This document shows positions 1-64,000 of a stretch of DNA of 64,000 nt, in pieces. Positions within the stretch are counted from its first letter, which is position 1. Every line of letters starts with the position of its first letter. This DNA is from Myxococcales bacterium. GTDB lineage: Bacteria > Myxococcota > UBA727 > GCA-2721815. Below the pieces are notes generated by a model. That model was given only the letters and a program-made list of their open reading frames with translations. It was not told where the DNA came from and did no database searches. The stretch lies in NCBI GenBank assembly GCA_002721815.1, contig PBLQ01000045.1, positions 1-64,000 on the forward strand, given 5' to 3'. Made by a program: the position numbers and the translations under genes.

Positions 1-1184
1 GCCACCGCAACTTTCGGGTTTTTGGCCGGCGCAAAGCCCACAAACCAAGTGAGATCCATGCCCGCACGGCTCTCAACGAACAAGCTACCAGTTTTCCCAC
101 CGGCACCTAACCGCCCCATGGCAGGTCGTCGTCGTTCGCGGAACGCTCGCCTCGCCGAACCTTTAGACACGGTTTGCACCATTGCCTTCTGTAAGGTGGC
201 CGCCCCCTTCTCAGAAAGAACGGGCAAATACACCGGCTCTTGGGTGGCGTTGAGTTTTGGCATCGGGACACTGCCGCCGTTGGCCACAGCCGCAGCCATC
301 ATGACACCGTGAATTGGTGATAGGGGGACATCTCCAAACCCTGCTCCCGTTTGGGCAAAAGACAGGCGTTCTTTAGGGATGGTCGGCGTTCCGTAACTGC
401 CATTGGGCAATGCGAAACGATTGGCGTCACCGAAACCCCACAACAGGGCCTCTTCTTGTAGCAAGTTGGGATTCAGCTTTTGATCGGTCCAGCGGGCGAA
501 GGGAATGTTTTGGCTTTTGGCAAAAGCCGTTAAAATGTTTGAACAGCGGGCGCCCTTGCGTTGGTCTAATTGTTTTTTGGTGACCTTTCGCAGTCCGCCA
601 TTGAAGCAAACTTTTTCACCTTGTCCCAAACCTTCTTCGAGGAGGGCAGAGGCCGTGACCATTTTGAACACGCTGGCAGCAGGCCATTTCGCTTCCAAAG
701 CCGCGCCCACATCAGAGCGGCCATTTCTTCGCCCCACAGCTGCTAAAACGTCACCGGTATTGGCATGGAGCACCACCACCGCGCCTTCGGGGACTTCGTA
801 ATCATCAAGCAACCAGCGCATTTTTTGAACCAAACGGGGATCTTGCCCTGCCATGGATTTCGAAAATTCGGATTTTTTCACCAAAGGCTGAATGGCGGGT
901 TCGTTCTTTTCGGGCACTGGACTTTCGTCTGGAATGGTGTCCGCAGCGTGTCCTTCAAGCATCAAGAACGCCTTCGCTTCCTCACTGAGCTTGGGACCTT
1001 CCCAGTTTTGAACGGTTTCGTGGGCCCAACTGAGCGCGCCACGGCCTAAACTGTAGCCTGCGAAGAGCATCAACGCACCGAGTACGATCCTGAACCACGG
1101 CAACACACTGAAAAGACTCGGCTTTTCCTGTTTTACCCGTTTTCGCGGGGCATGGTCAATCATGTGGGACAATGGGCGTTTCAT
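1..1184 (-). CDS. Penicillin-binding protein, transpeptidase domain (3' end cut off by window edge)
   Basis: The minus-strand frame is open from an ATG at 1184 to the left edge, at least 394 codons, so the C-terminus is missing. A single membrane segment lies near residues 28-46 after a basic N-terminus. The three penicillin-binding motifs are visible in order: SVFK near 168-171 (catalytic serine), SQN near 221-223, and KTGSL close to the window edge, followed by a typical WFVGFAPAK stretch. It should crosslink peptidoglycan in the periplasm as a DD-transpeptidase. No glycosyltransferase domain is seen before the transpeptidase, so a class B-like or monofunctional enzyme is likely. It lies 73 bp downstream of the response regulator and may share its transcript. 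Confidence 0.9.
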   Translation of the reverse strand, partial: MKRPLSHMIDHAPRKRVKQEKPSLFSVLPWFRIVLGALMLFAGYSLGRGALSWAHETVQNWEGPKLSEEAKAFLMLEGHAADTIPDESPVPEKNEPAIQPLVKKSEFSKSMAGQDPRLVQKMRWLLDDYEVPEGAVVVLHANTGDVLAAVGRRNGRSDVGAALEAKWPAASVFKMVTASALLEEGLGQGEKVCFNGGLRKVTKKQLDQRKGARCSNILTAFAKSQNIPFARWTDQKLNPNLLQEEALLWGFGDANRFALPNGSYGTPTIPKERLSFAQTGAGFGDVPLSPIHGVMMAAAVANGGSVPMPKLNATQEPVYLPVLSEKGAATLQKAMVQTVSKGSARRAFRERRRPAMGRLGAGGKTGSLFVESRAGMDLTWFVGFAPAKNPKVAV

Positions 1185-1257
1185 GGGGGCAAAAGGTGCC
1201 AAATGGAACCGGATCGGTCAAATTTTAAACCAAAATTTAACCTTATTTTCCCGGCGG

Positions 1258-2676
1258 TTAACTTTCACCCAAACGGCGATAGAGCGTTCTTAAAGAAATG
1301 CCCAGCAATTGGGCGGTCAGATTTTTATCACCCTGGGTGTGCTTTAAGGTGGCTTCAATGGCTGCCCGCTCCAGTTGTTCCATGGTCATCCCCGGCTGAA
1401 AGACCAAACCCGAATCATGACTCTGGCTGGGTGTGGGTGTGGGGCCTATGGGCGCGTCGGCCATTACGGGCGGCAGATGAGAAAGCTCGATCGTTTCTGC
1501 GGGACACAAAACCACCGCACGTTCCACCGCATTTTCTAACTCTCGCACGTTACCAGGGTAAGACCACGACGACAAAACGTCTAAAGCATCATCAGAAAAT
1601 CCCCGAATTGATTTTTGGTGTTTGTCGTTAAATCGGCCCAACATCAAAGGCAATAACAATGGAATATCGTCGGCACGCTCTCTAAGTGGTGGCATTTGCA
1701 ACGTGATCACATCGAGGCGGTAATACAAATCTTCTCTAAAGCGACCCTCTTTAATTTGCTGCTTCAAATCGGTGTTGGTGGCCGCAATCACACGGACGTC
1801 GATGGGGATGGGGCCATCGCCACCGAGGCGTTCTACTTCATTTTCCTGTAAGACCCGCAGAAGCTTCACCTGCATGGCCAAAGGAATATCGCCCACTTCG
1901 TCCAATAAAAGGGTGCCGCCGTTGGCCCGTTCAAAGCGACCGATCTTTTGCATTTCGGCGCCAGTGAATGCGCCTTTTTCGTGTCCAAACAGCTCGGCCT
2001 CTAAAATGGTATCGGGCAGTGCGGCACAGTTAACGGCAACAAAGGGGCCACCAGAACGGTTTGAATGGCGGTGAATTTCCCGCGCACACAACTCTTTACC
2101 CGTTCCGGACTCTCCGAGAATAAGCACGGTTGCCGAAGAAGGTGCGACCTGCTCCAGCGTGGCCTTCAAATGCCGCATGCCATCCGAATTACCCACCAAA
2201 CCACCCTCGGGGGCCACCGCATGCAATCGCGCCCTGAGGTTTTGATTCTCCATTTGCAGCTGCCGGTGTCGTAAAGCGCGCTCAATGCAGGTGAGTAGCC
2301 CATTTCGCTTGATGGGTTTTGTCACAAAATCCCATGCCCCCTGCCGAATGGCCGTGAGGGCGTTGTCCACAGTTCCGTAAGCGGTCATGAGTACCACTAA
2401 GGCTTGGGGGCGAAGGGTTTGTGCCGCCTTGAGCACCGCAAAACCATCGGTACGGGGCATCACCAAATCAGTGAGAACCACCGCCACCGGATGCATTCGT
2501 AAGCAATCGATGGCCTGTTCCCCGTTTTCGGCGGTAATCACCCCATAGCCCGCCCGTTGGAAGATACGCTCCAGGCTCTCCAGATGGGCCTGTTCATCAT
2601 CCACCAAGAGTAAAAGCGGCCTTGGGGGGCCTTCTTCTGCTAAATTATCGCTTAATTCAGACAAATTACGCTCCAC
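1258..2676 (-). CDS. Sigma-54-dependent response regulator, NtrC/AtoC type
   Basis: A 472-residue protein with the full three-domain layout. The receiver domain spans about 20-135, with acidic D26/D27, phosphoacceptor D70 in VVLTDLVMP and K120 in FVTKP. The AAA+ domain has Walker A GESGTGKE at 188-195, the sigma-54-contacting GAFTGA loop at 235-240 and Walker B LLLDE at 256-260. A Fis-type helix-turn-helix ends the protein (LLGISLRTLYRRL). It should activate sigma-54 promoters when phosphorylated. No histidine kinase is adjacent, so its sensor is elsewhere or beyond the window. It is divergent from the diguanylate cyclase operon across 78 bp; I could not find a sigma-54 promoter there. Confidence 0.95.
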   Translation of the reverse strand: MERNLSELSDNLAEEGPPRPLLLLVDDEQAHLESLERIFQRAGYGVITAENGEQAIDCLRMHPVAVVLTDLVMPRTDGFAVLKAAQTLRPQALVVLMTAYGTVDNALTAIRQGAWDFVTKPIKRNGLLTCIERALRHRQLQMENQNLRARLHAVAPEGGLVGNSDGMRHLKATLEQVAPSSATVLILGESGTGKELCAREIHRHSNRSGGPFVAVNCAALPDTILEAELFGHEKGAFTGAEMQKIGRFERANGGTLLLDEVGDIPLAMQVKLLRVLQENEVERLGGDGPIPIDVRVIAATNTDLKQQIKEGRFREDLYYRLDVITLQMPPLRERADDIPLLLPLMLGRFNDKHQKSIRGFSDDALDVLSSWSYPGNVRELENAVERAVVLCPAETIELSHLPPVMADAPIGPTPTPSQSHDSGLVFQPGMTMEQLERAAIEATLKHTQGDKNLTAQLLGISLRTLYRRLGES

Positions 2677-2754
2677 TGCACCACACCTTAAGAAACATGG
2701 CCATCACATGCAATGAAACTTCCCTGTTTTGGCAGAGTACACTAGCATTTGCCC

Positions 2755-4056
2755 ATGGGAATTAAACGGCGACTTTTGTTGATCGTAACGCTGATTATGG
2801 GTGCCAGTTTGGCCACCGGCCTCTTTGTGCTCAATCAAATTGAAATCCAAAACCAAAAACAAGAAAACACCCAACGCGTGGGCGCACTCTTGGCCTCCCT
2901 CTCTGCACCCGTCGCTTTCTCTTTGGTCCAAGGTCGTATCCCAGATTTGGATAACCTGATGGATCAATTGTTGGAACGCAAAGAAGACTTCAACCTAAGC
3001 CACGTAGCGCTCTTCGATCATCAAGGGCTATTGGTTGGGCAAACGGGCACACCGCCAAGCCCCCATGCCTTACCCAAGGCTTTTATTGAGAAAGCAGTGG
3101 CCGCCAATGGATCGGTGATTGCCCCCAATGCGCAAGGCTATCCTTTACGTATCTCCATGCCAGTAGAAACCGGGATTCGCTGGGCCACCTTGGTGGCAAC
3201 ACTCGACTGGAACAGCATTCAACAAAGCATTGCACAACGAGAAAAACGCATTTCATTAACCATCGTTGCCTTGGCACTTATTGCGCTGATCACCTTGCTC
3301 ATGTCCATTAACCGTTGGGTTCTGGCCCCCGTGGTTGCGGTCGCCAAAGTGGCCCAAAAATTCGCTGAAGGTGATTTGAGTGCGAGAATTCATTTGCCTG
3401 GAGCTGGGGAGATCACCCGTCTGGCGCGGGTTCTCAATATGGCAGGTGAAAGACTGTCCCGACAAAAAGAACTGTTAGAACAAGAGGTGGCCAAACGAAC
3501 CGACGATCTCAAGCGTGCCAATGAGCGCCTCGAAAAACTCGCCATCACCGACGGACTGACAGGGCTGTACAATCACCGCTATTTTCAAGAGATGTTAATT
3601 GCGGAGGTCCAACGTCAACGTCGGGGAGGGTCTTCTTTTTCATTAATCATGCTAGACGTTGATCACTTTAAAAAGTTTAACGATGAGCATGGGCACCCAG
3701 CGGGCGATGAAATTTTGCACACCATGGGAGAGATACTGTCAGAAAACGTCCGAGAAACGGACTTGGTGGCACGTTACGGTGGAGAAGAGTTTGTGATCTT
3801 GTTGCGCTTTGCAGATCATGACGATGCCGTCCAGGTGGCCGAAAAGTTACGACACAGCATCGAAGGCGCTTACTTTTCTGATGTTCACGGCACCCCTCGG
3901 TTCCGCTGTACCGCCTCTTTAGGGGTGGCCACTTGGCCCGAACACGCCAAACACGCACGCCCCCTCATTGAAATCGCTGATCAAGCCCTTTATCAAAGTA
4001 AAAGGCTCGGCCGCAATCGCATCACATCCGTCAATGATTTGGAACAGACGTCATGA
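2755..4056 (+). CDS. Membrane sensor diguanylate cyclase (HAMP-GGDEF)
   Basis: A 433-residue protein from the ATG at 2755; a TTG two codons upstream (2749) is an alternative. It has a membrane segment at about 6-26, a periplasmic sensor region of about 140 residues, a second membrane segment at about 166-186, HAMP at 187-240, a short coiled linker and a GGDEF domain from about 263. The active-site loop reads GGEEF (342-346), and an RETD inhibitory I-site sits five residues before it, so it should be an active, product-inhibited cyclase making c-di-GMP. The sensor region is not recognised; it resembles short CHASE-like inserts. The stop overlaps the next ATG by 4 nt, implying translational coupling to the PhnD-like lipoprotein, a plausible ligand-binding partner. 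Confidence 0.93.
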   Translation: MGIKRRLLLIVTLIMGASLATGLFVLNQIEIQNQKQENTQRVGALLASLSAPVAFSLVQGRIPDLDNLMDQLLERKEDFNLSHVALFDHQGLLVGQTGTPPSPHALPKAFIEKAVAANGSVIAPNAQGYPLRISMPVETGIRWATLVATLDWNSIQQSIAQREKRISLTIVALALIALITLLMSINRWVLAPVVAVAKVAQKFAEGDLSARIHLPGAGEITRLARVLNMAGERLSRQKELLEQEVAKRTDDLKRANERLEKLAITDGLTGLYNHRYFQEMLIAEVQRQRRGGSSFSLIMLDVDHFKKFNDEHGHPAGDEILHTMGEILSENVRETDLVARYGGEEFVILLRFADHDDAVQVAEKLRHSIEGAYFSDVHGTPRFRCTASLGVATWPEHAKHARPLIEIADQALYQSKRLGRNRITSVNDLEQTS

Positions 4057-5006
4057 AACACCTTCGCCTACAGATTTTATCATGGGTCTTTTTGCTCCTG
4101 GTCGGGTGCTTTCAGTCGGAGGTGAATTACGAGGGTCTGGCGAGTAATGGGGGTTTCGACCCCACGCGATACCAGCCCGGTAAACTGCCAGCCTATGAAA
4201 AAGGAGAGAAGCAACCCGAAAAGATTATTCTTGCCATGACGCCGTACTACTCCGCTAAAGTGCACCAAGCCATCATCGGCCCCATTGGATCCTATCTCGA
4301 AACCCAATTGGGCATCCCGGTGGAAATTAACAATGTGGTTACCTATCGAGAACTCATCGACGCAGTGGTACAAAACCAAGTGGACGTTGCTTTGATTTCT
4401 CCACTGGCATTTATTTTGGCCAAAGAAAAAAAACCTGAGCTCGAACTGCTGGCAGCAGTGGTTGCACAAGGCACCACCACATACTCGGGCTATTTGGTGG
4501 CCCCCATTGACAGTCCACTGACCAGCCTCCAAGAGGCCCAAGGAAAAAACCTGGCCTTAGTGGACCCCGTCTCCACATCTGGTTCTCTATTCCCCAAGTT
4601 GCTGTTTAAACAAAAAGGAATCGAGCCCAACACCTTTTTTGCGTCCGTTCAGTATGCCGGTACCCACGACAAAGCCCTCTCCCTTATCCGGGAAAAAAAG
4701 GTGGATCTTGCAGCAGTGTCCTCGGATACCCTGGTGGGTTACAACGCCTTAGGACCGGGTGGCTTTGCCCGCATTATCACCAGCACAGGCCGTGCGCCCT
4801 ACGACGCGGTGGTCGCGCAAGCCAGCCTCCCCAAACGCATCCGCGCCCAAATACGCAACGCGTTCCTACAGCTAAGTATTCACTCGCAGGAAGGCAGACG
4901 TATTTTGGCGAATAAAAACCTTTTGAGTGGTTTTATACCGGCTGACGATAATCATTATAAAACCGTTGAGGCCGCAGCCCGCGCAGGAGGCCTCCTAAAA
5001 CCATGA
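4053..5006 (+). CDS. PhnD-like periplasmic phosphate/phosphonate-type binding lipoprotein
   Basis: A 317-residue protein with a lipoprotein signal (lipobox LLVGC, Cys19) and a type 2 periplasmic binding fold of the PhnD family. Family-like segments include MTPYYSAKVHQAI, the stretch ending in DVALISPLAF, and the region around SGSLFPKLLFKQKGI. PhnD proteins bind phosphonate, phosphite or related oxyanions, usually for an ABC transporter. No permease or ATPase gene lies nearby, and the gene overlaps the cyclase by 4 nt (ATGA) and the polymerase gene by 4 nt. A sensory role feeding the cyclase is therefore more likely than transport, but this is inference from context. Confidence 0.85.
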   Translation: MKHLRLQILSWVFLLLVGCFQSEVNYEGLASNGGFDPTRYQPGKLPAYEKGEKQPEKIILAMTPYYSAKVHQAIIGPIGSYLETQLGIPVEINNVVTYRELIDAVVQNQVDVALISPLAFILAKEKKPELELLAAVVAQGTTTYSGYLVAPIDSPLTSLQEAQGKNLALVDPVSTSGSLFPKLLFKQKGIEPNTFFASVQYAGTHDKALSLIREKKVDLAAVSSDTLVGYNALGPGGFARIITSTGRAPYDAVVAQASLPKRIRAQIRNAFLQLSIHSQEGRRILANKNLLSGFIPADDNHYKTVEAAARAGGLLKP

Positions 5007-6604
5007 CGCTGCAGGACTTTCTTCAAGCACAGCAATTGATTTTTTGCCATCTGGTTGCAGGCGACGACAACCTTTTTGCAGCCCCTGAAGCCGTTTTAGT
5101 TTTTGGGGTCAAAGACGAAACCCACTGGGTCATCACCCATGAAGACACCGAGCAAATCGAATTGTTACGTTTGTTTGCAGCGGCTGAAGAGCGGGTCTTT
5201 ATTTTTGAACATGCACAAAGCCACATGCGACGGCTGTTGCATTGGAACATTCATGTATCGCGACCCATCTGCCAAAACGTCATTCACCGTTTATTGGAAC
5301 TTTCACCGCCCTCAGGCGAAGCCTTTCGCAGCACTCAAGAAGCACAGCGTCATATGGAGTCCTCCCGGCAAACATTCTCTCAGAGCCAAGAAGCGCTGCA
5401 CAGCTCTCCATACAAAAATGTGGCCCGACTCGAGTGCCTGGCGAGTTCCGCCTTCGCCCACATGGAATACCGAGGCCTCTATGTGGACCAACAAGTGTGG
5501 CGAAATATTTTAAAAGACGAAGAAGAAAAAAAAGCAGCAGCAGAATCTGAATTTTTTTCTGCGGCCAAGCCCCATGTGAAGATTGACCTTTTTGGGCGAC
5601 CGGACATTAGTCTGGAGCAAGACGAAGCCCTGCGTGAACTATTTGAAAAGCTCACCGGAGAATCGTTAAACCGTTTAGATAAAAAAACCCTGCGCGGATT
5701 AGAACACCCAGCCGCCAAAGCGCTCATCAAATACCGCGAATCAGCGAAATTAGTGTCCACCTATGGTGAAGGCTTTTTACAAAATATCCATGCGAGCACC
5801 GGCCGAATCCACGCGCATTTTAACCCCTTGGGAACCTCCACCGGTCGTGTTTCTTGCCATTCGCCAAACATCCAAAACCTGCCCACCGACGAACGGTTTC
5901 ATCAGGCGATCTGTGCGCCACCCAATAAATGCTTGGTTACTGCAGACTATGCCACCTGCGAGCTCCGGGTCTTGGCCGCCCTCTCGGGGGATAAAAGTTT
6001 TCTGGGCGCCTTTGAGAAAGACGAAGACCTCCACAGCCGCGTGGCCAGCGAAATGTTTCAAACGTCGGTGAGTAAGCATGAAAACGCACACCTGCGTCAA
6101 CGCGCCAAAGCCATTAACTTTGGGTTGATTTACGGTATGGGGCACCGCGCGTTGGCCAGGCAAGTGGGCGTGGGTGAAGACGAAGCTAAGATTTTACTCA
6201 AACAATATTTTGACGCCTACCCTGGCATTGCATCCTTTTTAGAACACAGTGTCAGCAAAGCCAAATCCAATGGTTTTGCTGCAACGGTTTTAAACCGCAG
6301 ACTGTATTTAGAACCATCCGACAATCAATTGAGCCGCATCGCAAAAAACATGCCCATTCAAGGCACCAGCGCGGAAATCGCCAAACTCGCCATGGCACGT
6401 CTGAACGAAAGACTGTGGCGTGACCACCCTGACGCTTTCTTGGTCAATATGATTCATGATGAACTGGTCGTGGAATGTCCCAAAGAAGACGGTGAGACCA
6501 TCGGCCGAATTGTGGTGGAAGAAATGGAGAAAGCACAGCGCACCTTACTGCCCAGCGTTAAACCCAAAGCGGATGTGCATGTGGGACACACCTGGGGTCA
6601 TTAA
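5003..6604 (+). CDS. Short family A DNA polymerase, no 5' nuclease and no intact proofreading site
   Basis: At 533 residues this is far shorter than ordinary PolA (about 900). The polymerase core is complete: the TGRVSCHSPNIQNLP region (280-294), motif A DYATCELR (315-322, usually DYSQIELR), motif B RAKAINFGLIYG (367-378) and motif C MIHDEL (483-488, H485/D486). No 5'-3' nuclease domain precedes it. The first 100 residues look like a decayed 3'-5' exonuclease fold without its metal-binding acidic residues. It could be a repair or gap-filling polymerase or a phage-like relict. It starts inside the end of the PhnD-like gene (ATGA overlap), so it belongs to that operon. Its function there is unknown. 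Confidence 0.9.
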   Translation: MTLQDFLQAQQLIFCHLVAGDDNLFAAPEAVLVFGVKDETHWVITHEDTEQIELLRLFAAAEERVFIFEHAQSHMRRLLHWNIHVSRPICQNVIHRLLELSPPSGEAFRSTQEAQRHMESSRQTFSQSQEALHSSPYKNVARLECLASSAFAHMEYRGLYVDQQVWRNILKDEEEKKAAAESEFFSAAKPHVKIDLFGRPDISLEQDEALRELFEKLTGESLNRLDKKTLRGLEHPAAKALIKYRESAKLVSTYGEGFLQNIHASTGRIHAHFNPLGTSTGRVSCHSPNIQNLPTDERFHQAICAPPNKCLVTADYATCELRVLAALSGDKSFLGAFEKDEDLHSRVASEMFQTSVSKHENAHLRQRAKAINFGLIYGMGHRALARQVGVGEDEAKILLKQYFDAYPGIASFLEHSVSKAKSNGFAATVLNRRLYLEPSDNQLSRIAKNMPIQGTSAEIAKLAMARLNERLWRDHPDAFLVNMIHDELVVECPKEDGETIGRIVVEEMEKAQRTLLPSVKPKADVHVGHTWGH

Positions 6605-6622
6605 AGTCGTGGCGTTTTCGGC

Positions 6623-7321
6623 TTAGATCACCAAAAACCTTTTCACACGTGAAGCGTAATCGTCGTAGCCTGGGAGCTGGTCCAAAAGCATTTTCTCTTC
6701 CACATGGATGCGAACCATGATGGCAACACCGAATAAAAGCGCCACAGCCATCAAGCCCACCAACGTATTGAGCATGAACACCGCGCCCAGTGTGATGAAA
6801 TATTCTCCCAAATAGCCGGGATGTCGCATGTGTCTGTACACCTCTTTGTCAACGCACTGCTGTTGTGCAGTCACGTACACCACGTCATAGTAATGAGGCG
6901 CCAAAGTCTTTTGAGCCCGATGCAGCAAAGACACACCGAGAACAATGAGGGGCAAACCACCCATGAGAAGCAGCGCCTGGTTGTGAGCCCATGGCATCCA
7001 ACCACGTCCCGCCGATAAAAAGGCCAAGCCAACACCAACAAGGAAAGACAAACGCAGCATCACCATGGTTTTTTTTTCAATGGTAGGGGCAACGGTAAAG
7101 GCACTCTTTAATCGCGCATAAGCAAAAGACGCCAATAAGACGGTCATTGCTACGAACCACAGTGGCTGTGGTTGCCAATCTTCTAGTGCTCCAGCTGCCG
7201 TTGTCCAAACCAGAGCGTAAACACCTAAACGAAATAAAATATAGGCCAGACGAACGCGCCTGAGCACCCGCATCCCTTCGGGGGTTGGGCCCGTAGCGGA
7301 AGTCTGAGGCGCCATGGTCAT
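6623..7321 (-). CDS. Isoprenylcysteine carboxyl methyltransferase-like membrane methyltransferase
   Basis: A 232-residue integral membrane protein with about five hydrophobic segments. The C-terminal signature of the ICMT/PEMT superfamily is clear: YRHMRHPGYLGEYF followed by a helix and then VRIHVEEKMLLDQLPGYDDY. Members methylate isoprenylcysteine, phospholipids or other hydrophobic acceptors with S-adenosylmethionine. Bacterial substrates are mostly unknown, so I give no substrate. It follows the metallophosphoesterase gene by 3 bp and is probably cotranscribed with it. Confidence 0.8.
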   Translation of the reverse strand: MTMAPQTSATGPTPEGMRVLRRVRLAYILFRLGVYALVWTTAAGALEDWQPQPLWFVAMTVLLASFAYARLKSAFTVAPTIEKKTMVMLRLSFLVGVGLAFLSAGRGWMPWAHNQALLLMGGLPLIVLGVSLLHRAQKTLAPHYYDVVYVTAQQQCVDKEVYRHMRHPGYLGEYFITLGAVFMLNTLVGLMAVALLFGVAIMVRIHVEEKMLLDQLPGYDDYASRVKRFLVI

Positions 7322-7324
7322 GGT

Positions 7325-8530
7325 CTACCGATTGACCACGCGGGTATGCCTCACTTGCCAAGTGGCAGGGCCGGAGGCATTTTCAGTGACGATAATGAAC
7401 GTCATCTTCATTTGCGAAGGCGTCACGTCGAACAAAACAAAACCAAGTTCTGCCACGTAAAAAGGCGCATCGTTTCGAGCTTCTACTTCAGAGGCTTTTG
7501 CGCCTGCCCCAGACACAATCCATTGGGTGCCACCCACTTCTCCCATGTCCTGTACACTGTGATCGTGGCCCGCCAAATAAAGATCGAAATGGCCTTGAAT
7601 GTAATTCTCAAAAAAGCTTTTTAACTCGGTGCCAGAGCCTGGGAGAGACCATTCAAACCCCAGCTCATACGCACCGGCATTGCCATGACGCCCGTTGGAC
7701 AAATAAGGGTGGTGACCGAATGCGATGCGCCAATCTGCAGTGCTGGACTGCGCCCACAAGGGTAATTGGGTTTCTTGTTTTTCATTTTCGTCTTCAAAGC
7801 TCCAAACGTTGGTGAGATAAGAACATGATAGGTTTTCCGCAAAAGAAAAATCAGCCCAAAACATGGCGGTGGTATTGAGAGATACAAGCTCCACATTTTC
7901 TAAAAAGACCTGGTAAAAGGTACCCGGCATTTTAAACTTGGTTTGGACGCCGGCATAGGCCACCTGCGCTTCACCTCTACAGGGCTCAAGGCCCGCACCG
8001 CCGCTGGTCAAACTCAAAGGGTCGGAGCCGTAATCATGATTTCCCAACGTGGCGTAAAACGGGAAGTCTAATTCAGCGTAAGGATCTTCAAAAACGGCTG
8101 ACCATCTTGCATCTTCGGCATCTTCAACCCCTTCGTCATAAATATTATCACCTAACATCACCGCAAAATCACAACCTCCCTCTTGCGTGCACACCTGTTT
8201 CATGGCCGAAGCCACCGCATATTGTCCTGCGTGAGGTTGTCCCACTTCTGATTCGCCCACATCGCCCAACGCAATGAATTTGAGCCGGTAGGCTGGCGCA
8301 CCAGGTCCAGCATCCACGGGTTGGCCAGGGCCGGCATCAGGGTTGGCCACTGCGCCGGCATCCACGGCAGGGCCCTGAGCGTTTTGATTTCCCGCATCGG
8401 GCCCTTTGGTGCCAAATTGGATGGGCTCACCAGGCGGTGTTGAGGGTTCGATGGGCTCCACCTGCTCATCAGGGCACCCCAATAAAAGGAAGAGTCCGAG
8501 AATCGTCAACCATTTAGCGCCCGCAAACAT
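7325..8530 (-). CDS. Calcineurin-like metallophosphoesterase lipoprotein (purple acid phosphatase-like)
   Basis: A 401-residue protein with a lipoprotein signal (LLLGC, Cys19) and a low-complexity linker with repeated DAG triplets to about residue 80. The catalytic domain has the ordered metal-ligand motifs ALGDVGE, MLGDNIYDEG, LGNHDYG, FGHHPYLS and AGHDHS. This is the arrangement of the metallophosphoesterase superfamily, nearest to the acid phosphatase 5/tartrate-resistant type. It should hydrolyse phosphate esters at the outer membrane or cell surface. The linker type matches other lipoproteins in the window, including the FG-GAP protein. Confidence 0.9.
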   Translation of the reverse strand: MFAGAKWLTILGLFLLLGCPDEQVEPIEPSTPPGEPIQFGTKGPDAGNQNAQGPAVDAGAVANPDAGPGQPVDAGPGAPAYRLKFIALGDVGESEVGQPHAGQYAVASAMKQVCTQEGGCDFAVMLGDNIYDEGVEDAEDARWSAVFEDPYAELDFPFYATLGNHDYGSDPLSLTSGGAGLEPCRGEAQVAYAGVQTKFKMPGTFYQVFLENVELVSLNTTAMFWADFSFAENLSCSYLTNVWSFEDENEKQETQLPLWAQSSTADWRIAFGHHPYLSNGRHGNAGAYELGFEWSLPGSGTELKSFFENYIQGHFDLYLAGHDHSVQDMGEVGGTQWIVSGAGAKASEVEARNDAPFYVAELGFVLFDVTPSQMKMTFIIVTENASGPATWQVRHTRVVNR

Positions 8531-8614
8531 AAAGACCCCATTGCCAGAAAAGTTTGAATGCCATTATACACCAACCACACCCAATTGGGGAATTTTCCCG
8601 GAGCAACCAGGTAC

Positions 8615-9079
8615 ATGGCCAAATCAAAAGTATGGGTTGAGCCCAGTAACACCCAAGAACAAAAAGACATCTGCTTTGCCATTCGGCAAGAAGTGTTCGT
8701 TGAAGGGCAAAATGTCCCTCCCCACGAAGAATGGGATGATCTGGATCAAAATGATGCCATCTGTCCCCATTTCATTGCGTGGACCCAAGACGAATCCGGA
8801 AACAACATCCCCATTGGTACAGCACGCCTTTGGCTGCACACCCCAGAGAGCAGCAAGGCACAGCGGGTCGCAGTTTTAGACCTTTGGAGAGGCCACGGGG
8901 TGGGACGGGCGCTCATGGATGCATTGGAGGAGTTTACCTGGAAGACGGGCAGAACGACTGTGGTACTCGGCGCGCAAACCCAGGCCATCCCCTTTTACCA
9001 AAAGTTGGGGTACCAAGTGTACGGCCCTGAATATTTGGATGCGGGCATTCCTCATCGAGACATGAAAAAAGAACGCTAG
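8615..9079 (+). CDS. GNAT family N-acetyltransferase
   Basis: A 154-residue protein from the ATG at 8615, chosen because GGAG lies 10 nt upstream and the domain begins right after (KVWVEPSNTQEQKDICFAIR). An upstream ATG at 8558 would add 19 residues unlike the family. The acetyl-CoA-binding motif reads WRGHGVGRALM, and the C-terminal part (AIPFYQKLGYQVYG) is typical of the ElaA/YjcF-like branch. Substrate is unknown. Its last 4 nt overlap the convergent DUF1501 gene. Confidence 0.85.
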   Translation: MAKSKVWVEPSNTQEQKDICFAIRQEVFVEGQNVPPHEEWDDLDQNDAICPHFIAWTQDESGNNIPIGTARLWLHTPESSKAQRVAVLDLWRGHGVGRALMDALEEFTWKTGRTTVVLGAQTQAIPFYQKLGYQVYGPEYLDAGIPHRDMKKER

Positions 9080-10458
9080 GACGTTAACGCATCGATGGCG
9101 TTGATACCTTCCACCCGCATGTCGGGCTCATCTCCCAACCCAGCTTGGCGAAACAAAGTTTGCAGAACGTGTTCAGGTCGAACAATTTCACCACCAGCGT
9201 CTACCACCCCGGTGTCGAGATTGATGGGCTGTGGTGCCATTCCTAAATCAGAAGAAGCGCCCACAACCTGCCCACCTTTAATCCCGGCGCCAAGCAAGAA
9301 ACAAGCATTGGTTAGAGAATGGTCACGCCCACCGTCTTGATTGAGCAATGGGGTACGAGAGAATTCAGAAAAGCCCAAGATGGTGGTGTGATCCAAAAAG
9401 GAGTCACCCGTGTCGCCGTATTGTGTGGTGGAAAGGTCCTCCACCAGTTTTGCCACCAAATCAAAACCTGTTTGCTGGTTCTCTCCTTGAACGGTGGTCC
9501 ATTCATCCCGGTGCGTATCCAACCCGGACGTGATCCTCACCGTCACACACCGAGAGATGCCTGACTTAATGGCCTGAGACGCCATGGCCGCCTGGGCCTC
9601 GGGCGTTTGTAAGGCCGTCGAACCATTTGCGGAGATGCCATAGTGATCACGAATGGCCTCCATGACCGGATCATTGGCTTTTTGAAAATCGAAAAGGGCG
9701 TCCAATTGACTGTTCATCATCTCGATGGACTTCACGCGCGCGTCTTCTGCTTTTTTCCAAAACGCAGAACGTAATGCATCGGGACACAAGGCTCGCTGAC
9801 GGTGACCTTCACGTATTTGATTGTGAACATCAATGTTGAGCAAAGGGTCACTGGGACTCAACGCCCGCACCAAATCAGGGACGCTGTTCACCTTCAAGGC
9901 CGAAGCAAAATTAGGCAAGCCGTCATTGAATGCAGCCACTGAAACAGCCAAATTGGGAATGGGGTGCGCTTGCCCCAAGACAGAAGACAACCAAGTACTC
10001 GCAGAAGAGCCTCTTGCTTGTAAGCCCGACGGTACTTTACCCGTCAAAAAGTAATTTCTGCCCACCTCGTGGGTGAGGGTGTCCATACTCATGCCACGAA
10101 TCACAGCGAGTTTGTCCACGTGATCTGCCAACGCACCGATGTGTGGCCCCAAAGTCATTTGCGGCTTCTGCACCAACGCACCGTCTGAGGACTCGAGCAA
10201 TTCGTAGCCAGGCTGAATTCCGGTAACGCGCATGTTCGACTGGTTAAACGTCATGGGGTCTCTTGGATCCAGTCCTAACAAGATGTCCCAGCCCCCGCCG
10301 AAATAACAAAAGATGTAATAGTGATCGGCGGCATCAGGGTTGCTGTGCGCGCGCACCAAAGAGTTAATGAAAGGGCTTTGCGAAAAAACCGCTGCGGTCC
10401 CACCCAGGTAAGTGGCGCCTTTTAAAAATTGTCGTCTGGACAGATGAAAGGGTGTCAT
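9076..10458 (-). CDS. DUF1501 protein with Tat signal
   Basis: A 460-residue protein starting with a twin-arginine signal (LSRRQFLKG followed by a hydrophobic stretch), so it is probably exported folded. The DUF1501 sulfatase-like fold is recognised from SGLDTHRDEW, GFSEFSRTP, GGRDHSLTNACFLLG and AGIKGGQVVG. Family members in Planctomycetota and Myxococcota are nearly always encoded beside cytochrome-like proteins, as here. Biochemical function is unknown. It follows the next lipoprotein gene by 9 bp in an apparent operon. Confidence 0.9.
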   Translation of the reverse strand: MTPFHLSRRQFLKGATYLGGTAAVFSQSPFINSLVRAHSNPDAADHYYIFCYFGGGWDILLGLDPRDPMTFNQSNMRVTGIQPGYELLESSDGALVQKPQMTLGPHIGALADHVDKLAVIRGMSMDTLTHEVGRNYFLTGKVPSGLQARGSSASTWLSSVLGQAHPIPNLAVSVAAFNDGLPNFASALKVNSVPDLVRALSPSDPLLNIDVHNQIREGHRQRALCPDALRSAFWKKAEDARVKSIEMMNSQLDALFDFQKANDPVMEAIRDHYGISANGSTALQTPEAQAAMASQAIKSGISRCVTVRITSGLDTHRDEWTTVQGENQQTGFDLVAKLVEDLSTTQYGDTGDSFLDHTTILGFSEFSRTPLLNQDGGRDHSLTNACFLLGAGIKGGQVVGASSDLGMAPQPINLDTGVVDAGGEIVRPEHVLQTLFRQAGLGDEPDMRVEGINAIDALTS

Positions 10459-10467
10459 ATCTCTTTC

Positions 10468-11265
10468 CTAGAACGAATAAAAAGCTGGGTCGGTCATCAG
10501 GGAAACGCAAACGGCTTCCCAGCCTGCTTCAGGTTGACCCATTCTCATTTGGGCCATTTGAAACAACCAACGTAAATTTTCTAAAGCACCGCTGTCTTCT
10601 TGCAGCGCTATGCCATGGTACAACAAGGACAATCGGGCCAGCTGGGCGTCAATGCCTGCAGCGTCGTCCACATAATTTGCATCAGGAGAGACAATGCCCA
10701 TCAATACCCGCGTTTCGGCGGTGCGCTCAGACACTTCGACTTCAACCAATTTTTTACACACCGAACGCGCCGCATCATCTACAAATTTAAGAAACAAACC
10801 CGAAGGAGTGAGGTCCTCGATCACCACTTGGATGTAATCAGGACGCCCCAGCGTCAAAGAGAGTTCTTCGAAGAGATTTTTGGGGTTATTCCCATCATCC
10901 GTCCATTCCAAGCCACCGGTCACCTGCTGAATGGCTCGGTCTAGCTGATCGATGTTCATGCGTTGCCGTGCGCGATGAGGTGCTTGGACGTCGATTTCTT
11001 CAGCGGTGTCCTCCTCAGGATATAAATCGATGGGCTCTAAAGGATTGAGCGCCACCGGGTGAACGGCCAACCCCACCGGCTGCACGTGCCCAGCCATGGG
11101 GCGATCAGTGGCCTTCAAGTTTAATGTCGACGGCTCAAGCTCTTGCAACGCCGGATCTTGCAGTTGTGGTTTTGGAGCCGACGGTCGAATGTGATCAGTG
11201 GTGGTCGGCACCGGCTGACAAGCCACCGCGCTCAACAAAGTGATGAAACAGGAAACTCGAATCAT
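10468..11265 (-). CDS. Putative lipoprotein of the DUF1501/cytochrome cluster, function unknown
   Basis: A 265-residue protein with a short hydrophobic N-terminus ending in SAVACQP. The lipobox is imperfect, with Ala at -3. A Pro-rich segment follows, then a mostly helical domain with no motif I recognise. Its ATG overlaps the stop of the cytochrome-like gene by 4 nt and has an ideal AGGAGG five nt upstream, so it is a genuine gene. Position between a DUF1501 protein and a c-type cytochrome-like protein suggests it belongs to the same exported complex. Confidence 0.75.
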   Translation of the reverse strand: MIRVSCFITLLSAVACQPVPTTTDHIRPSAPKPQLQDPALQELEPSTLNLKATDRPMAGHVQPVGLAVHPVALNPLEPIDLYPEEDTAEEIDVQAPHRARQRMNIDQLDRAIQQVTGGLEWTDDGNNPKNLFEELSLTLGRPDYIQVVIEDLTPSGLFLKFVDDAARSVCKKLVEVEVSERTAETRVLMGIVSPDANYVDDAAGIDAQLARLSLLYHGIALQEDSGALENLRWLFQMAQMRMGQPEAGWEAVCVSLMTDPAFYSF

Positions 11266-12827
11266 CGAAGCCTCCTGTAGGTTTCACTTTGTAACACTTT
11301 CTTCGTGAGTGTTCGCAATTTGTAGTCGCCCTGCACAAACTCCTGCGCCATCTCATCGATGAAGGCCGATTCGTCCGCAGTCATCTCTCTTCCCAACAAC
11401 TTTTTGGCGACCCGTGATGCCATACAACGCGGGAAACGGTTATCCACAACGGTGCGTAAGGCCAAGAGACGTGGACCTTCTGCAATGTTACTGTAGTGGT
11501 CTTCCGCACGGAACATATAGGCGTTAAGATTCCCGAGATAAGGCTCTTCGTCGTCATGTGAGGTGGTGACCACATAGTTTCGGCGGCACTCCTGAGAGCA
11601 CCCTTGCCCTGTCTGGGCGCACCTTAAGCAGTCATCGCGGAGCATTGGGAAATTGGTGTGGTCCAAATATCCCGCACCGCCTTCAACCCACCGCCCCCAA
11701 TAAGCGGCAGCGGGTTCCAACAAAGCGTGACAGTACTTACAGCCCGCTCTTGCTTGCAGGTCGGGTTCAATGCCAGTGCTGTTGTCCACGTTTGGAATCC
11801 CGCCAGGCGGGGGCTGAAACGGTTGACACATGAACGCATTGTAAAACCGGTTGGCACGCGACCGGTCGGTTTGAAACCGAAGTAGAAACAGGGGTGATGT
11901 TAAAATACCAGCATGGTAGGCCGGCAACTCTATCTCCACCCAAGTATCTTTTTCAGTGTAGTCGAGGTTTGGCAGTGTCGCGTCGTCGATGGGAATCGGG
12001 CTGATGGGAATGCGAGCGCTCACTTCTTTGAGATGTCGGTAATAATGCACCAAAGGCCCGTTCACAAAAGCACGACGGCTTTCAAATAATTCCGTGAGGC
12101 TTTCATCATTGGCGACAATGGCGTTCACGCGCATTTGTAAATCGGTGGACATGGCTTCCAGGATATCGCGATTCACCGAATTGGGAGCACACCACCTCAG
12201 GTTCGGGCCACACCCGCAGCCGGCATCTCCATTGCCTTGCTCGGTATCACACCGATTGCCGGAGGGGGACACCGTTTCTTCTTGTGCATCGAAGGCACAG
12301 ACTTTGACCTGCGTGTCCGGTGCCCAATATGGGGAGACCATCCGGTAACCCTCGATCTGATCGCCATCGATGGTCTCGGTTTGGATCACACCGTCAACGA
12401 TTACAGCCTCTTCGTTTTTGCAGGTCACGTAAGAGCCACGATAGTTTCGAGGAAAAGTACCGGTGCGCCACAGGGGATTCCCCCGGAACAAGCTGTTGTT
12501 GTTGAAGAGACGGAGGTTGGAGATGTTAGGCCACAGCAGGGAGTCAAAAAACCGTTCAGACTCTCGAGCGTACGCTTCAGAGGTCAGCCAGTTGTCTATC
12601 CATTCTTCGGGCACATCTTCCAGCTCGCTCAGCGCGTCGTATTCATCCATCGAGGGCAACTGACCGCGCACCGCCAAACTCATGGAGCGCAAATAACTGT
12701 GCTTGTCTTGTAAGTCCACGGCCACAGGACACACCTCATCTGCATTGGTGCCATTGGCGTGTCCACTTGTGCTGAAACACAGCACAAAACAGCCTGATAA
12801 CATCAATACGAAACGGGCAAAAAACAT
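11262..12827 (-). CDS. Exported cytochrome-like protein with one CxxCH and DUF1588/DUF1585-type C-terminus
   Basis: A 521-residue protein from the ATG at 12827, chosen because it directly begins a signal peptide (FARFVLMLSGCFVLCF, then SGHA). The C-terminal half has one haem-binding motif, CKYCH, within GCKYCHALLEPAAAYWGRW, then a segment from FPRCMASRVAKKLLGR to QSETYRRLR that resembles DUF1588/DUF1585 of planctomycete-type cytochrome proteins. It is rich in other cysteines (GCGCGPNLRWC and CLRCAQTGQGCSQEC), which may form disulfides or another cofactor site. Redox activity is inferred from the motif only. It lies between a lipoprotein gene and the two-haem lipoprotein. Confidence 0.82.
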   Translation of the reverse strand: MFFARFVLMLSGCFVLCFSTSGHANGTNADEVCPVAVDLQDKHSYLRSMSLAVRGQLPSMDEYDALSELEDVPEEWIDNWLTSEAYARESERFFDSLLWPNISNLRLFNNNSLFRGNPLWRTGTFPRNYRGSYVTCKNEEAVIVDGVIQTETIDGDQIEGYRMVSPYWAPDTQVKVCAFDAQEETVSPSGNRCDTEQGNGDAGCGCGPNLRWCAPNSVNRDILEAMSTDLQMRVNAIVANDESLTELFESRRAFVNGPLVHYYRHLKEVSARIPISPIPIDDATLPNLDYTEKDTWVEIELPAYHAGILTSPLFLLRFQTDRSRANRFYNAFMCQPFQPPPGGIPNVDNSTGIEPDLQARAGCKYCHALLEPAAAYWGRWVEGGAGYLDHTNFPMLRDDCLRCAQTGQGCSQECRRNYVVTTSHDDEEPYLGNLNAYMFRAEDHYSNIAEGPRLLALRTVVDNRFPRCMASRVAKKLLGREMTADESAFIDEMAQEFVQGDYKLRTLTKKVLQSETYRRLR

Positions 12828-12935
12828 CTGGTGCCAACCTCTATTGAAAGCGGTCGATCGAGACCGAATAGGGATGCCGAAGCATAGCTCTTTGAACCCT
12901 TCCTGGCCACGATAACTGCCCAAATTGGCCGAATT

Positions 12936-14882
12936 TTAGGGTAAAAAGCCCCCATCGCGCCACGCCTTCAACAGGTCCACATCACTCGCAGGAAGGGGAT
13001 CCGCCCCCAAAGGCATGACTCCATCTTCTAAAGTGCTGATAATGTTATCGATATCATCCTCCCAGGCGCTGGCTGATTCGAGATTACGCGCCCCACCTTC
13101 AGCACCGTGGCAATTCGCACAATGGGCCTCAAAGAGCGGTTTTACCTCCGCTTCAAAGCTGGTTTCAGGGATCGGCTCTACCACGTCATCCATGGTTTCT
13201 GGGAAACCTGCCGCCTGCCACCGGGTTAAAATCTCTAATTCTAAATCAGTGAATGGCGCGTCATTATCACCGGTAGGCAAAGGCATTTGCGCCGTTTCGA
13301 GGGCCAAATAGATGGTGTCAAAGTTCGCTTGCCAATGCTCCAAATCGTGCAACACATAAGTGTTGCTTCCCTCATAGTGACATTGGGCACAACGTGTCTG
13401 ATACATGACTTGAACATCATCAACCCAGGTGGGCGTTCTCACTTCTCCCACCACGAAAGACAGTGAACGGGTCACTTCGGATTCATCTTCGAACACGATA
13501 CGTGCACGCAGGGTTTGCTCACCATCGAACAGTTGAGTTGGGCTGATCAATGGGTTGCCATCGTTATCCGTTTGCCAGTTGTCAGGGTTGGGTTGGGCTA
13601 AAACCAACGCCACGCCATCTGAGGAATCTAACGCAAAAGGCACTTCATTCAAGGTCACCTCTACCTCGGTGGGTAACCCCCAGCCTCCAAAGGTGAGCGC
13701 CACATAGGCCTCATCTTGGAGGACCGCATCTTGCTCCAAGCCCAACCAGCGGGCGTAGGGCACTAAATGTTGTCTGAACAAACCATCGTTACGCGAAAGG
13801 ACCAAATGACCCACCGCATCCAACATCCATTGACCATCACTGGGCAGGTTTAATAACTGCAGCAACAAGCCGTCTTCACGCAACCACCAACTGGGAACAT
13901 CATCCCCCATGAACAAATCCATTTTGCCATTGTGCCCCCAAACGGAAGTTAAAGCGTCGGGCAAAGCGTAATGCATACGAGTGTCACCGTCGTGGATTAA
14001 GAGGTTGCCCTCATGAACCATCGCCAAACCGTGATCTCCAAAGGTGGTGATGGCGTCCGGGCTAAAATCATCCACAAGGATATAAGCGGTAAAATCATCG
14101 TCATCGTAGGTCAACGCATAAACCCAATCCCCAGCCGAAACCCAAACGCCCATGCCGCGGTCTTCACCTTCCACTCGGATATGACCGGAACGTAAGCGGG
14201 CTTGGTCGGATGGGACATCGCCCACTTCAACCTCGTAAAACATGCCGTCGGCCCAATAGTACAGCCCCGTCTCAAATGCGAAGAAAAAGGCATCCCCCAC
14301 GTCGGCACGCCAAAGGTGTGCCACTTCATGCAGCACTCTGTCATCCAGTACCGCAGCCAAAGGAGAAACATCCCAAAACAAACCATCAAAAATCCAAATG
14401 GTTTCAGTGGTGAAAAGAATGGGTGCCCCATCCTCCAAGGTGGCGCAATGGATCAAGGCTCCCGCGGGCGCATCGGTCTGGGTTTCTGACAATCCCGCCC
14501 AGTGCCAATAGGTGAGTCCTGCATCGTGAAGGGTTAAAAATTGATCTTCACCAAAAAAACAAGATTGTCCTGATAAGCCCGTCAATGTCTCGTTAATGGT
14601 GTTTTGCCCCGTAATTGGGAAAAGGGATTCTGGCTCGGGCCAAAAAGAGGAAACCCCTCCATCCGGATCTGAAGTTTCTACCGGCTCAGAAGGCACTTCA
14701 GCGCCTCCATCGTACACAGCGCTAACCACACCACCATCCCAAACGGGGGCCACGGGTTCATCCTTTTTTTCTTCTTTATTTTCAGTAGGCTCTTGAGGCG
14801 TTTCAGGATCAGGTTCGCCAGGACAGGCAGCCAGTATTAGTGCTCCTAAAAGATATGCCCCGTAAAATTTCTTTTTCAGCAT
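12936..14882 (-). CDS. Large lipoprotein with two C-terminal CxxCH motifs
   Basis: A 648-residue protein from the ATG at 14882, which starts a lipoprotein signal (LLGALILAACPG). A Glu/Pro/Lys linker with DGG repeats follows, then about 350 residues with Trp-rich repeats (YYWADGMFYEVE, WVSAGDWVYAL) suggesting a beta-propeller. The tail carries two haem-binding motifs, CAQCH and CANCH, about 100 residues apart in planctomycete cytochrome C-like modules. It is the first gene of the minus-strand cluster and is divergent from the FG-GAP protein across 87 bp. A cell-surface redox or sensor role is inferred. Confidence 0.82.
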   Translation of the reverse strand: MLKKKFYGAYLLGALILAACPGEPDPETPQEPTENKEEKKDEPVAPVWDGGVVSAVYDGGAEVPSEPVETSDPDGGVSSFWPEPESLFPITGQNTINETLTGLSGQSCFFGEDQFLTLHDAGLTYWHWAGLSETQTDAPAGALIHCATLEDGAPILFTTETIWIFDGLFWDVSPLAAVLDDRVLHEVAHLWRADVGDAFFFAFETGLYYWADGMFYEVEVGDVPSDQARLRSGHIRVEGEDRGMGVWVSAGDWVYALTYDDDDFTAYILVDDFSPDAITTFGDHGLAMVHEGNLLIHDGDTRMHYALPDALTSVWGHNGKMDLFMGDDVPSWWLREDGLLLQLLNLPSDGQWMLDAVGHLVLSRNDGLFRQHLVPYARWLGLEQDAVLQDEAYVALTFGGWGLPTEVEVTLNEVPFALDSSDGVALVLAQPNPDNWQTDNDGNPLISPTQLFDGEQTLRARIVFEDESEVTRSLSFVVGEVRTPTWVDDVQVMYQTRCAQCHYEGSNTYVLHDLEHWQANFDTIYLALETAQMPLPTGDNDAPFTDLELEILTRWQAAGFPETMDDVVEPIPETSFEAEVKPLFEAHCANCHGAEGGARNLESASAWEDDIDNIISTLEDGVMPLGADPLPASDVDLLKAWRDGGFLP

Positions 14883-14969
14883 GGCACCTTTGGTGGGTTG
14901 GGTGTTTCGTCCAAGGTATGTTACCCTCAATCATTAGCACGCTCAGCAATTTTTGCCGAAAAGTACACC

Positions 14970-17900
14970 ATGAAGCAGGCAATTTCTTTATCTCTACTTA
15001 ACATTTCAGCAGCATGCTTGCTCATGGCCTGTCCCACTTCACCGTTGGAAGCCCCCGAAGACCCGTACAAAACACCTCAGAACCCACCCCACCAACCCTC
15101 GGAAAAAACAGATTCGGGCGTACACACCCCCATCGCCAACGCCTCAGATGCAGGCGTGCCTCCCGACCCCCTCCCCTCCGATGCGGGCCAAGCCGCCTCA
15201 CCCCAAAACAACGGTTCCATGGCTGATGCGGGAATACCGGCATCCATCACCGATGCGGGAACCGCAGCCCCCATCACCGATGCGGGAACCACGGCCCCCA
15301 TCATCGATGCAGGCCCGCCTGAAAACCCCGAAGAGGCCTTCGATGCGGGCGGGCCGGCTTGCGATGTGCCCTTACAGGTCACACCCACAGAGATATTTAC
15401 CCTGCCTTACCATTTGCACACGTTCCAATGCGAAGGTGGCGGGGGGCCATGTGAGTTTGAAATCACCAATGAAGATACTGAAAGTCATATCAACCGGAGC
15501 ACCGGTGCGTATCTTTCGGGTGGGCAAGCGCCTTTTCAAGATTATCTGCGAATTTCAGAGCCCGTGTGTGGGTTTGAAATTTTACTCACAGTTGAAGTCG
15601 TTCTCCCCATGGTGCTCACACCACAAAACCCTTACCTGCCCCCAGACGGCAATTTGTTTTTTCAAAGTACGGGCGGCTCAGGCAACGCCTCTTTCAGCAT
15701 TATTCAGAATGAAACGGGAGCCTCTGTAGACAATGAGCTTCGTCGCTATCAGGCCGGTCCTGTTCCGGGTCACGACGTAATTCGTGGTTTTGATCCTCTG
15801 AGTGGCGACTCCGACACCATTGATGTTTGGGTTCAATCCGGATTTCAACTGGAAGTCTCTCCGCAAACCATTGTCTTGCCTCAAGGGCAAAAAGCCCTGT
15901 TACAATTCAACGGAACGGGCGCTTATCAAACAAATGTAACGAACGACTTTATTTCACTGGAAAACGATTGGGTAACAGGGTTGCTGCCCGGTGCAGGCAC
16001 ACTGGTGATTCAAGATGTATTCACCACGCTCGAAGTGGACATGCCCTATCATGTACTCGCTCCCCAAAACTTAGATCTGGTCACCATGGGGGACCGACAG
16101 CAAGAGCCACTCCTTTTTGCCATACCAGATATCACCGGCGATGGTGAAGAGGATCTCCTGCTCGGGCTATGGTACGCAGACATTACCGGCAAAAATTCCG
16201 GCGCGGTTTATCTTTACGAAAGCACCGAGACCGGATTTGCTCCAGAGCCACTACAAATTCTTTCAGGGAAAAGCCGCAACGATTTTTTTGGCAAATCCAT
16301 GGCTTTCGGCGATATCAATAATGACGGGCTACCCGATTTGTTGGTCGGTGCTTATGGGGCAGATGAAGGATTGAGCAATAATGGTGGGGCCTATTTGCAC
16401 CTGGGAACGGGCTCTGGGTTTAGTGTTGAGCCCAACCGTATTTATGTGGGCATCGAGGGCAGTGATAATTTGGGCACCGGTGTTGGGATTTGTGATGTGA
16501 ACGGAGATGGTCGCCAAGATGTGATTCTAGGCGCTGCATTGGCAGAAGACCGAGAATCCGACCCGAGAGAAAACAGTCAAGGCGCACTCTATATTTATCT
16601 GGGGATTGATGGTGGACTCCCAACAAACCTCGACCAAATTGTTTTTGGGCAAGCCTGGGATTTTGAAGACTCAAAGTTTATTTTCCAAAACGAGGCTCGA
16701 CTGGGCAACTTTATCGACACAGGCGATATTAATGGCGATGGTCTATGCGATGTTATCTCATCGAACTGGCGTTACCGAACCGGCGGGAACAACCGACAAG
16801 ATGGTGCCGTTTTTGTCTACCCAGGTCGGGCGCCTGCAGGCTTTTCTCTTGGGGGCATCGAATCGCAACCCGCGTGGGGTATCATCGCTTCAGGCAGCGA
16901 AGACGATGATCGCGAAATGGCACGGTTTCTTGAAGTCGCCGACATGAACGATGATGGTCAAGACGATATTTTAGTGAGTCACTGGTACGACGCCCCTTCC
17001 AGTAACCGACAAGGCACGCTCAAAATATTTCTAGGGCGTGGCCTCTCTGTTGAAACCCCACTCATTGTCAACGCAGATGAACACGACTGGCATGTCCAGG
17101 GTGAATCAAGTGGCGACCACCTCGGCATTTACAGTCAGGTGGGCGATGTGAATGGAGATAACATTCTTGATGTCATTGTTGGAAGCCCGCAGGGCGGAGA
17201 ACGGATGACCGATGGCAGTAACCACCGGGTGGGTCATGTGGGCGTCTATTTGGGCCAAGAAAACGATGTCCCAAAGCCAACACCCCACATCGTCAGTCAT
17301 GGCGAAGTATCGGGCGACTGGTGGGGGCATGCCGTCGCTTCTTTTTCCCGCACAGATCATAACTTCCGCCGCAATGGCCTCATCGTTTATGCCAGTCGCA
17401 AAGACAAAAACGACCAGAAAAAAATGCCTCATTTGGCTTTGACTGAAGTCGTATTTGACTCGCCGAATGCACAGGATGCTGGCCCTCTTCCTTTTTCCGA
17501 TTGTCAAATCGAATTGTCACGCCCCATTCCGATGCTTTATGCGCATGAAACACCAGAACAGTCGGTCATCCTCAATTTGCCCGTGAAGATCGAGCAGACA
17601 GACGGGGGAATGTTCGCGATGGACGCAGGAGCAGGTCATACGATTCACGATGGTGGTAATAGCAACGCCATCGACGCCCCACCTCACCAACCGCCCCTCG
17701 CCCAAGCACGGTTTGTCGGGACCGGAGAAATGCCCCATCACCTGGATGAAGAGGGTTGGACAACCTTGACCTACAGTGGCGAAACAAATGGGTTTTGGAG
17801 TATGACCGGCATGCTCACCACGCCACAATACGGCTTGGTCTCACTGATGGGCCGGTATCAAACGCCAGCACAAGAATGGGTGTATTGTGACGCATCCTTC

Positions 17901-19451
17901 ACCGAAGACACCTTTGCAACATCCGCAACCTACCAACAAGACATACGGTACGAGCTTGACACCCCCTCCGGTTACGGCGGGGCCGAAATGGGACGCGCCA
18001 TGGCCTTTGTTCCGGATTTCTTTGGACCTGGCGCAGACGCGCTCGCAGTAGGAGGCAACCGTGCATCCACTGGTTCACAACAGACCCAATCAGGCACGGT
18101 GAATATTTATCAGAGAAATGAAGAAGCCTTTCAACTGGCACCATCCATGGTCCTCGCCGAATACCGAGGTCACACTGGCTACGATCTATTGGGGTGGTAC
18201 ATGTCAGCGGCCGGCACATTTCATGGCGCAGAAACATCATCATTGGCGGTCATTGCGGAGTATGATGATATTCCAAACAGCAGTGGACGCTCGGGATGGG
18301 AAGTGGAAAGTAATTGCCCGAACTCAAACTCGCTTGACAATGCTGGCTCCCTCGCCATTTTTCCAGGTGGTGAGCTCTCTACAGATGAAGAAAATAATTT
18401 ACCAGGCAATCGTGACCCTTCGATGATCGTCTTCGGCCCTCAGCCAAACAAAAGGCTACATCGCGTGGCCGGTCAAATGGATATCAACAACGACGGCCTC
18501 GATGATCTCGTGGTGACCAGCCGCTACAGCAAGTCGGGGTCAGAACCCAACAACCACTGCAGCGATAACAACTGTGGGGGCTTTGGTGTCATTTGGGGAC
18601 GTCCAACTCTTGAAGAAAATACATACGTTACCTGTGAAACCGACGTTTGGGTTTTTGGACGGGAGCACAATGCTGAAGTGGGCACCAGCGTCACTGGAAT
18701 AGGTGATTTAAACAACGATGGTTGCGACGATTTTGCAGTAGGGGCGCGATCGGCCGATTACGGGTACAACAATCAAGGGGCAGTGCATGTGATCTTCGGC
18801 TTCGGCCACAGCAACTGCCCTGCAGAGCCCTTGGAGGTCGTGTTAACGCCACAAGTGAACAGTGGCCAGATGGGTGTCTCTATTGATGGCGGCTTAGACG
18901 TTACCGGTGACGGTATCCCTGACATTGTTGTGGGCGCTCATCAAACCAGAAATGAAGGTAATGCCATGGGTGCAGCCTACCTTATCTCCGGCGCCTACGT
19001 GGCCGACCTGTTTTCACAGGCCACACCCGCCTCTCAAGCCGAACTGCCCAATTTTATGCCACTGGGAAATGGCACGCACCCCTTCGCGCGTATCATGGGC
19101 GAAGCAACCGGCGACGAATTCGGACAAGCAGTCACACTGGTGCCACACCTGCACAGTCCCAACGTTGCAGGCATCGCGGTGGGTGCCCCCTTTTCATCGT
19201 CCTTGGGATTTGATCGAACTGGCGGCGTCTGGGGCTATACCTATGACGTGAACACACTGGGATTTTCCAGCTCCGCAGTTTTTGCTGTAGCCGGTGAAAG
19301 CGATCGCCCAGATTCACGTATGGGCATCTCGGTGGACGCCGCCGAACTGGGCGGGCGGGTTTTTGTAACCGTTGGCGGTGATTTTCTGAGTTCTGTAGAG
19401 GTGGACCAAGGTGCCTGTTTTACTTGGGAGATGACCGTAAACAATCCTTAA
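14970..19451 (+). CDS. Giant FG-GAP/integrin-alpha repeat lipoprotein
   Basis: A 1493-residue protein from the ATG at 14970, which begins a lipoprotein signal (LLMACPTSP). A linker of DAG repeats (about residues 40-130) follows. The rest is beta-rich with at least nine calcium-binding FG-GAP loops, such as DINNDGLPDLLVG, DVNGDGRQDVILG, DLNNDGCDDFAVG and DVTGDGIPDIVVG. A second DAG/DGG linker near residues 876-905 splits it into two repeat blocks, probably two beta-propellers. Such proteins act in adhesion or surface binding. It is divergent from the haem lipoprotein and DUF1501 cluster, so a shared surface function is plausible. Confidence 0.88.
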   Translation: MKQAISLSLLNISAACLLMACPTSPLEAPEDPYKTPQNPPHQPSEKTDSGVHTPIANASDAGVPPDPLPSDAGQAASPQNNGSMADAGIPASITDAGTAAPITDAGTTAPIIDAGPPENPEEAFDAGGPACDVPLQVTPTEIFTLPYHLHTFQCEGGGGPCEFEITNEDTESHINRSTGAYLSGGQAPFQDYLRISEPVCGFEILLTVEVVLPMVLTPQNPYLPPDGNLFFQSTGGSGNASFSIIQNETGASVDNELRRYQAGPVPGHDVIRGFDPLSGDSDTIDVWVQSGFQLEVSPQTIVLPQGQKALLQFNGTGAYQTNVTNDFISLENDWVTGLLPGAGTLVIQDVFTTLEVDMPYHVLAPQNLDLVTMGDRQQEPLLFAIPDITGDGEEDLLLGLWYADITGKNSGAVYLYESTETGFAPEPLQILSGKSRNDFFGKSMAFGDINNDGLPDLLVGAYGADEGLSNNGGAYLHLGTGSGFSVEPNRIYVGIEGSDNLGTGVGICDVNGDGRQDVILGAALAEDRESDPRENSQGALYIYLGIDGGLPTNLDQIVFGQAWDFEDSKFIFQNEARLGNFIDTGDINGDGLCDVISSNWRYRTGGNNRQDGAVFVYPGRAPAGFSLGGIESQPAWGIIASGSEDDDREMARFLEVADMNDDGQDDILVSHWYDAPSSNRQGTLKIFLGRGLSVETPLIVNADEHDWHVQGESSGDHLGIYSQVGDVNGDNILDVIVGSPQGGERMTDGSNHRVGHVGVYLGQENDVPKPTPHIVSHGEVSGDWWGHAVASFSRTDHNFRRNGLIVYASRKDKNDQKKMPHLALTEVVFDSPNAQDAGPLPFSDCQIELSRPIPMLYAHETPEQSVILNLPVKIEQTDGGMFAMDAGAGHTIHDGGNSNAIDAPPHQPPLAQARFVGTGEMPHHLDEEGWTTLTYSGETNGFWSMTGMLTTPQYGLVSLMGRYQTPAQEWVYCDASFTEDTFATSATYQQDIRYELDTPSGYGGAEMGRAMAFVPDFFGPGADALAVGGNRASTGSQQTQSGTVNIYQRNEEAFQLAPSMVLAEYRGHTGYDLLGWYMSAAGTFHGAETSSLAVIAEYDDIPNSSGRSGWEVESNCPNSNSLDNAGSLAIFPGGELSTDEENNLPGNRDPSMIVFGPQPNKRLHRVAGQMDINNDGLDDLVVTSRYSKSGSEPNNHCSDNNCGGFGVIWGRPTLEENTYVTCETDVWVFGREHNAEVGTSVTGIGDLNNDGCDDFAVGARSADYGYNNQGAVHVIFGFGHSNCPAEPLEVVLTPQVNSGQMGVSIDGGLDVTGDGIPDIVVGAHQTRNEGNAMGAAYLISGAYVADLFSQATPASQAELPNFMPLGNGTHPFARIMGEATGDEFGQAVTLVPHLHSPNVAGIAVGAPFSSSLGFDRTGGVWGYTYDVNTLGFSSSAVFAVAGESDRPDSRMGISVDAAELGGRVFVTVGGDFLSSVEVDQGACFTWEMTVNNP
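15246..15326 (+). repeat. 27-bp near-tandem repeat encoding the DAG linker
   Basis: Three consecutive 27-bp units start at 15246, 15273 and 15300. The first two encode ITDAGTAAP and ITDAGTTAP, and the third is diverged (IIDAGPPEN). A related imperfect unit lies just before. The repeats stay in frame and extend the flexible linker behind the lipid anchor of the FG-GAP protein. Slippage could change linker length without breaking the gene. Confidence 0.85.
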
Positions 19452-21772
19452 GCAAAGCCTCTACGTCGCCGCCACCACCACTCCACAACGGCACCCAATA
19501 GAACAAACACCAAAGCCCAATAGCGATTCCAAATGGGAATACTCTTTTGCTGAACGATTCGGTATTTTTCTTGGTCTTGGTAGGAAAAAGACGGCTTCGA
19601 ATTGGCACGTACCGATTGCCCCATGCTCATTTCAGAGATAGCGGCCATCAACTCCGGGCGCGGTTCTGAGAACAATAACTCTTTACGAGCACCTTGAATG
19701 ATTAATATTTCGTCATCTCGACCAATGAAATGTCCGTTTGATTCTGCTTGCACTTCGAGTCGGTACGCGCCGGGGGTATCGAATGTTTTCTTAAGAATCC
19801 ACTTTCCATCATCACCAGTGAGGCCTTTTTCAGCTGGAAAGACGCCCATGGTCGACGCTTCATCCAAAGGTGAAATCTTAAATGTCACCTCAGCCCCGCC
19901 GGACAAACGGTACGCTTCATTTAATGAATGTATTTCAATGATCGCTTTTTCACCGGGTCCAGTTTCTTTTTGCGTCAACTGTATACGTACCCGGCTCAGC
20001 TCAGGATCTTGAATTAACCAACGCAAGGCATTCGCATAAAATTTTCGATGGGCATCAGCCCGCCCTCCGGTGGCGGCCTGCGGTAATGACCACATCCAAG
20101 TGCTATCGGTTAAAATGGCCATGGTACGTCCTCTGCCCACTTCACCCACCGACACCACAGGAAGCGGTTCGCCATCCACCCCATTTAAGAAAGGATGCGC
20201 CAACAAGGTCTGGGCATTGGCTTTGGTTTTGGCAACGCGGTTCACCCCTTCTAAAGGATTGAAGTATTGAAAGCTCTGTTCACCGCCATAGGCTTGCCCC
20301 AAATCGGTGATGGGGTGGGTCTTGCCCGACGACGTCAAGAACGGCTTGAAACTTTCTTCGTTGACGTGGCCCCTGCCAGATAGCAGCTCCACCGGTAAGA
20401 TATCCCCGATGGGCGTGTGCTGATAGGCCCCTTCAGAAAAGGTTCGATCACCACCAATCATCAAAAAGCCACCACCCGCGTCTCGAACAAAATCTCTGAT
20501 ATTCCCCAGATAATGCGACATGTGATAGGGTAAATAATCAAAATCTTGGAAGATCACGATGTCGAATGTGTGCAACTCTTCCGTAAACAGTTGACGGGTT
20601 GGGAAGGGAATCAACGACAACTCTGAAGACGGCGCCCCCGATTGGTCGTTCGGCGTTCGTAAAATAAAAAATGAAATTAAATCAACCGAAGGGTTCTCTT
20701 TAAGCAATTGCCGTAAGAATCGCTCATCCCAAGAAGGATGTCCCGAGACCTGCAAAACCCGCAATCGATCGCGAATCACTTTCAATGTAAAGTCCAAACG
20801 ATTGTTCTGGAATATACGCTCTTGGGGGTCCACTGGGACACGAACGGTGTACAAACGCTTACCCGCCCTTTTGGGCCTGAATGAAAACGGAATGCGAACG
20901 CGACTGCTGTCCGCTGTCAACTCTGCCTGGGCCGTGGCCATTTCTTTCCCGTCTTCGTACAAGGTCACCGGTACGGTTTTGGGATCGATGCCTTTGTGGC
21001 GAATGAGCACTTCTAACTTGACCTCGTTTCGCACGAAGGCAAATTCGTCATGAATGACCTCTTCGATGGCCACATCACGAAAAGGTTCGCCATCATCGAT
21101 AAGCACCGTGTGGATTGGCACCTGTAAACGTCTCAGTTCATCACGAACAGCTGGGGACAATGATTCCGTGAGCCCTGTGGTATCTGCACCGTCACTGATC
21201 AGCACCACCCCCCCCACAGGCGCCTCATCGGTAGAGGCCGGTAACTCGGCTAACGCCTCTAAGAGGTGGGTGCCTTGAATGGCCGGGCGCGTGGCAGGGC
21301 TTGATGGGTCTCGCTTCAATAAACTGGACTGCTCTTCGATAGAAAGCCGCTTTGCCTTTTGTGCAAATGACCACACTTCTCCTTTAAATTTTTTGCTTTG
21401 CGCGATGTCGGATTTAAGGGCGTTCAATGCCTCTACTGCTTTTTCAAATCGCTCAGGGTGCACCTCGGTCATGCTCGCCGAGTTGTCCACCAAGAAATAG
21501 ATTTTGTTGGTAATGCTTTCTTTGTTGAGCAACCGTAACCCCGGCTCAAGAATAACAAAAAACAAGGCCATGGCGCCCAATGTCCGAAAAGCCAACAAAC
21601 CCAACCGTATTTTCGGCGGCGCCCCCTGCGATGTTTGAAAGCTCAACCAGAGGCCAAAGAGTAAGACGGCGCCAGCCAACCACAGCAACCCGCTGGGCAA
21701 TTGGGTCAACCAGGTCAACTGAAAGTCAGTGAAACCTTGGGTGCTTTCAAATACCTGGTCAAAAAGGTTCAT
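19448..21772 (-). CDS. VWA-domain membrane protein with glutamine amidotransferase-like region
   Basis: A 774-residue protein with N-terminal membrane segments at about 27-45 and 58-76, then a von Willebrand A domain whose MIDAS motif is DNSAS at 96-100. Further on, GGGFLMIGGDRTFSEGAY and ILPVEL match the class I glutamine amidotransferase-like fold of the COG5426 type. A beta-rich region and a C-terminal membrane helix followed by RRRR close the protein. Such proteins sit in clusters with DUF4159, BatA-like and MoxR ATPase genes, with unknown function in the envelope. Here it is followed by the FG-GAP gene on the opposite strand, with a 4-nt overlap. Confidence 0.88.
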   Translation of the reverse strand: MNLFDQVFESTQGFTDFQLTWLTQLPSGLLWLAGAVLLFGLWLSFQTSQGAPPKIRLGLLAFRTLGAMALFFVILEPGLRLLNKESITNKIYFLVDNSASMTEVHPERFEKAVEALNALKSDIAQSKKFKGEVWSFAQKAKRLSIEEQSSLLKRDPSSPATRPAIQGTHLLEALAELPASTDEAPVGGVVLISDGADTTGLTESLSPAVRDELRRLQVPIHTVLIDDGEPFRDVAIEEVIHDEFAFVRNEVKLEVLIRHKGIDPKTVPVTLYEDGKEMATAQAELTADSSRVRIPFSFRPKRAGKRLYTVRVPVDPQERIFQNNRLDFTLKVIRDRLRVLQVSGHPSWDERFLRQLLKENPSVDLISFFILRTPNDQSGAPSSELSLIPFPTRQLFTEELHTFDIVIFQDFDYLPYHMSHYLGNIRDFVRDAGGGFLMIGGDRTFSEGAYQHTPIGDILPVELLSGRGHVNEESFKPFLTSSGKTHPITDLGQAYGGEQSFQYFNPLEGVNRVAKTKANAQTLLAHPFLNGVDGEPLPVVSVGEVGRGRTMAILTDSTWMWSLPQAATGGRADAHRKFYANALRWLIQDPELSRVRIQLTQKETGPGEKAIIEIHSLNEAYRLSGGAEVTFKISPLDEASTMGVFPAEKGLTGDDGKWILKKTFDTPGAYRLEVQAESNGHFIGRDDEILIIQGARKELLFSEPRPELMAAISEMSMGQSVRANSKPSFSYQDQEKYRIVQQKSIPIWNRYWALVFVLLGAVVEWWWRRRRGFA

Positions 21773-22564
21773 TTATCGGCGGCGTTTCTTCAAGATAAAA
21801 GGAATGTGAACTTGGTCAGATTTATAATCCAAACAAGTGGCGTACATGATCAGGTTGACCCCAAAGCGAATGGCCATTTCCCGCTGCCGTTCACCACCGG
21901 GTTCGCATGTGTAAACCCAGTTGCCCAAGCGATCGCGCTCTAAAGCACCCAACAAGTCATTTTGGGTCATGGCCAACACCATCCGTTTGTCTAGATCTAA
22001 GCCAACCACCCCTGTGTCTTGGGTGTGCCGGCCCACCACGCGCTTTAACAGAAAAAACGATTTAAACAGTACGTGCTGCGGATCCACCCGTTGAAAAGTG
22101 GGACTGTCGAATTCTTGGTTCCCCTTAAGAGATTTTCGAATGATTTCCACTTCTCTTTTCACAGAACTGGTAAATGGGTCGTCGGGGCTCGGGGTATCCA
22201 CGTATAAGAAACCACCGAAGCGCAGATGCCTTGCTACATTTTGCCTGGCCTTTTCCGACCATTCAGGCATGGGCCCTTTGCCCGTGAGAACGAGAAATGG
22301 TTGCTGAAAAATATCGTCGCTCTCCATGTCCACAAAGGTGGCGTCGCGACGGACTTCAATGCTGGTTCTTTTTCGTATTTCCCAAAGCAACCGGCGCAAG
22401 GCCTCGGGGCGTGGGTCCCAGTTTCCCGCGTGCTTGAGCTGGCCAAAGCCTACTTGAACGCCAGTACCAATGGCCCAAGCAGGCCAAGACGTCATGGCCA
22501 GGGCGGGGATGGCCAACCCGGCCGCTTGAAGAAAATCTCGCCTGCGTCCCCAACGATGTGTCAT
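21773..22564 (-). CDS. DUF4159 protein with Tat-like signal
   Basis: A 263-residue protein with a twin-arginine-type N-terminus (RRRDFLQAAG followed by a hydrophobic stretch). The body matches DUF4159: FGQLKHAGNWDPRPEALRRL, then PFLVLTGKGPMPEW, RHLRFGGFLYVD, and a C-terminal FGVNLIMYATCLDYKSDQ. DUF4159 proteins usually accompany VWA/amidotransferase-like membrane proteins, which is exactly the next gene here. Its start overlaps the previous stop by 4 nt. Function is unknown. Confidence 0.87.
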   Translation of the reverse strand: MTHRWGRRRDFLQAAGLAIPALAMTSWPAWAIGTGVQVGFGQLKHAGNWDPRPEALRRLLWEIRKRTSIEVRRDATFVDMESDDIFQQPFLVLTGKGPMPEWSEKARQNVARHLRFGGFLYVDTPSPDDPFTSSVKREVEIIRKSLKGNQEFDSPTFQRVDPQHVLFKSFFLLKRVVGRHTQDTGVVGLDLDKRMVLAMTQNDLLGALERDRLGNWVYTCEPGGERQREMAIRFGVNLIMYATCLDYKSDQVHIPFILKKRRR

Positions 22565-23301
22565 GATTTGGAAAAGAGGTCCTTCGATAGTTTTTTGTTC
22601 ATACGAAACTTAGTCACTTCGAGCTTACGGATCAACCGACCGTTATGCCATAACTCCAACCCTGAAAACAAAAAGGGTTCATCGTCAAAAGCCTGTTGGC
22701 CCAGAAACCGCCAATCTAAAATATCGCCATGCTTGTTCAAGATGGCCCGCACCGGCCGAAAATTAGACTTGGTCAACCATACCTGGGTGCGCTGCTCCTC
22801 CCAGGGCTTGGCACCGATAACCCAAACCACTTCGCTGCCATATCGGTTAATGGAAACCACTGAAGTGTCCACACCGGTGCGCTCGAGAGCTGCCGCCAAA
22901 GCCGCCGCACCTTTGGGGCCTTCTTTAGGCTCGTGAAGCGAATAATACAGCTGAAGAAATTCGGGAAACACCTCTGCAGGGAAATCGACTGAGCGTTGCA
23001 TCACGCGCCCGGCCCCCATAACTTCAACCAAACTTTGTTGTCCTTGATTCACTTCCCGACGAAAATTATAGCCCCGTTGAAAATAGATTTGCTCCTTGCG
23101 GGCCACCCGCTGTGAATCAGGAGAAATCTCGTGGCCCTCCATGGACACCCGAATACTTTTCACAGGGCTTTCGAGATAAAGGGCCACCGTTCGGTTGAGA
23201 ATCCACCGAACCGAAGGAAGAAAGGCGTGGGCTTGAGATGCGGTCCAAAGAAAAACAAAAGCACCGATCGCGCATAGAAGTTGGGTTTTCGTTCGTCGCA
23301 A
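22561..23301 (-). CDS. Exported protein, LolA/outer-membrane-lipoprotein-sorting-like
   Basis: A 246-residue protein with a signal peptide ending near SQAHA. The rest is beta-rich, with a QRGYNFRREV, SLVEVMGAG and TKSNFRPVRAILN pattern that recalls the LolA/LolB-like half-barrel superfamily. I hold this as a fold-level guess. It overlaps the DUF4159 gene by 4 nt and so belongs to the VWA-DUF4159 operon. A lipid- or lipoprotein-binding role would fit but is not shown. Confidence 0.6.
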   Translation of the reverse strand: MRRTKTQLLCAIGAFVFLWTASQAHAFLPSVRWILNRTVALYLESPVKSIRVSMEGHEISPDSQRVARKEQIYFQRGYNFRREVNQGQQSLVEVMGAGRVMQRSVDFPAEVFPEFLQLYYSLHEPKEGPKGAAALAAALERTGVDTSVVSINRYGSEVVWVIGAKPWEEQRTQVWLTKSNFRPVRAILNKHGDILDWRFLGQQAFDDEPFLFSGLELWHNGRLIRKLEVTKFRMNKKLSKDLFSKS

Positions 23302-23313
23302 TGTTTGTGCTCC

Positions 23314-24210
23314 TTATTGCCCGTTCGTTTCTGCAACCATGGACTTCAGTAAGTTCATGACGGGCTCCTTGAGATCGTCGCGAGATAATGCTTCGAGCAG
23401 GTTCGCGTGAAGATAACCCACTTTATCTCCCGCATCCACACGTTGTCCACGAAAGCAACACCCCATGAGGCCTTCTTGCTCTCGGAGGGTATCGAGAGCG
23501 TCGGTCAACTGAATCTCGCCCCCTGCGCCTTCTCCGGTTTCAACCAAAATAGACCATATGCTGGGAGGCAGTACATAGCGCCCCACCACTGCTTGATCGG
23601 TTTTCTCAGTGCCCGGAGGTGGTTTCTCTACCAAAGCTGTGATGTGAAACGATTGTGCATTCTCAGGATCTTTCTCGCCTTCGGCCGCCCCGTATTTGTG
23701 AATCTCGGACAAGGGCACCTGCATCAATGCGATTTGGCCCTTACCCGTGCGATCAAAAGCCTCCATCAACTGACCAATGGCAGGCTCCGAATCACTGGGC
23801 GGTCTGATGATGTCATCGCCCAACAAAACGGCAAAGGGTGCGTCCCCAATCACGGGTCGAGCCGCTAACACTGCATGCCCCAACCCCAACGGGGCCTTTT
23901 GTCGCACCGAAACCACGGCGCCTCGGTCGGCGATGGCACGGGAGCCATCCGCCACCGCTTCTTTGCCTCTTTTTGAGAGGGTGTCTTCCAGTTCGTAGGC
24001 ATAGTCAAAATGGTCTTCAATGCTGCTTTTGTGATGACCATTCACGAAAACCACCGTCTCGATGCCTGCGGACCAGGCTTCTTCAACAATGTATTGGATG
24101 GTGGGCTTATCAACGATGGGCAGCATTTCCTTGGGAATGGATTTGGTGGCAGGTAAAAAACGTGTTCCCAAACCTGCCACAGGAATAACCGCCGTTTTAA
24201 CCTTGGACAT
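23314..24210 (-). CDS. galU: UTP--glucose-1-phosphate uridylyltransferase
   Basis: A 298-residue protein from the ATG at 24210, fixed by a strong Shine-Dalgarno GGAGGA five nt upstream. The nucleotidyltransferase signature GLGTRFLPATKSIPKEMLP is complete, followed by LGDDII and LVEKPPPGTE. It converts UTP and glucose-1-phosphate to UDP-glucose, a precursor for LPS, exopolysaccharide and other envelope glycans. It is the first gene of the minus-strand run leading into the LolA-like, DUF4159 and VWA genes, with a 12-bp gap to the LolA-like gene. Confidence 0.96.
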   Translation of the reverse strand: MSKVKTAVIPVAGLGTRFLPATKSIPKEMLPIVDKPTIQYIVEEAWSAGIETVVFVNGHHKSSIEDHFDYAYELEDTLSKRGKEAVADGSRAIADRGAVVSVRQKAPLGLGHAVLAARPVIGDAPFAVLLGDDIIRPPSDSEPAIGQLMEAFDRTGKGQIALMQVPLSEIHKYGAAEGEKDPENAQSFHITALVEKPPPGTEKTDQAVVGRYVLPPSIWSILVETGEGAGGEIQLTDALDTLREQEGLMGCCFRGQRVDAGDKVGYLHANLLEALSRDDLKEPVMNLLKSMVAETNGQ

Positions 24211-24215
24211 TTTGT

Positions 24216-24221
24216 TCCTCC
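24216..24221 (-). promoter_or_regulatory. Ribosome binding site fixing the galU start
   Basis: GGAGGA lies five nt before the ATG at 24210, and the encoded MSKVKTAVIPVAGLGTR matches the family N-terminus. The longer frame to 24309 lacks both a site and homology. Confidence 0.85.
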
Positions 24222-24306
24222 GGGGCCAGGCAGCGTATTTCATCATCACGCCGCGCCTACCCCCTTGGTTTACTCCCATTTCCACGCCGACCAAAGAAAA
24301 AACGAA

Positions 24307-24332
24307 CAAAAAAACCCGGCACCAGGCCGGGT
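24307..24332 (-). terminator. Intrinsic terminator after the FrzS-like gene
   Basis: A perfect 7-bp GC-rich stem (ACCCGGC/GCCGGGT) with a 5-nt loop is followed on the minus strand by seven T residues. It starts 23 bp after the stop of the receiver/coiled-coil gene and separates it from galU. Confidence 0.85.
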
Positions 24333-24355
24333 CATTTTAATTTGAAGAAGCCAAT

Positions 24356-25576
24356 CTAGCCCTCGAGGTCGGACAGCGCTTGTGAAATGGCCTCTTTGAC
24401 TTTGCTGAGTTTCTCTTTTTGAGTTTCATACTCGGTCTTGGTGGCCTGCATTTGCTCTTCGAATTCCTTCTTGGACTTCGCCATCTGTGTCTCGAGCGTT
24501 TCAGCCTGCTCTGACAAGGACGCCACCTGAGTGGACAGTTCTTTTTCGCGAGCCTCCAGCTCGGCTTCGTGCTTTTCGAGCTCCATCACGCGACTTTTGG
24601 CTTCCTCAGTATCGAGCTCAGCCCCCTCGGCCACAGCGCGAATATTGGCAATATTGCTCTCTTTTTCCACCAGCTGTTGGCGCATGCTCTCCATCTCGTC
24701 TTCTTGCTGGTCTAGAAGCTCTTGAAATTCAAGAACTTCCTGCTCTTTCTTCTTGAGGTCAGCGCGGGTTTGCTTGTTTTGCTCCGAGGCCTTATCCAAG
24801 CGATCTTTGAGCCCCTCTGATACCCGCAAACGGGACTCCAGCTCGGCCACTTTGGCTTTGAGTTGAATGTTTTCTTTTCGAACGTCGCGGATGACTTGTT
24901 TGTCTTCAGAGCTCAGTGCGGCGCCATCCGAACCGGCAGAGAGGTCTTCGACCGGCGGACCGGGTGGAGGCGCATCGGCTTCTTCGACCACGTCGTCTGC
25001 GGACATTGCACTTTCGGAAGCGTCGCCCCAGGAATCCACGGCTTCAACCGCTGCGTCCAACACGGCATTCATGTCATCACCGCCATCGGCCACATCTCCG
25101 GGGGACATGGAAAAAGGCGTTGAAGGCGGTGCCAACGTCCCGTTATCTGCGTCATCTGCCGCCATGTCCATCGCAGGAGCGCCGACATCCTCTCCAGCGA
25201 GGTCACCATCACCATTCATGAGGTGATCGATGCGCGCCAGTAGATCGTCGCTGCTGTAAGGCTTGAGCAAATATTCCTCGGCACGCGTCTTGAGCTTTTT
25301 GTGCTGCTCAAAAATATCGGTGGTGGCCTGAGAAGAAGTCAAAATCAGTGGCACGGCCTTGAGACCGGTGTCTTTTTTCACTTTGTTGCACACGGTGTAG
25401 CCGGAAACCTTGGGCAGTTCTACATTGAGCACCATGATGGACGGTCGATTTTCCTTCGCATAGGCCAACGCTTCATTGCCATCAGCCAATTGCCGAAAGC
25501 CCAAACCGCGATCGCTGCAAGCTTGAATGATAATGTCATCTACTGGCTCTGAATCGATGAAAAGTAATTCAGTCAT
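24356..25576 (-). CDS. FrzS-like pseudo-receiver/coiled-coil protein
   Basis: A 406-residue protein with an N-terminal receiver fold (about 1-122), an acidic Ala/Pro-rich linker (about 123-225) and a long coiled coil (about 228-400). In the receiver the phosphoacceptor aspartate is replaced by Asn51 (VLNVELPKVSGY), and the acidic pair is reduced to D8-S9-E10. K105 (LLKP) is kept. The segment FEQHKKLKTRAEEYLLKP closely resembles that of Myxococcus FrzS, a gliding-motility and polarity protein with a non-phosphorylated receiver. A role in polarity or motility is inferred. It has a good GAGGAGG site and its own terminator, so it is probably monocistronic. Confidence 0.85.
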   Translation of the reverse strand: MTELLFIDSEPVDDIIIQACSDRGLGFRQLADGNEALAYAKENRPSIMVLNVELPKVSGYTVCNKVKKDTGLKAVPLILTSSQATTDIFEQHKKLKTRAEEYLLKPYSSDDLLARIDHLMNGDGDLAGEDVGAPAMDMAADDADNGTLAPPSTPFSMSPGDVADGGDDMNAVLDAAVEAVDSWGDASESAMSADDVVEEADAPPPGPPVEDLSAGSDGAALSSEDKQVIRDVRKENIQLKAKVAELESRLRVSEGLKDRLDKASEQNKQTRADLKKKEQEVLEFQELLDQQEDEMESMRQQLVEKESNIANIRAVAEGAELDTEEAKSRVMELEKHEAELEAREKELSTQVASLSEQAETLETQMAKSKKEFEEQMQATKTEYETQKEKLSKVKEAISQALSDLEG

Positions 25577-25906
25577 GGGTGAGCCTCCTCAGGATAAATG
25601 AACGGTCCGGAGGGGGGATCCCACCCCGCTCGGATCCAATTAATACCCCTATTTGATACCCTTTTCCGCCACTTGGGGTCAAAAAAAAGCGCTCCTGTGG
25701 CTGGGGGCCCAGAAGTGCTGGTCTTTGATGGATTTTTTGGCTAATAACAGGCCGGAAAGACGCTTTTGCCCGATCCCAAATCGGTTTTGTTTTGGGGGTT
25801 TATGTGCAGGTCCCATGCCCCATGGCGCCCGCGGCCCCCATTTCAAACCACCGGGTCCCGGAACAAAAGCCTTCAAACCTCTCGTTTTTCCCAACAAGGA
25901 TGAAAA
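25577..25906. other. 330-bp intergenic region, divergent, with a candidate noncoding transcript
   Basis: This gap between the FrzS-like gene (minus) and the first M16 peptidase (plus) holds no convincing protein gene. It contains Shine-Dalgarno sites for both genes (GAGGAGG near 25585; AAGGA at 25896-25900), a strong minus-strand terminator at 25681-25719, and several short GC palindromes (for example CCGGGtCCCGG at 25851-25861). The terminator has no annotated gene feeding it. Confidence 0.6.
25681..25719 (-). terminator. Strong orphan intrinsic terminator
   Basis: On the minus strand a long hairpin (25688-25719) with about 12 base pairs, one A-C mismatch, one G-U pair and a CCCCA loop is followed at once by eight T residues. 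It lies about 100 nt upstream of the FrzS-like start codon, so it would end either a small RNA or an attenuated leader transcript. Confidence 0.7.
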
Positions 25907-27355
25907 ATGGCCAAAAATAAAGACCAATTCTCAAACCGACTCCGGGCCCCCCTGCTCATCAGCGTGGGGCTGCTGCTTTGTGGGCTTTTGGCTGCGCCAA
26001 GCCAAGCTCAGGGAAACCGCTCCTACATTCCCTATGAAAAGTACCGGCTGGACAATGGCTTGGAGGTGATTCTTCACCAAGACGACAGCGCAGGAACCGT
26101 TGCGGTCAGCATGTGGGCGCACGTTGGGGGTCTGCACGAAGCCAAAGGCCGAAGCGGGTTCGCCCATTTGTTCGAACACTTGATGTTCCAGGGCACCCCC
26201 CACGTGGGCGATGACAAGCACTTTTCTTACCTCCAGCAAGCGGGCGCCTCCTCTATCAACGGGACCACCAGTTTTGACCGAACGAATTATTTCGAAGTGG
26301 TCCCCGCCCACGAACTCGAACTGGCCTTGTGGCTTGAAAGTGACCGGTTGGGTTGGCTCATGGAATCAGTGGACCAAGCCAAACTCGATGAGCAGCGGGA
26401 AGTGGTCAAAAACGAACGCTTACAACGGGTGGACAACCAGCCCTACGGCCTGGCCCAAGAAAAAATGTGGCAAGCCATGTTCCTCCCCTCCCACCCGTAC
26501 TATGGCCGGGTCATTGGCAGCATGAGTGACCTCGATGCCGCGACCATGGACGATGTGAAAGACTTTTTTGGGCGATATTACGCGCCGAGCAACATGACCC
26601 TCACAGTGGCCGGCAATTTCGATGTCACGCACGCAAAGAACCTGATCGAAAAATACTTCGCCACCATCCCTGCTGGGCCGAAGCCCGACTACCCCAACAT
26701 TCCCAAACCCAGCCTCAGCGAAGAAGTTCGGGTGGTGCATTACGAAACGCTCGGCAAGTTACCACGGGTCATGGTGTCCTACTTCACGCCCCCCTTCTTA
26801 CAGCCCGGAGATGCAGAGATGGACATCCTGGCCCATGTCTTGGCCGGAACAAAAACCGGACGTTTGCGCAAGCACCTAATGGAATTAGAGGAACGAGCCC
26901 AGTCCGTACATGTCTACCAGCAAAGCATGCAAAATGTATCGGTGTTTACCATTGACGTGGTGTTACGTGCGGGGGAAAGCCCTGAGCAAGTGCTCGGTGT
27001 CATCGACTCTCGCCTCAGTGAACTGTATGATTTACCGCCTGAAGAAGAGGAAATTGCTCGGGCCATCGCTACCATTGAGACCGATAAGGTATTTGGCTTG
27101 CAAGCCTTGGGCGGTAACAGTGGCCGAGCCGAGCAACTCCAACGCTTCAATCACTACACGGGCGAGCCAGATGGTCTCGCTGCAGATCTCGAACGATACC
27201 GCAATGTCACCTCAGAAAAAATCATCCAGATGATGGAAATCTACCTGACACCTAAATCCCGGGGCGTGCTGTTCGCACTCCCGAAATCGGCAGACGATTT
27301 AAAGGAAATCAAATCGGGCTTTAAAAAATCAGGCAGCAAGGGGGAACAACAATGA
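25907..27355 (+). CDS. M16 family zinc metallopeptidase, catalytic subunit type
   Basis: A 482-residue protein with a signal peptide (hydrophobic segment about 14-33, cleavage after SQA). The inverted zinc motif HLFEH is at 87-91, and the third ligand is probably E170 in VVKNE, the normal spacing. The second M16 half domain follows. It should degrade peptides in the periplasm. An AAGGA site six nt before the ATG supports the start. The stop overlaps the next M16 gene by 4 nt, the usual arrangement of paired active/inactive subunits. Confidence 0.94.
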   Translation: MAKNKDQFSNRLRAPLLISVGLLLCGLLAAPSQAQGNRSYIPYEKYRLDNGLEVILHQDDSAGTVAVSMWAHVGGLHEAKGRSGFAHLFEHLMFQGTPHVGDDKHFSYLQQAGASSINGTTSFDRTNYFEVVPAHELELALWLESDRLGWLMESVDQAKLDEQREVVKNERLQRVDNQPYGLAQEKMWQAMFLPSHPYYGRVIGSMSDLDAATMDDVKDFFGRYYAPSNMTLTVAGNFDVTHAKNLIEKYFATIPAGPKPDYPNIPKPSLSEEVRVVHYETLGKLPRVMVSYFTPPFLQPGDAEMDILAHVLAGTKTGRLRKHLMELEERAQSVHVYQQSMQNVSVFTIDVVLRAGESPEQVLGVIDSRLSELYDLPPEEEEIARAIATIETDKVFGLQALGGNSGRAEQLQRFNHYTGEPDGLAADLERYRNVTSEKIIQMMEIYLTPKSRGVLFALPKSADDLKEIKSGFKKSGSKGEQQ

Positions 27356-28815
27356 AATTAATCACACGCACCATTTCACCTGTCCTCGCTCTCCTCTTGT
27401 TCTCGGCCTGCGCCACCAACAAGATTGCGTACCGAACCCCGCCACAAGAAGACTGGCGAAACCAGCGGCCCCCCGCAGGGCCTGCAGTGGAAACCAAACT
27501 GCCGCTCTTCGAGCAGCACCGACTCAGCAATGGGATGCAGGTCATCTTGGTCAAAGAGAACAAACTGCCCATCGTGGCCATCGAAGTCCTGATCAAAGCG
27601 GGCTCCTCTTCGGAATCAGCGGCACAAGCCGGCTTGGCGGGCATGCTCGTTGACATGTTGACCAAAGGCACCAAAACCCTCAATGCAGACGAGTTTTCAG
27701 AGAGCCTCTCTGACATTGGCACCAGTGTTTCCAGCAGCTGCGACCAAGATGCCGCATCATTGAGTTTGGGTGTCTTGGCCCAACACACCCGACCCGCGTT
27801 GGGCCTGATCGCCGATGCGCTACAAAACCCAAGCTTGGAACAAGAAGAGTTTGAACGCTTGCAGCGCCTCCGGTTGGCCAGTCTCGAAAAGCGCAAAGGC
27901 AACCCAAGAGCGGTGGGCAAAGACGTGTTTTATGAACGCGTGTACGGCGCAGACCATCCCTACGGACATCCCGTATCGGGCACGCTTACCTCGGTCAAAG
28001 CTTTGAAACGAAAGCATCTCAAGAAGTTTTATCAGCGCAATTATGGACCGGCCACCACCACGGTGATCGTCACCGGTGATATTCAAACCGAAAACATGCT
28101 GGGTCAGCTCGAAAAGACTTTGGGCCAATGGAAATCAAAAGCCAATCTGCCCGCCACCCCACCCGACGTTGAACCTGCCGAGCAGTTGACGGTCTACGTT
28201 ATTCCGCGACCCGACGCGCCCCAAAGCTTCATGATGGCGGGCCGCCCCTTGATCCGAAAAGGTGACCCGGACGAATACAAGCTCAAGGTCATGAACGCTG
28301 GTTTTGGGGGTTTGTTTAGCTCCAGGCTCAACATGAAACTCAGAGAAGAAAAGCAATATACTTATGGCGCGCGCTCCAGCGTCAACCCATTACGAGGGCA
28401 AGGCGTCTTGGTGGCGGGCGGCATGATCAAGGGCGAACACACGGTTGATGCACTCCAAGAAACGTTCATCATTATGAACGACATTTCCCAAAACGGCATT
28501 ACCCCAGAAGAAATGCAATTTGCCAAAGATGCGTTGATCAAACCTTTGCCTTCATATTTCGAGACAGTGGGCGCTTTGGCTTCAGCGGCAGGGATTTTGG
28601 CCACCTATGATTTGCCCATGAACCAATTCGAATTGGTGATGAAACAAATCAATGATGTTGAACTGCAGCATGTCTCTCAGCTTTCCAAAGATGCCTTGAA
28701 CATCCAAAACTACACAGTGGTTCTGGTGGGCGACCCCAAGTGGCTCGACGAAAAGCTCAAAACGCTTTCCGATGCCAATGTGATTCGCCTGGATGAAAAT
28801 GGGCGTGACCTTTAA
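27352..28815 (+). CDS. M16 family peptidase-like lipoprotein lacking zinc ligands
   Basis: A 487-residue protein with a lipoprotein signal (LLLFSACATN). Both M16 domains align with the family, including the R/Y region KLREEKQYTYGARSSV near the C-terminus. Where the HxxEH motif should be, the sequence reads GLAGMLVDMLTKGT, so His, Glu and His are replaced by Gly, Val and Asp. It should be the non-catalytic partner of the preceding peptidase, anchoring the dimer to a membrane through its lipid. This pairing is known for other M16 proteases. Confidence 0.92.
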   Translation: MKLITRTISPVLALLLFSACATNKIAYRTPPQEDWRNQRPPAGPAVETKLPLFEQHRLSNGMQVILVKENKLPIVAIEVLIKAGSSSESAAQAGLAGMLVDMLTKGTKTLNADEFSESLSDIGTSVSSSCDQDAASLSLGVLAQHTRPALGLIADALQNPSLEQEEFERLQRLRLASLEKRKGNPRAVGKDVFYERVYGADHPYGHPVSGTLTSVKALKRKHLKKFYQRNYGPATTTVIVTGDIQTENMLGQLEKTLGQWKSKANLPATPPDVEPAEQLTVYVIPRPDAPQSFMMAGRPLIRKGDPDEYKLKVMNAGFGGLFSSRLNMKLREEKQYTYGARSSVNPLRGQGVLVAGGMIKGEHTVDALQETFIIMNDISQNGITPEEMQFAKDALIKPLPSYFETVGALASAAGILATYDLPMNQFELVMKQINDVELQHVSQLSKDALNIQNYTVVLVGDPKWLDEKLKTLSDANVIRLDENGRDL

Positions 28816-28827
28816 CTCAGCGACCAC

Positions 28828-30636
28828 ATGATAACGCGCCTCCTGCACAATCGAGCCTCAACGTTGTTTCACCTGCTGGGTGTGGGTTGGCTTTGCTGTT
28901 TGCTCTCAGCCCAAGCTGTCGAGGCAAAGAATATCGAAATCAAGATATCAGCCTCTCATGAGGTGGCCGCCGTCGGAGATGATATTGAGCTCAAAGTAGA
29001 ATTCGTTCAGCGCAAAACCGGTAACCTGAGCAATCTCAAAATGCCACAATTCAGAGGCTTCGTAGAGCGTGGTCGTACCCGCTCCAATTCCAGCTCCGTG
29101 CGCATCGTGAACGGGCGCCGCACCATGGAAACCACCTATATTTTTAACATCCAGCTCACCGCACAAAAAAAAGGCAACCACCGACTCGGTCCAGCTCGAG
29201 CCACACTGGGAGATGAAAAAGCATCGAGCAATACCGTGACCGTGCGCGTTATCGCGGGTGCAGACCCACTGCCCCCCATGCCGGCAACCACGGCGGAGGC
29301 CATGCCCAGTTACCTGCAAGATATCGAAGCGCGGTATCAAAACCGCCCGCTTCCCCGAACGCTCCTACACGTGGCTTTCGATAAAACCGAAGCTGTGGTG
29401 GGCGAACAAATTACCGCCACCGTTCGGGTTCTTTCCACCGAAAGTCTTTCCAATGTGTCGCGGCCCGAATACCCCAAACTGAAAAATTTCCTCTCCGAGA
29501 GCATGGACCAACCCTCGCAAATCGTTCCCACCGATGTCCGCTTGAAAGGGCAGAATTACCAAAGCTACCTCATCGAAAGAACAGCCCTCTTTCCGCTTGA
29601 GCCCGGTCAGCACCACCTGAAAAACGTCACCCTCGAAACCAACATGGCAGGTGGCTTTTTCCGTCGAGGTAAAAAACTCAACTTAAAAAGTCAGTCTTAT
29701 ATGCTGGACATTCAAAACCTGCCGGCCATGGGACAACCCCCCAACTTTCCCATCCATAACGTCGGTCAATGGGGACTGGCCGCAGAAGTGGACCGACGCA
29801 AGACCAAAAAGAACGAGCCCATCACCCTCAAAATTTATGCGACTGGTGAAGGCAGCGCGCGGCAACTGCAGCTACCCAGCATTCAATCCACCGACGCTTA
29901 CCGGGCGTTTCCACCCACCTATACAGAAAACACCAATGCGTCTTCTGGTCGGGTCATTGGTATGAAAACCATGGAGGTCTTAATTCAACCCAAACAGCAG
30001 GGTCGCTTAAAGCTGGGACCTTTCGCCATGCCCTTTTTCGATCCAGTGAGTAACACCTATACCAATGCCCAAACCAAACCGGTGTTTGTTCGCGTCACCG
30101 CCGCTGCCAACGAGGGACAAAAAACCACCGCCCAAAGTAAAAGTGAACAAACCTTACGCCCCTTGACCATGGGCATCACCCCCGTCCAAGGCAATCGCTT
30201 TCCATTCAACGTTCAAAGTCTTATTTTTACCTTTATGGGTGGCTGGCTACTTTGCATGGCCATCTGCTTGTTACTCGTTTTGCGGAATCAAAACCGAGGC
30301 AGTTTGGCCTACGCCAAGCGACAAGTGGTTCATGAACGATTACAACAACTCAAAAATGCCCAAAGCGAGAATGAAGTCGGTGTTGCCCTAGAAGTCCTCT
30401 ATGACCACATGGCCTTTTTATTTGGTGAACGGGTCAAGTCATTGCCCGTGCACGAATTGGCATCCCACCTTGAAGCCCAAGGATGCCATGCCGCGACCGC
30501 GCAAGAAGCGGCCACGTGGTTCGATGAAGCACAGCAACAACGCTACGCCCCACCGGGCATGAATTCTGCTACCGACTTGCTTTCGCGAGCCCTCTCACTC
30601 TTTGCGCTTTTGAACGAAGATGGGGGTGACACATGA
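28828..30636 (+). CDS. batD: BatD-family protein
   Basis: A 602-residue protein with a signal peptide and repeated Ig-like beta domains, then a membrane helix near 468-488 and a cytoplasmic helical tail. Features of BatD include the opening ISASHEVAAVGDDIELKVEF and the region ending in QNLPAMGQPPNFP. BatD is a periplasmic component of the Bat (Bacteroides aerotolerance) system, thought to act with VWA proteins and a MoxR ATPase. It starts 12 bp after the M16 pair and overlaps the BatE-like gene by 4 nt. No MoxR or BatA gene is in this operon. Confidence 0.88.
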   Translation: MITRLLHNRASTLFHLLGVGWLCCLLSAQAVEAKNIEIKISASHEVAAVGDDIELKVEFVQRKTGNLSNLKMPQFRGFVERGRTRSNSSSVRIVNGRRTMETTYIFNIQLTAQKKGNHRLGPARATLGDEKASSNTVTVRVIAGADPLPPMPATTAEAMPSYLQDIEARYQNRPLPRTLLHVAFDKTEAVVGEQITATVRVLSTESLSNVSRPEYPKLKNFLSESMDQPSQIVPTDVRLKGQNYQSYLIERTALFPLEPGQHHLKNVTLETNMAGGFFRRGKKLNLKSQSYMLDIQNLPAMGQPPNFPIHNVGQWGLAAEVDRRKTKKNEPITLKIYATGEGSARQLQLPSIQSTDAYRAFPPTYTENTNASSGRVIGMKTMEVLIQPKQQGRLKLGPFAMPFFDPVSNTYTNAQTKPVFVRVTAAANEGQKTTAQSKSEQTLRPLTMGITPVQGNRFPFNVQSLIFTFMGGWLLCMAICLLLVLRNQNRGSLAYAKRQVVHERLQQLKNAQSENEVGVALEVLYDHMAFLFGERVKSLPVHELASHLEAQGCHAATAQEAATWFDEAQQQRYAPPGMNSATDLLSRALSLFALLNEDGGDT

Positions 30637-31412
30637 TATTGTTTCGCGCTGTCGTCGTATGTATTGGATTACTCTCGGGACTGTGGAGCAACATCGCCCA
30701 CAGTCAGACTGCACTGCAAGAAGCCGAAACGGCCCTCAAAAAAGGCCAGCCCGATCTTGCTTTAGCGGGTTACGAAAAAATGCTTCAACAAGGGTTCGAT
30801 GGCGCACAGCTTCATTACAACATCGGTTCCTTGACCATGAAAAAAGGCGACTTGTCGCGTGCCATTTTCCATCTGGAAAAGGCCAAGCAACTCGCCCCCT
30901 TCGACGATAACATCAATTCGAATCTGGAAGTGGCGCGCGCTTCTCGGGTGGACGCCGATGTGGGTGCCCACCATCAGCCTGATGGGTGGGAGCTCGTCAC
31001 ACGCGCGTTGCCCTGGGATTTGACTGTTGGGGCATGGTTGTGTTTGTTGACCGCAGCGTGGCTGCTACTCATTTTTCGAAGCGCACTCAAAAAAGGCCAT
31101 CACCGCATCCCACTGGGATGGGTGCTCTTTGTGGGGATGCTTGGCTTGCTCCTTACCGGTGTGTTGGCCTACCGGGTGACCCTTGATGACAAAAACTTTG
31201 CGGCGTTAAAGGTCGCACAAAGCGACGGCAAGAGTGCCCCCGCAGCCAGTGCCGAAACCGCGTTCACCGCTCATACGGGGGCTTACGGTGAAATCCTAGA
31301 AGCACAAAACGGTTTTTTGAGACTGCGTCTGCACAATGGTCTCGAAGCTTGGTTCGAAGAGAGCAGTCTCTACGTGGGTCCCGCCACGCCCAAAACCGAA
31401 CAAGGCTTGTAA
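30633..31412 (+). CDS. batE: BatE-like TPR/SH3 membrane protein
   Basis: A 259-residue protein with a signal peptide, TPR repeats at about 25-105 (LQEAETALKKGQPDLALAGYEKML and a second copy), two membrane segments near 130-148 and 157-178, and a C-terminal SH3-like domain (ILEAQNGFLRLRLHNGLEAWF). This matches the BatE/TPR partner that follows BatD in many genomes. It overlaps batD by 4 nt and closes the operon. A likely terminator-like hairpin and T-rich tract follow. Confidence 0.82.
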   Translation: MILFRAVVVCIGLLSGLWSNIAHSQTALQEAETALKKGQPDLALAGYEKMLQQGFDGAQLHYNIGSLTMKKGDLSRAIFHLEKAKQLAPFDDNINSNLEVARASRVDADVGAHHQPDGWELVTRALPWDLTVGAWLCLLTAAWLLLIFRSALKKGHHRIPLGWVLFVGMLGLLLTGVLAYRVTLDDKNFAALKVAQSDGKSAPAASAETAFTAHTGAYGEILEAQNGFLRLRLHNGLEAWFEESSLYVGPATPKTEQGL

Positions 31413-31449
31413 GCCCCTTATTTGGCAGCCTTTTTCTTTTTTATTTTTT
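31402..31449 (+). terminator. Possible weak terminator after batE
   Basis: A short hairpin (GGCTT/AAGCC) overlaps the batE stop. A long T-rich tract follows at 31431-31449, about 12 nt later, which is farther than in a classical terminator. Confidence 0.3.
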
Positions 31450-31506
31450 CGCTCCTGGCCCCATTTCGGCATTGCGAGGTGGGATTGGCGTGGCTATGGT
31501 TATATC

Positions 31507-31776
31507 ATGAGCACCTTTTTAATCACATTGACTGTTTTTGGCGTGGCCGTGTTCGGCATGGCGCTGGGTCTCATTTTGTCTGGCGGTCGAAAGCAGCTCA
31601 AAGGGTCCTGTGGGGGTCCCAGTGTGAACCCAAGCTGTTGCCTCACCTGCCCTGAAAAAGAAGCCTGCGACGAAGAACAAATGCGTCAAGCCAAACCAGA
31701 TGAACCGGTCCAAATTCGCAGTACCGGTAATCGCGAGTCGGGCCATCCAGTGGCCAGCCCAAATCAAATCAACTAG
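31507..31776 (+). CDS. nqrM: Na+-NQR maturation protein NqrM
   Basis: An 89-residue protein from the ATG at 31507. One membrane helix (about 3-23) is followed by GRKQLKGSCGG and a Cys-rich stretch (NPSCCLTCPEKEAC), the layout of the NqrM/DUF539 family. NqrM is needed to assemble the iron centre between NqrD and NqrE. It faces apbE (4-nt overlap of ends), which attaches FMN to NqrB and NqrC, and the nqrA-F operon is next. A longer frame to 31336 lacks homology and overlaps batE. Confidence 0.88.
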   Translation: MSTFLITLTVFGVAVFGMALGLILSGGRKQLKGSCGGPSVNPSCCLTCPEKEACDEEQMRQAKPDEPVQIRSTGNRESGHPVASPNQIN

Positions 31777-32882
31777 TCCAAAGTGGGAAAGTTCGCGGTC
31801 TTAAACGCATCAAACCGCTGTTCATTTTGGTGTACAAAAAAGGCAGAGGCATTGGGATAATGTGCCTTCAACACCTTTTCAAATTCGGCTTGACCCAAGA
31901 CCATGGCAGCGGTGGCCAATGCATCCGCCTGCATACACGTGTCTGCTACCACGGTCACTGAGACCAAGTTGTGATCCACTGGCTGCCCCGTTTTGGGATT
32001 AATGATGTGATGAAAGCGCTTTCCAGCCTCGTTAAAGAAATTCCGATAACTGCCGCTGGTGGCCATCCCACCTTTTGATAAAGCAACCGTTTCAATAATT
32101 TCGTAACGGCCCGCCTCGGGGGTTGGGCGATTCACGCCAAGCTTCCATTGCGAGGCCTGACTGTTCTTGCCCTGAACAAAAATCTCTCCACCAATCTCCA
32201 CCATAAAGTTGTTAACGCCAGCGTTACGAAGCAACGCTGCAACGGCATCCACACCGTAACCCTTGGCGATACCAGAGAGATTGATTTGAACGCGCCCATC
32301 TTTCTTTTGAAATGCATTTTGGTTCACAGAAATCTTATCGAGCCCCGTGAAAGCTTTGAGGGACGTGATTTCCTCAGTGGAGGGGGCAGTGGTTCTACGT
32401 TCCCCTTTATCAAAACCCCAAAGCGCGATCAGTGGGCCCAATGTGACGTCGAAGGCGCCACCGGTCTGTTCGCCGATGTTGAGGGAGGCAGCCACCACTT
32501 TGGCGAATTCCTCTTGAAGCACCACCGGCTCGATGCTCGTGTTGGCGTTCAGCTTTGAGATATCGCTTTGGGGGCGATAGGTGGACATTAAATTGTTGAT
32601 GTCCTCAAGGCGTTGATCGATCTTCGGTTGAAGGGTGTGCCAAGTCTGGGCCTGCTCTAAGGTTTCAGGTACCAACTTGATGTTATAGGTGGTTCCCATG
32701 GTTTCGCCGCGAAGCACCATTTCGGCAGGTTGTTTCGCCACTTCTTCAACGCCAGAATTGGAAACTGGCGCTTCCGCGTCCGGTCTGCGTAAAAACAGAG
32801 CGACGAAAAGCGCCAGTACAAATAAAAACGGAAGGATGAAACGCCGCCAGATGGAGACGTCGTTGTGGGGTCCGTTGACCAC
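31773..32882 (-). CDS. apbE: FAD:protein FMN transferase
   Basis: A 369-residue membrane-anchored periplasmic protein starting at GTG 32882, with GGAGG seven nt upstream inside the end of nqrF. Motifs of ApbE are clear: MGTTYNI, GGAFDVTLGPLIALWGF, NLSGIAKGYGVDAVA and HHIINPKTGQPVD. It transfers FMN from FAD to threonines in SGAT-type motifs, here in NqrB and NqrC. It is the last gene of the nqr operon, only 3 nt after nqrF. Confidence 0.95.
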   Translation of the reverse strand: MVNGPHNDVSIWRRFILPFLFVLALFVALFLRRPDAEAPVSNSGVEEVAKQPAEMVLRGETMGTTYNIKLVPETLEQAQTWHTLQPKIDQRLEDINNLMSTYRPQSDISKLNANTSIEPVVLQEEFAKVVAASLNIGEQTGGAFDVTLGPLIALWGFDKGERRTTAPSTEEITSLKAFTGLDKISVNQNAFQKKDGRVQINLSGIAKGYGVDAVAALLRNAGVNNFMVEIGGEIFVQGKNSQASQWKLGVNRPTPEAGRYEIIETVALSKGGMATSGSYRNFFNEAGKRFHHIINPKTGQPVDHNLVSVTVVADTCMQADALATAAMVLGQAEFEKVLKAHYPNASAFFVHQNEQRFDAFKTANFPTLD

Positions 32883-32885
32883 CGA

Positions 32886-34172
32886 TCAGCCTCCGAAATC
32901 ATCCAGAGCGATGTTTTCCATCTCCACGCCCAAATCCAAAAGCATGTTAATCACCGCTTGGTTCATCATGGGCGGGCCACACAAGTAATACTCACAATCT
33001 TCTGGGGAAGGATGGTCCTTGAGATAGTTCTCCAATAGGACTTGATGGATGAAACCTTTATAACCGTGCTTCGCACCCAAGGCTTGTCGGGTGGGCGAAT
33101 CAGGATCGTCCCATCGATCTTCGTCGGTAAGGTCGGACAGCGCCAAATGCCACTCAAAGTTATCGTTTTCTTCTTGAATCCTATCGAAATGATCCACGTA
33201 GAAGGCTTCCCGATAACTTCGTGCGCCATACCAGAAGGAGACCTTACGATCGGTTTTGATGCGGTGGAACTGATCAAAAATGTGTGACCGCATGGGGGCC
33301 ATACCGGCACCACCACCCACGAACACCATTTCGTTCTTGGTTTCTTTGGCAAAGAACTCACCGAACGGGCCTGAAATGGTCACTTCGTCGCCCTCCTTGA
33401 GACTGAAAACGTAAGAGGACATGATGCCCGGTGGTACTTTGGCCCATCCGTTGGCTTTACGGTCCCATGGTGGCGACGCAATACGAATGTTCAGCATAAT
33501 AATGCCGTGCTCTTCAGGATAATTCGCCATGGAATAGGCGCGGGTCACAGGTTCTTTCACTTCGGAAACCAAGCCCCACATGTTAAACTTGTCCCAGTCG
33601 CCGCGATACTCATCTTCAATGTCGAAGTCTGCGTAGTTGGCCACGTGAGCAGGACATTCAATTTGAATGTAACCACCCGCACGGAATGGCACCGATTCGC
33701 CTTCGGGCAGTTCGAGTACCAACTCTTTGATAAAGGTCGCCACATTCTCATTTGAACGTACTTTGCATTGCCATTTCTTAACGCTGAACACCTCTGGTTC
33801 AACTTCGATTTCCATGTCGGACTTCACTTTAACCTGACATGACAAACGGCAGCCTTCGCGCTCTTCACCTCGAGAAATATGGGTTTTTTCGGTGGGTAGA
33901 ATGGCACCACCGCCCGATTTCACGTGGACTTTGCAAACACCGCAAGTCCCACCACCGCCACAAGCGGAAGGGATAAAAATCTTTTGTGCTGACAACGTGT
34001 TCAACAATGTATCGCCTGCGGGCGCGACAATGGGGTTGTCTGCATCCTCATTCACAACAATGTTCACGTCGGCTGAGTTAACTAATTTCGAGCGTGCGCC
34101 CATCAACACAAACACAAGGGCAACGATCAGTAGAATAAAAACTGCAACACCAAGTCCTGCTGTCGTAAGCAT
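32886..34172 (-). CDS. nqrF: Na+-NQR subunit F
   Basis: A 428-residue protein with an N-terminal membrane helix, a [2Fe-2S] ferredoxin domain ([11 protein letters not shown], then CRLSCQ), an FAD domain ([11 protein letters not shown]) and an NADH domain ([12 protein letters not shown]). The C-terminus DFGG is typical. It oxidises NADH and passes electrons to the other Nqr subunits. A GGAAGGAG site precedes the ATG, and the gene lies 15 bp after nqrE. Confidence 0.97.
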
Positions 34173-34187
34173 TTCGTCACTCCTTCC

Positions 34188-34802
34188 TTAAAGCTGAATA
34201 CCGGCGAAGGCCATAAAACCGATGGCCATCAAACCTGTTAACATGAATGTCATCCCCAAACCGCGAAGGCCTGCTGGGACGTTGCTGTAATGCATCTTTT
34301 CACGCAAAGCCGCGAGCGCAACAATGGCCAACATGAAACCAATGCCTGAGCCCACACCAAAGACGGCGCTCTCAGCGAGGTTGTAATCCCTTTCCTTCAT
34401 GAAGAGCGACCCACCCAAAATGGCACAGTTCACTGCGATCAGCGGCAAGAAAACGCCCAGCGCAGAATACAACGCCGGTGCGAATTTATCGATGGCCATT
34501 TCCACCACCTGTACGGTGGCTGCGATGGTGCCGATAAAGGATAAAAAGCTCAAAAAGGAAAGGTCCACAGTGGCGTACTCAGGGCTGAGCCAGACCAACG
34601 CGCCCTCTTTCAAGAACAGGTTGTAAACCAAGTTGTTCAGCGGGGTACAAATACCGGACACGAACACAACGGCGAAACCCAATCCGATGGCGGTGTCTAC
34701 CTTTTTAGAGACTGCCAAGAAGGAGCACATGCCCAAAAAGAAGGCCAAGGCCATGTTTTCAACAAAAATCGCTTTCGCCGCGAGGCTGAGATAATGTTCC
34801 AT
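34188..34802 (-). CDS. nqrE: Na+-NQR subunit E
   Basis: A 204-residue integral membrane protein with six helices. The family cysteines that hold the intramembrane iron centre together with NqrD are present, in [12 protein letters not shown] and [22 protein letters not shown] site precedes the ATG. It lies 2 bp after nqrD. Confidence 0.96.
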
Positions 34803-34804
34803 GA

Positions 34805-35425
34805 TTAACCCTCCTCCACTTGATCAGGCTTCCAGGTTCGCACCATCCAGATGAAACCGCCGATTAAAAAGAAGGCTGCTGGTGAGAGCACCAACAAACC
34901 GTTGGGCTGGTACCAACCACCTTCACTCGCCAAAGGCAAAACTTCGATACCGAAAAGTTTTCCAGAGCCGAACAGTTCGCGGAAGAAACCCACAAAGATA
35001 AGAACCAACGAATAACCTGCAGCATTCCCAACACCATCTACCATGCTTCGCCACGGGCCGTTTTGCATGGCGAACGCTTCCGCGCGGCCCATGATGATGC
35101 AGTTGGTGATGATCAAGCCCACGAACACCGACAGTTGCTTGCTGGTTTCGAACAGGAAGGCCTTGAGCACTTGGTCGGTCACAATCACCAAAGAAGCAAT
35201 AATGGTCAACTGAATGATGATTCGAATGCTGGGGGGAATGTAATTCCGCAACAAACTCACGGACAAGTTGGACAGGACCAACACCGCGAACACCGCAGCC
35301 GACATCACCACGGCCGTTTCAAGCTTGGTGGTCACCGCCAAAGCCGAACAGATGCCGAGAACCTGTAAGCCGATGGGGTTGTTTTCAAAGAGTGGGTCTA
35401 AAAGGACCTCTTTTGTTTTACTCAT
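34805..35425 (-). CDS. nqrD: Na+-NQR subunit D
   Basis: A 206-residue integral membrane protein related to NqrE. The family segments [18 protein letters not shown] and [15 protein letters not shown] carry the two cysteines that ligate the shared iron centre. It is part of the Na+-translocating channel, between nqrC and nqrE. Confidence 0.96.
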
Positions 35426-35458
35426 AACGAGCTCTCTCCTTCATGAGCCATTAGGCAT

Positions 35459-36289
35459 TTAGCCCGCTTGGCCAAGCGCATTCCGAATGTAGGGACCAAA
35501 ACCATTTTCACCCATCCAAAAACGGACCAAGTAGGTCACGCCATTGGCAGTGATGGTGGCGCCCGAAAGACCGTCCACTTGATAAGGGTCTTCTGCCGGC
35601 GATCCAGCGTACCCTTTTTTAACTTTAATCTTTGCTTCGCCCCAGCTGTCAACGCTGCTGCCGGCCGGGCCAAACACCATCCGGCCGGGCCATTTGGACT
35701 TCCATGAGGGGTTATCCACTTCGCCGCCCAAACCGGGGGTTTCCCCATGTTCGTAAAAGGTAATGCCCTTGACCGTGTTGCCATCGGGGGCCACCGCCAA
35801 AAAGCCGTAGAGTGTGGACCAAAGGCCATACCCCTCGACGGGGAAAATGTATTGAGCCAACTCAAAGCCGGCACCATCCGTAGCCATCTCATTTTGGGAA
35901 ACTTGATAGACCATGGCTTGATTGGGGATGCGACGTACCCCCGCTCTGTTCTTTGGTGCAGAAATGCTCGACGATGGGTCTTTTTGGGCTTTCCTTTGAT
36001 CAAAAGAAGCCGCGTTTTGGGTGGCCTCTGCGTTTTCTTTGCCACTTTTCAAATCGATGATCACCGACTTGATGCGCTTGGTGAACATGGATTGAATTTT
36101 TTCCGCGCTCACGGACTCGCCCTCTTGAAGCAAGCCCGCCACAGTTAGCACCTTTTTTTGCCGGTCCAACAACTTGTTGGTTTCTTGTCTTTCCTTAAGA
36201 CCCACTGCTGAGGAGGAAACAATAATCGCGCAGACCAAACATACGGCCACGCAAAATCCAATAATGTAAGGGACGCCGTTACGCTGCAT
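35459..36289 (-). CDS. nqrC: Na+-NQR subunit C
   Basis: A 276-residue protein from the ATG at 36289, with GGAGGG eight nt upstream; the start lies within the last codons of nqrB. One membrane helix (about 7-30) is followed by the periplasmic domain with the FMN attachment motif SGATITANG near the C-terminus. A charged, low-complexity insertion follows the first part of the domain (about 85-115). It carries covalent FMN in the Na+-NQR electron path. Confidence 0.95.
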   Translation of the reverse strand: MQRNGVPYIIGFCVAVCLVCAIIVSSSAVGLKERQETNKLLDRQKKVLTVAGLLQEGESVSAEKIQSMFTKRIKSVIIDLKSGKENAEATQNAASFDQRKAQKDPSSSISAPKNRAGVRRIPNQAMVYQVSQNEMATDGAGFELAQYIFPVEGYGLWSTLYGFLAVAPDGNTVKGITFYEHGETPGLGGEVDNPSWKSKWPGRMVFGPAGSSVDSWGEAKIKVKKGYAGSPAEDPYQVDGLSGATITANGVTYLVRFWMGENGFGPYIRNALGQAG

Positions 36290-37532
36290 TTCGTGCCACC
36301 CTCCGTTTAATGTTCGCCTGAACAAAGAAATGATCAATGAACGGTGCGAACATGTTCATGAATAAAATCGCCAACATCATGCCTTCGGGGTAGGCGGGGT
36401 TAACCACACGCACCAAAACCACCAAAACACCAATGAAGAACCCATAGATGAGCTTACCGGTATCTGTGAATGCCGAAGACACTGGGTCTGTGGCCATAAA
36501 GACCAAACCAAAGGCCCAGCCACCTACGACCACGTGCCAACCAAAAGGAACGGCAAACATGTTGTTGGTGTCCGATTCAATGCCGTGAAGCATGGTCGAC
36601 ATAATGTAGGTACCGATGGCGACGCCGAGCATGGTTCGCCAAGAGCCCACTTGGGTGGCCACCAAAATCAAAGCGCCTAACAAACAAGCCGCAACCGAGG
36701 TTTCCCCCATGGACCCAGGGACGAGTCCCCAAAAAGAATTCCACCATTCAGTGCCAAAAACCGGATGGGCCGCAAAGGTTTCTGCACCCGCCGCTGCTTT
36801 GCCCAACCAAGTGGCACCACTCACCGCATCAGGGAGCGTGCTGGAACCGGACAATCCTGAAAGACTGGCAGCAATCCAAGGGCTGTCACCAGAAATTTGT
36901 GCTGGGTAGGCGAAGAAGAGAAACGCGCGTGCCGTCAAAGCGACATTCAGCACGTTCATTCCGGTGCCCCCGAAAATTTCTTTGCCGATAATCACGCCAA
37001 AAGCGATACCGAGCGCCACTTGCCACAAGGGAATGGTGGGCGGCAGGGTGAGGGGCAGTAACAGACCCGTGACCAAGAAGCCTTCGTTGATTTCGTGGTT
37101 TCGAATGATAGCAAAACCAGCCTCAATCAAGCCCCCAACGGTGAAAGTCACCAATAAAACCGGGATAAAAAACAAACCGCCATAAACCACATTGGCCAAA
37201 AAGTCGCCATGGTTGTGAGCGAAACCCAAGGCTGCAAAGACGGTGGTCTGCCAAACATCTAAGGCTTCTGCGCCATTACCGATGGCCAAGTTGGCTTGGT
37301 AACCCGTGTTGTAAAAGGCCATCCCTATGCAAGGCATCAGGGCCACGGCCACCATGATCATCATGCGTTTGAGATCGAGGGCTTCACGAACGTGGGTGGT
37401 GCCTTTGGTAACCATCCCTGGCGTGTATAGAATGGTGTCCAGTGCCTCATGAAGGGGATAGAGCTTTTCGAGCTTGCTCCCCTTTGCGAATAGTTGTTCC
37501 TGCTTGTCCAGCAGCGATCTAATTAATTTCAT
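36279..37532 (-). CDS. nqrB: Na+-NQR subunit B
   Basis: A 417-residue integral membrane protein from the ATG at 37532, which overlaps the nqrA stop (TAATG). It begins MKLIRSLLDKQEQLFAKGSKL as usual. The covalent FMN site reads SGATWLG, with Thr in the expected place. It binds riboflavin/ubiquinone and forms most of the Na+ channel. Its end overlaps the nqrC start by 11 nt. Confidence 0.96.
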   Translation of the reverse strand: MKLIRSLLDKQEQLFAKGSKLEKLYPLHEALDTILYTPGMVTKGTTHVREALDLKRMMIMVAVALMPCIGMAFYNTGYQANLAIGNGAEALDVWQTTVFAALGFAHNHGDFLANVVYGGLFFIPVLLVTFTVGGLIEAGFAIIRNHEINEGFLVTGLLLPLTLPPTIPLWQVALGIAFGVIIGKEIFGGTGMNVLNVALTARAFLFFAYPAQISGDSPWIAASLSGLSGSSTLPDAVSGATWLGKAAAGAETFAAHPVFGTEWWNSFWGLVPGSMGETSVAACLLGALILVATQVGSWRTMLGVAIGTYIMSTMLHGIESDTNNMFAVPFGWHVVVGGWAFGLVFMATDPVSSAFTDTGKLIYGFFIGVLVVLVRVVNPAYPEGMMLAILFMNMFAPFIDHFFVQANIKRRVARNAA

Positions 37533-38905
37533 TAGCCTTCCTGCCAAATATTCGTGAGAACCCTGCGAAGCGCAGAGCCATAGTCTTCTTTGCCTGGGCT
37601 CACAAAGGAGCACAGCCCTAAATCCTCTTCGAGAAGCTCTAAACAGCCGAGTTTCTCTGCATTTTCTACATCATCCACGAGCAGTGCCCGCAGTAGAAAT
37701 GTAGGCATAACATCTAACGGCATCAACCGCTCATACATTCCGATGGGAACCATCGCGCGGTGCGACCCGTTGGTGTTGGTGGTCATGTCCCAGTCCTTTT
37801 TAGGCAACCATTTAGACGCAAAAGCGCGAATGGTGGAGAACTGAGAAAAGCCTGGCCCAAGCCATCCCATGAAAACGCGTTCACGATCTTCGGCCAACAC
37901 CGAGATCTGCTGATCGTAACGATTCAGGTAGTCAAAAGCTTCGCTCGTGACTTGGTGACCAAACAAGACAGAACCAGAAATGGTTCGCGCCTCTGGGCCA
38001 TCTTGGATTTCACCGGCGGTCATTTCTCCGATGCTCGCTCCCAAACGCGTTTGCAACAAACGCGGGGATTTCACGATGGGCCCGGCCAAAGCAACCACGC
38101 GGCCAGGATTCAAAATGCCAGTGCTAATCAGCTCGCCGATGGCGATGGCGTCTTGAACCCCCAAATGGAAGGCGAAACGTTCGCGGCTCACAGGCGCCAA
38201 GGTGTGGATGTGCGTTCCAGCCAAACCAGAAGGGTGCGGTCCGCTGAAGGTTTCCACTTCGACCCCGCCGGCGCCAGAAACATCAGTGGACCAATCGGGC
38301 CCCACGCACAAAAACAAAGAGCCATCGGTCAACTTTTTGAGGGCTTCTAGGCCGGTTTTGAGATGCGCTTCTTTTCCGGCGACAATGGCATTAATTGAGG
38401 GCGCTAAGGGATTCGTATCGGTGGCCGTCACAAAAACAGCATGGCATGGTTCAGAAATGGAGGGCACGCGACCGTGGGGACGCATGCGCAATGCCGTCCA
38501 CAAACCGGACTCGGACAACAATGCACGAACTTCTTCACCCGTCATGTCGGACGCGTTTTTCCCTTGGTAAGCGGAAAACGTGACCTGATCGGCTGCTTGT
38601 GCGTCACCGGACTCGCTGAGCGCAATCACCAATGATTGGAATGCGCGTTTGTCACCCCGGTGGATGGCCACCACTTCACCAGCGCCTGGTGCGGTAAAAT
38701 GAACCCCTTCGGATTTTCGATCTTCAAAAAGCAACTGACCACGTTTGACTTGATCACCCACCTTCACGTGCATGCGTGGTTTCATGGTGGGGTAATCGTG
38801 ACCAAGAATGGCTACTTTTGTGATGGAGGGGTTTCCGGAAATTTCTTGCGTTGGCTGTCCCGTAATCGGCAGGTCCAGCCCCTTTTTAATTACATGGTTT
38901 CCCAT
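37532..38905 (-). CDS. nqrA: Na+-NQR subunit A
   Basis: A 457-residue protein from the ATG at 38905 (GGGAG upstream), beginning with the family N-terminus MGNHVIKKGLDLPITG. Characteristic parts include KVGDQVKRGQLLFEDRK and GLAGTHIHTL. It is the peripheral cytoplasmic subunit and the first gene of nqrABCDEF-apbE. The promoter must lie in the 151 bp before it. Confidence 0.95.
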   Translation of the reverse strand: MGNHVIKKGLDLPITGQPTQEISGNPSITKVAILGHDYPTMKPRMHVKVGDQVKRGQLLFEDRKSEGVHFTAPGAGEVVAIHRGDKRAFQSLVIALSESGDAQAADQVTFSAYQGKNASDMTGEEVRALLSESGLWTALRMRPHGRVPSISEPCHAVFVTATDTNPLAPSINAIVAGKEAHLKTGLEALKKLTDGSLFLCVGPDWSTDVSGAGGVEVETFSGPHPSGLAGTHIHTLAPVSRERFAFHLGVQDAIAIGELISTGILNPGRVVALAGPIVKSPRLLQTRLGASIGEMTAGEIQDGPEARTISGSVLFGHQVTSEAFDYLNRYDQQISVLAEDRERVFMGWLGPGFSQFSTIRAFASKWLPKKDWDMTTNTNGSHRAMVPIGMYERLMPLDVMPTFLLRALLVDDVENAEKLGCLELLEEDLGLCSFVSPGKEDYGSALRRVLTNIWQEG

Positions 38906-38937
38906 CGAGTGTGCTCCCAGATGTCTATGCATTCAAA

Positions 38938-38955
38938 TGCGATCATGTGGTCGCA
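38938..38955 (-). promoter_or_regulatory. Possible operator in the nqrA upstream region
   Basis: An inverted repeat (TGCGA, 8-nt spacer, TCGCA) lies 33 bp before the nqrA start in the intergenic region. Size and place suit a regulator site, but 5-bp arms can arise by chance and no family consensus is recognised. Confidence 0.25.
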
Positions 38956-39056
38956 ATCTGAAGCATAAAAATCAAGTGGTTCAACGCCTTAAAGGGCCTT
39001 TTTATGAAGAAAATGGCACGCACCGCCGGGGCGGAAATACCACACTGTGGCATCTT

Positions 39057-40448
39057 TTAGCTGTGGGGTGAAGTCATCTCACCCGGCTGGACCCACTCAT
39101 CAAACTGCGCTTCGGTGAGCAAACCCAGCTCTACCGCCGTTTCTTTGAGGGTTCTCCCAGAGGTAAAAGCCTGTTTCGCCACCTTCGCCGCATTGTCATA
39201 CCCAATGTGGGGGTTGAGGGCCGTGACCAGCATGAGGGAGTTATTTAAGTGAGCCGTGATTTGTTGCTCCACTGGCTCGATCCCGCTGGCACAATTTTCA
39301 TCAAACGATCGTAAGGCATCGCCCAGTAGGGTGATCGACTCTAAAACCGCATGGATTATCAATGGCTTATACACATTCAGCTCGAAATTGCCCTGGCTGC
39401 CGGCGATGGTGACCGCGGTGTGGTTGCCCATGACACGGCAGCAAACCATGGTGGCCGCTTCGCTTTGGGTGGGGTTGACCTTCCCAGGCATGATGGACGA
39501 ACCTGGTTCATTGGCAGGAATCGAGATCTCGCCGATGCCGCATCTGGGACCACTGGCCAACCAACGTACATCGTTGGCAATTTTCATGAAGGCAGCCGCG
39601 GTGGTATTTAATGCGCCAGAAAATTGAACCAAAGCATCATGTGCTGCCAAGGCGGCGAATTTGTTGTCCGCGGTTTTAAAGGGCATCCCTGTGAGTTTGG
39701 ACAAGTTACTCGCAATGTTTTGGGCGTAATCGGGATGGGTGTTTAAACCCGTACCCACCGCGGTGCCTCCTGCCGCCAAAGCATACACGCCTTCTAAATC
39801 GTTCAATAGACTTCTTTTACATTCCCGCAGCTGTGCCACCCAGCCGCTGATGGCCTGCCCCAATGTCAGTGGGGTGGCGTCTTGCAAATGGGTTCTGCCG
39901 ATTTTAACCACGTCGGCAAAAGCCTCACTCTTACCTTGTAGCGTTCGATTCAGTTGATCAATGGCCGGAATTAAATTTTCTTGTGCCGCCAAGGCCACAG
40001 CCACGTGCATGGCGGTAGGAAAAGAGTCATTGGTACTTTGGGCTCTGTTCACGTGGTCATTGGGATGTACCGGGGATTTGCTGCCCATCTCACCGCCCGC
40101 CATCTCAATGGCGCGGTTGGCAATCACTTCGTTAAAGTTCATGTTGGTTTGGGTCCCCGAACCAGTTTGCCAAACCACCAAAGGAAAATGCTCGTCTAAC
40201 TTTCCATCGATAACCTCTTCGGCAGCTGCGATGATGCGATCAGCGATGTCACGATCCAATTCACCTAAAGTTGCATTGGTGTCAGCTGCGGCTTTTTTAA
40301 CCAAGCCATAAGCACGAATGAATGTGCGTGGAAAACGTTCTTGTCCGATTTTAAAATTTTGCCGGCTGCGCTGGGTTTGTGCACCCCAATAGGCATCGGC
40401 TGGGACCCCGATTTGCCCCATACTGTCTTGTTCCAAACGCATGCTCAT
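39057..40448 (-). CDS. fumC: Class II fumarate hydratase
   Basis: A 463-residue protein. The ATG at 40448 is preferred, because AGGAG lies five nt upstream; a GTG at 40454 is too close to the site. The signature [13 protein letters not shown] and the segments [12 protein letters not shown] and [17 protein letters not shown] are complete. It interconverts fumarate and malate in the TCA cycle, as a cytosolic homotetramer without an iron-sulfur cluster. It stands alone between the nqr operon and the divergent CYTH gene. Confidence 0.97.
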
Positions 40449-40543
40449 GGTCACTCCTGTAATTCTGTAAGATCCGCTGGCTTTTTACCCCCTTTCTCCC
40501 GTAAAAGACAACAACGCAAGCCCCCTCACCCAGAGAAAAAAGT

Positions 40544-41224
40544 TTGGAAATCGAACTCAAATACGCCCTCGAAAACGTTCAGCAATACGATGCGCTGATC
40601 GCCCACCTAGAAACCTACTCTGGTGAAAAAGCCATACTTTTGAGCCAAACCAATGCCTTTTTTGATACGCCGGGCCTGCATCTGAAGCAGGCAGGCCTCA
40701 TTCTTAGACTGCGCACCGAAAACAACCGTTTTGTACTCACCGCCAAAGGAACAGCCCCTGCGGATGTCACGGGCGATGACACCCTCGCTTGTCGGCTCGA
40801 AGAAGAAACCGAAATCACCGCTGAAGAAGCACAAGCCTTATTGGAAAATCGAATGAACCCCATTCAACTGCTCGAAAAAGGGGATTGGCCACAAGATGCG
40901 CAAGACCAAAAAAACCGGCTTTTACTCATGGGGCACTTGAAAACATTGACCACAGCACATGATTTTACACCGTTGGGCTCTTTCAAGAATGACCGCCGCG
41001 TCATCCCCGTTTCCATCGACAATGTGGTTTTTCGTTTTGAATGTGACGCCACTCATTTTTCATCTTCCCACACGGACTACGAAGTCGAAATTGAATTGTC
41101 CCATGCCACTGAAGCCCCCTTGGTCAAACATTTCGTGAAGACGTGTTTCAACGCGCTGGGCATCCCTGAAAAATCTGCGCCGGGCAAAGCTTGGCGCTTT
41201 TTTAATCAGCACAATCCCGTTTGA
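40544..41224 (+). CDS. CYTH-domain phosphatase-like protein
   Basis: A 226-residue protein starting at TTG 40544, directly giving the signature MEIELKYAL (ExExK). The rest follows the CYTH fold: TNAFFDTPGLHLKQAGLILRLR, then FVLTAKG, REE-type acidic strands and DYEVEIEL near the end. CYTH enzymes hydrolyse inorganic triphosphate, polyphosphate or thiamine triphosphate. The exact substrate cannot be told from the sequence. The gene converges on the FHA gene with a 2-bp gap. Confidence 0.87.
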   Translation: MEIELKYALENVQQYDALIAHLETYSGEKAILLSQTNAFFDTPGLHLKQAGLILRLRTENNRFVLTAKGTAPADVTGDDTLACRLEEETEITAEEAQALLENRMNPIQLLEKGDWPQDAQDQKNRLLLMGHLKTLTTAHDFTPLGSFKNDRRVIPVSIDNVVFRFECDATHFSSSHTDYEVEIELSHATEAPLVKHFVKTCFNALGIPEKSAPGKAWRFFNQHNPV

Positions 41225-41226
41225 GT

Positions 41227-43176
41227 TTATCGGCCCACTTGTCGAAGAGCGTTGTGCAACTTGGAGCCCTTAGGTACCAAGCACAGGGCCCCGCTTGCTT
41301 TTGCTTTAGCAGTTGTAGGGTTGGTGGCTGCCTCCGCCCGAGCTTCTCTTAAAATTTGGTCGGCCTGTTGGCGCATGGACGTGAGCCGCTGCTTAATTTT
41401 AGCATCGTCCGGCGCATAACTGTTGGCTTGTATGAAATGCTGTGCCCCTTTGCACTTGTTCTTTACATACACAGTGGCGCCTACGAGATAATGCGCGTTG
41501 GCTAAGTTTTGGGCCAAGCCTCGAGAAAACACACCATCGGCACCACGAGACGCCTGACGGTACAATTTTCTGGCGGACTGAAATGCCTTTAATGCACTTT
41601 CTCCAGACTTCCCCTTGAGGGCTTGTTGTCCTTGTTCGAGATTTGTTTGCAAACGATCTAAACGCTGCATCATGCCCTTCTCCGGTGCGGAAGCCCCAGG
41701 AACATCTAAAACTTGGATGGCCTGCGACAATGCGCCTTGCAGCAACAAAGCACGCGCCTCTTTCATTTTTGGCGAATCTTTCACCGGCCGTTTTCTCAGT
41801 TCTGCAATATTCCAAACCCTCCCGTCCCCCCACAACACGCGATGCTCCGCGATGGCCTTTTCGGCACGCTCAAATTGTCGCGCGCGAATCAGCCGCTCAA
41901 TGTTTTGGGTGCTGGTTTTTTCAGCCGTCTTTTGGAGTTGGGCCCTTAGACCATCTCGATCTTCGGAGAAAGAACTGCTGTCTGGGATCATGGCCAACTG
42001 TGTGAGCAATGCTTCGTCGTCGCCTTGGCCCACCATCTTTTTTGCCTTCTCCAAGTGGTTCAGGGCCTCTTTCTCGGAATTTAAAATACGTAAAAAGCTC
42101 TTCACAGAAGGAACGTTTTCAGCCAAGGGCGCAATGGATTTGATTTTCGTCTCTGCAGCAAAAATGTTTTTCCCTTTGAGATCGTTTTGGGCATCTCGCA
42201 ACAAAGCTTCAATTTGCGCCACATCCACCGGCCCCGAATCAACTTTTCGAGACTGCCAAAAAGCCCATACACCGAAAGCCATACCGCCCAGGAGCGCCAA
42301 AGCCAAAACGGGTCTGAGCCCTCTTTTCATCCCAGAGGACTTATCGATACCCTCTGGTGGCATCGTAAATATCTGTGAAATCTCCCCGGTGAAATCTAAA
42401 ATTTTTCGCCCAAAAAATGCTGAGGTGCTTTTTCTTTCAAGCGTGCTTTCCACTTGAGTGTCTTCGGGTTGGGCCTGCGATGGGCGGCCAGACCGATAAA
42501 AAAAACGCAATCGGGTTCGACCCACATTAATGATATCACCGTGGTGTAAACTCTTGGCCTGGTTGATGCGCACATCGTTGACGAGTGCCCCATTACCGGC
42601 CCCATCACACACCGAGACCTCCCAACGACCAGTTTCCTCGATATAGCTAAAGCTCAAATGTCGCTGTGAAATCGCCGTATCTTTGAGGTTGATTTCAACA
42701 CCATCCTCATCCCGCCCCAAATAAGTGGGATAGGTCAATAAAGGAAAGATCTGTTCGGCATCTTCACCCGACAACACTTCCAGTTCGCCATTCAAAAATG
42801 AATTGTCTTCCCGCGTCCCATCATCGACGGCGGTGTCAGGCAGATCTTCTTCGGCATCAAGGACAGCGCGTCGAAACTCTTGATCGGGGTTGAGCTGTCC
42901 CGATTGTAAATCCCCACGAAATCGAGATGATGCACTGCGATCCAACTGACTGTCAAAGCGTAAACCCTGGCGGGTTTGGGTTTCAGAACCCAGTGCTTTT
43001 TGGGAGCGTCGGGTTGGCATATCGGTGGAGCCCACCAACGAAGCCCCCTCCACCGTTTTGGTCATGTTGACGCGCTCAGATGATTGGACCTCGGTCTTTT
43101 CGCCCTGAGCTCTCGCTTCATCATTTTGCTTCGCGGTGCGTCGCTCGGAGGCTCTACGGCCCTTTTTGCCCGTCAT
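41227..43176 (-). CDS. FHA-domain membrane protein with TPR-like C-terminus
   Basis: A 649-residue protein. A charged, disordered N-terminus is followed by an FHA domain at about 150-225 (YLGRDEDGVEINLKDTAISQ, then HLSFSYIEE and NGALVNDVRI). A membrane helix lies near 290-310, and a long helical, TPR-like region extends to the end. FHA domains bind phosphothreonine, so a serine/threonine kinase partner is expected, but none is in the window. Its start overlaps the preceding TPR-like lipoprotein gene by 23 nt. Confidence 0.85.
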   Translation of the reverse strand: MTGKKGRRASERRTAKQNDEARAQGEKTEVQSSERVNMTKTVEGASLVGSTDMPTRRSQKALGSETQTRQGLRFDSQLDRSASSRFRGDLQSGQLNPDQEFRRAVLDAEEDLPDTAVDDGTREDNSFLNGELEVLSGEDAEQIFPLLTYPTYLGRDEDGVEINLKDTAISQRHLSFSYIEETGRWEVSVCDGAGNGALVNDVRINQAKSLHHGDIINVGRTRLRFFYRSGRPSQAQPEDTQVESTLERKSTSAFFGRKILDFTGEISQIFTMPPEGIDKSSGMKRGLRPVLALALLGGMAFGVWAFWQSRKVDSGPVDVAQIEALLRDAQNDLKGKNIFAAETKIKSIAPLAENVPSVKSFLRILNSEKEALNHLEKAKKMVGQGDDEALLTQLAMIPDSSSFSEDRDGLRAQLQKTAEKTSTQNIERLIRARQFERAEKAIAEHRVLWGDGRVWNIAELRKRPVKDSPKMKEARALLLQGALSQAIQVLDVPGASAPEKGMMQRLDRLQTNLEQGQQALKGKSGESALKAFQSARKLYRQASRGADGVFSRGLAQNLANAHYLVGATVYVKNKCKGAQHFIQANSYAPDDAKIKQRLTSMRQQADQILREARAEAATNPTTAKAKASGALCLVPKGSKLHNALRQVGR

Positions 43177-43822
43177 GTGATTCCTTTGTTTTGCGCTCTA
43201 AGCTTTCTAACGCACGAAGGGCCTCCGGTGCCACCTCTGGGTGTTTTTTTATGGCTATCAAGATGGCTTTCGCCTCCACAACATCTCCAACTTGAATCAA
43301 TGCCTGGGCACCTTGAAGCTGCCAACGGGCAAATCCCGCCCAATCTGGCTTGGGTCTCTTGCTCCGACGGAACAACTGGAGAATGGGGACCCACCGCTCC
43401 TGAGACGCCCAGATGGCTCCCATGCACAGCTGAGGCCGGTATCCAATTTGGCTCAGCCCCGCTCCTCGCCTGAGCGCTCGGTCGCAAAGTGATAAGGCCG
43501 TCCCCACACGCCCGGCCTTTTTTTCACGATCCGCGGTCAATAGAAGATTCTCAGCCTCTTGTGCCCGCTCCTTATGCTTTTCCTCGCGGGCTAACTTTTC
43601 TTCAGGGCTGACTTTTTTACGAGCTTCCAAACGCCGCTTTTCCATGGCTTGGAGTTCAGGCGGCAAGGGCGGCGGGCCTTGGTTTCTTGATGGAATGGAC
43701 TGGAGGCCACGCAGTTTATTTTGCAGCGATTGGGATGTACTTATTTTTCCAGGTTCAGACGCCGGCCTGGGACAAGCGATCAGAAAACCCATTGATAAAA
43801 GAAATATCCAAGAACCACGCAC
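43154..43822 (-). CDS. Putative TPR-like lipoprotein upstream of the FHA gene
   Basis: A 222-residue protein from GTG 43822, which starts a compact lipoprotein signal (GSWIFLLSMGFLIACPRP). An ATG at 43870 gives a longer N-terminus and cannot be excluded. A Pro/Gln region and a charged helix (EARKKVSPEEKLAREEKHKE) precede helical repeats with a TPR look (LCDRALRRGAGLSQIGYRP). It overlaps the FHA gene by 23 nt, which suggests the two proteins work together. Function is unknown. Confidence 0.68.
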   Translation of the reverse strand: MRGSWIFLLSMGFLIACPRPASEPGKISTSQSLQNKLRGLQSIPSRNQGPPPLPPELQAMEKRRLEARKKVSPEEKLAREEKHKERAQEAENLLLTADREKKAGRVGTALSLCDRALRRGAGLSQIGYRPQLCMGAIWASQERWVPILQLFRRSKRPKPDWAGFARWQLQGAQALIQVGDVVEAKAILIAIKKHPEVAPEALRALESLERKTKESHDGQKGP

Positions 43823-43839
43823 CCGACACCCCTGAGGAT

Positions 43840-44151
43840 TTATACCACATGGGATTCTTGCAAGATCCATTCATGCCGGCAAGAGTCGCATCGGATTTTT
43901 ACGCAGGCCCAATACGTGGTTTGGGTTTCTTGGTAAGCATCCACATCGAAGCCATTTCCGCACAGAGGGCAACAATTCGCATTTTGTTGCTCCAGAATCT
44001 TATTCACTACGGCTAATGAGCGCTTTTCGGGATGGGTTCTCATTCGTACTTTGTTTTGAATCCACCGGTGCAAACACTGACGCCTTTTGGCGGTCAAATA
44101 AAAAGTACTGGGACGGGTAACTTCAAGTCTTGTTTGTTGAACGGTACGCAT
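43840..44151 (-). CDS. Small zinc-ribbon protein
   Basis: A 103-residue basic protein. The C-terminal half has a zinc-ribbon pattern: CPLCG followed about 25 residues later by CDSC, within YWACVKIRCDSCRHEW. No Shine-Dalgarno site is clear, and an internal ATG would leave a 68-residue form with the ribbon intact. It lies between rnr and the TPR-like lipoprotein on the same strand. A nucleic-acid or protein-binding role is possible but not shown. Confidence 0.6.
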   Translation of the reverse strand: MRTVQQTRLEVTRPSTFYLTAKRRQCLHRWIQNKVRMRTHPEKRSLAVVNKILEQQNANCCPLCGNGFDVDAYQETQTTYWACVKIRCDSCRHEWILQESHVV

Positions 44152-44196
44152 TCGAACAGCGTAACGTTTTCTCGGTGAGTGTCTAAAATTTTGCGT

Positions 44197-46578
44197 TTAG
44201 CGACGTTTGCTGCCCTTTGAGGTGCTTCTGCGACTTTTGGATACCTTGCCCTTCTTTTTCTTACGGGGGTTGCCTTTTCGCTTACCTTTTTTCTTTCGTC
44301 GCGGAGGCCTTTCTTTTTCAGGGGTTACCTCTTCTTCTTCGGTTTCTAAGGGTGACCACCCCGTGGACCGGCCTGGTAATTTAGGTTGTTTTTTGGCTTT
44401 GGAACGCCAAGGCTCTGCGGGGGTTGGAAGGGTAGATCTGTTGGTGGGTTTGGGCTCCCTCAAGATAAAATCGATGTGTTTTTTTACCAGATCGACGTTC
44501 ACCACTTCGACAACCACGGGATCACCCACGCGTATTTGAAAGCCCGATCGCGGCGCGTGGACCCCCAGCCCCCATTCGTCTTTTTCAATCGGACCGCCGC
44601 CCAACGTAGATAAGTGAACCATGCCATCAACAAAATGCTGGCTCAGTCTCACAAACAAACCGAAATCAGTGACTGACACCACCCGGCCTGAGAACACCTC
44701 TCCCACTTTATCTTGCATGTACCAAACGGTGTAAATGTCATTGATGTCCCGTTCGCATTTAACCGCCCGACGTTCTTGATTGGAGCAATGCAAGGCCAAA
44801 CTCTCGAGAGCCTCGGCCGAGTCTTTTTCATCCACTTCGCCTCTAAATATTTTTTTCAATAAACGGTGAACGATTAAATCAGGATAGCGACGAATAGGAG
44901 ATGTAAAATGCAAATAGGCACCAGATGCCAAACCAAAATGACCACGGTTATCGGAGCTGTAACGGGCCTGCATCATGGCTCTTAACACCAAAGACAAAAC
45001 GGTGTCCTTAGCGGGGTGGTTTGTCATGCTGGAAGCGATTTTTTGCAGCACCGTCTGAGTGCTTTTGGCATCCTCAACGTCAACATCACCCAAGTTGGCC
45101 CCCAACCGGCGTACAAAAGCGAAAAGTGTCTCGAGCTTTTTCGCGTCAGGTGGTTCATGAATTCGATAAACAGCAGGGCGTTTCTTTTTCGTGAAAAAGC
45201 GCGCCACAGCTTCGTTCGCCATGATCATCAGCTCTTCGATGACACGATGTGCCTCCACCCGTGGATGGGCATGAATGGCCACAGGAAGGCCCTCTTCATC
45301 CAGATGGATCACTGGCTCTGGCACATCTAAATCCATGGTGCCTCGACGCTTACGGACCTTACGCAACCGTTGGGCCGCATCGCGCAGAACCACCAAACTA
45401 ACGCGGATGTCTTCATCAATCGTCGCGATGGCCTCAGCATCATGCTCAAAAAAAGCTTGAACCTGCGTGTAGGTGAGCCGCTGATGGGATCGCATCACGG
45501 CTTCGTAAAAATGGGCTTCTTTAACAGCGCCGCCAACTCCCAACACCACTTCGGCCACCATGCACAAACGCTCGCAGTTGGGTTTGAGCGAACACATCCC
45601 GTTCGACAGGGTTTCTGGCAACATGGGAATACAATGGCCGGGGTAATATAAAGAAGTGCTTCGGTCCAACGCGTGAATGTCTAAGCTTGTGGACTCCACC
45701 ACGTAATGCGCCACGTCAGCGATGGCCACATGAACTCGAATGTTTTCCCCTTCTCTTTTGGCGTAAACAGCATCGTCGAAATCCTTGGCCGTTGCCCCGT
45801 CGATGGTGCAAAGCGGTAAGGTCGTTAAATCTTTTCGCCCGCTTTTTGCCTTTTTGGGAATGGCACCTTCATGCTTCGCCGCCTGTTCTAAAACTTCGGG
45901 CGGAAATTCATAGGTCACACCGCTGGCGCTAATGCTTTTTTGAACCTCCACGGACAGCTCGCCCGGGACCCCAAGCACCCCGGTGATTTCTCCTGACGCC
46001 ATAGCGATATCGGTTGGAAAAGAAAGCATCTGAACTTCCACCAACACACCAGGAAACAAACCTTTTTGCTTTCCGATGCCTTTACCGGTGATCAAAATCG
46101 GCTCATCAAAGATTTTTGGATCGGGCTGCACCATGTGCGCCTTGCCCCGCAGCAGATATGTTCCCGTGATTCGTTCTCGCCCGCGCTCGATCACCTGATG
46201 CACTTGCGCGTCCCACCCTTTGGGGGATTGATACACCACCGCCTTAATGCGATCGCCGTCAAAGAGGCCAGCCATGGCGGGCGGTGAGATGAAAGCATCT
46301 TCGATTTCTGGCGCATCGGCAATAAACCAACCGAACCCCCTGGGGTTCCGCCGCACATAGCCATCGTATTGCTCATTGAGGTGGGCCAACGCAAAGCGTT
46401 TCAAGGGCAGCGAACGTAAATGCCCCGAATGTACCAGCTGGCGAACGCGCTTTCTCAAAAACGCACGGCCGTCAGGTGCCACACCCAGAAATTTTGAAAG
46501 TTCCTTCAAGGTGAGGGTCTTGTCAGGATTCACCCGGAAAGCGTCTAGTATTTGTTGATCGGCCAATGGTGCCGGCAT
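44197..46578 (-). CDS. rnr: Ribonuclease R
   Basis: A 793-residue protein from the ATG at 46578; the longer frame to 46683 encodes an unlikely N-terminus. Order of domains: winged-helix RNase R N-terminus, cold-shock domains (DGYVRRNPRGFGWFIADAP), the RNB catalytic domain (CTIDGATAKDFDDAVYAK, with the metal-binding aspartates), an S1 domain (GRVVSVTDFGLFVRLSQ) and a basic Lys/Arg-rich tail of about 65 residues. It is a 3'-5' exoribonuclease that degrades structured RNA. It may lead an operon with the zinc-ribbon, lipoprotein and FHA genes. Confidence 0.96.
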   Translation of the reverse strand: MPAPLADQQILDAFRVNPDKTLTLKELSKFLGVAPDGRAFLRKRVRQLVHSGHLRSLPLKRFALAHLNEQYDGYVRRNPRGFGWFIADAPEIEDAFISPPAMAGLFDGDRIKAVVYQSPKGWDAQVHQVIERGRERITGTYLLRGKAHMVQPDPKIFDEPILITGKGIGKQKGLFPGVLVEVQMLSFPTDIAMASGEITGVLGVPGELSVEVQKSISASGVTYEFPPEVLEQAAKHEGAIPKKAKSGRKDLTTLPLCTIDGATAKDFDDAVYAKREGENIRVHVAIADVAHYVVESTSLDIHALDRSTSLYYPGHCIPMLPETLSNGMCSLKPNCERLCMVAEVVLGVGGAVKEAHFYEAVMRSHQRLTYTQVQAFFEHDAEAIATIDEDIRVSLVVLRDAAQRLRKVRKRRGTMDLDVPEPVIHLDEEGLPVAIHAHPRVEAHRVIEELMIMANEAVARFFTKKKRPAVYRIHEPPDAKKLETLFAFVRRLGANLGDVDVEDAKSTQTVLQKIASSMTNHPAKDTVLSLVLRAMMQARYSSDNRGHFGLASGAYLHFTSPIRRYPDLIVHRLLKKIFRGEVDEKDSAEALESLALHCSNQERRAVKCERDINDIYTVWYMQDKVGEVFSGRVVSVTDFGLFVRLSQHFVDGMVHLSTLGGGPIEKDEWGLGVHAPRSGFQIRVGDPVVVEVVNVDLVKKHIDFILREPKPTNRSTLPTPAEPWRSKAKKQPKLPGRSTGWSPLETEEEEVTPEKERPPRRKKKGKRKGNPRKKKKGKVSKSRRSTSKGSKRR

Positions 46579-46739
46579 GTGAAGTCTCAATGCTCCTGTA
46601 AAAACGGGGATTTCAGTGTCCTTGGAAAATAACCCCAAACACAAGCAAAATGCCCACAACAGGCCATTTTTTTGGTCATGCATGTAGGTCGTGGTATCAG
46701 CATATCACCCGTTGGCCCCGGGATCCGCCAGGAGGAACC

Positions 46740-47465
46740 ATGTCGCGCCTATATTCACTGAAATACCTACACCGTCTCTGTTTCATTTTGGCCCTGTCCG
46801 CGTGCCAATTTGGTGAAGCCAGTTTTGAGAAAGATCCAAACTCCCAAAAGAGCTTCAGCCCGAACGGCACCGTTTTCGCCTATGTGGACGCCTACGATGA
46901 GGACCTGAAAATCCGCGAAAACCCACGCATGCACATTATTATGAGCTGGCTGGTGTTCAACCCCAATGATGATCTGGCCAGCCTGCCCGGATCTCGGCTG
47001 GAAGACATGCGACACGAAATTCAACTGCGTGACTTAATGACCATGCACTTTTTCCCAAACACAGAAGCCACCAAAGGGTCTCAGCTGGAAAGTGTATTGG
47101 AAGAGAGCACCATTTTGAGTGATGGGCGATTCTTGGCGCACGTCATGCCCGAACCTGAAATTTTAGACCAAAGTGCGAACTTCGATGATTTCGTTCCCAT
47201 GGGGTCTTTGCGTTCGGTGGAAATCAGCATTGATGACGCCGGATTCACCCCCAACCAAAGCACCATCTCTGGACGCTTGGCCATCGACATCCAACGTACC
47301 ATCAATGATCCTGAAGACGCGCTCATTCGAACGTGGTCCGGAGCCTTCGCGGCCCCTGTGATCGAAGAACGGTTGGCAGAAAAAAATGTGAACACTTTAG
47401 GCCTGACCGAATTGGTCGAATCTCTTGAACCTGTGGTCCCCAACAACCTCGAAGAGAACGAATAG
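46740..47465 (+). CDS. Lipoprotein, function unknown
   Basis: A 241-residue protein from the ATG at 46740, with GGAGGA just upstream. The lipoprotein signal ends in LALSACQF. The rest is acidic and I recognise no family. It is divergent from rnr across 161 bp and convergent with korB. A GC hairpin without a T-tract at 47501-47515 lies in the short space between the ends. Confidence 0.75.
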   Translation: MSRLYSLKYLHRLCFILALSACQFGEASFEKDPNSQKSFSPNGTVFAYVDAYDEDLKIRENPRMHIIMSWLVFNPNDDLASLPGSRLEDMRHEIQLRDLMTMHFFPNTEATKGSQLESVLEESTILSDGRFLAHVMPEPEILDQSANFDDFVPMGSLRSVEISIDDAGFTPNQSTISGRLAIDIQRTINDPEDALIRTWSGAFAAPVIEERLAEKNVNTLGLTELVESLEPVVPNNLEENE

Positions 47466-47517
47466 TTATCTTTGTAAAAGATTCTTAAAGAGCGTTTGCT
47501 GCGCCCACGTGGCGCGA

Positions 47518-48570
47518 CTAGTCCACGTCCCACACATCGCCATCGTTTAACAGCTCTTCAAGCGTTCCGCGCCCTTCTTTGGCGATGATCGCTTCGCGTT
47601 GGGCATTCACGGCCTCGTCGTAACTGGGTCGCTGTAGCGCACGAAAGACGCCCACGGGGATCGGCATTTCAGGATGACGCATCCAAGCATACACATGGCA
47701 CAGCATACCGGTGGCATCTTTTTCATCGTGAACGAGCAGATCAGACGTTTTCTCAGGGTTGGCTTCGAGATCCACGATATAAGGTTTCATGGTATCAGTA
47801 TTTAACGCGATGCCTTTTTTGCCATCGTCGTAGATCAATGGTTTGCCATGCTCCAGTAAAACTTGATTGGCATTTCGCTGTTTTTTGTCCGAAACCTGCA
47901 CGAAAGCACCGTCATTAAATACGATACAGTTTTGCAGAATTTCGATGAAGGCCGTCCCCTTGTGCTCATGGGCTTTTTGAAAAATGTCAGTCATCAAAGC
48001 AGCATCGGTGTCAGCCACGCGGGCCATAAAAGATGCTTCCGCGCCCATGGCGATGGCCATTGGGTTCACGGGATGATCCACCGAACCATAGGGGGTGGAC
48101 TTTGCCACTTTACCCACCTCGGAAGTTGGGCTGTACTGACCTTTGGTTAAACCATAAATCTCATTGTTGAACAGCAGAACATTGATATCTACATTGCGAC
48201 GTAAGAGGTGGATCATGTGATTGCCGCCGATGGAAAAACCATCGCCATCCCCAGTGACCATCCAAATACTGAGTTCAGGACGAGACACCTTCAAGCCAGT
48301 GGCAAAAGTGGGGGCACGACCGTGAATGGAATGCATGCCGTAGGTGTTCATGTAGTAAGGAAAACGGCTGGAACACCCAATACCTGAAATAAAAACCAAG
48401 TCCTCCTTGGCAACACCCAGGGTGGGCATGGTTTTTTGAATGGACGCTAAAATCGCGTAGTCACCACAACCCGGACACCACCGCACGTCATTTTCGGTCT
48501 TCATGTCTTTACGGGTGAATGGAATGGGGGCCTGCTCGGCTGGCTCTTTAATCTTCGCAACGTTTGTCAT
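47518..48570 (-). CDS. korB: 2-oxoacid:ferredoxin oxidoreductase, beta subunit
   Basis: A 350-residue protein with the thiamine-pyrophosphate site GDGDGFSIGGNHMIHLLRR followed by NNEIYGLTKGQYSP, plus the CPGCGD and SGIGCSSR segments that hold the iron-sulfur cluster. With KorA it oxidatively decarboxylates 2-oxoglutarate (or a related 2-oxoacid) to the acyl-CoA, reducing ferredoxin. It follows korA by 26 bp. Confidence 0.93.
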   Translation of the reverse strand: MTNVAKIKEPAEQAPIPFTRKDMKTENDVRWCPGCGDYAILASIQKTMPTLGVAKEDLVFISGIGCSSRFPYYMNTYGMHSIHGRAPTFATGLKVSRPELSIWMVTGDGDGFSIGGNHMIHLLRRNVDINVLLFNNEIYGLTKGQYSPTSEVGKVAKSTPYGSVDHPVNPMAIAMGAEASFMARVADTDAALMTDIFQKAHEHKGTAFIEILQNCIVFNDGAFVQVSDKKQRNANQVLLEHGKPLIYDDGKKGIALNTDTMKPYIVDLEANPEKTSDLLVHDEKDATGMLCHVYAWMRHPEMPIPVGVFRALQRPSYDEAVNAQREAIIAKEGRGTLEELLNDGDVWDVD

Positions 48571-48596
48571 AGGTGTTTTCCTTAACTGCGTAACTT

Positions 48597-50456
48597 TTAT
48601 TTGGCCAAATGCGCATCGATGGCTTCTTTAATTTCTGAAACCATAAACGGCAAACCTTGTACTTTCGTGTATTTTTCAGCGGGCACCAAGTATTCGGCCC
48701 TCAAATGGCGCCATACCTGCCCACGATTCAATTCACATACCAGCACTTTTTTGTAGCGCTTGAAGATGTCTTCTAGGCCGCGAGGCAATGGACTTAACCA
48801 CCGCAGGTGCAAGTGTCCCACTTTATTGCCTTGCGCCAAATGAGCTGCCACGCCTTGCTTAAGCGCGCCATAAGTGCCGCCCCAGCCCACGACCAGCAAA
48901 TCACCTTCTTGGGCCCCTTCCACTTGGGCTTCGGTCACGTCGTTGGCGATGTTTTGGATTTTCTCTTCTCGCAAGCGAACCATGGTTTCGTGGTTTTCGG
49001 GGTCGTAGGAAACGTCACCAGTGAGTTGGTCTTTTTCCAGGCCACCCACACGGTGCTGCAAGCCCGGTGTGCCGGGTCGAACCCAGTCTCGAGCCAACGT
49101 ATCAGGGTTGCGCGCGTAGGGCATATAGCCTTCGGGGTCGGTCCGGAAACCAGGATCGATCTCTGGGATGTTCTCGGGTTTTGGCATGCGCCATGGCTCC
49201 GCGCCATTCGCGATATAGCCATCGCTCAATACGATGACTGGACACCTGTATTTGATAGCTATTCGGGATGCCTCGATGGCCGTATCAAAACAGTCTGCAG
49301 GGCTTTTTGCCGCCAAAACGGCCACAGGACAGTCACCATTCCGACCATACATCGCTTGCAGGAAGTCCGACTGCTCTGTTTTCGTGGGCATACCCGTGGA
49401 AGGTCCAGCACGTTGTACATTCACCACCACCACCGGCAATTCTAAAATCATGGCCAAGCCCATGGCCTCACCCTTAAGAGCCAAACCAGGCCCCGATGTG
49501 GTGGCCATTGCCAGTGCTCCGCCGTAAGCCGCCCCAATCGCTGCACCCATGGCAGCAATTTCATCTTCAGCCTGAAACGTGGTCACACCGAAACGTTTGT
49601 ATCGGGCTAAATCGTGCAATATATCCGAGGCAGGCGTGATGGGGTAACTTCCAAGAAACAACGGTAAATCTGCTTTGTTCGCGGCAGCGACAAACCCCAT
49701 CGCCAAAGCATTGTTGCCCATAACCCTTCGGTAGCGGCCTTGGGGCATATCCGCACTTTTTACTTCGAATGTTTCTTGGAAAAGCTCTGTGGCGTCGCCA
49801 TAGGCGTATCCTGCTTTGAAAGCCAAGATATTAGCTTTTGCAAGTTCTGGCTTGCGTTTAAATTTCGCTTGAATCCAATCGATCTGTTTGGCTGGCTCGC
49901 GACTGTAAAGCCAGTACATCAACCCCAAGGCCCAGAAATTTTTACAGCGGGCGACCTCTTTGGGCGAAAGCTCTGTTTCATCGAGTGCTTTCGCGACCAG
50001 CTGGTTCATATCGATGGCGATAAGACGACGACCGTCTAAGGAACCGTCTTCGAGTGGGTTGGCCTCATACCCCGCTTTTTTGAGATTGGCTTTCGTGAAA
50101 GAGCCTTCGTTCACGATCAAGATGCCGCCCTCTTTGAGGTCATTCAGGTTGGCTTTGAGGGCCGCAGCATTCATGGCCACGATCACATCGGGTGCATCGC
50201 CAGGTGTGAAAATACTGTGGGATGCGAAGTGAAGTTGGAAACCAGAAACCCCTGCTAAAGTGCCCGCGGGCGCCCGAATCTCAGCAGGAAAATCGGGGAA
50301 CGTGGCAATATCATTGCCCGCCAAAGCGGCCGCTCGGGTGAACTCTGTTCCTGTCAACTGCATCCCGTCGCCTGAATCACCTGCGAACCGAATGACCACC
50401 TCTTTGAGCGATTGTGGGGAGGAAGACTTTGAAGAAGGCTGTAAGTCCATATGCAT
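48597..50456 (-). CDS. korA: 2-oxoacid:ferredoxin oxidoreductase, fused gamma-alpha subunit
   Basis: A 619-residue protein with the gamma domain first (VIRFAGDSGDGMQLTG, then FPAEIRAPAGTLAGVSGFQ) and the alpha domain after (GNNALAMGFVAAANKADLP, YPITPASDILHDL, PSTGMPTKTEQSDFLQ). This fused form is usual for aerobic 2-oxoglutarate oxidoreductases. AAGGA lies four nt before the ATG at 50456. The start is preceded by a leader with several hairpins and a possible short leader peptide (50457-50593). Confidence 0.93.
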   Translation of the reverse strand: MHMDLQPSSKSSSPQSLKEVVIRFAGDSGDGMQLTGTEFTRAAALAGNDIATFPDFPAEIRAPAGTLAGVSGFQLHFASHSIFTPGDAPDVIVAMNAAALKANLNDLKEGGILIVNEGSFTKANLKKAGYEANPLEDGSLDGRRLIAIDMNQLVAKALDETELSPKEVARCKNFWALGLMYWLYSREPAKQIDWIQAKFKRKPELAKANILAFKAGYAYGDATELFQETFEVKSADMPQGRYRRVMGNNALAMGFVAAANKADLPLFLGSYPITPASDILHDLARYKRFGVTTFQAEDEIAAMGAAIGAAYGGALAMATTSGPGLALKGEAMGLAMILELPVVVVNVQRAGPSTGMPTKTEQSDFLQAMYGRNGDCPVAVLAAKSPADCFDTAIEASRIAIKYRCPVIVLSDGYIANGAEPWRMPKPENIPEIDPGFRTDPEGYMPYARNPDTLARDWVRPGTPGLQHRVGGLEKDQLTGDVSYDPENHETMVRLREEKIQNIANDVTEAQVEGAQEGDLLVVGWGGTYGALKQGVAAHLAQGNKVGHLHLRWLSPLPRGLEDIFKRYKKVLVCELNRGQVWRHLRAEYLVPAEKYTKVQGLPFMVSEIKEAIDAHLAK

Positions 50457-50465
50457 GCATTCCTT

Positions 50466-50489
50466 TTACGAGAAAAAACCAGTGGGCAT
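50466..50489 (-). CDS. Possible seven-residue korA leader peptide
   Basis: An ATG at 50489 opens a seven-codon frame (MPTGFFS) whose TAA runs into the korA Shine-Dalgarno site. AAGGAGG lies 12 nt upstream (50502-50508), rather far but strong. The frame overlaps a hairpin with a T6 tail. Such arrangements occur in attenuation or translational coupling, but there is no direct evidence that it is translated. Confidence 0.3.
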   Translation of the reverse strand: MPTGFFS

Positions 50490-50493
50490 TGGT
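50473..50493 (-). terminator. Attenuator-like hairpin with T6 before korA
   Basis: On the minus strand a small stem (ACCA/TGGT, extended past a mismatch) is followed at once by six T residues. It ends 16 nt before the korA start codon, so it would act as an attenuator rather than an ordinary terminator. Confidence 0.35.
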
Positions 50494-50501
50494 AAACCGG
50501 T

Positions 50502-50526
50502 CCTCCTTCATTCGTCAATAAGGAGG
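50502..50526 (-). promoter_or_regulatory. Hairpin that would mask an AAGGAGG site in the korA leader
   Basis: A perfect 7-bp inverted repeat (CCTCCTT, 11-nt loop, AAGGAGG) lies about 46 nt before korA. In RNA the AAGGAGG that could serve the short leader frame would be paired with CCTCCTT. Confidence 0.5.
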
Positions 50527-50544
50527 CGCTTTAATTGGGGTTTA

Positions 50545-50576
50545 AATTGCCTTTTCAGCCCTTAAATGAGGCAATT
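50545..50576. repeat. 8-bp inverted repeat between the haem lipoprotein and korA
   Basis: Arms AATTGCCT and AGGCAATT are separated by 16 nt. It sits 18 bp after the upstream lipoprotein stop, so it may be a weak terminator for that gene or an operator for korA. Confidence 0.5.
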
Positions 50577-50593
50577 CGTCTTTCGAGAGCCCT

Positions 50594-52231
50594 CTAAAGA
50601 CCCCCATCACTGTTTTCTTCATGAACCGCACCATCCGCGATCCATGTCAAAATGCGTTGAAAATCAGGGTCGTCTTCGCTGTAAAACACCCTTGTGGGGT
50701 GAATTTGGAGGTCGCTGGAGGCGGGGACTTGGAGCAGCGGAGAGTTCACGGGCGTCGTGAGATCCAGTAAGGCGCCCGCCACCAAATGGTCATAGACCGC
50801 ATCCGGCGCACCGGCGAGACCCAATCCGCCACTGGGCAGCGTCCCACTGTGACAACTGGCGCAGCCGCGACCCGAACCGCCCACCTGAAAAATGGGCATG
50901 ATATCTTCTGCGAAACGAAGGGGCTCGGGCGGGTCCACAAAGACGGAGCCTTCAAAAGGGGCCCCTTGCTCAATCCATGACCGAATGAGCACATAAGCTG
51001 GATCGTTGGTGGCGATAAATGCAGCGTTGGGATGGTCTGGCGGATCTTCGAGCAATGGTTTTTTTAGCAATAAAGAATCATCCGGTACGTTGAGATCAAC
51101 ACGTGGCGCATCGCCGCCCAACAACGCTTCGTACACGGCATCGGGCGTGCCATCCAGTTCCAGCTGAATGTTCGGCAAAGGACTGTTGGCCCGGTGACAA
51201 TTGGCACAGTACAGGGACTCAAACAGAGGGTGGATTTCGGTGGCAAAGTCGATCAGGTTTTCGGGCGGCGGCGGCGGTGGCGGTGCTTCGCCCACCATCA
51301 TTTTTTCGAACAAAACCGTCGCGGTGTGCATGCTTAAAATTCGTTCTTCGGTGTCCCCCTCGATCTCTATCGTGCGCGTGAATGAAGTTTGAGTGGATAT
51401 CAAATTAGAGCCTGCCGTGCACACGTTCATAAATAGGACATATCCAGCCTCAGATGTACCGGTCGCATCGATGAGCACCTGATGGTCGTTATCCAAATAA
51501 AAAGGGCCCGAGGCATCGACGGCATCGGATAATGTGACGGGCCCCACGCCTGCCAAACCTTCGCCGCCACCATCAAGCACCTGTAAAAGGACCAACCCAC
51601 ACGCATTGGATTGGACCGTGCCGGTGTCAGTGCTCCATTGGGTCACCAAGTCATTGCTGACCATGGGAATGTTTTGCGATACGGAAACATTCTGAATCGC
51701 GATCGGAGAGAAAGTGGTACGATACCCCGGCCAAGAGGTTCGTAGGAAAAACAAACCACCGGCATTAACCTCCATTTCGAAATGCCCTTCCGCCTCGGAA
51801 GCGGTCACCAAAAACGGGTCATGTCCGTAGGTGCTTGCGGTCACCCCCGTGAGCCAACTGCCATTTGCTAAGTCGAAAGTTTGCCCAGTAAAAATGAGAG
51901 GGGGGGTAATACCGGCATCGTCTGGCGGGATGGTCTCCACGCCGGCATCGCTTTCTGGGGGTGGAATTGGTTCGTTTTGCCCCGCATCAATGGTCTCTGT
52001 GGGTACGGCGGCATCTGCTTTTTGTGGTTCCCCCAAACCCGCATCTGCGATGAAAATGGGCGCCCCACCATCCTTATCCGGAGGGAGAACCCTACCCCCA
52101 GCGTCTAAGGCCACCACATTTTGCGCGGGAGGCTTGGGCGGGGGTTGAGGGCCATCATTGGGCTCGGGGCAGCCCAAGAGCATTAAAAGGCCCCATAATG
52201 AGAAATAGAGAATTGGGGTGGCAACACGCAT
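50594..52231 (-). CDS. Lipoprotein with DAG linker and two CxxCH cytochrome modules
   Basis: A 545-residue protein from the ATG at 52231, which starts a lipoprotein signal (LLMLLGCPEP). A long linker with DAG/DGG repeats spans about 25-115, followed by a beta-rich domain. Two planctomycete cytochrome C-like modules close the protein, with CANCH and CASCH motifs and the spaced partner segment SLLLKKPLLEDPPDHPN. It resembles the tail of the lipoprotein at 12936-14882. Haem attachment and redox function are inferred from the motifs. It precedes korA on the same strand. Confidence 0.83.
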   Translation of the reverse strand: MRVATPILYFSLWGLLMLLGCPEPNDGPQPPPKPPAQNVVALDAGGRVLPPDKDGGAPIFIADAGLGEPQKADAAVPTETIDAGQNEPIPPPESDAGVETIPPDDAGITPPLIFTGQTFDLANGSWLTGVTASTYGHDPFLVTASEAEGHFEMEVNAGGLFFLRTSWPGYRTTFSPIAIQNVSVSQNIPMVSNDLVTQWSTDTGTVQSNACGLVLLQVLDGGGEGLAGVGPVTLSDAVDASGPFYLDNDHQVLIDATGTSEAGYVLFMNVCTAGSNLISTQTSFTRTIEIEGDTEERILSMHTATVLFEKMMVGEAPPPPPPPENLIDFATEIHPLFESLYCANCHRANSPLPNIQLELDGTPDAVYEALLGGDAPRVDLNVPDDSLLLKKPLLEDPPDHPNAAFIATNDPAYVLIRSWIEQGAPFEGSVFVDPPEPLRFAEDIMPIFQVGGSGRGCASCHSGTLPSGGLGLAGAPDAVYDHLVAGALLDLTTPVNSPLLQVPASSDLQIHPTRVFYSEDDPDFQRILTWIADGAVHEENSDGGL

Positions 52232-52293
52232 ACGTTCAAAAACCCTTAAAAGGCGCAAACGGCCCGCTAGAAGGGATTTTAGCACAAAGCCCT

Positions 52294-52331
52294 GAAAATC
52301 CTTGAAAAATTACTCGAAAAATCTCTGAAAA
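52294..52331. promoter_or_regulatory. Phased A-tracts in a divergent promoter region
   Basis: Four GAAAA tracts start at 52294, 52304, 52316 and 52327, spaced 10-12 bp, close to one helical turn. Such phasing bends DNA and is common upstream of promoters. They lie between the haem lipoprotein gene and the rhomboid gene. Confidence 0.45.
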
Positions 52332-52368
52332 TAGCTATCTTTTGAGAGGAGGGTTTCTAAAACACGTC

Positions 52369-53763
52369 ATGCTCACACCGGCCACCCAACTTTTGTCCTT
52401 CGTGATCATCTTTGTTTACGCATGGATGTTGATCGTCGCTCCCAATTCGATGGAGGGCCTGCTTCTTTTTCAACCGCAAACCCTACTGGAGCACGGCGCG
52501 GCCAGCCCAATTCATATTTGGCACGGGGACAGCTGGCGAATCTTTACCGCGCTGTTTTTGCACGGTGGATTTCTCCATCTCTTCTTTAACCTTTTTGTGC
52601 TTCGACAGATCGGTCCACTGTTAGAGCCCACTTTGGGTACCGCGCGCTTCCTCCTTCTCTTTTTAGCGTCGGGGCTGGGCTCTTTTGGCTTTTCTCTGTA
52701 CATCAACGGGCAATTGGCCGTGGGCGCATCCGGAGGGCTATTTGGGCTTATTGGCGGGTTATTGGTCCTCAGCTTTTTTGCACGGCACGAAACCATCGGC
52801 TTCCGCTTGTTCATCGAGTTGCTGGTGGTCATTGCGCTCAACCTCGTGATCGGAGGTATGTTTCCGATTATCGACAACGCCGCCCATTTAGGCGGCTTAA
52901 TCATTGGAATTATTTTGGGCGCGGGTTTGTTGGCCGACCGGTCCTTCATCTTCTTCACGGCGCCACCGAAAGAAGAAAAAGATGTCGACGACGCAGTACA
53001 GGTCCAGACTCAAAAACTGGGGTCACCGCGCATGGCCACGTGGGGAAGTTCTTTGGGACTGACCGTGTGCGTTCTGTTTTTGGTCCTTGGATTCAAACCC
53101 ACCGATAGGGTGCACTATCACGTGACCCAAGCACACGATGCCATCGACTACGGTAAAAAAGACAAATTAGACAAACACCTAAACCTGGCACAACTCATCG
53201 ATCCGTTACACCCGAGTGTGGCACTCGTAGAAGCACGGGTTTTCCTGCACAATAACCAACCCAACAAAGCCAAGCCGCTGTTGGTGGCAGCCTTAAGCAA
53301 TCTCAATCAAAGTACGAACCACGCGTGGGGCGTCGCGCTGCGGCACATCGCCCCAACCGCCAACACAGACCAGCAACTGTTTCACGACGCCCATTTTACC
53401 AATGCGTTGTGCGATGAAGCCTTGGCCCTCACGTTAACCGAGCCCGTTATCGAGCTCATCAACAACTGTGCCTGGTTTTTACTCACCACCAAAAACCCGC
53501 AGTACCATAAACCCTCTAAAGCCATTCAGCTGGCCCGTTTCGCTGTGGAAAAAGCAGGTGCGGATGTTCCGCCAGCGATCCTGCACACTTTGGCCGAAGC
53601 AGAAGCCCAAACGGGCCGCCCCGAGGAGGCCATGGTCATGATGGAAAAACTGCTTCTTGAACAGGGACTTCAACAGCGCGACTATTATCAGAGCGAATAC
53701 AAGCGGTTCGTGGGCTTAACGCAAAGTCGAAAAAAGCAAACATCCCCCCAAAACGTTCCTTGA
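52369..53763 (+). CDS. Rhomboid intramembrane serine protease with TPR-like C-terminus
   Basis: A 464-residue protein from the ATG at 52369; a GGAGGG site is 16 nt away, which is long, and a TTG at 52342 is the only upstream choice. The rhomboid core has HGGFLHLFFN (H65, H70, N74), the catalytic serine S121 in GASGGLFG, and the catalytic histidine H173 in NAAHLGG. A soluble half of about 250 helical residues with a TPR character follows. It cleaves membrane proteins within the bilayer; the helical part may recruit substrates. Confidence 0.9.
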   Translation: MLTPATQLLSFVIIFVYAWMLIVAPNSMEGLLLFQPQTLLEHGAASPIHIWHGDSWRIFTALFLHGGFLHLFFNLFVLRQIGPLLEPTLGTARFLLLFLASGLGSFGFSLYINGQLAVGASGGLFGLIGGLLVLSFFARHETIGFRLFIELLVVIALNLVIGGMFPIIDNAAHLGGLIIGIILGAGLLADRSFIFFTAPPKEEKDVDDAVQVQTQKLGSPRMATWGSSLGLTVCVLFLVLGFKPTDRVHYHVTQAHDAIDYGKKDKLDKHLNLAQLIDPLHPSVALVEARVFLHNNQPNKAKPLLVAALSNLNQSTNHAWGVALRHIAPTANTDQQLFHDAHFTNALCDEALALTLTEPVIELINNCAWFLLTTKNPQYHKPSKAIQLARFAVEKAGADVPPAILHTLAEAEAQTGRPEEAMVMMEKLLLEQGLQQRDYYQSEYKRFVGLTQSRKKQTSPQNVP

Positions 53764-53801
53764 TTTTTGACGTCTTTTCCCCAGTCCAGTAAAATTTGAA
53801 T

Positions 53802-54383
53802 ATGGATGATCGCGCGCTACAAATTAAACAATTCGAACAACGGCTGAATCAGTTACAGCTCCGTTTCGAGTTGTATTTTCAAGGGCTCGAACGACTGCCC
53901 CCGGAAGGCACCAGGGATGAGTTACACCGTGCTCTGCGTAACTTCCAAAATGCAGCCTCTGATGCCAAGTGGCCCACCGCGTTGAAATACCGCGTGAATG
54001 CGTTGCTACAAAGATTCACCGCTTACGATCAAAAGTGGCGCAGGGAGATGGTGGCCATTGAAAAAGGCGACTCCCGTCGTGACCGGCTCCGTGCCGCACA
54101 AAAAAACAAAGCGCCCGTTGTCCCCATGAATGTACCGGCACCGATGCCGGAGATGCCACAATTACCAACGAGCCTAAGCGACCATGAAATCAAAAAAATC
54201 TACAATACCTATCTCAAGGCACGAAAAATTGCAGGACAACAAACAAACTTGTCATTGGACGGCATGTCACAAAAGTTAAAAAAACAGCTTCCAGCCCTAC
54301 AAAAAAAGCATCCCGGTAAAACCATCGGCTTTAAGGTGGTCATGAAAGATGGGCAGGCACAACTCAGGGCTGTGGTGAAGTAG
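53802..54383 (+). CDS. MXAN_5187 C-terminal-domain-like protein
   Basis: A 193-residue charged protein from the ATG at 53802. An N-terminal helical region (FEQRLNQLQLRFELYFQGLERLPP) and a C-terminal part (LSDHEIKKIYNTYLKARK, then KKQLPALQKKHPGKTIGF) resemble a family named after Myxococcus MXAN_5187, from memory. Function is unknown. It follows the rhomboid gene by 38 bp, and its end overlaps the small membrane protein gene by 20 nt. Confidence 0.72.
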   Translation: MDDRALQIKQFEQRLNQLQLRFELYFQGLERLPPEGTRDELHRALRNFQNAASDAKWPTALKYRVNALLQRFTAYDQKWRREMVAIEKGDSRRDRLRAAQKNKAPVVPMNVPAPMPEMPQLPTSLSDHEIKKIYNTYLKARKIAGQQTNLSLDGMSQKLKKQLPALQKKHPGKTIGFKVVMKDGQAQLRAVVK

Positions 54384-54606
54384 CTTTGTCTGAGGGCGCA
54401 TCGGGACCTTCGATGGGCACTTCGGCATAATAAACAGCCAAACCCAGGGCCGCCAAAAAGCACAACAAGACCACCATTAAATGTCTTCCCACCCCCATGG
54501 GGCGCGGTCTGCGGGTGCCAAACAAACTTTGATCATCAGGATCGATGGGGTGGTTTTTCCCCTCATCCAATGTCATTTCCGGTGGAATTTTGCTTTTATC
54601 GCGCAC
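54364..54606 (-). CDS. Small single-span membrane protein
   Basis: An 80-residue protein starting at GTG 54606, with AAGGAG six nt upstream. A polar, Pro-rich N-terminus (about 1-40) is followed by one membrane helix (HLMVVLLCFLAALGLAVYY) and a short acidic tail. It resembles no family I know. The stop lies inside the end of the convergent MXAN_5187-like gene. Confidence 0.6.
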   Translation of the reverse strand: MRDKSKIPPEMTLDEGKNHPIDPDDQSLFGTRRPRPMGVGRHLMVVLLCFLAALGLAVYYAEVPIEGPDAPSDKATSPQP

Positions 54607-54633
54607 ATCGAGCTCCTTGGAGCCTATTTTTAG

Positions 54634-54711
54634 CCTGTTATGAGGCGTTTTGTCATAAAATTCGCTCGAAAATACCTTTTTTCACCCCTGTAAACAGGTT
54701 ATGAGCCCTGT
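54634..54711. promoter_or_regulatory. Cluster of CCTGT half-sites upstream of the AlkZ-like gene
   Basis: CCTGT occurs at 54634, 54687 and 54707, and its complement ACAGG at 54694. Two of these form the palindrome CCTGT-AA-ACAGG, and ACAGG pairs with the last CCTGT across eight bases. GTTATGAG also occurs twice (54637 and 54698). The cluster lies 43-120 bp before an operon with two DNA-repair-like genes and looks like an operator. Confidence 0.4.
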
Positions 54712-54753
54712 TCGGGCGCGGATTTTGCGCTCGAGATAAAGGGGAATTTTCGC

Positions 54754-56190
54754 ATGGCCAGCCGTATTGTACTCAATCCCATACCGCTTCGCGACTTACA
54801 GCGCTTTCATCACTCCGTTATCAACAACTTCAACGAAACCGAAACCTTGGTAGATGCCATTTCTGCGCGTCCCGGTTTTTATGGCCCCAATCCGGTGGCA
54901 GTTTTGTCCCTCAAGGCCCGGCGCCCCAACCTTCATTTGGAAGACCCGAATGAAGCGCTCATCAACGATCGCACCCTGCTGCGCGTAGGGGCCTTTCGTG
55001 GCGCCCTCTTCTTGGTCTCCACCAGCGATTACCCGCTGTATTTTCGGGCCCTTCACACGGTGCTCAGACGTACCGCCACCGAACGCTTGGAAAAGGAAGG
55101 CATCACCGACAATCACCTGGCCCGATACGCCCACCGTCTCAAAGAGGCCGACTTCCCCATGCCTTTGGCCCATGAACAACTCATGGACATCATGTATCCC
55201 GGATTAGAAAAACGTCCGGGGCTCAACACCGAGCGTCTGATTCTTCGCAAACTCTGCGACAAAGGCGTCTTGGTTCGTACCACCTTCAAAGGCTGGAAGA
55301 GCAACAACTTCTTCTACGCCCTGTTCAACCGGTGGTTGCCCGACATCAACCTCACCATGGACAATCCCGAACCCGCGCGAACCGAGCTGGTGCGACGCTA
55401 CCTGCGCTCCTACGGGCCCGCATCCCCCGACGACATTTCATGGTGGACCGGACTACCACCATTGCACGTGCAACGGGTGATCACACAGCTGGGACGCGAA
55501 GTGCTCAAATACCCCATCGAAGGCTTGTCTACCGAACTCATCGGTCTTCGAGAACGGGTGGACACCTTGCGCAATCCCCCCGAAAACAGCCGCCCCATTC
55601 AGTTCCTCCCTCTTTGGGATGCGTATACCCTGGGCTGGCGCGATCACCGGCGCCTCGTGGACGAAGCTCTGCTGCCTTGGATTTATGATGCCAATGGCAA
55701 TGCCGTCAGTGTGATCGTCGACGAAGGGCGGATTATCGGTCTTTGGCAGTTCCGTGACAGCGACCGTTTAACGTTTGAGTACCATGTGTTCGAACATGAG
55801 CGTGCACGCCTCCCCGAAGTCCTCAAACGACTCGAAGAGCACGCCGCCGTTTTGGCTGAATTATCTTCAGCCAGAACCACTCAGATCATTGAACGTGAGT
55901 TGCCGCAACCGTTGTCAGAGCGGGGGCCCGGCGCTTTCATCTGGCCTTTGGGCAAAGAACCGCTCTATCGCAGTGGTAGCCCACAGCGAGAAGAAGAAGC
56001 GCGTTCCCCCATGGAACGACGCCACACCAACACTTACGTGCGTAAATACCTCGATGGTAAATATGTGGTGACCAACTCTGCCGAAGGCAACCCGGTTGAG
56101 GAAGAAGCAGAACCTGAACCCACCCCCACGGCAAAAAAGGCTGGGAAGAAGAAATCCGGAAAAGGCAGCAGCCAAGCCCAAAGCGCCTAG
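54754..56190 (+). CDS. Winged-helix protein of the AlkZ/YcaQ type
   Basis: A 478-residue protein with an AAGGGGA site before the ATG. It looks like the HTH_42 family that includes the AlkZ and AlkX/YcaQ DNA glycosylases: ALINDRTLLRVGAFRGALFLV, then RRYLRSYGPASPDDISWWTGL, FLPLWDAYTLGWRDHRRLV and VSVIVDEGRIIGLWQFRD. I could not place the Gln-rich catalytic motif, so activity on alkylated or crosslinked DNA is inferred. A Lys-rich tail (KKAGKKKSGKGSSQAQ) could add DNA binding. Two genes downstream lies an O6-alkylguanine methyltransferase. Confidence 0.78.
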   Translation: MASRIVLNPIPLRDLQRFHHSVINNFNETETLVDAISARPGFYGPNPVAVLSLKARRPNLHLEDPNEALINDRTLLRVGAFRGALFLVSTSDYPLYFRALHTVLRRTATERLEKEGITDNHLARYAHRLKEADFPMPLAHEQLMDIMYPGLEKRPGLNTERLILRKLCDKGVLVRTTFKGWKSNNFFYALFNRWLPDINLTMDNPEPARTELVRRYLRSYGPASPDDISWWTGLPPLHVQRVITQLGREVLKYPIEGLSTELIGLRERVDTLRNPPENSRPIQFLPLWDAYTLGWRDHRRLVDEALLPWIYDANGNAVSVIVDEGRIIGLWQFRDSDRLTFEYHVFEHERARLPEVLKRLEEHAAVLAELSSARTTQIIERELPQPLSERGPGAFIWPLGKEPLYRSGSPQREEEARSPMERRHTNTYVRKYLDGKYVVTNSAEGNPVEEEAEPEPTPTAKKAGKKKSGKGSSQAQSA

Positions 56191-56195
56191 AGGAG
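56191..56195 (+). promoter_or_regulatory. Ribosome binding site for the TTG start of moaB
   Basis: AGGAG lies six nt before TTG 56202, directly after the stop of the AlkZ-like gene. No ATG is available near, so it decides the start. Confidence 0.8.
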
Positions 56196-56201
56196 ACGCC
56201 C

Positions 56202-56729
56202 TTGGCCCTCGACTTGCAACGCCCCTTTCAACCCATTCAAATCGCCCTGTTGACTGTTTCAGATACCCGCACGCTTGAAACAGACAAAAGTGGCGATGTA
56301 TTGGCCGAAAGGATTCAAAGCGCAGGTCACGTGCTGACCGCCCGCCTTTTGCTGAGTGATGACCTGGATGGCCTCATCTCTCAACTGGAGCAATGGGCGT
56401 CCAACCCTGAAATCGATGTGATCATCACCACCGGCGGAACTGGCGTCACCGGCCGAGATGCCACCCCAGAAGCCCTAAGCGCAGTGGGTGAAAAAAGCAT
56501 TCCAGGCTTTGGCGAATTATTTCGCATGATCTCATTCAAAAAAATCGGCACCTCCACCATTCAAAGCCGCGCGTGCGCCGTGGTCAGTCAAGGCACTTAT
56601 ATCTTTGCGTTGCCCGGTTCCAAAGGCGCGGTCTGCGATGCGTGGGATGAAATTTTGGTGCATCAATTGGACATTCGGCTGCGGCCCTGCAACTTTGTAG
56701 AGCTCATTCCGCGACTTCGAGAAAAATAA
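56202..56729 (+). CDS. moaB: Molybdenum cofactor biosynthesis protein MoaB
   Basis: A 175-residue protein starting at TTG 56202. The MoaB/Mog fold is shown by IALLTVSDTRTLETDKSG, then VIITTGGTGVTGRD, a GFGELFRMISF segment and FALPGSKGAV. Members adenylylate molybdopterin before metal insertion. No other moa, moe or molybdate-transport gene is in the window, so its co-operation must be with genes elsewhere. Its stop shares one base with the next ATG. Confidence 0.92.
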   Translation: MALDLQRPFQPIQIALLTVSDTRTLETDKSGDVLAERIQSAGHVLTARLLLSDDLDGLISQLEQWASNPEIDVIITTGGTGVTGRDATPEALSAVGEKSIPGFGELFRMISFKKIGTSTIQSRACAVVSQGTYIFALPGSKGAVCDAWDEILVHQLDIRLRPCNFVELIPRLREK

Positions 56730-57277
56730 TGTCCGCCCACCCAAAAGAATTTTATTTCACCCACCCAAACCCATTGGGGCAGTTTCGCATTTACTTGATC
56801 GGCGAAAAAATTTCTCGGGTGCAGCTGCGAGCCAAAGAAACGCAAGCCCGTCCACTGCCAAAATCAAAAATACCTAACACCTACCTACAATTTTTAGATG
56901 CGTATTGCTCAGGGCAGCCTGTGCGCGCTCAAAAGGACTGGTTGCATTCCGCAGCCACCCCATTCGCACAGCGAATCTATCACGCTCTGATCCAAGTCCC
57001 CTTTGGGCAAGTGATCAGTTATGGGGCCTTGGCACAGCAAGCGGGTTATACCCCCGGGCACGCACGCGCCGTTGGCCAAATCATGAACAATAACCCTTGG
57101 CCACTCTTCGTTCCTTGCCATCGGGTCATCGGGTCAGGAAACCGGCTGGGCGGTTTCGGCGCAGGCCTCGAGCTAAAAATAGCCATGCTTAAACATGAGG
57201 GCGTTTGTCTATCGCCAGATCCAAATCAAGCCACAGCGTTCCACATGCCTTTAGAACGGGTGACCCATGCCTTCTAG
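56729..57277 (+). CDS. ogt: Methylated-DNA--protein-cysteine methyltransferase
   Basis: A 182-residue protein whose active site is PCHRVIGS, with Cys130 as alkyl acceptor. The helix-turn-helix segment (IPVPFGQ-like VPFGQVISYGALAQQAG) and GGFGAGLELK are complete. It removes methyl or larger groups from O6 of guanine in a suicide reaction. The gene overlaps moaB by 1 nt and the symporter by 11 nt. The Ogt rather than Ada C-terminal assignment is by length and N-terminal shape only. Confidence 0.93.
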   Translation: MSAHPKEFYFTHPNPLGQFRIYLIGEKISRVQLRAKETQARPLPKSKIPNTYLQFLDAYCSGQPVRAQKDWLHSAATPFAQRIYHALIQVPFGQVISYGALAQQAGYTPGHARAVGQIMNNNPWPLFVPCHRVIGSGNRLGGFGAGLELKIAMLKHEGVCLSPDPNQATAFHMPLERVTHAF

Positions 57278-59357
57278 TTTGGCCACCATCGATTGGCTAT
57301 TAATTATTGGTTACGTGGTCTTCGCCATTGGACTGGGGTCATTTTTTACCAAAAAAGCATCCACCTCGGTGGACTCCTTTTTTGTGGGCGATCGCAAGTA
57401 CCCCTGGTGGTTGGCTGGTACCAGTATCGTGGCCACCACCTTCGCTGCCGACACCCCATTGGCTGTCACCGGCATTGTGGCCAGTCAGGGAATCAGCGGG
57501 AACTGGATTTGGTGGTCGTGGGGCATTGCCCATTTGGTTGCCACCTTTTTCTTCGCACAGATGTGGCGACGCTCTGGTGTCTTGACCGATGCAGAAATTA
57601 CCGAACTCCGTTACAGCGGAAAGCCTGCTGCTTTTTTACGTGGTTTTAAAGCTGTCTATTTTGGTGTTTTCATTAATTGTCTCACCATGGCTTGGGTCAT
57701 TGCAGCCATGGTTAAAATCTCCAATGCTTTTTTCGAATGGCCCGCCCCGTGGGTCATCGCTGGCTGCATCGGGGTCTCGGTGACCTACACCACTTTGGGC
57801 GGATTCCGTTCCGTGGTGATCACCGATTTGGTGCAATTTCTTTTGGGTATGGGCGGTGCCATCTTGCTCGCATTCTACGTCATCACCGATTTTGGCGGAA
57901 TGGGCTCGGTGGAAACGGCGGTCAGTCAAGCCAATGACAAAGCCCAAGGTCTCATCCCCGCATTGGCCAATACCCTACAACAAGAAGGACGACATTTGGC
58001 GGATTGGCTGGACTTCATCCCAAGGGCCGATCATCCCACCATGCCATTGATCTTTTTTGTGGTGTTCATCTTTGCTGGCTGGTGGCGTTATGCAGAGGGC
58101 AATGGCTATATGGTGCAACGCTTGGCCGCCTGTAAAAATGAGCAACACGCTGAAGCCGCTTCGCTGTGGTTTGCCGTTGCGCACAATGCATTGCGACCTT
58201 GGCCCTGGTTTATCGTGGCCCTTGCTTCTTTGATTTTGTATCCCAGCTTGAGTAAGAACGATGCTGAGCACCTCACCCCATTACCCGACCAAGCGGATGT
58301 TAAAATTAGCGCTAACGATTTGGATGTGGTGCGCGGTGGCGAAATCACCATTGAAAATGTCCCAGAACGAACCCAACTGGTTCTGAACGGGCAAACAGGT
58401 CAAACCCTCAAATACGAAAACAACACACTCACCCTGTCCTATAAAGGCTTCGAAAAAAGTGGGGCGCTCACCGCTTTAATCCAACTCCCCGGCGAGCCCC
58501 AAAAAAGCTTTGAGGGGCTGCGTGCCCAATTGCTCGATCGTGAAATGGGTTACCCGCTGCTCATGAAACACTACCTGCCTGCGGGTTTACTGGGACTGAT
58601 GCTGGTGAGCTTGCTTGCCGCATTTATGAGTACCATTGATACCCATACGAACTGGGGCGCCTCTTACTTGGTCCAAGACTTATATTTGCGATTTATTGAG
58701 CCCGACGCTGCACCGCAAAAGGCAGTCTGGGTATCTCGGGCGGCCATCGTTTTCATGGCGATTCTCGCCGGCCTCTTTGCCACCTTCATTCATAACATCG
58801 CATCGGTGTGGCAATTTTTGGTCACCTTGGGCGCAGGCCTGGGCTCAGTATCAGCCATTCGCTGGTACTGGCACCGAGTCACGCCACAAGCAGAATTGGC
58901 AGCCATCGGCGTGACCACTGGCACCGCCATCTTTTTACAAGTGTGCTGCAGTCAAACCATCTTTGGCGGACCCAACGCTTTATTTCTCTTTGAAATTCCC
59001 GGGTGGTTACAAATATTGTTGATCGCCGGCATTTCGTTGGCCACCTGGATTCCAATTTCTTTGTGGGGGCCGAGAAACGATCCAAAACACTTACAACAGT
59101 TTGTCGACCGCATTCGACCGCAAGGTCCAGGATGGCGTGAGTTTAAATCCAACTCTACCGACACCAATAATTTTGGTACGTTATTTCTAAAACTGATGGT
59201 GGGACTTTGGGTCATGTACGGAACACTTTTTGGCATCGGCGATCTGGTGTTGGGCCGCACCGGTCGCGGCTGTCTGGTGCTGCTCTTCGTCATGCTTGGC
59301 GTCTTTTTCTTGGTAAAAAGTTTTCAACGCGCCGCAACGCAGCAGGACGCCTCGTGA
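57267..59357 (+). CDS. Sodium:solute symporter family protein with an extra soluble insertion
   Basis: A 696-residue membrane protein of the SSS family. The N-terminal core is typical (FFVGDRKYPWWLAGTSIVAT), as are GNGYMVQRLAACK and LAAFMSTIDTHTNWGASYL. Substrate is unknown. A segment of about 100 residues (328-425) between two membrane helices is hydrophilic and beta-rich, starting DVKISANDLDVVRGGEITI, and is not part of the usual fold. It overlaps ogt by 11 nt and the TatD-like gene by 4 nt (GTGA). Confidence 0.9.
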   Translation: MPSSLATIDWLLIIGYVVFAIGLGSFFTKKASTSVDSFFVGDRKYPWWLAGTSIVATTFAADTPLAVTGIVASQGISGNWIWWSWGIAHLVATFFFAQMWRRSGVLTDAEITELRYSGKPAAFLRGFKAVYFGVFINCLTMAWVIAAMVKISNAFFEWPAPWVIAGCIGVSVTYTTLGGFRSVVITDLVQFLLGMGGAILLAFYVITDFGGMGSVETAVSQANDKAQGLIPALANTLQQEGRHLADWLDFIPRADHPTMPLIFFVVFIFAGWWRYAEGNGYMVQRLAACKNEQHAEAASLWFAVAHNALRPWPWFIVALASLILYPSLSKNDAEHLTPLPDQADVKISANDLDVVRGGEITIENVPERTQLVLNGQTGQTLKYENNTLTLSYKGFEKSGALTALIQLPGEPQKSFEGLRAQLLDREMGYPLLMKHYLPAGLLGLMLVSLLAAFMSTIDTHTNWGASYLVQDLYLRFIEPDAAPQKAVWVSRAAIVFMAILAGLFATFIHNIASVWQFLVTLGAGLGSVSAIRWYWHRVTPQAELAAIGVTTGTAIFLQVCCSQTIFGGPNALFLFEIPGWLQILLIAGISLATWIPISLWGPRNDPKHLQQFVDRIRPQGPGWREFKSNSTDTNNFGTLFLKLMVGLWVMYGTLFGIGDLVLGRTGRGCLVLLFVMLGVFFLVKSFQRAATQQDAS

Positions 59358-60157
59358 CCGAACGCCGTGCTTCCGGCCTGATCGATCCGCTGGTACATTT
59401 GGACGATCCGCGTTACGAAGATTTGTCCGGCGTCCTTCACCGGGCCGATCACTCCGGCGTGCGGCACTTGGTTTGGGCAGGCACTGAACCCATGACGGAC
59501 AAAGACAAAAAGATTCCCCCCGCAGAAAGTCAGCCCAACATCTGGCGGGCCTTGGGTTGGCATCCCGCCTTTGTTCAAAGTGAAACAAAAAAAGAGCAGT
59601 TGGGTCAGTTGCAAAAAAGCATTGATGACCAACAAATTGTCGCCATCGGTGAAATCGGTTTGGATGCGCGAAACAACATGCCCGATATCTTACTCCAAGA
59701 AGAGATTTTCATGGCCCAGTTGGAGATGGCACGAGATGCTGCGTTACCGGTGATTATTCATGCCGCCAAAGCATGGGGCCGCGTGCTGATGAAACTCAAA
59801 CATTTTGGCAAGCTTCCCGCGGGCGGCTTGTTGCATGCCTTCGGTGCGTCAGCAGAAATGGTGCCTCAGTTTGCTCAAATGGATTTAATCATGTCATTTG
59901 GCGGTTTGGCCACCCACGAACGGGCCAAAAAGATGCGTGCAGCCCTTAAAACAGTGCCTTTGAACCTCCTGGCCGTGGAAAGTGATGGACCCGATCACCC
60001 CTGGGTCCACGCCAAGCGTCCCCTGAGTGAACCTTCCGACTTGCCTCACATTTTCAACCATTTAAGTGAGATTCGAGGCGAAATTCCCGGGGTGTTGGCC
60101 ATTTCTGCCACCCAAAACCTTCACCGTCTTTTCCCCCAATTTCAAAAGACCCACTAA
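59354..60157 (+). CDS. TatD-like metal-dependent hydrolase, one metal ligand changed
   Basis: A 267-residue protein starting at GTG 59354, coupled to the symporter stop (GTGA). The TIM-barrel hydrolase pattern is clear: AIGEIGLDAR, LPVIIHAAKAW, GGLLHAFGAS and LLAVESDGPDHPW. At the N-terminus the usual HxH pair is LVH (DPLVHLDDPRY), so the first metal-binding histidine is missing. TatD proteins act as 3'-5' nucleases. Reduced or altered metal binding is inferred. Confidence 0.82.
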   Translation: MTERRASGLIDPLVHLDDPRYEDLSGVLHRADHSGVRHLVWAGTEPMTDKDKKIPPAESQPNIWRALGWHPAFVQSETKKEQLGQLQKSIDDQQIVAIGEIGLDARNNMPDILLQEEIFMAQLEMARDAALPVIIHAAKAWGRVLMKLKHFGKLPAGGLLHAFGASAEMVPQFAQMDLIMSFGGLATHERAKKMRAALKTVPLNLLAVESDGPDHPWVHAKRPLSEPSDLPHIFNHLSEIRGEIPGVLAISATQNLHRLFPQFQKTH

Positions 60158-60208
60158 AGCCGCATTGAACCTCCTGAAGAACTTGCTAAAGGTACGGAAG
60201 GAGTTTTT

Positions 60209-61180
60209 ATGTCCCAGACAGAAGATGGTTGCTGCAGCACCGAACCCGCCGAATCCAGCTTCAAAGAGAACTTGGCGGAAGAAAACAAATACCGTTTGCA
60301 TCGCAGGTTCGATCGCTTGGGTCGCCTGTATGGTGATCGCGCGGTTTCGCGTTTAATGCAGAGCAAAGTGGTGGTGTTTGGCGTGGGCGGCGTGGGCTCT
60401 TTCGCGGCAGAAGCACTGGTTCGATCGGCCATCGGGCACATCACCTTGGTGGACTTTGATGATGTATGTGTCACCAATGCCAACCGACAACTCCAAGCCC
60501 TCAAAGGCAATATTGGAAAGCCCAAAGCATGGGTTTTGCGAGATCGCTTACAGCTGATCAACCCGCAAGCCCAAGTGGTGGCCAAACGCGCCTTCTATAA
60601 CGCGCAACGAAGCGAGGCCCTGCTCACCCCGCCCTGGCCTGAAGCCCAACAATACGATTACGTGGTGGACTGTATCGATAACATGACAGCCAAAGGACAC
60701 TTGTTAAAAACCTGTAAAGACCTCGGCATTCCAGTGATTTCTTCCATGGGTGCAGCAGGTAAACTGGATCCCACACGCATTCAAATTGCGGATATCGCCA
60801 ACACCCAAGTGGACCCCATGGCACGAGAAATGCGACACATTCTTCGAAAAAAGCATGGTTTGCCCGGCAAAGGACCCATGGGAATCACCGCCGTGTATTC
60901 AGATGAGCACCGCGCTTGGCCCAAAGAACTCACCTATGATGAAGGGGAAGGCTTCCGTTGTGTCTGCCCCACCAAATACCAAGAACACAACTGTGACAGC
61001 CAAAATCTCATCGATGGAACGGCCGCTTTTGTGACAGGTGCCTTTGGATTGGCCTGCGCCTCTCATGTGATCAACACCCTCACCGCCATGCTGCGGGAAA
61101 CCGCCAAAGACGACCGGGATGAAAAGGGCTTCCAAGCCAAAAACACGCAGCGGCGCCCCGTGCGGCTGGCCGCCCCATAA
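60209..61180 (+). CDS. tcdA: tRNA threonylcarbamoyladenosine dehydratase
   Basis: A 323-residue protein with a GGAAGGAG site before the ATG. The ThiF/E1-like fold is shown by FGVGGVGSFAAEALVRSAI, LVDFDDVCVTNANRQLQA and VDCIDNMTAKGHLLKTC, and the segment around GKLDPTRIQIADI is typical of TcdA/CsdL. It cyclises N6-threonylcarbamoyladenosine at position 37 of tRNAs, using ATP. It has extra cysteines (GCC near the N-terminus and CVCPTKYQEHNC). Confidence 0.92.
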   Translation: MSQTEDGCCSTEPAESSFKENLAEENKYRLHRRFDRLGRLYGDRAVSRLMQSKVVVFGVGGVGSFAAEALVRSAIGHITLVDFDDVCVTNANRQLQALKGNIGKPKAWVLRDRLQLINPQAQVVAKRAFYNAQRSEALLTPPWPEAQQYDYVVDCIDNMTAKGHLLKTCKDLGIPVISSMGAAGKLDPTRIQIADIANTQVDPMAREMRHILRKKHGLPGKGPMGITAVYSDEHRAWPKELTYDEGEGFRCVCPTKYQEHNCDSQNLIDGTAAFVTGAFGLACASHVINTLTAMLRETAKDDRDEKGFQAKNTQRRPVRLAAP

Positions 61181-61298
61181 ACACCAAACGCAGCCGCCTC
61201 TGTGCCCATACTGCCATCGGGCAGGCCTTTCAAATCGCAGGCCTTAACCCCGAATATTTGACCCACGAAGAAAACCATCGCAAAATTGCCCCCATTGC

Positions 61299-61303
61299 AG
61301 GAG
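61299..61303 (+). promoter_or_regulatory. Ribosome binding site for the TTG start of the AAA/TPR gene
   Basis: AGGAG lies six nt before TTG 61310. The frame is open farther upstream, to TTG 61286 and 61295, but neither has a site. Confidence 0.75.
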
Positions 61304-61309
61304 TTTTCT

Positions 61310-63493
61310 TTGGAAGGTCAACAACCCACCCCTGACGCTTTTTTTGGGCGGGCCCAAGAATGGGAGACCTTCAACGAACTTTGGTTGCAGGTCCACAAGG
61401 GACAACCGGCCGCACATATTTTTTGTGCAGGTGCAGGCATGGGCAAGACTGCCTTGCTTCGCGCCTTTGAACGCCGACTCCAAACCCGAGGTTTTAAAAC
61501 CCTGTTTCTCAGACCCTCCGGGGGACTCTCCAAGGGCCACCTGGAGTTTGTCCGCGAAGCCGTGTTGACCCTTTGTGGTGAAGGCGAACGCGCCCATGAG
61601 TTTCAAGAAAAGCATATTCGTTACTTGGAACGCATTGGCTATCCGCCCGAGCACACCGATCGCTTAATGCGTCTTTGGGGGCCAGAATCCAGACGCACGC
61701 GACTCACCCATGAAGAGGAAGCTTTTTTAACCGATGATGCCATTCGACAAGTGTTTTTATTAACCGCCAATAAATTTGGACTGGGCCTTTTGGTGGATGA
61801 TTTTGGACTGTGCGATCAAGCCTCTCAGCGGTTTTGGCTGCACCTGATTCAATTGGTCAAAAAGCACAATGCACAATTTGAAACCAAAGGCCTTCTGTTA
61901 TTGGCCAGTACGCGGCAACCGGCCAATGATCATCGCTGCTTGGGCATGTCGGCATCTACTTTGGCACCCTTGCAAAGCAACGGGGCCAAACAAATGGTGG
62001 GGCATCAACTCAATGCTTTAGAAATCCCCGGGGTGCTCTTTAATTTTTTGAACGATAGAGCCAAGGGCAATCCCAGGTTTTTACAGGCGCTCACCCAATA
62101 CTTACAGGACCATGACTTTATCGAAGTCATCAGCAGCAACGCGCACCTCAAAAGGGAACTTTCGTCCCGGCGTATCCCCGAAACACTTTTGGAACTCACA
62201 GAAGCAAAAATTGAGCAATGCAGCAATGATTCCATCACTTTTCTCAGCTACGCTTGCCTCTTGCAGCAGCCATTCTCAGCGCAGCTGATTCATCTCACCA
62301 CCCAACACAGCGTCGATCAAAAAACCGCACTGTGGGAATGCGAGCAAAAAGGGATTATTCAAAAAATTCCCGGTACCGAGCACCAATGGCGCTTTGAACA
62401 GCGACGCTATCGTGAAGTGGTCCGGGCTCAACTCACAAAAGATGACACCCATCGGTATCAAAAACGACTGGCCAAAACCCTTGCCCAATCCACTGCGGCA
62501 AAAGTAGACCATCATGCGGAACAATTGGCCATGCTTTACGATGCCATCAACGAACCCACTCAAGCAGAAAAATGGTACGGGAAAGCAGCTGATCATGCTT
62601 ATCGAAGTGGACAACTGGAGCATGCTGCCCAGCTGTATGCGGCTTGCTTAGAACGAATGGGACGGCTGTGGCAAAGCAACACCCACGATTTGGACACCAT
62701 CAAACGTGGGTTTAAAATGCTGGCGCGCATGCTCAGCGCCATGAATACTTTTGCCCCCCAGAAAACCGTTTCGGCCAATTTTGATTTTCTAGAAAAAGAA
62801 GCCGCCGAAAAAGCCCCATTGAACGCGGCGCAAGTGTGCTGGCAAAAGGCACGAGGCTACCAACTCAAATCGCAACATGAAAACGCATTGCGCATGCTGG
62901 ATCGCGCGGATGCGCTCATGACCCAGGCCCCGTTGTCGCCAGACCTATATGTGCGGGTTCAAGTCCAAAGGGCAGAAATCCTAGAGGGTCAAGGCGATAT
63001 GGACAAAGCACGCATGGCGCTGGCTGCATCCGATGCCATCATCAAAAAGCACCCACTCAATGGCAGAGATCTCCTGTGGCAACATCAAAATCAAAAAGGA
63101 CGCATTTTGTTTCGAGAAAAAGAGTTTTTGCAGGCCAAAAAGTCTTTTGAAAAAGCACGGCAGATGGCCAAGGCCAATCAAGACAACATGGGAGAATCGC
63201 GCGCGCTCGTGAACTTAGCGGGGACGCTCTGGCACCTGGGACAACGACACGCGGCCTTTCTATTGATGGAACAGGGTGAATCTTTAGCGAAATCCGCCGG
63301 AGATCAAATTGGCGTATGTCGTATTTTGCTCAACCGGGGTTTCTTTCACCAAGCGCACAGCAATCCGGGGCAAGCGCAAGAATGCATCGAACAAGCATTG
63401 ATGTTGGCCGAAACCCTGGATTGGTCAGAAGGCATTGCGCACGCACAGGACGCTCTTCAACAGCTCGCCACCGAATGCGTTACGCCAGCATAA
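61310..63493 (+). CDS. AAA/STAND-type ATPase with TPR repeats
   Basis: A 727-residue protein from TTG 61310. An N-terminal P-loop ATPase (AAA_16-like) has FFGRAQEWETF, Walker A GAGMGKT at 41-47 and a Walker B-like LGLLVDDF. A helical winged part and a long array of TPR-like helices follow (for example LPDLYVRVQVQRAEILEGQG-type repeats to the end). Such proteins act as ATP-driven regulatory switches; in myxobacteria they are often fused to protein kinases, but no kinase domain is present here. Its end overlaps the convergent HD-GYP-like gene by 14 nt. Confidence 0.85.
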   Translation: MEGQQPTPDAFFGRAQEWETFNELWLQVHKGQPAAHIFCAGAGMGKTALLRAFERRLQTRGFKTLFLRPSGGLSKGHLEFVREAVLTLCGEGERAHEFQEKHIRYLERIGYPPEHTDRLMRLWGPESRRTRLTHEEEAFLTDDAIRQVFLLTANKFGLGLLVDDFGLCDQASQRFWLHLIQLVKKHNAQFETKGLLLLASTRQPANDHRCLGMSASTLAPLQSNGAKQMVGHQLNALEIPGVLFNFLNDRAKGNPRFLQALTQYLQDHDFIEVISSNAHLKRELSSRRIPETLLELTEAKIEQCSNDSITFLSYACLLQQPFSAQLIHLTTQHSVDQKTALWECEQKGIIQKIPGTEHQWRFEQRRYREVVRAQLTKDDTHRYQKRLAKTLAQSTAAKVDHHAEQLAMLYDAINEPTQAEKWYGKAADHAYRSGQLEHAAQLYAACLERMGRLWQSNTHDLDTIKRGFKMLARMLSAMNTFAPQKTVSANFDFLEKEAAEKAPLNAAQVCWQKARGYQLKSQHENALRMLDRADALMTQAPLSPDLYVRVQVQRAEILEGQGDMDKARMALAASDAIIKKHPLNGRDLLWQHQNQKGRILFREKEFLQAKKSFEKARQMAKANQDNMGESRALVNLAGTLWHLGQRHAAFLLMEQGESLAKSAGDQIGVCRILLNRGFFHQAHSNPGQAQECIEQALMLAETLDWSEGIAHAQDALQQLATECVTPA

Positions 63494-64000
63494 AATCACG
63501 GGTTGCCGTTGCACCCCGATAGGGCAAGGCACGTACAATGTGCAATCCACGACTGGTGGGCCTAAAAACCTCACCTGTTTGTGCACCGTGGGCTAAGGGC
63601 TCCACCCGCACCTCCGGGTCTTCAATCGCTGACGGCTCGTCTGTTTGCCTTTCCACCCAAGCCACTTTTCCGTCGCTGAGCAACACGGGGCATCCCACTG
63701 GATACAATCCCATCACTCTTAAGAATGCCGTAAGGAAAATGGTATCAAAGTAAGTTCCACCATATTTCACAATGGCACCAATGGCATTGGCTGAAGGGAG
63801 CGGTTGACAGTGTAAGGGCATGGTCAAACGACAAAACGTGGCTGGGATCGCGACCAATTCGCTCGCCCATAAAGCTGACTGGGGCGTTCCCTCTCCTTTA
63901 AAGGCGGCACCGCGTTGGCTTTCAAAGGCACACACCATGCGATGTATATTTTCTGGATGAAAATCATGAGCAATAAGAACCTGTAAAGCTGAAAAAGGTA
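63480..64000 (-). CDS. HD-GYP-like protein, C-terminal part only
   Basis: The minus-strand frame is open to the right edge (64000), giving about 173 residues of a longer protein; the ATG at 63938 is not the true start. The C-terminal HD-GYP pattern is clear: ELVAIPATFCRLTMP, then AIGAIVKYGGTYFDTIFLTA and FLRVMGLYPVGCPVLLSDGK. Such domains hydrolyse c-di-GMP. The HD and GYP motifs should lie beyond the edge, so activity cannot be judged. Confidence 0.78.
   Translation of the reverse strand, partial: PFSALQVLIAHDFHPENIHRMVCAFESQRGAAFKGEGTPQSALWASELVAIPATFCRLTMPLHCQPLPSANAIGAIVKYGGTYFDTIFLTAFLRVMGLYPVGCPVLLSDGKVAWVERQTDEPSAIEDPEVRVEPLAHGAQTGEVFRPTSRGLHIVRALPYRGATATRDFMLA

Follow-up and report, generated by a model that had tools for sequence, protein, structure and literature searches.

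Which of three overlapping genes in a Myxococcales genome work together, and does the DNA polymerase that closes the series belong with the putative sensor pair that precedes it? The genes lie on the forward strand of the window, the whole 64,000-nt stretch of DNA that was analyzed, position 1 of which is base 1 of its contig. They encode a diguanylate cyclase (DGC; 2755..4056; ATG at 2755, TGA ending at 4056; 433 aa), a PhnD-like lipoprotein of the PhnD/PtxB family of solute-binding proteins (SBPs) (4053..5006; ATG at 4053, TGA ending at 5006; 317 aa) and a family-A DNA polymerase (POL; 5003..6604; ATG at 5003, TAA ending at 6604; 533 aa). An earlier, sequence-only reading of the locus had noted that the three genes overlap by 4 nt each, and both ATGA junctions are confirmed on the forward strand: 4053..4056 for the DGC stop and PhnD start, and 5003..5006 for the PhnD stop and POL start. 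Upstream, the gene for a sigma-54-dependent NtrC-type response regulator (1258..2676, reverse strand; Pfam Response_reg, Sigma54_activat and HTH_8) runs divergently with a gap of 78 nt to the DGC start, and a convergent gene on the reverse strand (6623-7321) bounds the operon on the downstream side. We infer that DGC, PhnD and POL are co-transcribed, and the overlapping junctions support the single coupled operon of the sequence-only reading. The best explanation, which we consider likely, is that the PhnD-like lipoprotein and DGC form a two-gene oxyanion receptor and that POL is an accessory, lineage-restricted gene with its own job.

The DGC chain runs from a TM segment through a periplasmic sCache-like domain (residues ~40-160) and a second TM segment to HAMP (185-235 in Pfam, 1e-9) and GGDEF (263-422; PF00990, 162 bits, 1.2e-47) domains. 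The latter carries what appears to be an active-type GG[DE]EF site, GGEEF at 342-346, which is invariant across 15 homologs, and the inhibitory I-site RETD is intact as read from the sequence. The sCache_3_2 model is recognized in 12 of the 15 homologs, with the window's own DGC below threshold, and this domain might bind ligand on its own. The match to the NCBIfam YfiN model covers HAMP-GGDEF and leaves out the sensor domain. An AF2 model, built from two sequences, is poor (pLDDT 63.5), and a whole-chain structural match recovers the GGDEF domain only.

The PhnD-like protein carries a signal peptide with a lipobox (LVGC). Its scores for PF12974 (188.9 bits against a cut-off of 27; 1.3e-55) and TIGR01098 (154.8 against 112.05) assign it, at the level of sequence models, to the phosphate/phosphite/phosphonate SBP superfamily, but for the PhnD equivalog TIGR03431 it reaches 149.7 bits, far below the cut-off of 261.1. 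The closest solved relatives include ArrX, PhnD1/PtxB, HtxB and AioX. AioX and Escherichia coli PhnD share Tyr88, Tyr131, Ser161, Ser163 and His192 (AioX numbering) on one side of the pocket (PMC5908839), and in alignments read by eye Tyr98, Tyr147, the two serines of an STS loop and His205 of the PhnD-like protein align with these shared residues, while Asp251 falls at the aspartate of the HtxB ‘PNDA’ motif. Cys106 of AioX, the pocket cysteine of the AioX/ArxX arsenite sensors, is by the same kind of alignment a serine here (segment VALISPLAF), which makes arsenite unlikely as the ligand. The ligand is probably a small oxyanion that is phosphate-, phosphite- or phosphonate-like.

Three protein searches were run over the same 195 Myxococcota genomes, which are partly fragmented, incomplete metagenome-assembled genomes (MAGs). 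A PhnD-like gene lies directly downstream of DGC on the same strand for 30 of the 35 full-length or near full-length DGC homologs, with the matched segments at most 222 nt apart in all 30 pairs, and the pair is found in several families. Among 18 called DGC/PhnD junctions (a simple codon-usage caller set the gene starts outside the window), eight overlap by exactly 4 nt and four more by 1-8 nt. The five DGC homologs lacking an adjacent PhnD gene are those of G002 (POL is next), G051 (contig end), G049, G008 (a 963-aa form) and G087. No PhnE match was found in the window's genome and no permease or ATPase gene within the operon; a strong PhnE-like permease occurs in two of the 30 pair-bearing genomes (G043 and G149), on other contigs, a count to be read with the caveat that divergent permeases could fall below detection and that the MAGs are incomplete. 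An SBP gene beside the gene for a membrane signaling protein, conserved across lineages, is the arrangement of SBP-coupled receptors, and it is what we find here. Because the adjacency is conserved and PhnE is mostly missing, the pair is most likely a two-part receptor, and these data support DGC and the PhnD-like lipoprotein as a predicted sensor pair conserved across the phylum. The sequence-only proposal of a two-part sensor, made of a HAMP-GGDEF cyclase and an orphan PhnD-like lipoprotein, is thereby strengthened by the 30 pairs and by a genome in which PhnE was not detected.

Known systems offer parallels for each half of such a receptor. In AioX-AioS a PhnD-family periplasmic protein acts as the sensor subunit (PMC5908839). 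The AioX-AioS-AioR and ArrX-ArrS-ArrR systems resemble our pair in that a non-transport PhnD/PtxB-family protein is the first receptor component, with the oxyanion pocket preserved on the same side, but their output is a histidine kinase with a response regulator, whereas here it is a diguanylate cyclase. NspS-MbaA of Vibrio cholerae couples polyamine sensing to a c-di-GMP enzyme (PMC8079147, PMC8967002). There, too, an ABC-type SBP acts apart from transport, gating a membrane c-di-GMP enzyme whose gene is adjacent; NspS, however, is a PotD-family (polyamine) protein and MbaA combines GGDEF with EAL, in contrast to a PhnD-family lipoprotein and a GGDEF-only DGC. In YfiR-YfiN/TpbB, a periplasmic protein controls an inner-membrane HAMP-GGDEF cyclase, as proposed here, although YfiR, unlike the PhnD-like lipoprotein, is not a solute-binding protein. 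PhnD-family SBP plus GGDEF thus appears, by comparison, to be a different combination of parts from AioX/AioS and NspS/MbaA, and we found no published description of such a pair in the open-access literature, which omits most subscription journals.

In the mechanism that we propose, the periplasmic lipoprotein would bind a small oxyanion of the phosphate-, phosphite- or phosphonate-like kind, and its ligand-bound form would dock on the sCache domain that the co-translated DGC exposes in the periplasm, by analogy with AioX-AioS and NspS-MbaA. The signal would then pass through HAMP to the GGDEF domain and alter its c-di-GMP synthesis; the contact between the two proteins and the direction of the effect on c-di-GMP are inferred. 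POL would be translated from the same message here, its own role most likely being gap filling or lesion-tolerant repair synthesis. If the receptor part is true, c-di-GMP signaling in Myxococcota takes input from a non-transport PhnD-family oxyanion receptor, and a DGC family spread over many genomes gains a testable ligand class. Annotation pipelines now label such PhnD-like proteins as phosphonate transport components.

POL scores 311.3 bits for PF00476 (1.2e-92) and keeps polymerase motifs A (DYATCELR), B (RAKAINFGLIYG) and C (HDELV). With 533 aa and no FEN domain match in Pfam it falls outside the PolA1 type, which is ~900 aa long with a FEN domain at its N terminus; elsewhere in this genome (G000:C61) there is a canonical Pol I, in a 943-aa frame. 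Motifs ExoI, ExoII and ExoIII are absent from POL, in agreement with the sequence-only description of a polymerase without exonuclease sites, though a vestigial 3'-5' exonuclease-like fold persists at residues ~1-110, modeled at low confidence. The model of the whole chain has a pLDDT of 84.4 and the Bst Pol I large fragment as its best PDB match. POL can be described as an accessory family-A polymerase that lacks FEN, its polymerase site intact and its proofreading domain vestigial. At E <= 1e-62, 36 of the 195 genomes have a POL ortholog (family f13 has none); a few of the matches are full-length Pol I. The tree of the short forms follows family groupings and separates an exonuclease-positive clade (f7, f8, f17, f19 and f25), whose members retain all exo motifs, from an exonuclease-dead clade made up of the window's order together with f6, f14 and f20-23 (support 95/88). 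The best NCBIfam match of POL is the PRK14975-type bifunctional 3'-5' exonuclease/DNA polymerase, but it scores 319 where the cut-off is 640, and its exo sites are lost. PolA2/APEX, found only in Actinobacteria according to a survey, is FEN-less and has a vestigial 3'-5' exonuclease domain with a QxxLF clamp motif in it (PMC12926913). POL is like it in the missing FEN domain, the inactive exonuclease domain and the accessory position beside a full Pol I. It differs in lineage and in that QxxLF is not conserved in its exonuclease-dead clade, in which a lone QQLIF was seen at residue 10 in a predicted strand region. Compared with PolA2 by its published description (PMC12926913), the clade would be a second FEN-less exonuclease-dead PolA lineage, outside Actinobacteria. 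Because the exonuclease is lost, POL would be expected to have low fidelity, as argued for PolA2/APEX (PMC12926913).

Whether POL belongs with the pair turns on how often the genes travel together. The order DGC-PhnD-POL is present in the window's genome (G000) and in G006, G001 and G032, that is, in families f1, f2 and f4 and, with G032, outside the order, and DGC-POL without PhnD in G002. The junctions overlap in all four of the other arrangements except for PhnD/POL in G001 (37-nt gap). The trio is not confined to one species, the outcome that the sequence-only reading had named as speaking against it, and its co-occurrence, which that reading had proposed to compare with chance, is more frequent than chance. 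Since two given genes are adjacent by chance in about 1 in 1000 genomes (a rough estimate), the DGC-POL linkage is real, but four of its five occurrences come from a single order. Such recurrence, with the overlapping trio even in G032 and with POL still joined to DGC in G002, is what would be expected if the whole trio were one starvation or stress circuit, in which oxyanion sensing, of phosphate shortage for example, determines c-di-GMP and, because the genes are expressed together, also how much of a low-fidelity repair polymerase is made. This nevertheless seems unlikely: POL lies beside DGC in only five of its 36 genomes, in four families of one order, where shared descent would explain it, and once outside; the pair occurs mostly without POL, and most genomes with POL lack the pair; and within the same order family f5 has retained POL, with neither DGC nor PhnD detected. 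A single scan of genome contigs with POL, meant to look beyond the phylum, yielded canonical Pol I for the most part and, apart from that of G001, brought up no additional trio. The more specific claim, that an exonuclease-dead POL is wired to an oxyanion-sensing DGC so that c-di-GMP and low-fidelity repair are both under the control of phosphorus status (or that of a comparable oxyanion), is in our judgment decidedly unlikely; if true, it would give nutrient-dependent mutagenesis or repair. That G032 acquired the trio recently from the window's order was considered and rejected, as the trees place the G032 genes elsewhere, on weak forks: POL in the exonuclease-positive clade and DGC with f8/f20-23 (81/69 and 80/76). 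Because they group away from the order, the G032 trio would be either left over from an ancient arrangement or assembled independently. POL is most likely a lineage-restricted operon member and not part of the receptor.

The usual neighbor of the POL clade is the sigma-54 response regulator, which the sequence-only reading had passed over and which is kept more widely than the pair: in about a dozen genomes, homologs 40-60% identical lie divergent to POL or DGC. They adjoin POL in f6, f14 and f20-23 and are divergent to DGC in f1, f3 and f4 (G000, G006 and G002 included), with a shorter form in f2 (G001), all within the exonuclease-dead clade. It is accordingly a tentative possibility, compatible with the two-gene receptor, that POL belongs functionally with this regulator, as a repair polymerase under its control, the pair having been inserted into the space between the two or, in other families, lost from it. 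The divergent linkage may, however, be mere neighborhood, and a conserved sigma-54 promoter is missing from the divergent regions: between regulator and operon the window has one weak GG-N10-GC match, directed towards the regulator, none is conserved in the other divergent regions, and the pattern is rarer in the window than in shuffles. Sites in a sigma-70 scan were no more frequent than in shuffles. That the PhnD-like protein is an ordinary phosphonate or phosphite uptake protein, placed after DGC incidentally, we regard as very improbable; family membership (PF12974, TIGR01098) is the one point in its favor, and it is opposed by the missing PhnE, permease and ATPase genes, by the position kept in 30 of 35 homologs and by the score under the equivalog cut-off. 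Almost no credence can be given to an anti-phage defence or phage-derived module. The PADLOC model RTasPolA does match POL (2e-35), but this reflects general PolA similarity in an operon that has no reverse transcriptase gene, and PADLOC is empty for PhnD and DGC. PADLOC, PHROGs and phage tblastn gave generic polymerase similarity only (PADLOC also a generic sigma-54 match), the top phage polymerases among the matches listed are <40% identical over about half of POL, and the POL tree tracks family groupings; the novel defence module suggested by the sequence-only reading is therefore set aside.

The favored two-gene receptor also has relatives with other neighbors. In family f13 a GAF-GGDEF gene precedes the pair and an RsmJ-like methyltransferase gene follows it, with no POL. 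PhnD-family proteins appear as input modules for several signaling outputs in Myxococcota, since besides the pairing with DGC a Ser/Thr kinase gene in the window's genome is followed, after 62 nt, by a second PhnD-like gene, and G122 encodes a fusion of a PhnD domain with a kinase domain.

About 700 nt past the operon, on the minus strand, lies a gene for a lipoprotein with a calcineurin-like phosphoesterase domain (window 7325-8530), and a phosphorus-scavenging role of this protein would fit the phosphorus sensor proposed for the cyclase-PhnD pair. The gene is not conserved beside the trio at other loci.

At seven loci of family f13 (L077-L080, L083, L086 and L100) a GAF-GGDEF gene of 650-722 aa comes before the pair, so that the cluster there consists of two cyclases and PhnD. 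The cyclase of genome G008 (L081:5939-8827) is a 963-aa form with approximately 500 additional N-terminal residues, for which no Pfam family was matched. PhnD-like genes are also found with protein kinases: the second such gene of the genome under study (contig C22, L067:6108-9901) lies 62 nt 3' of a 939-aa Ser/Thr protein kinase gene on the same strand, and in G122 (L093:8148-10001) the kinase domain carries a C-terminal PhnD domain as a fusion.

In five genomes (L069-L073; families f20-23) the cyclase gene, the PhnD gene or both are separated from the gene for canonical Pol I by approximately 3-11 kb, a closeness that probably reflects shared synteny among related families. Family f5 (G005, G007, G009 and G011-G015), which belongs to the same taxonomic order as the genome under study, comprises relatives with very small genomes of 0.3-1.8 Mb. 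Several of these relatives retain a shortened accessory polymerase (345-376 aa as called), one copy of which contains an in-frame TGA.
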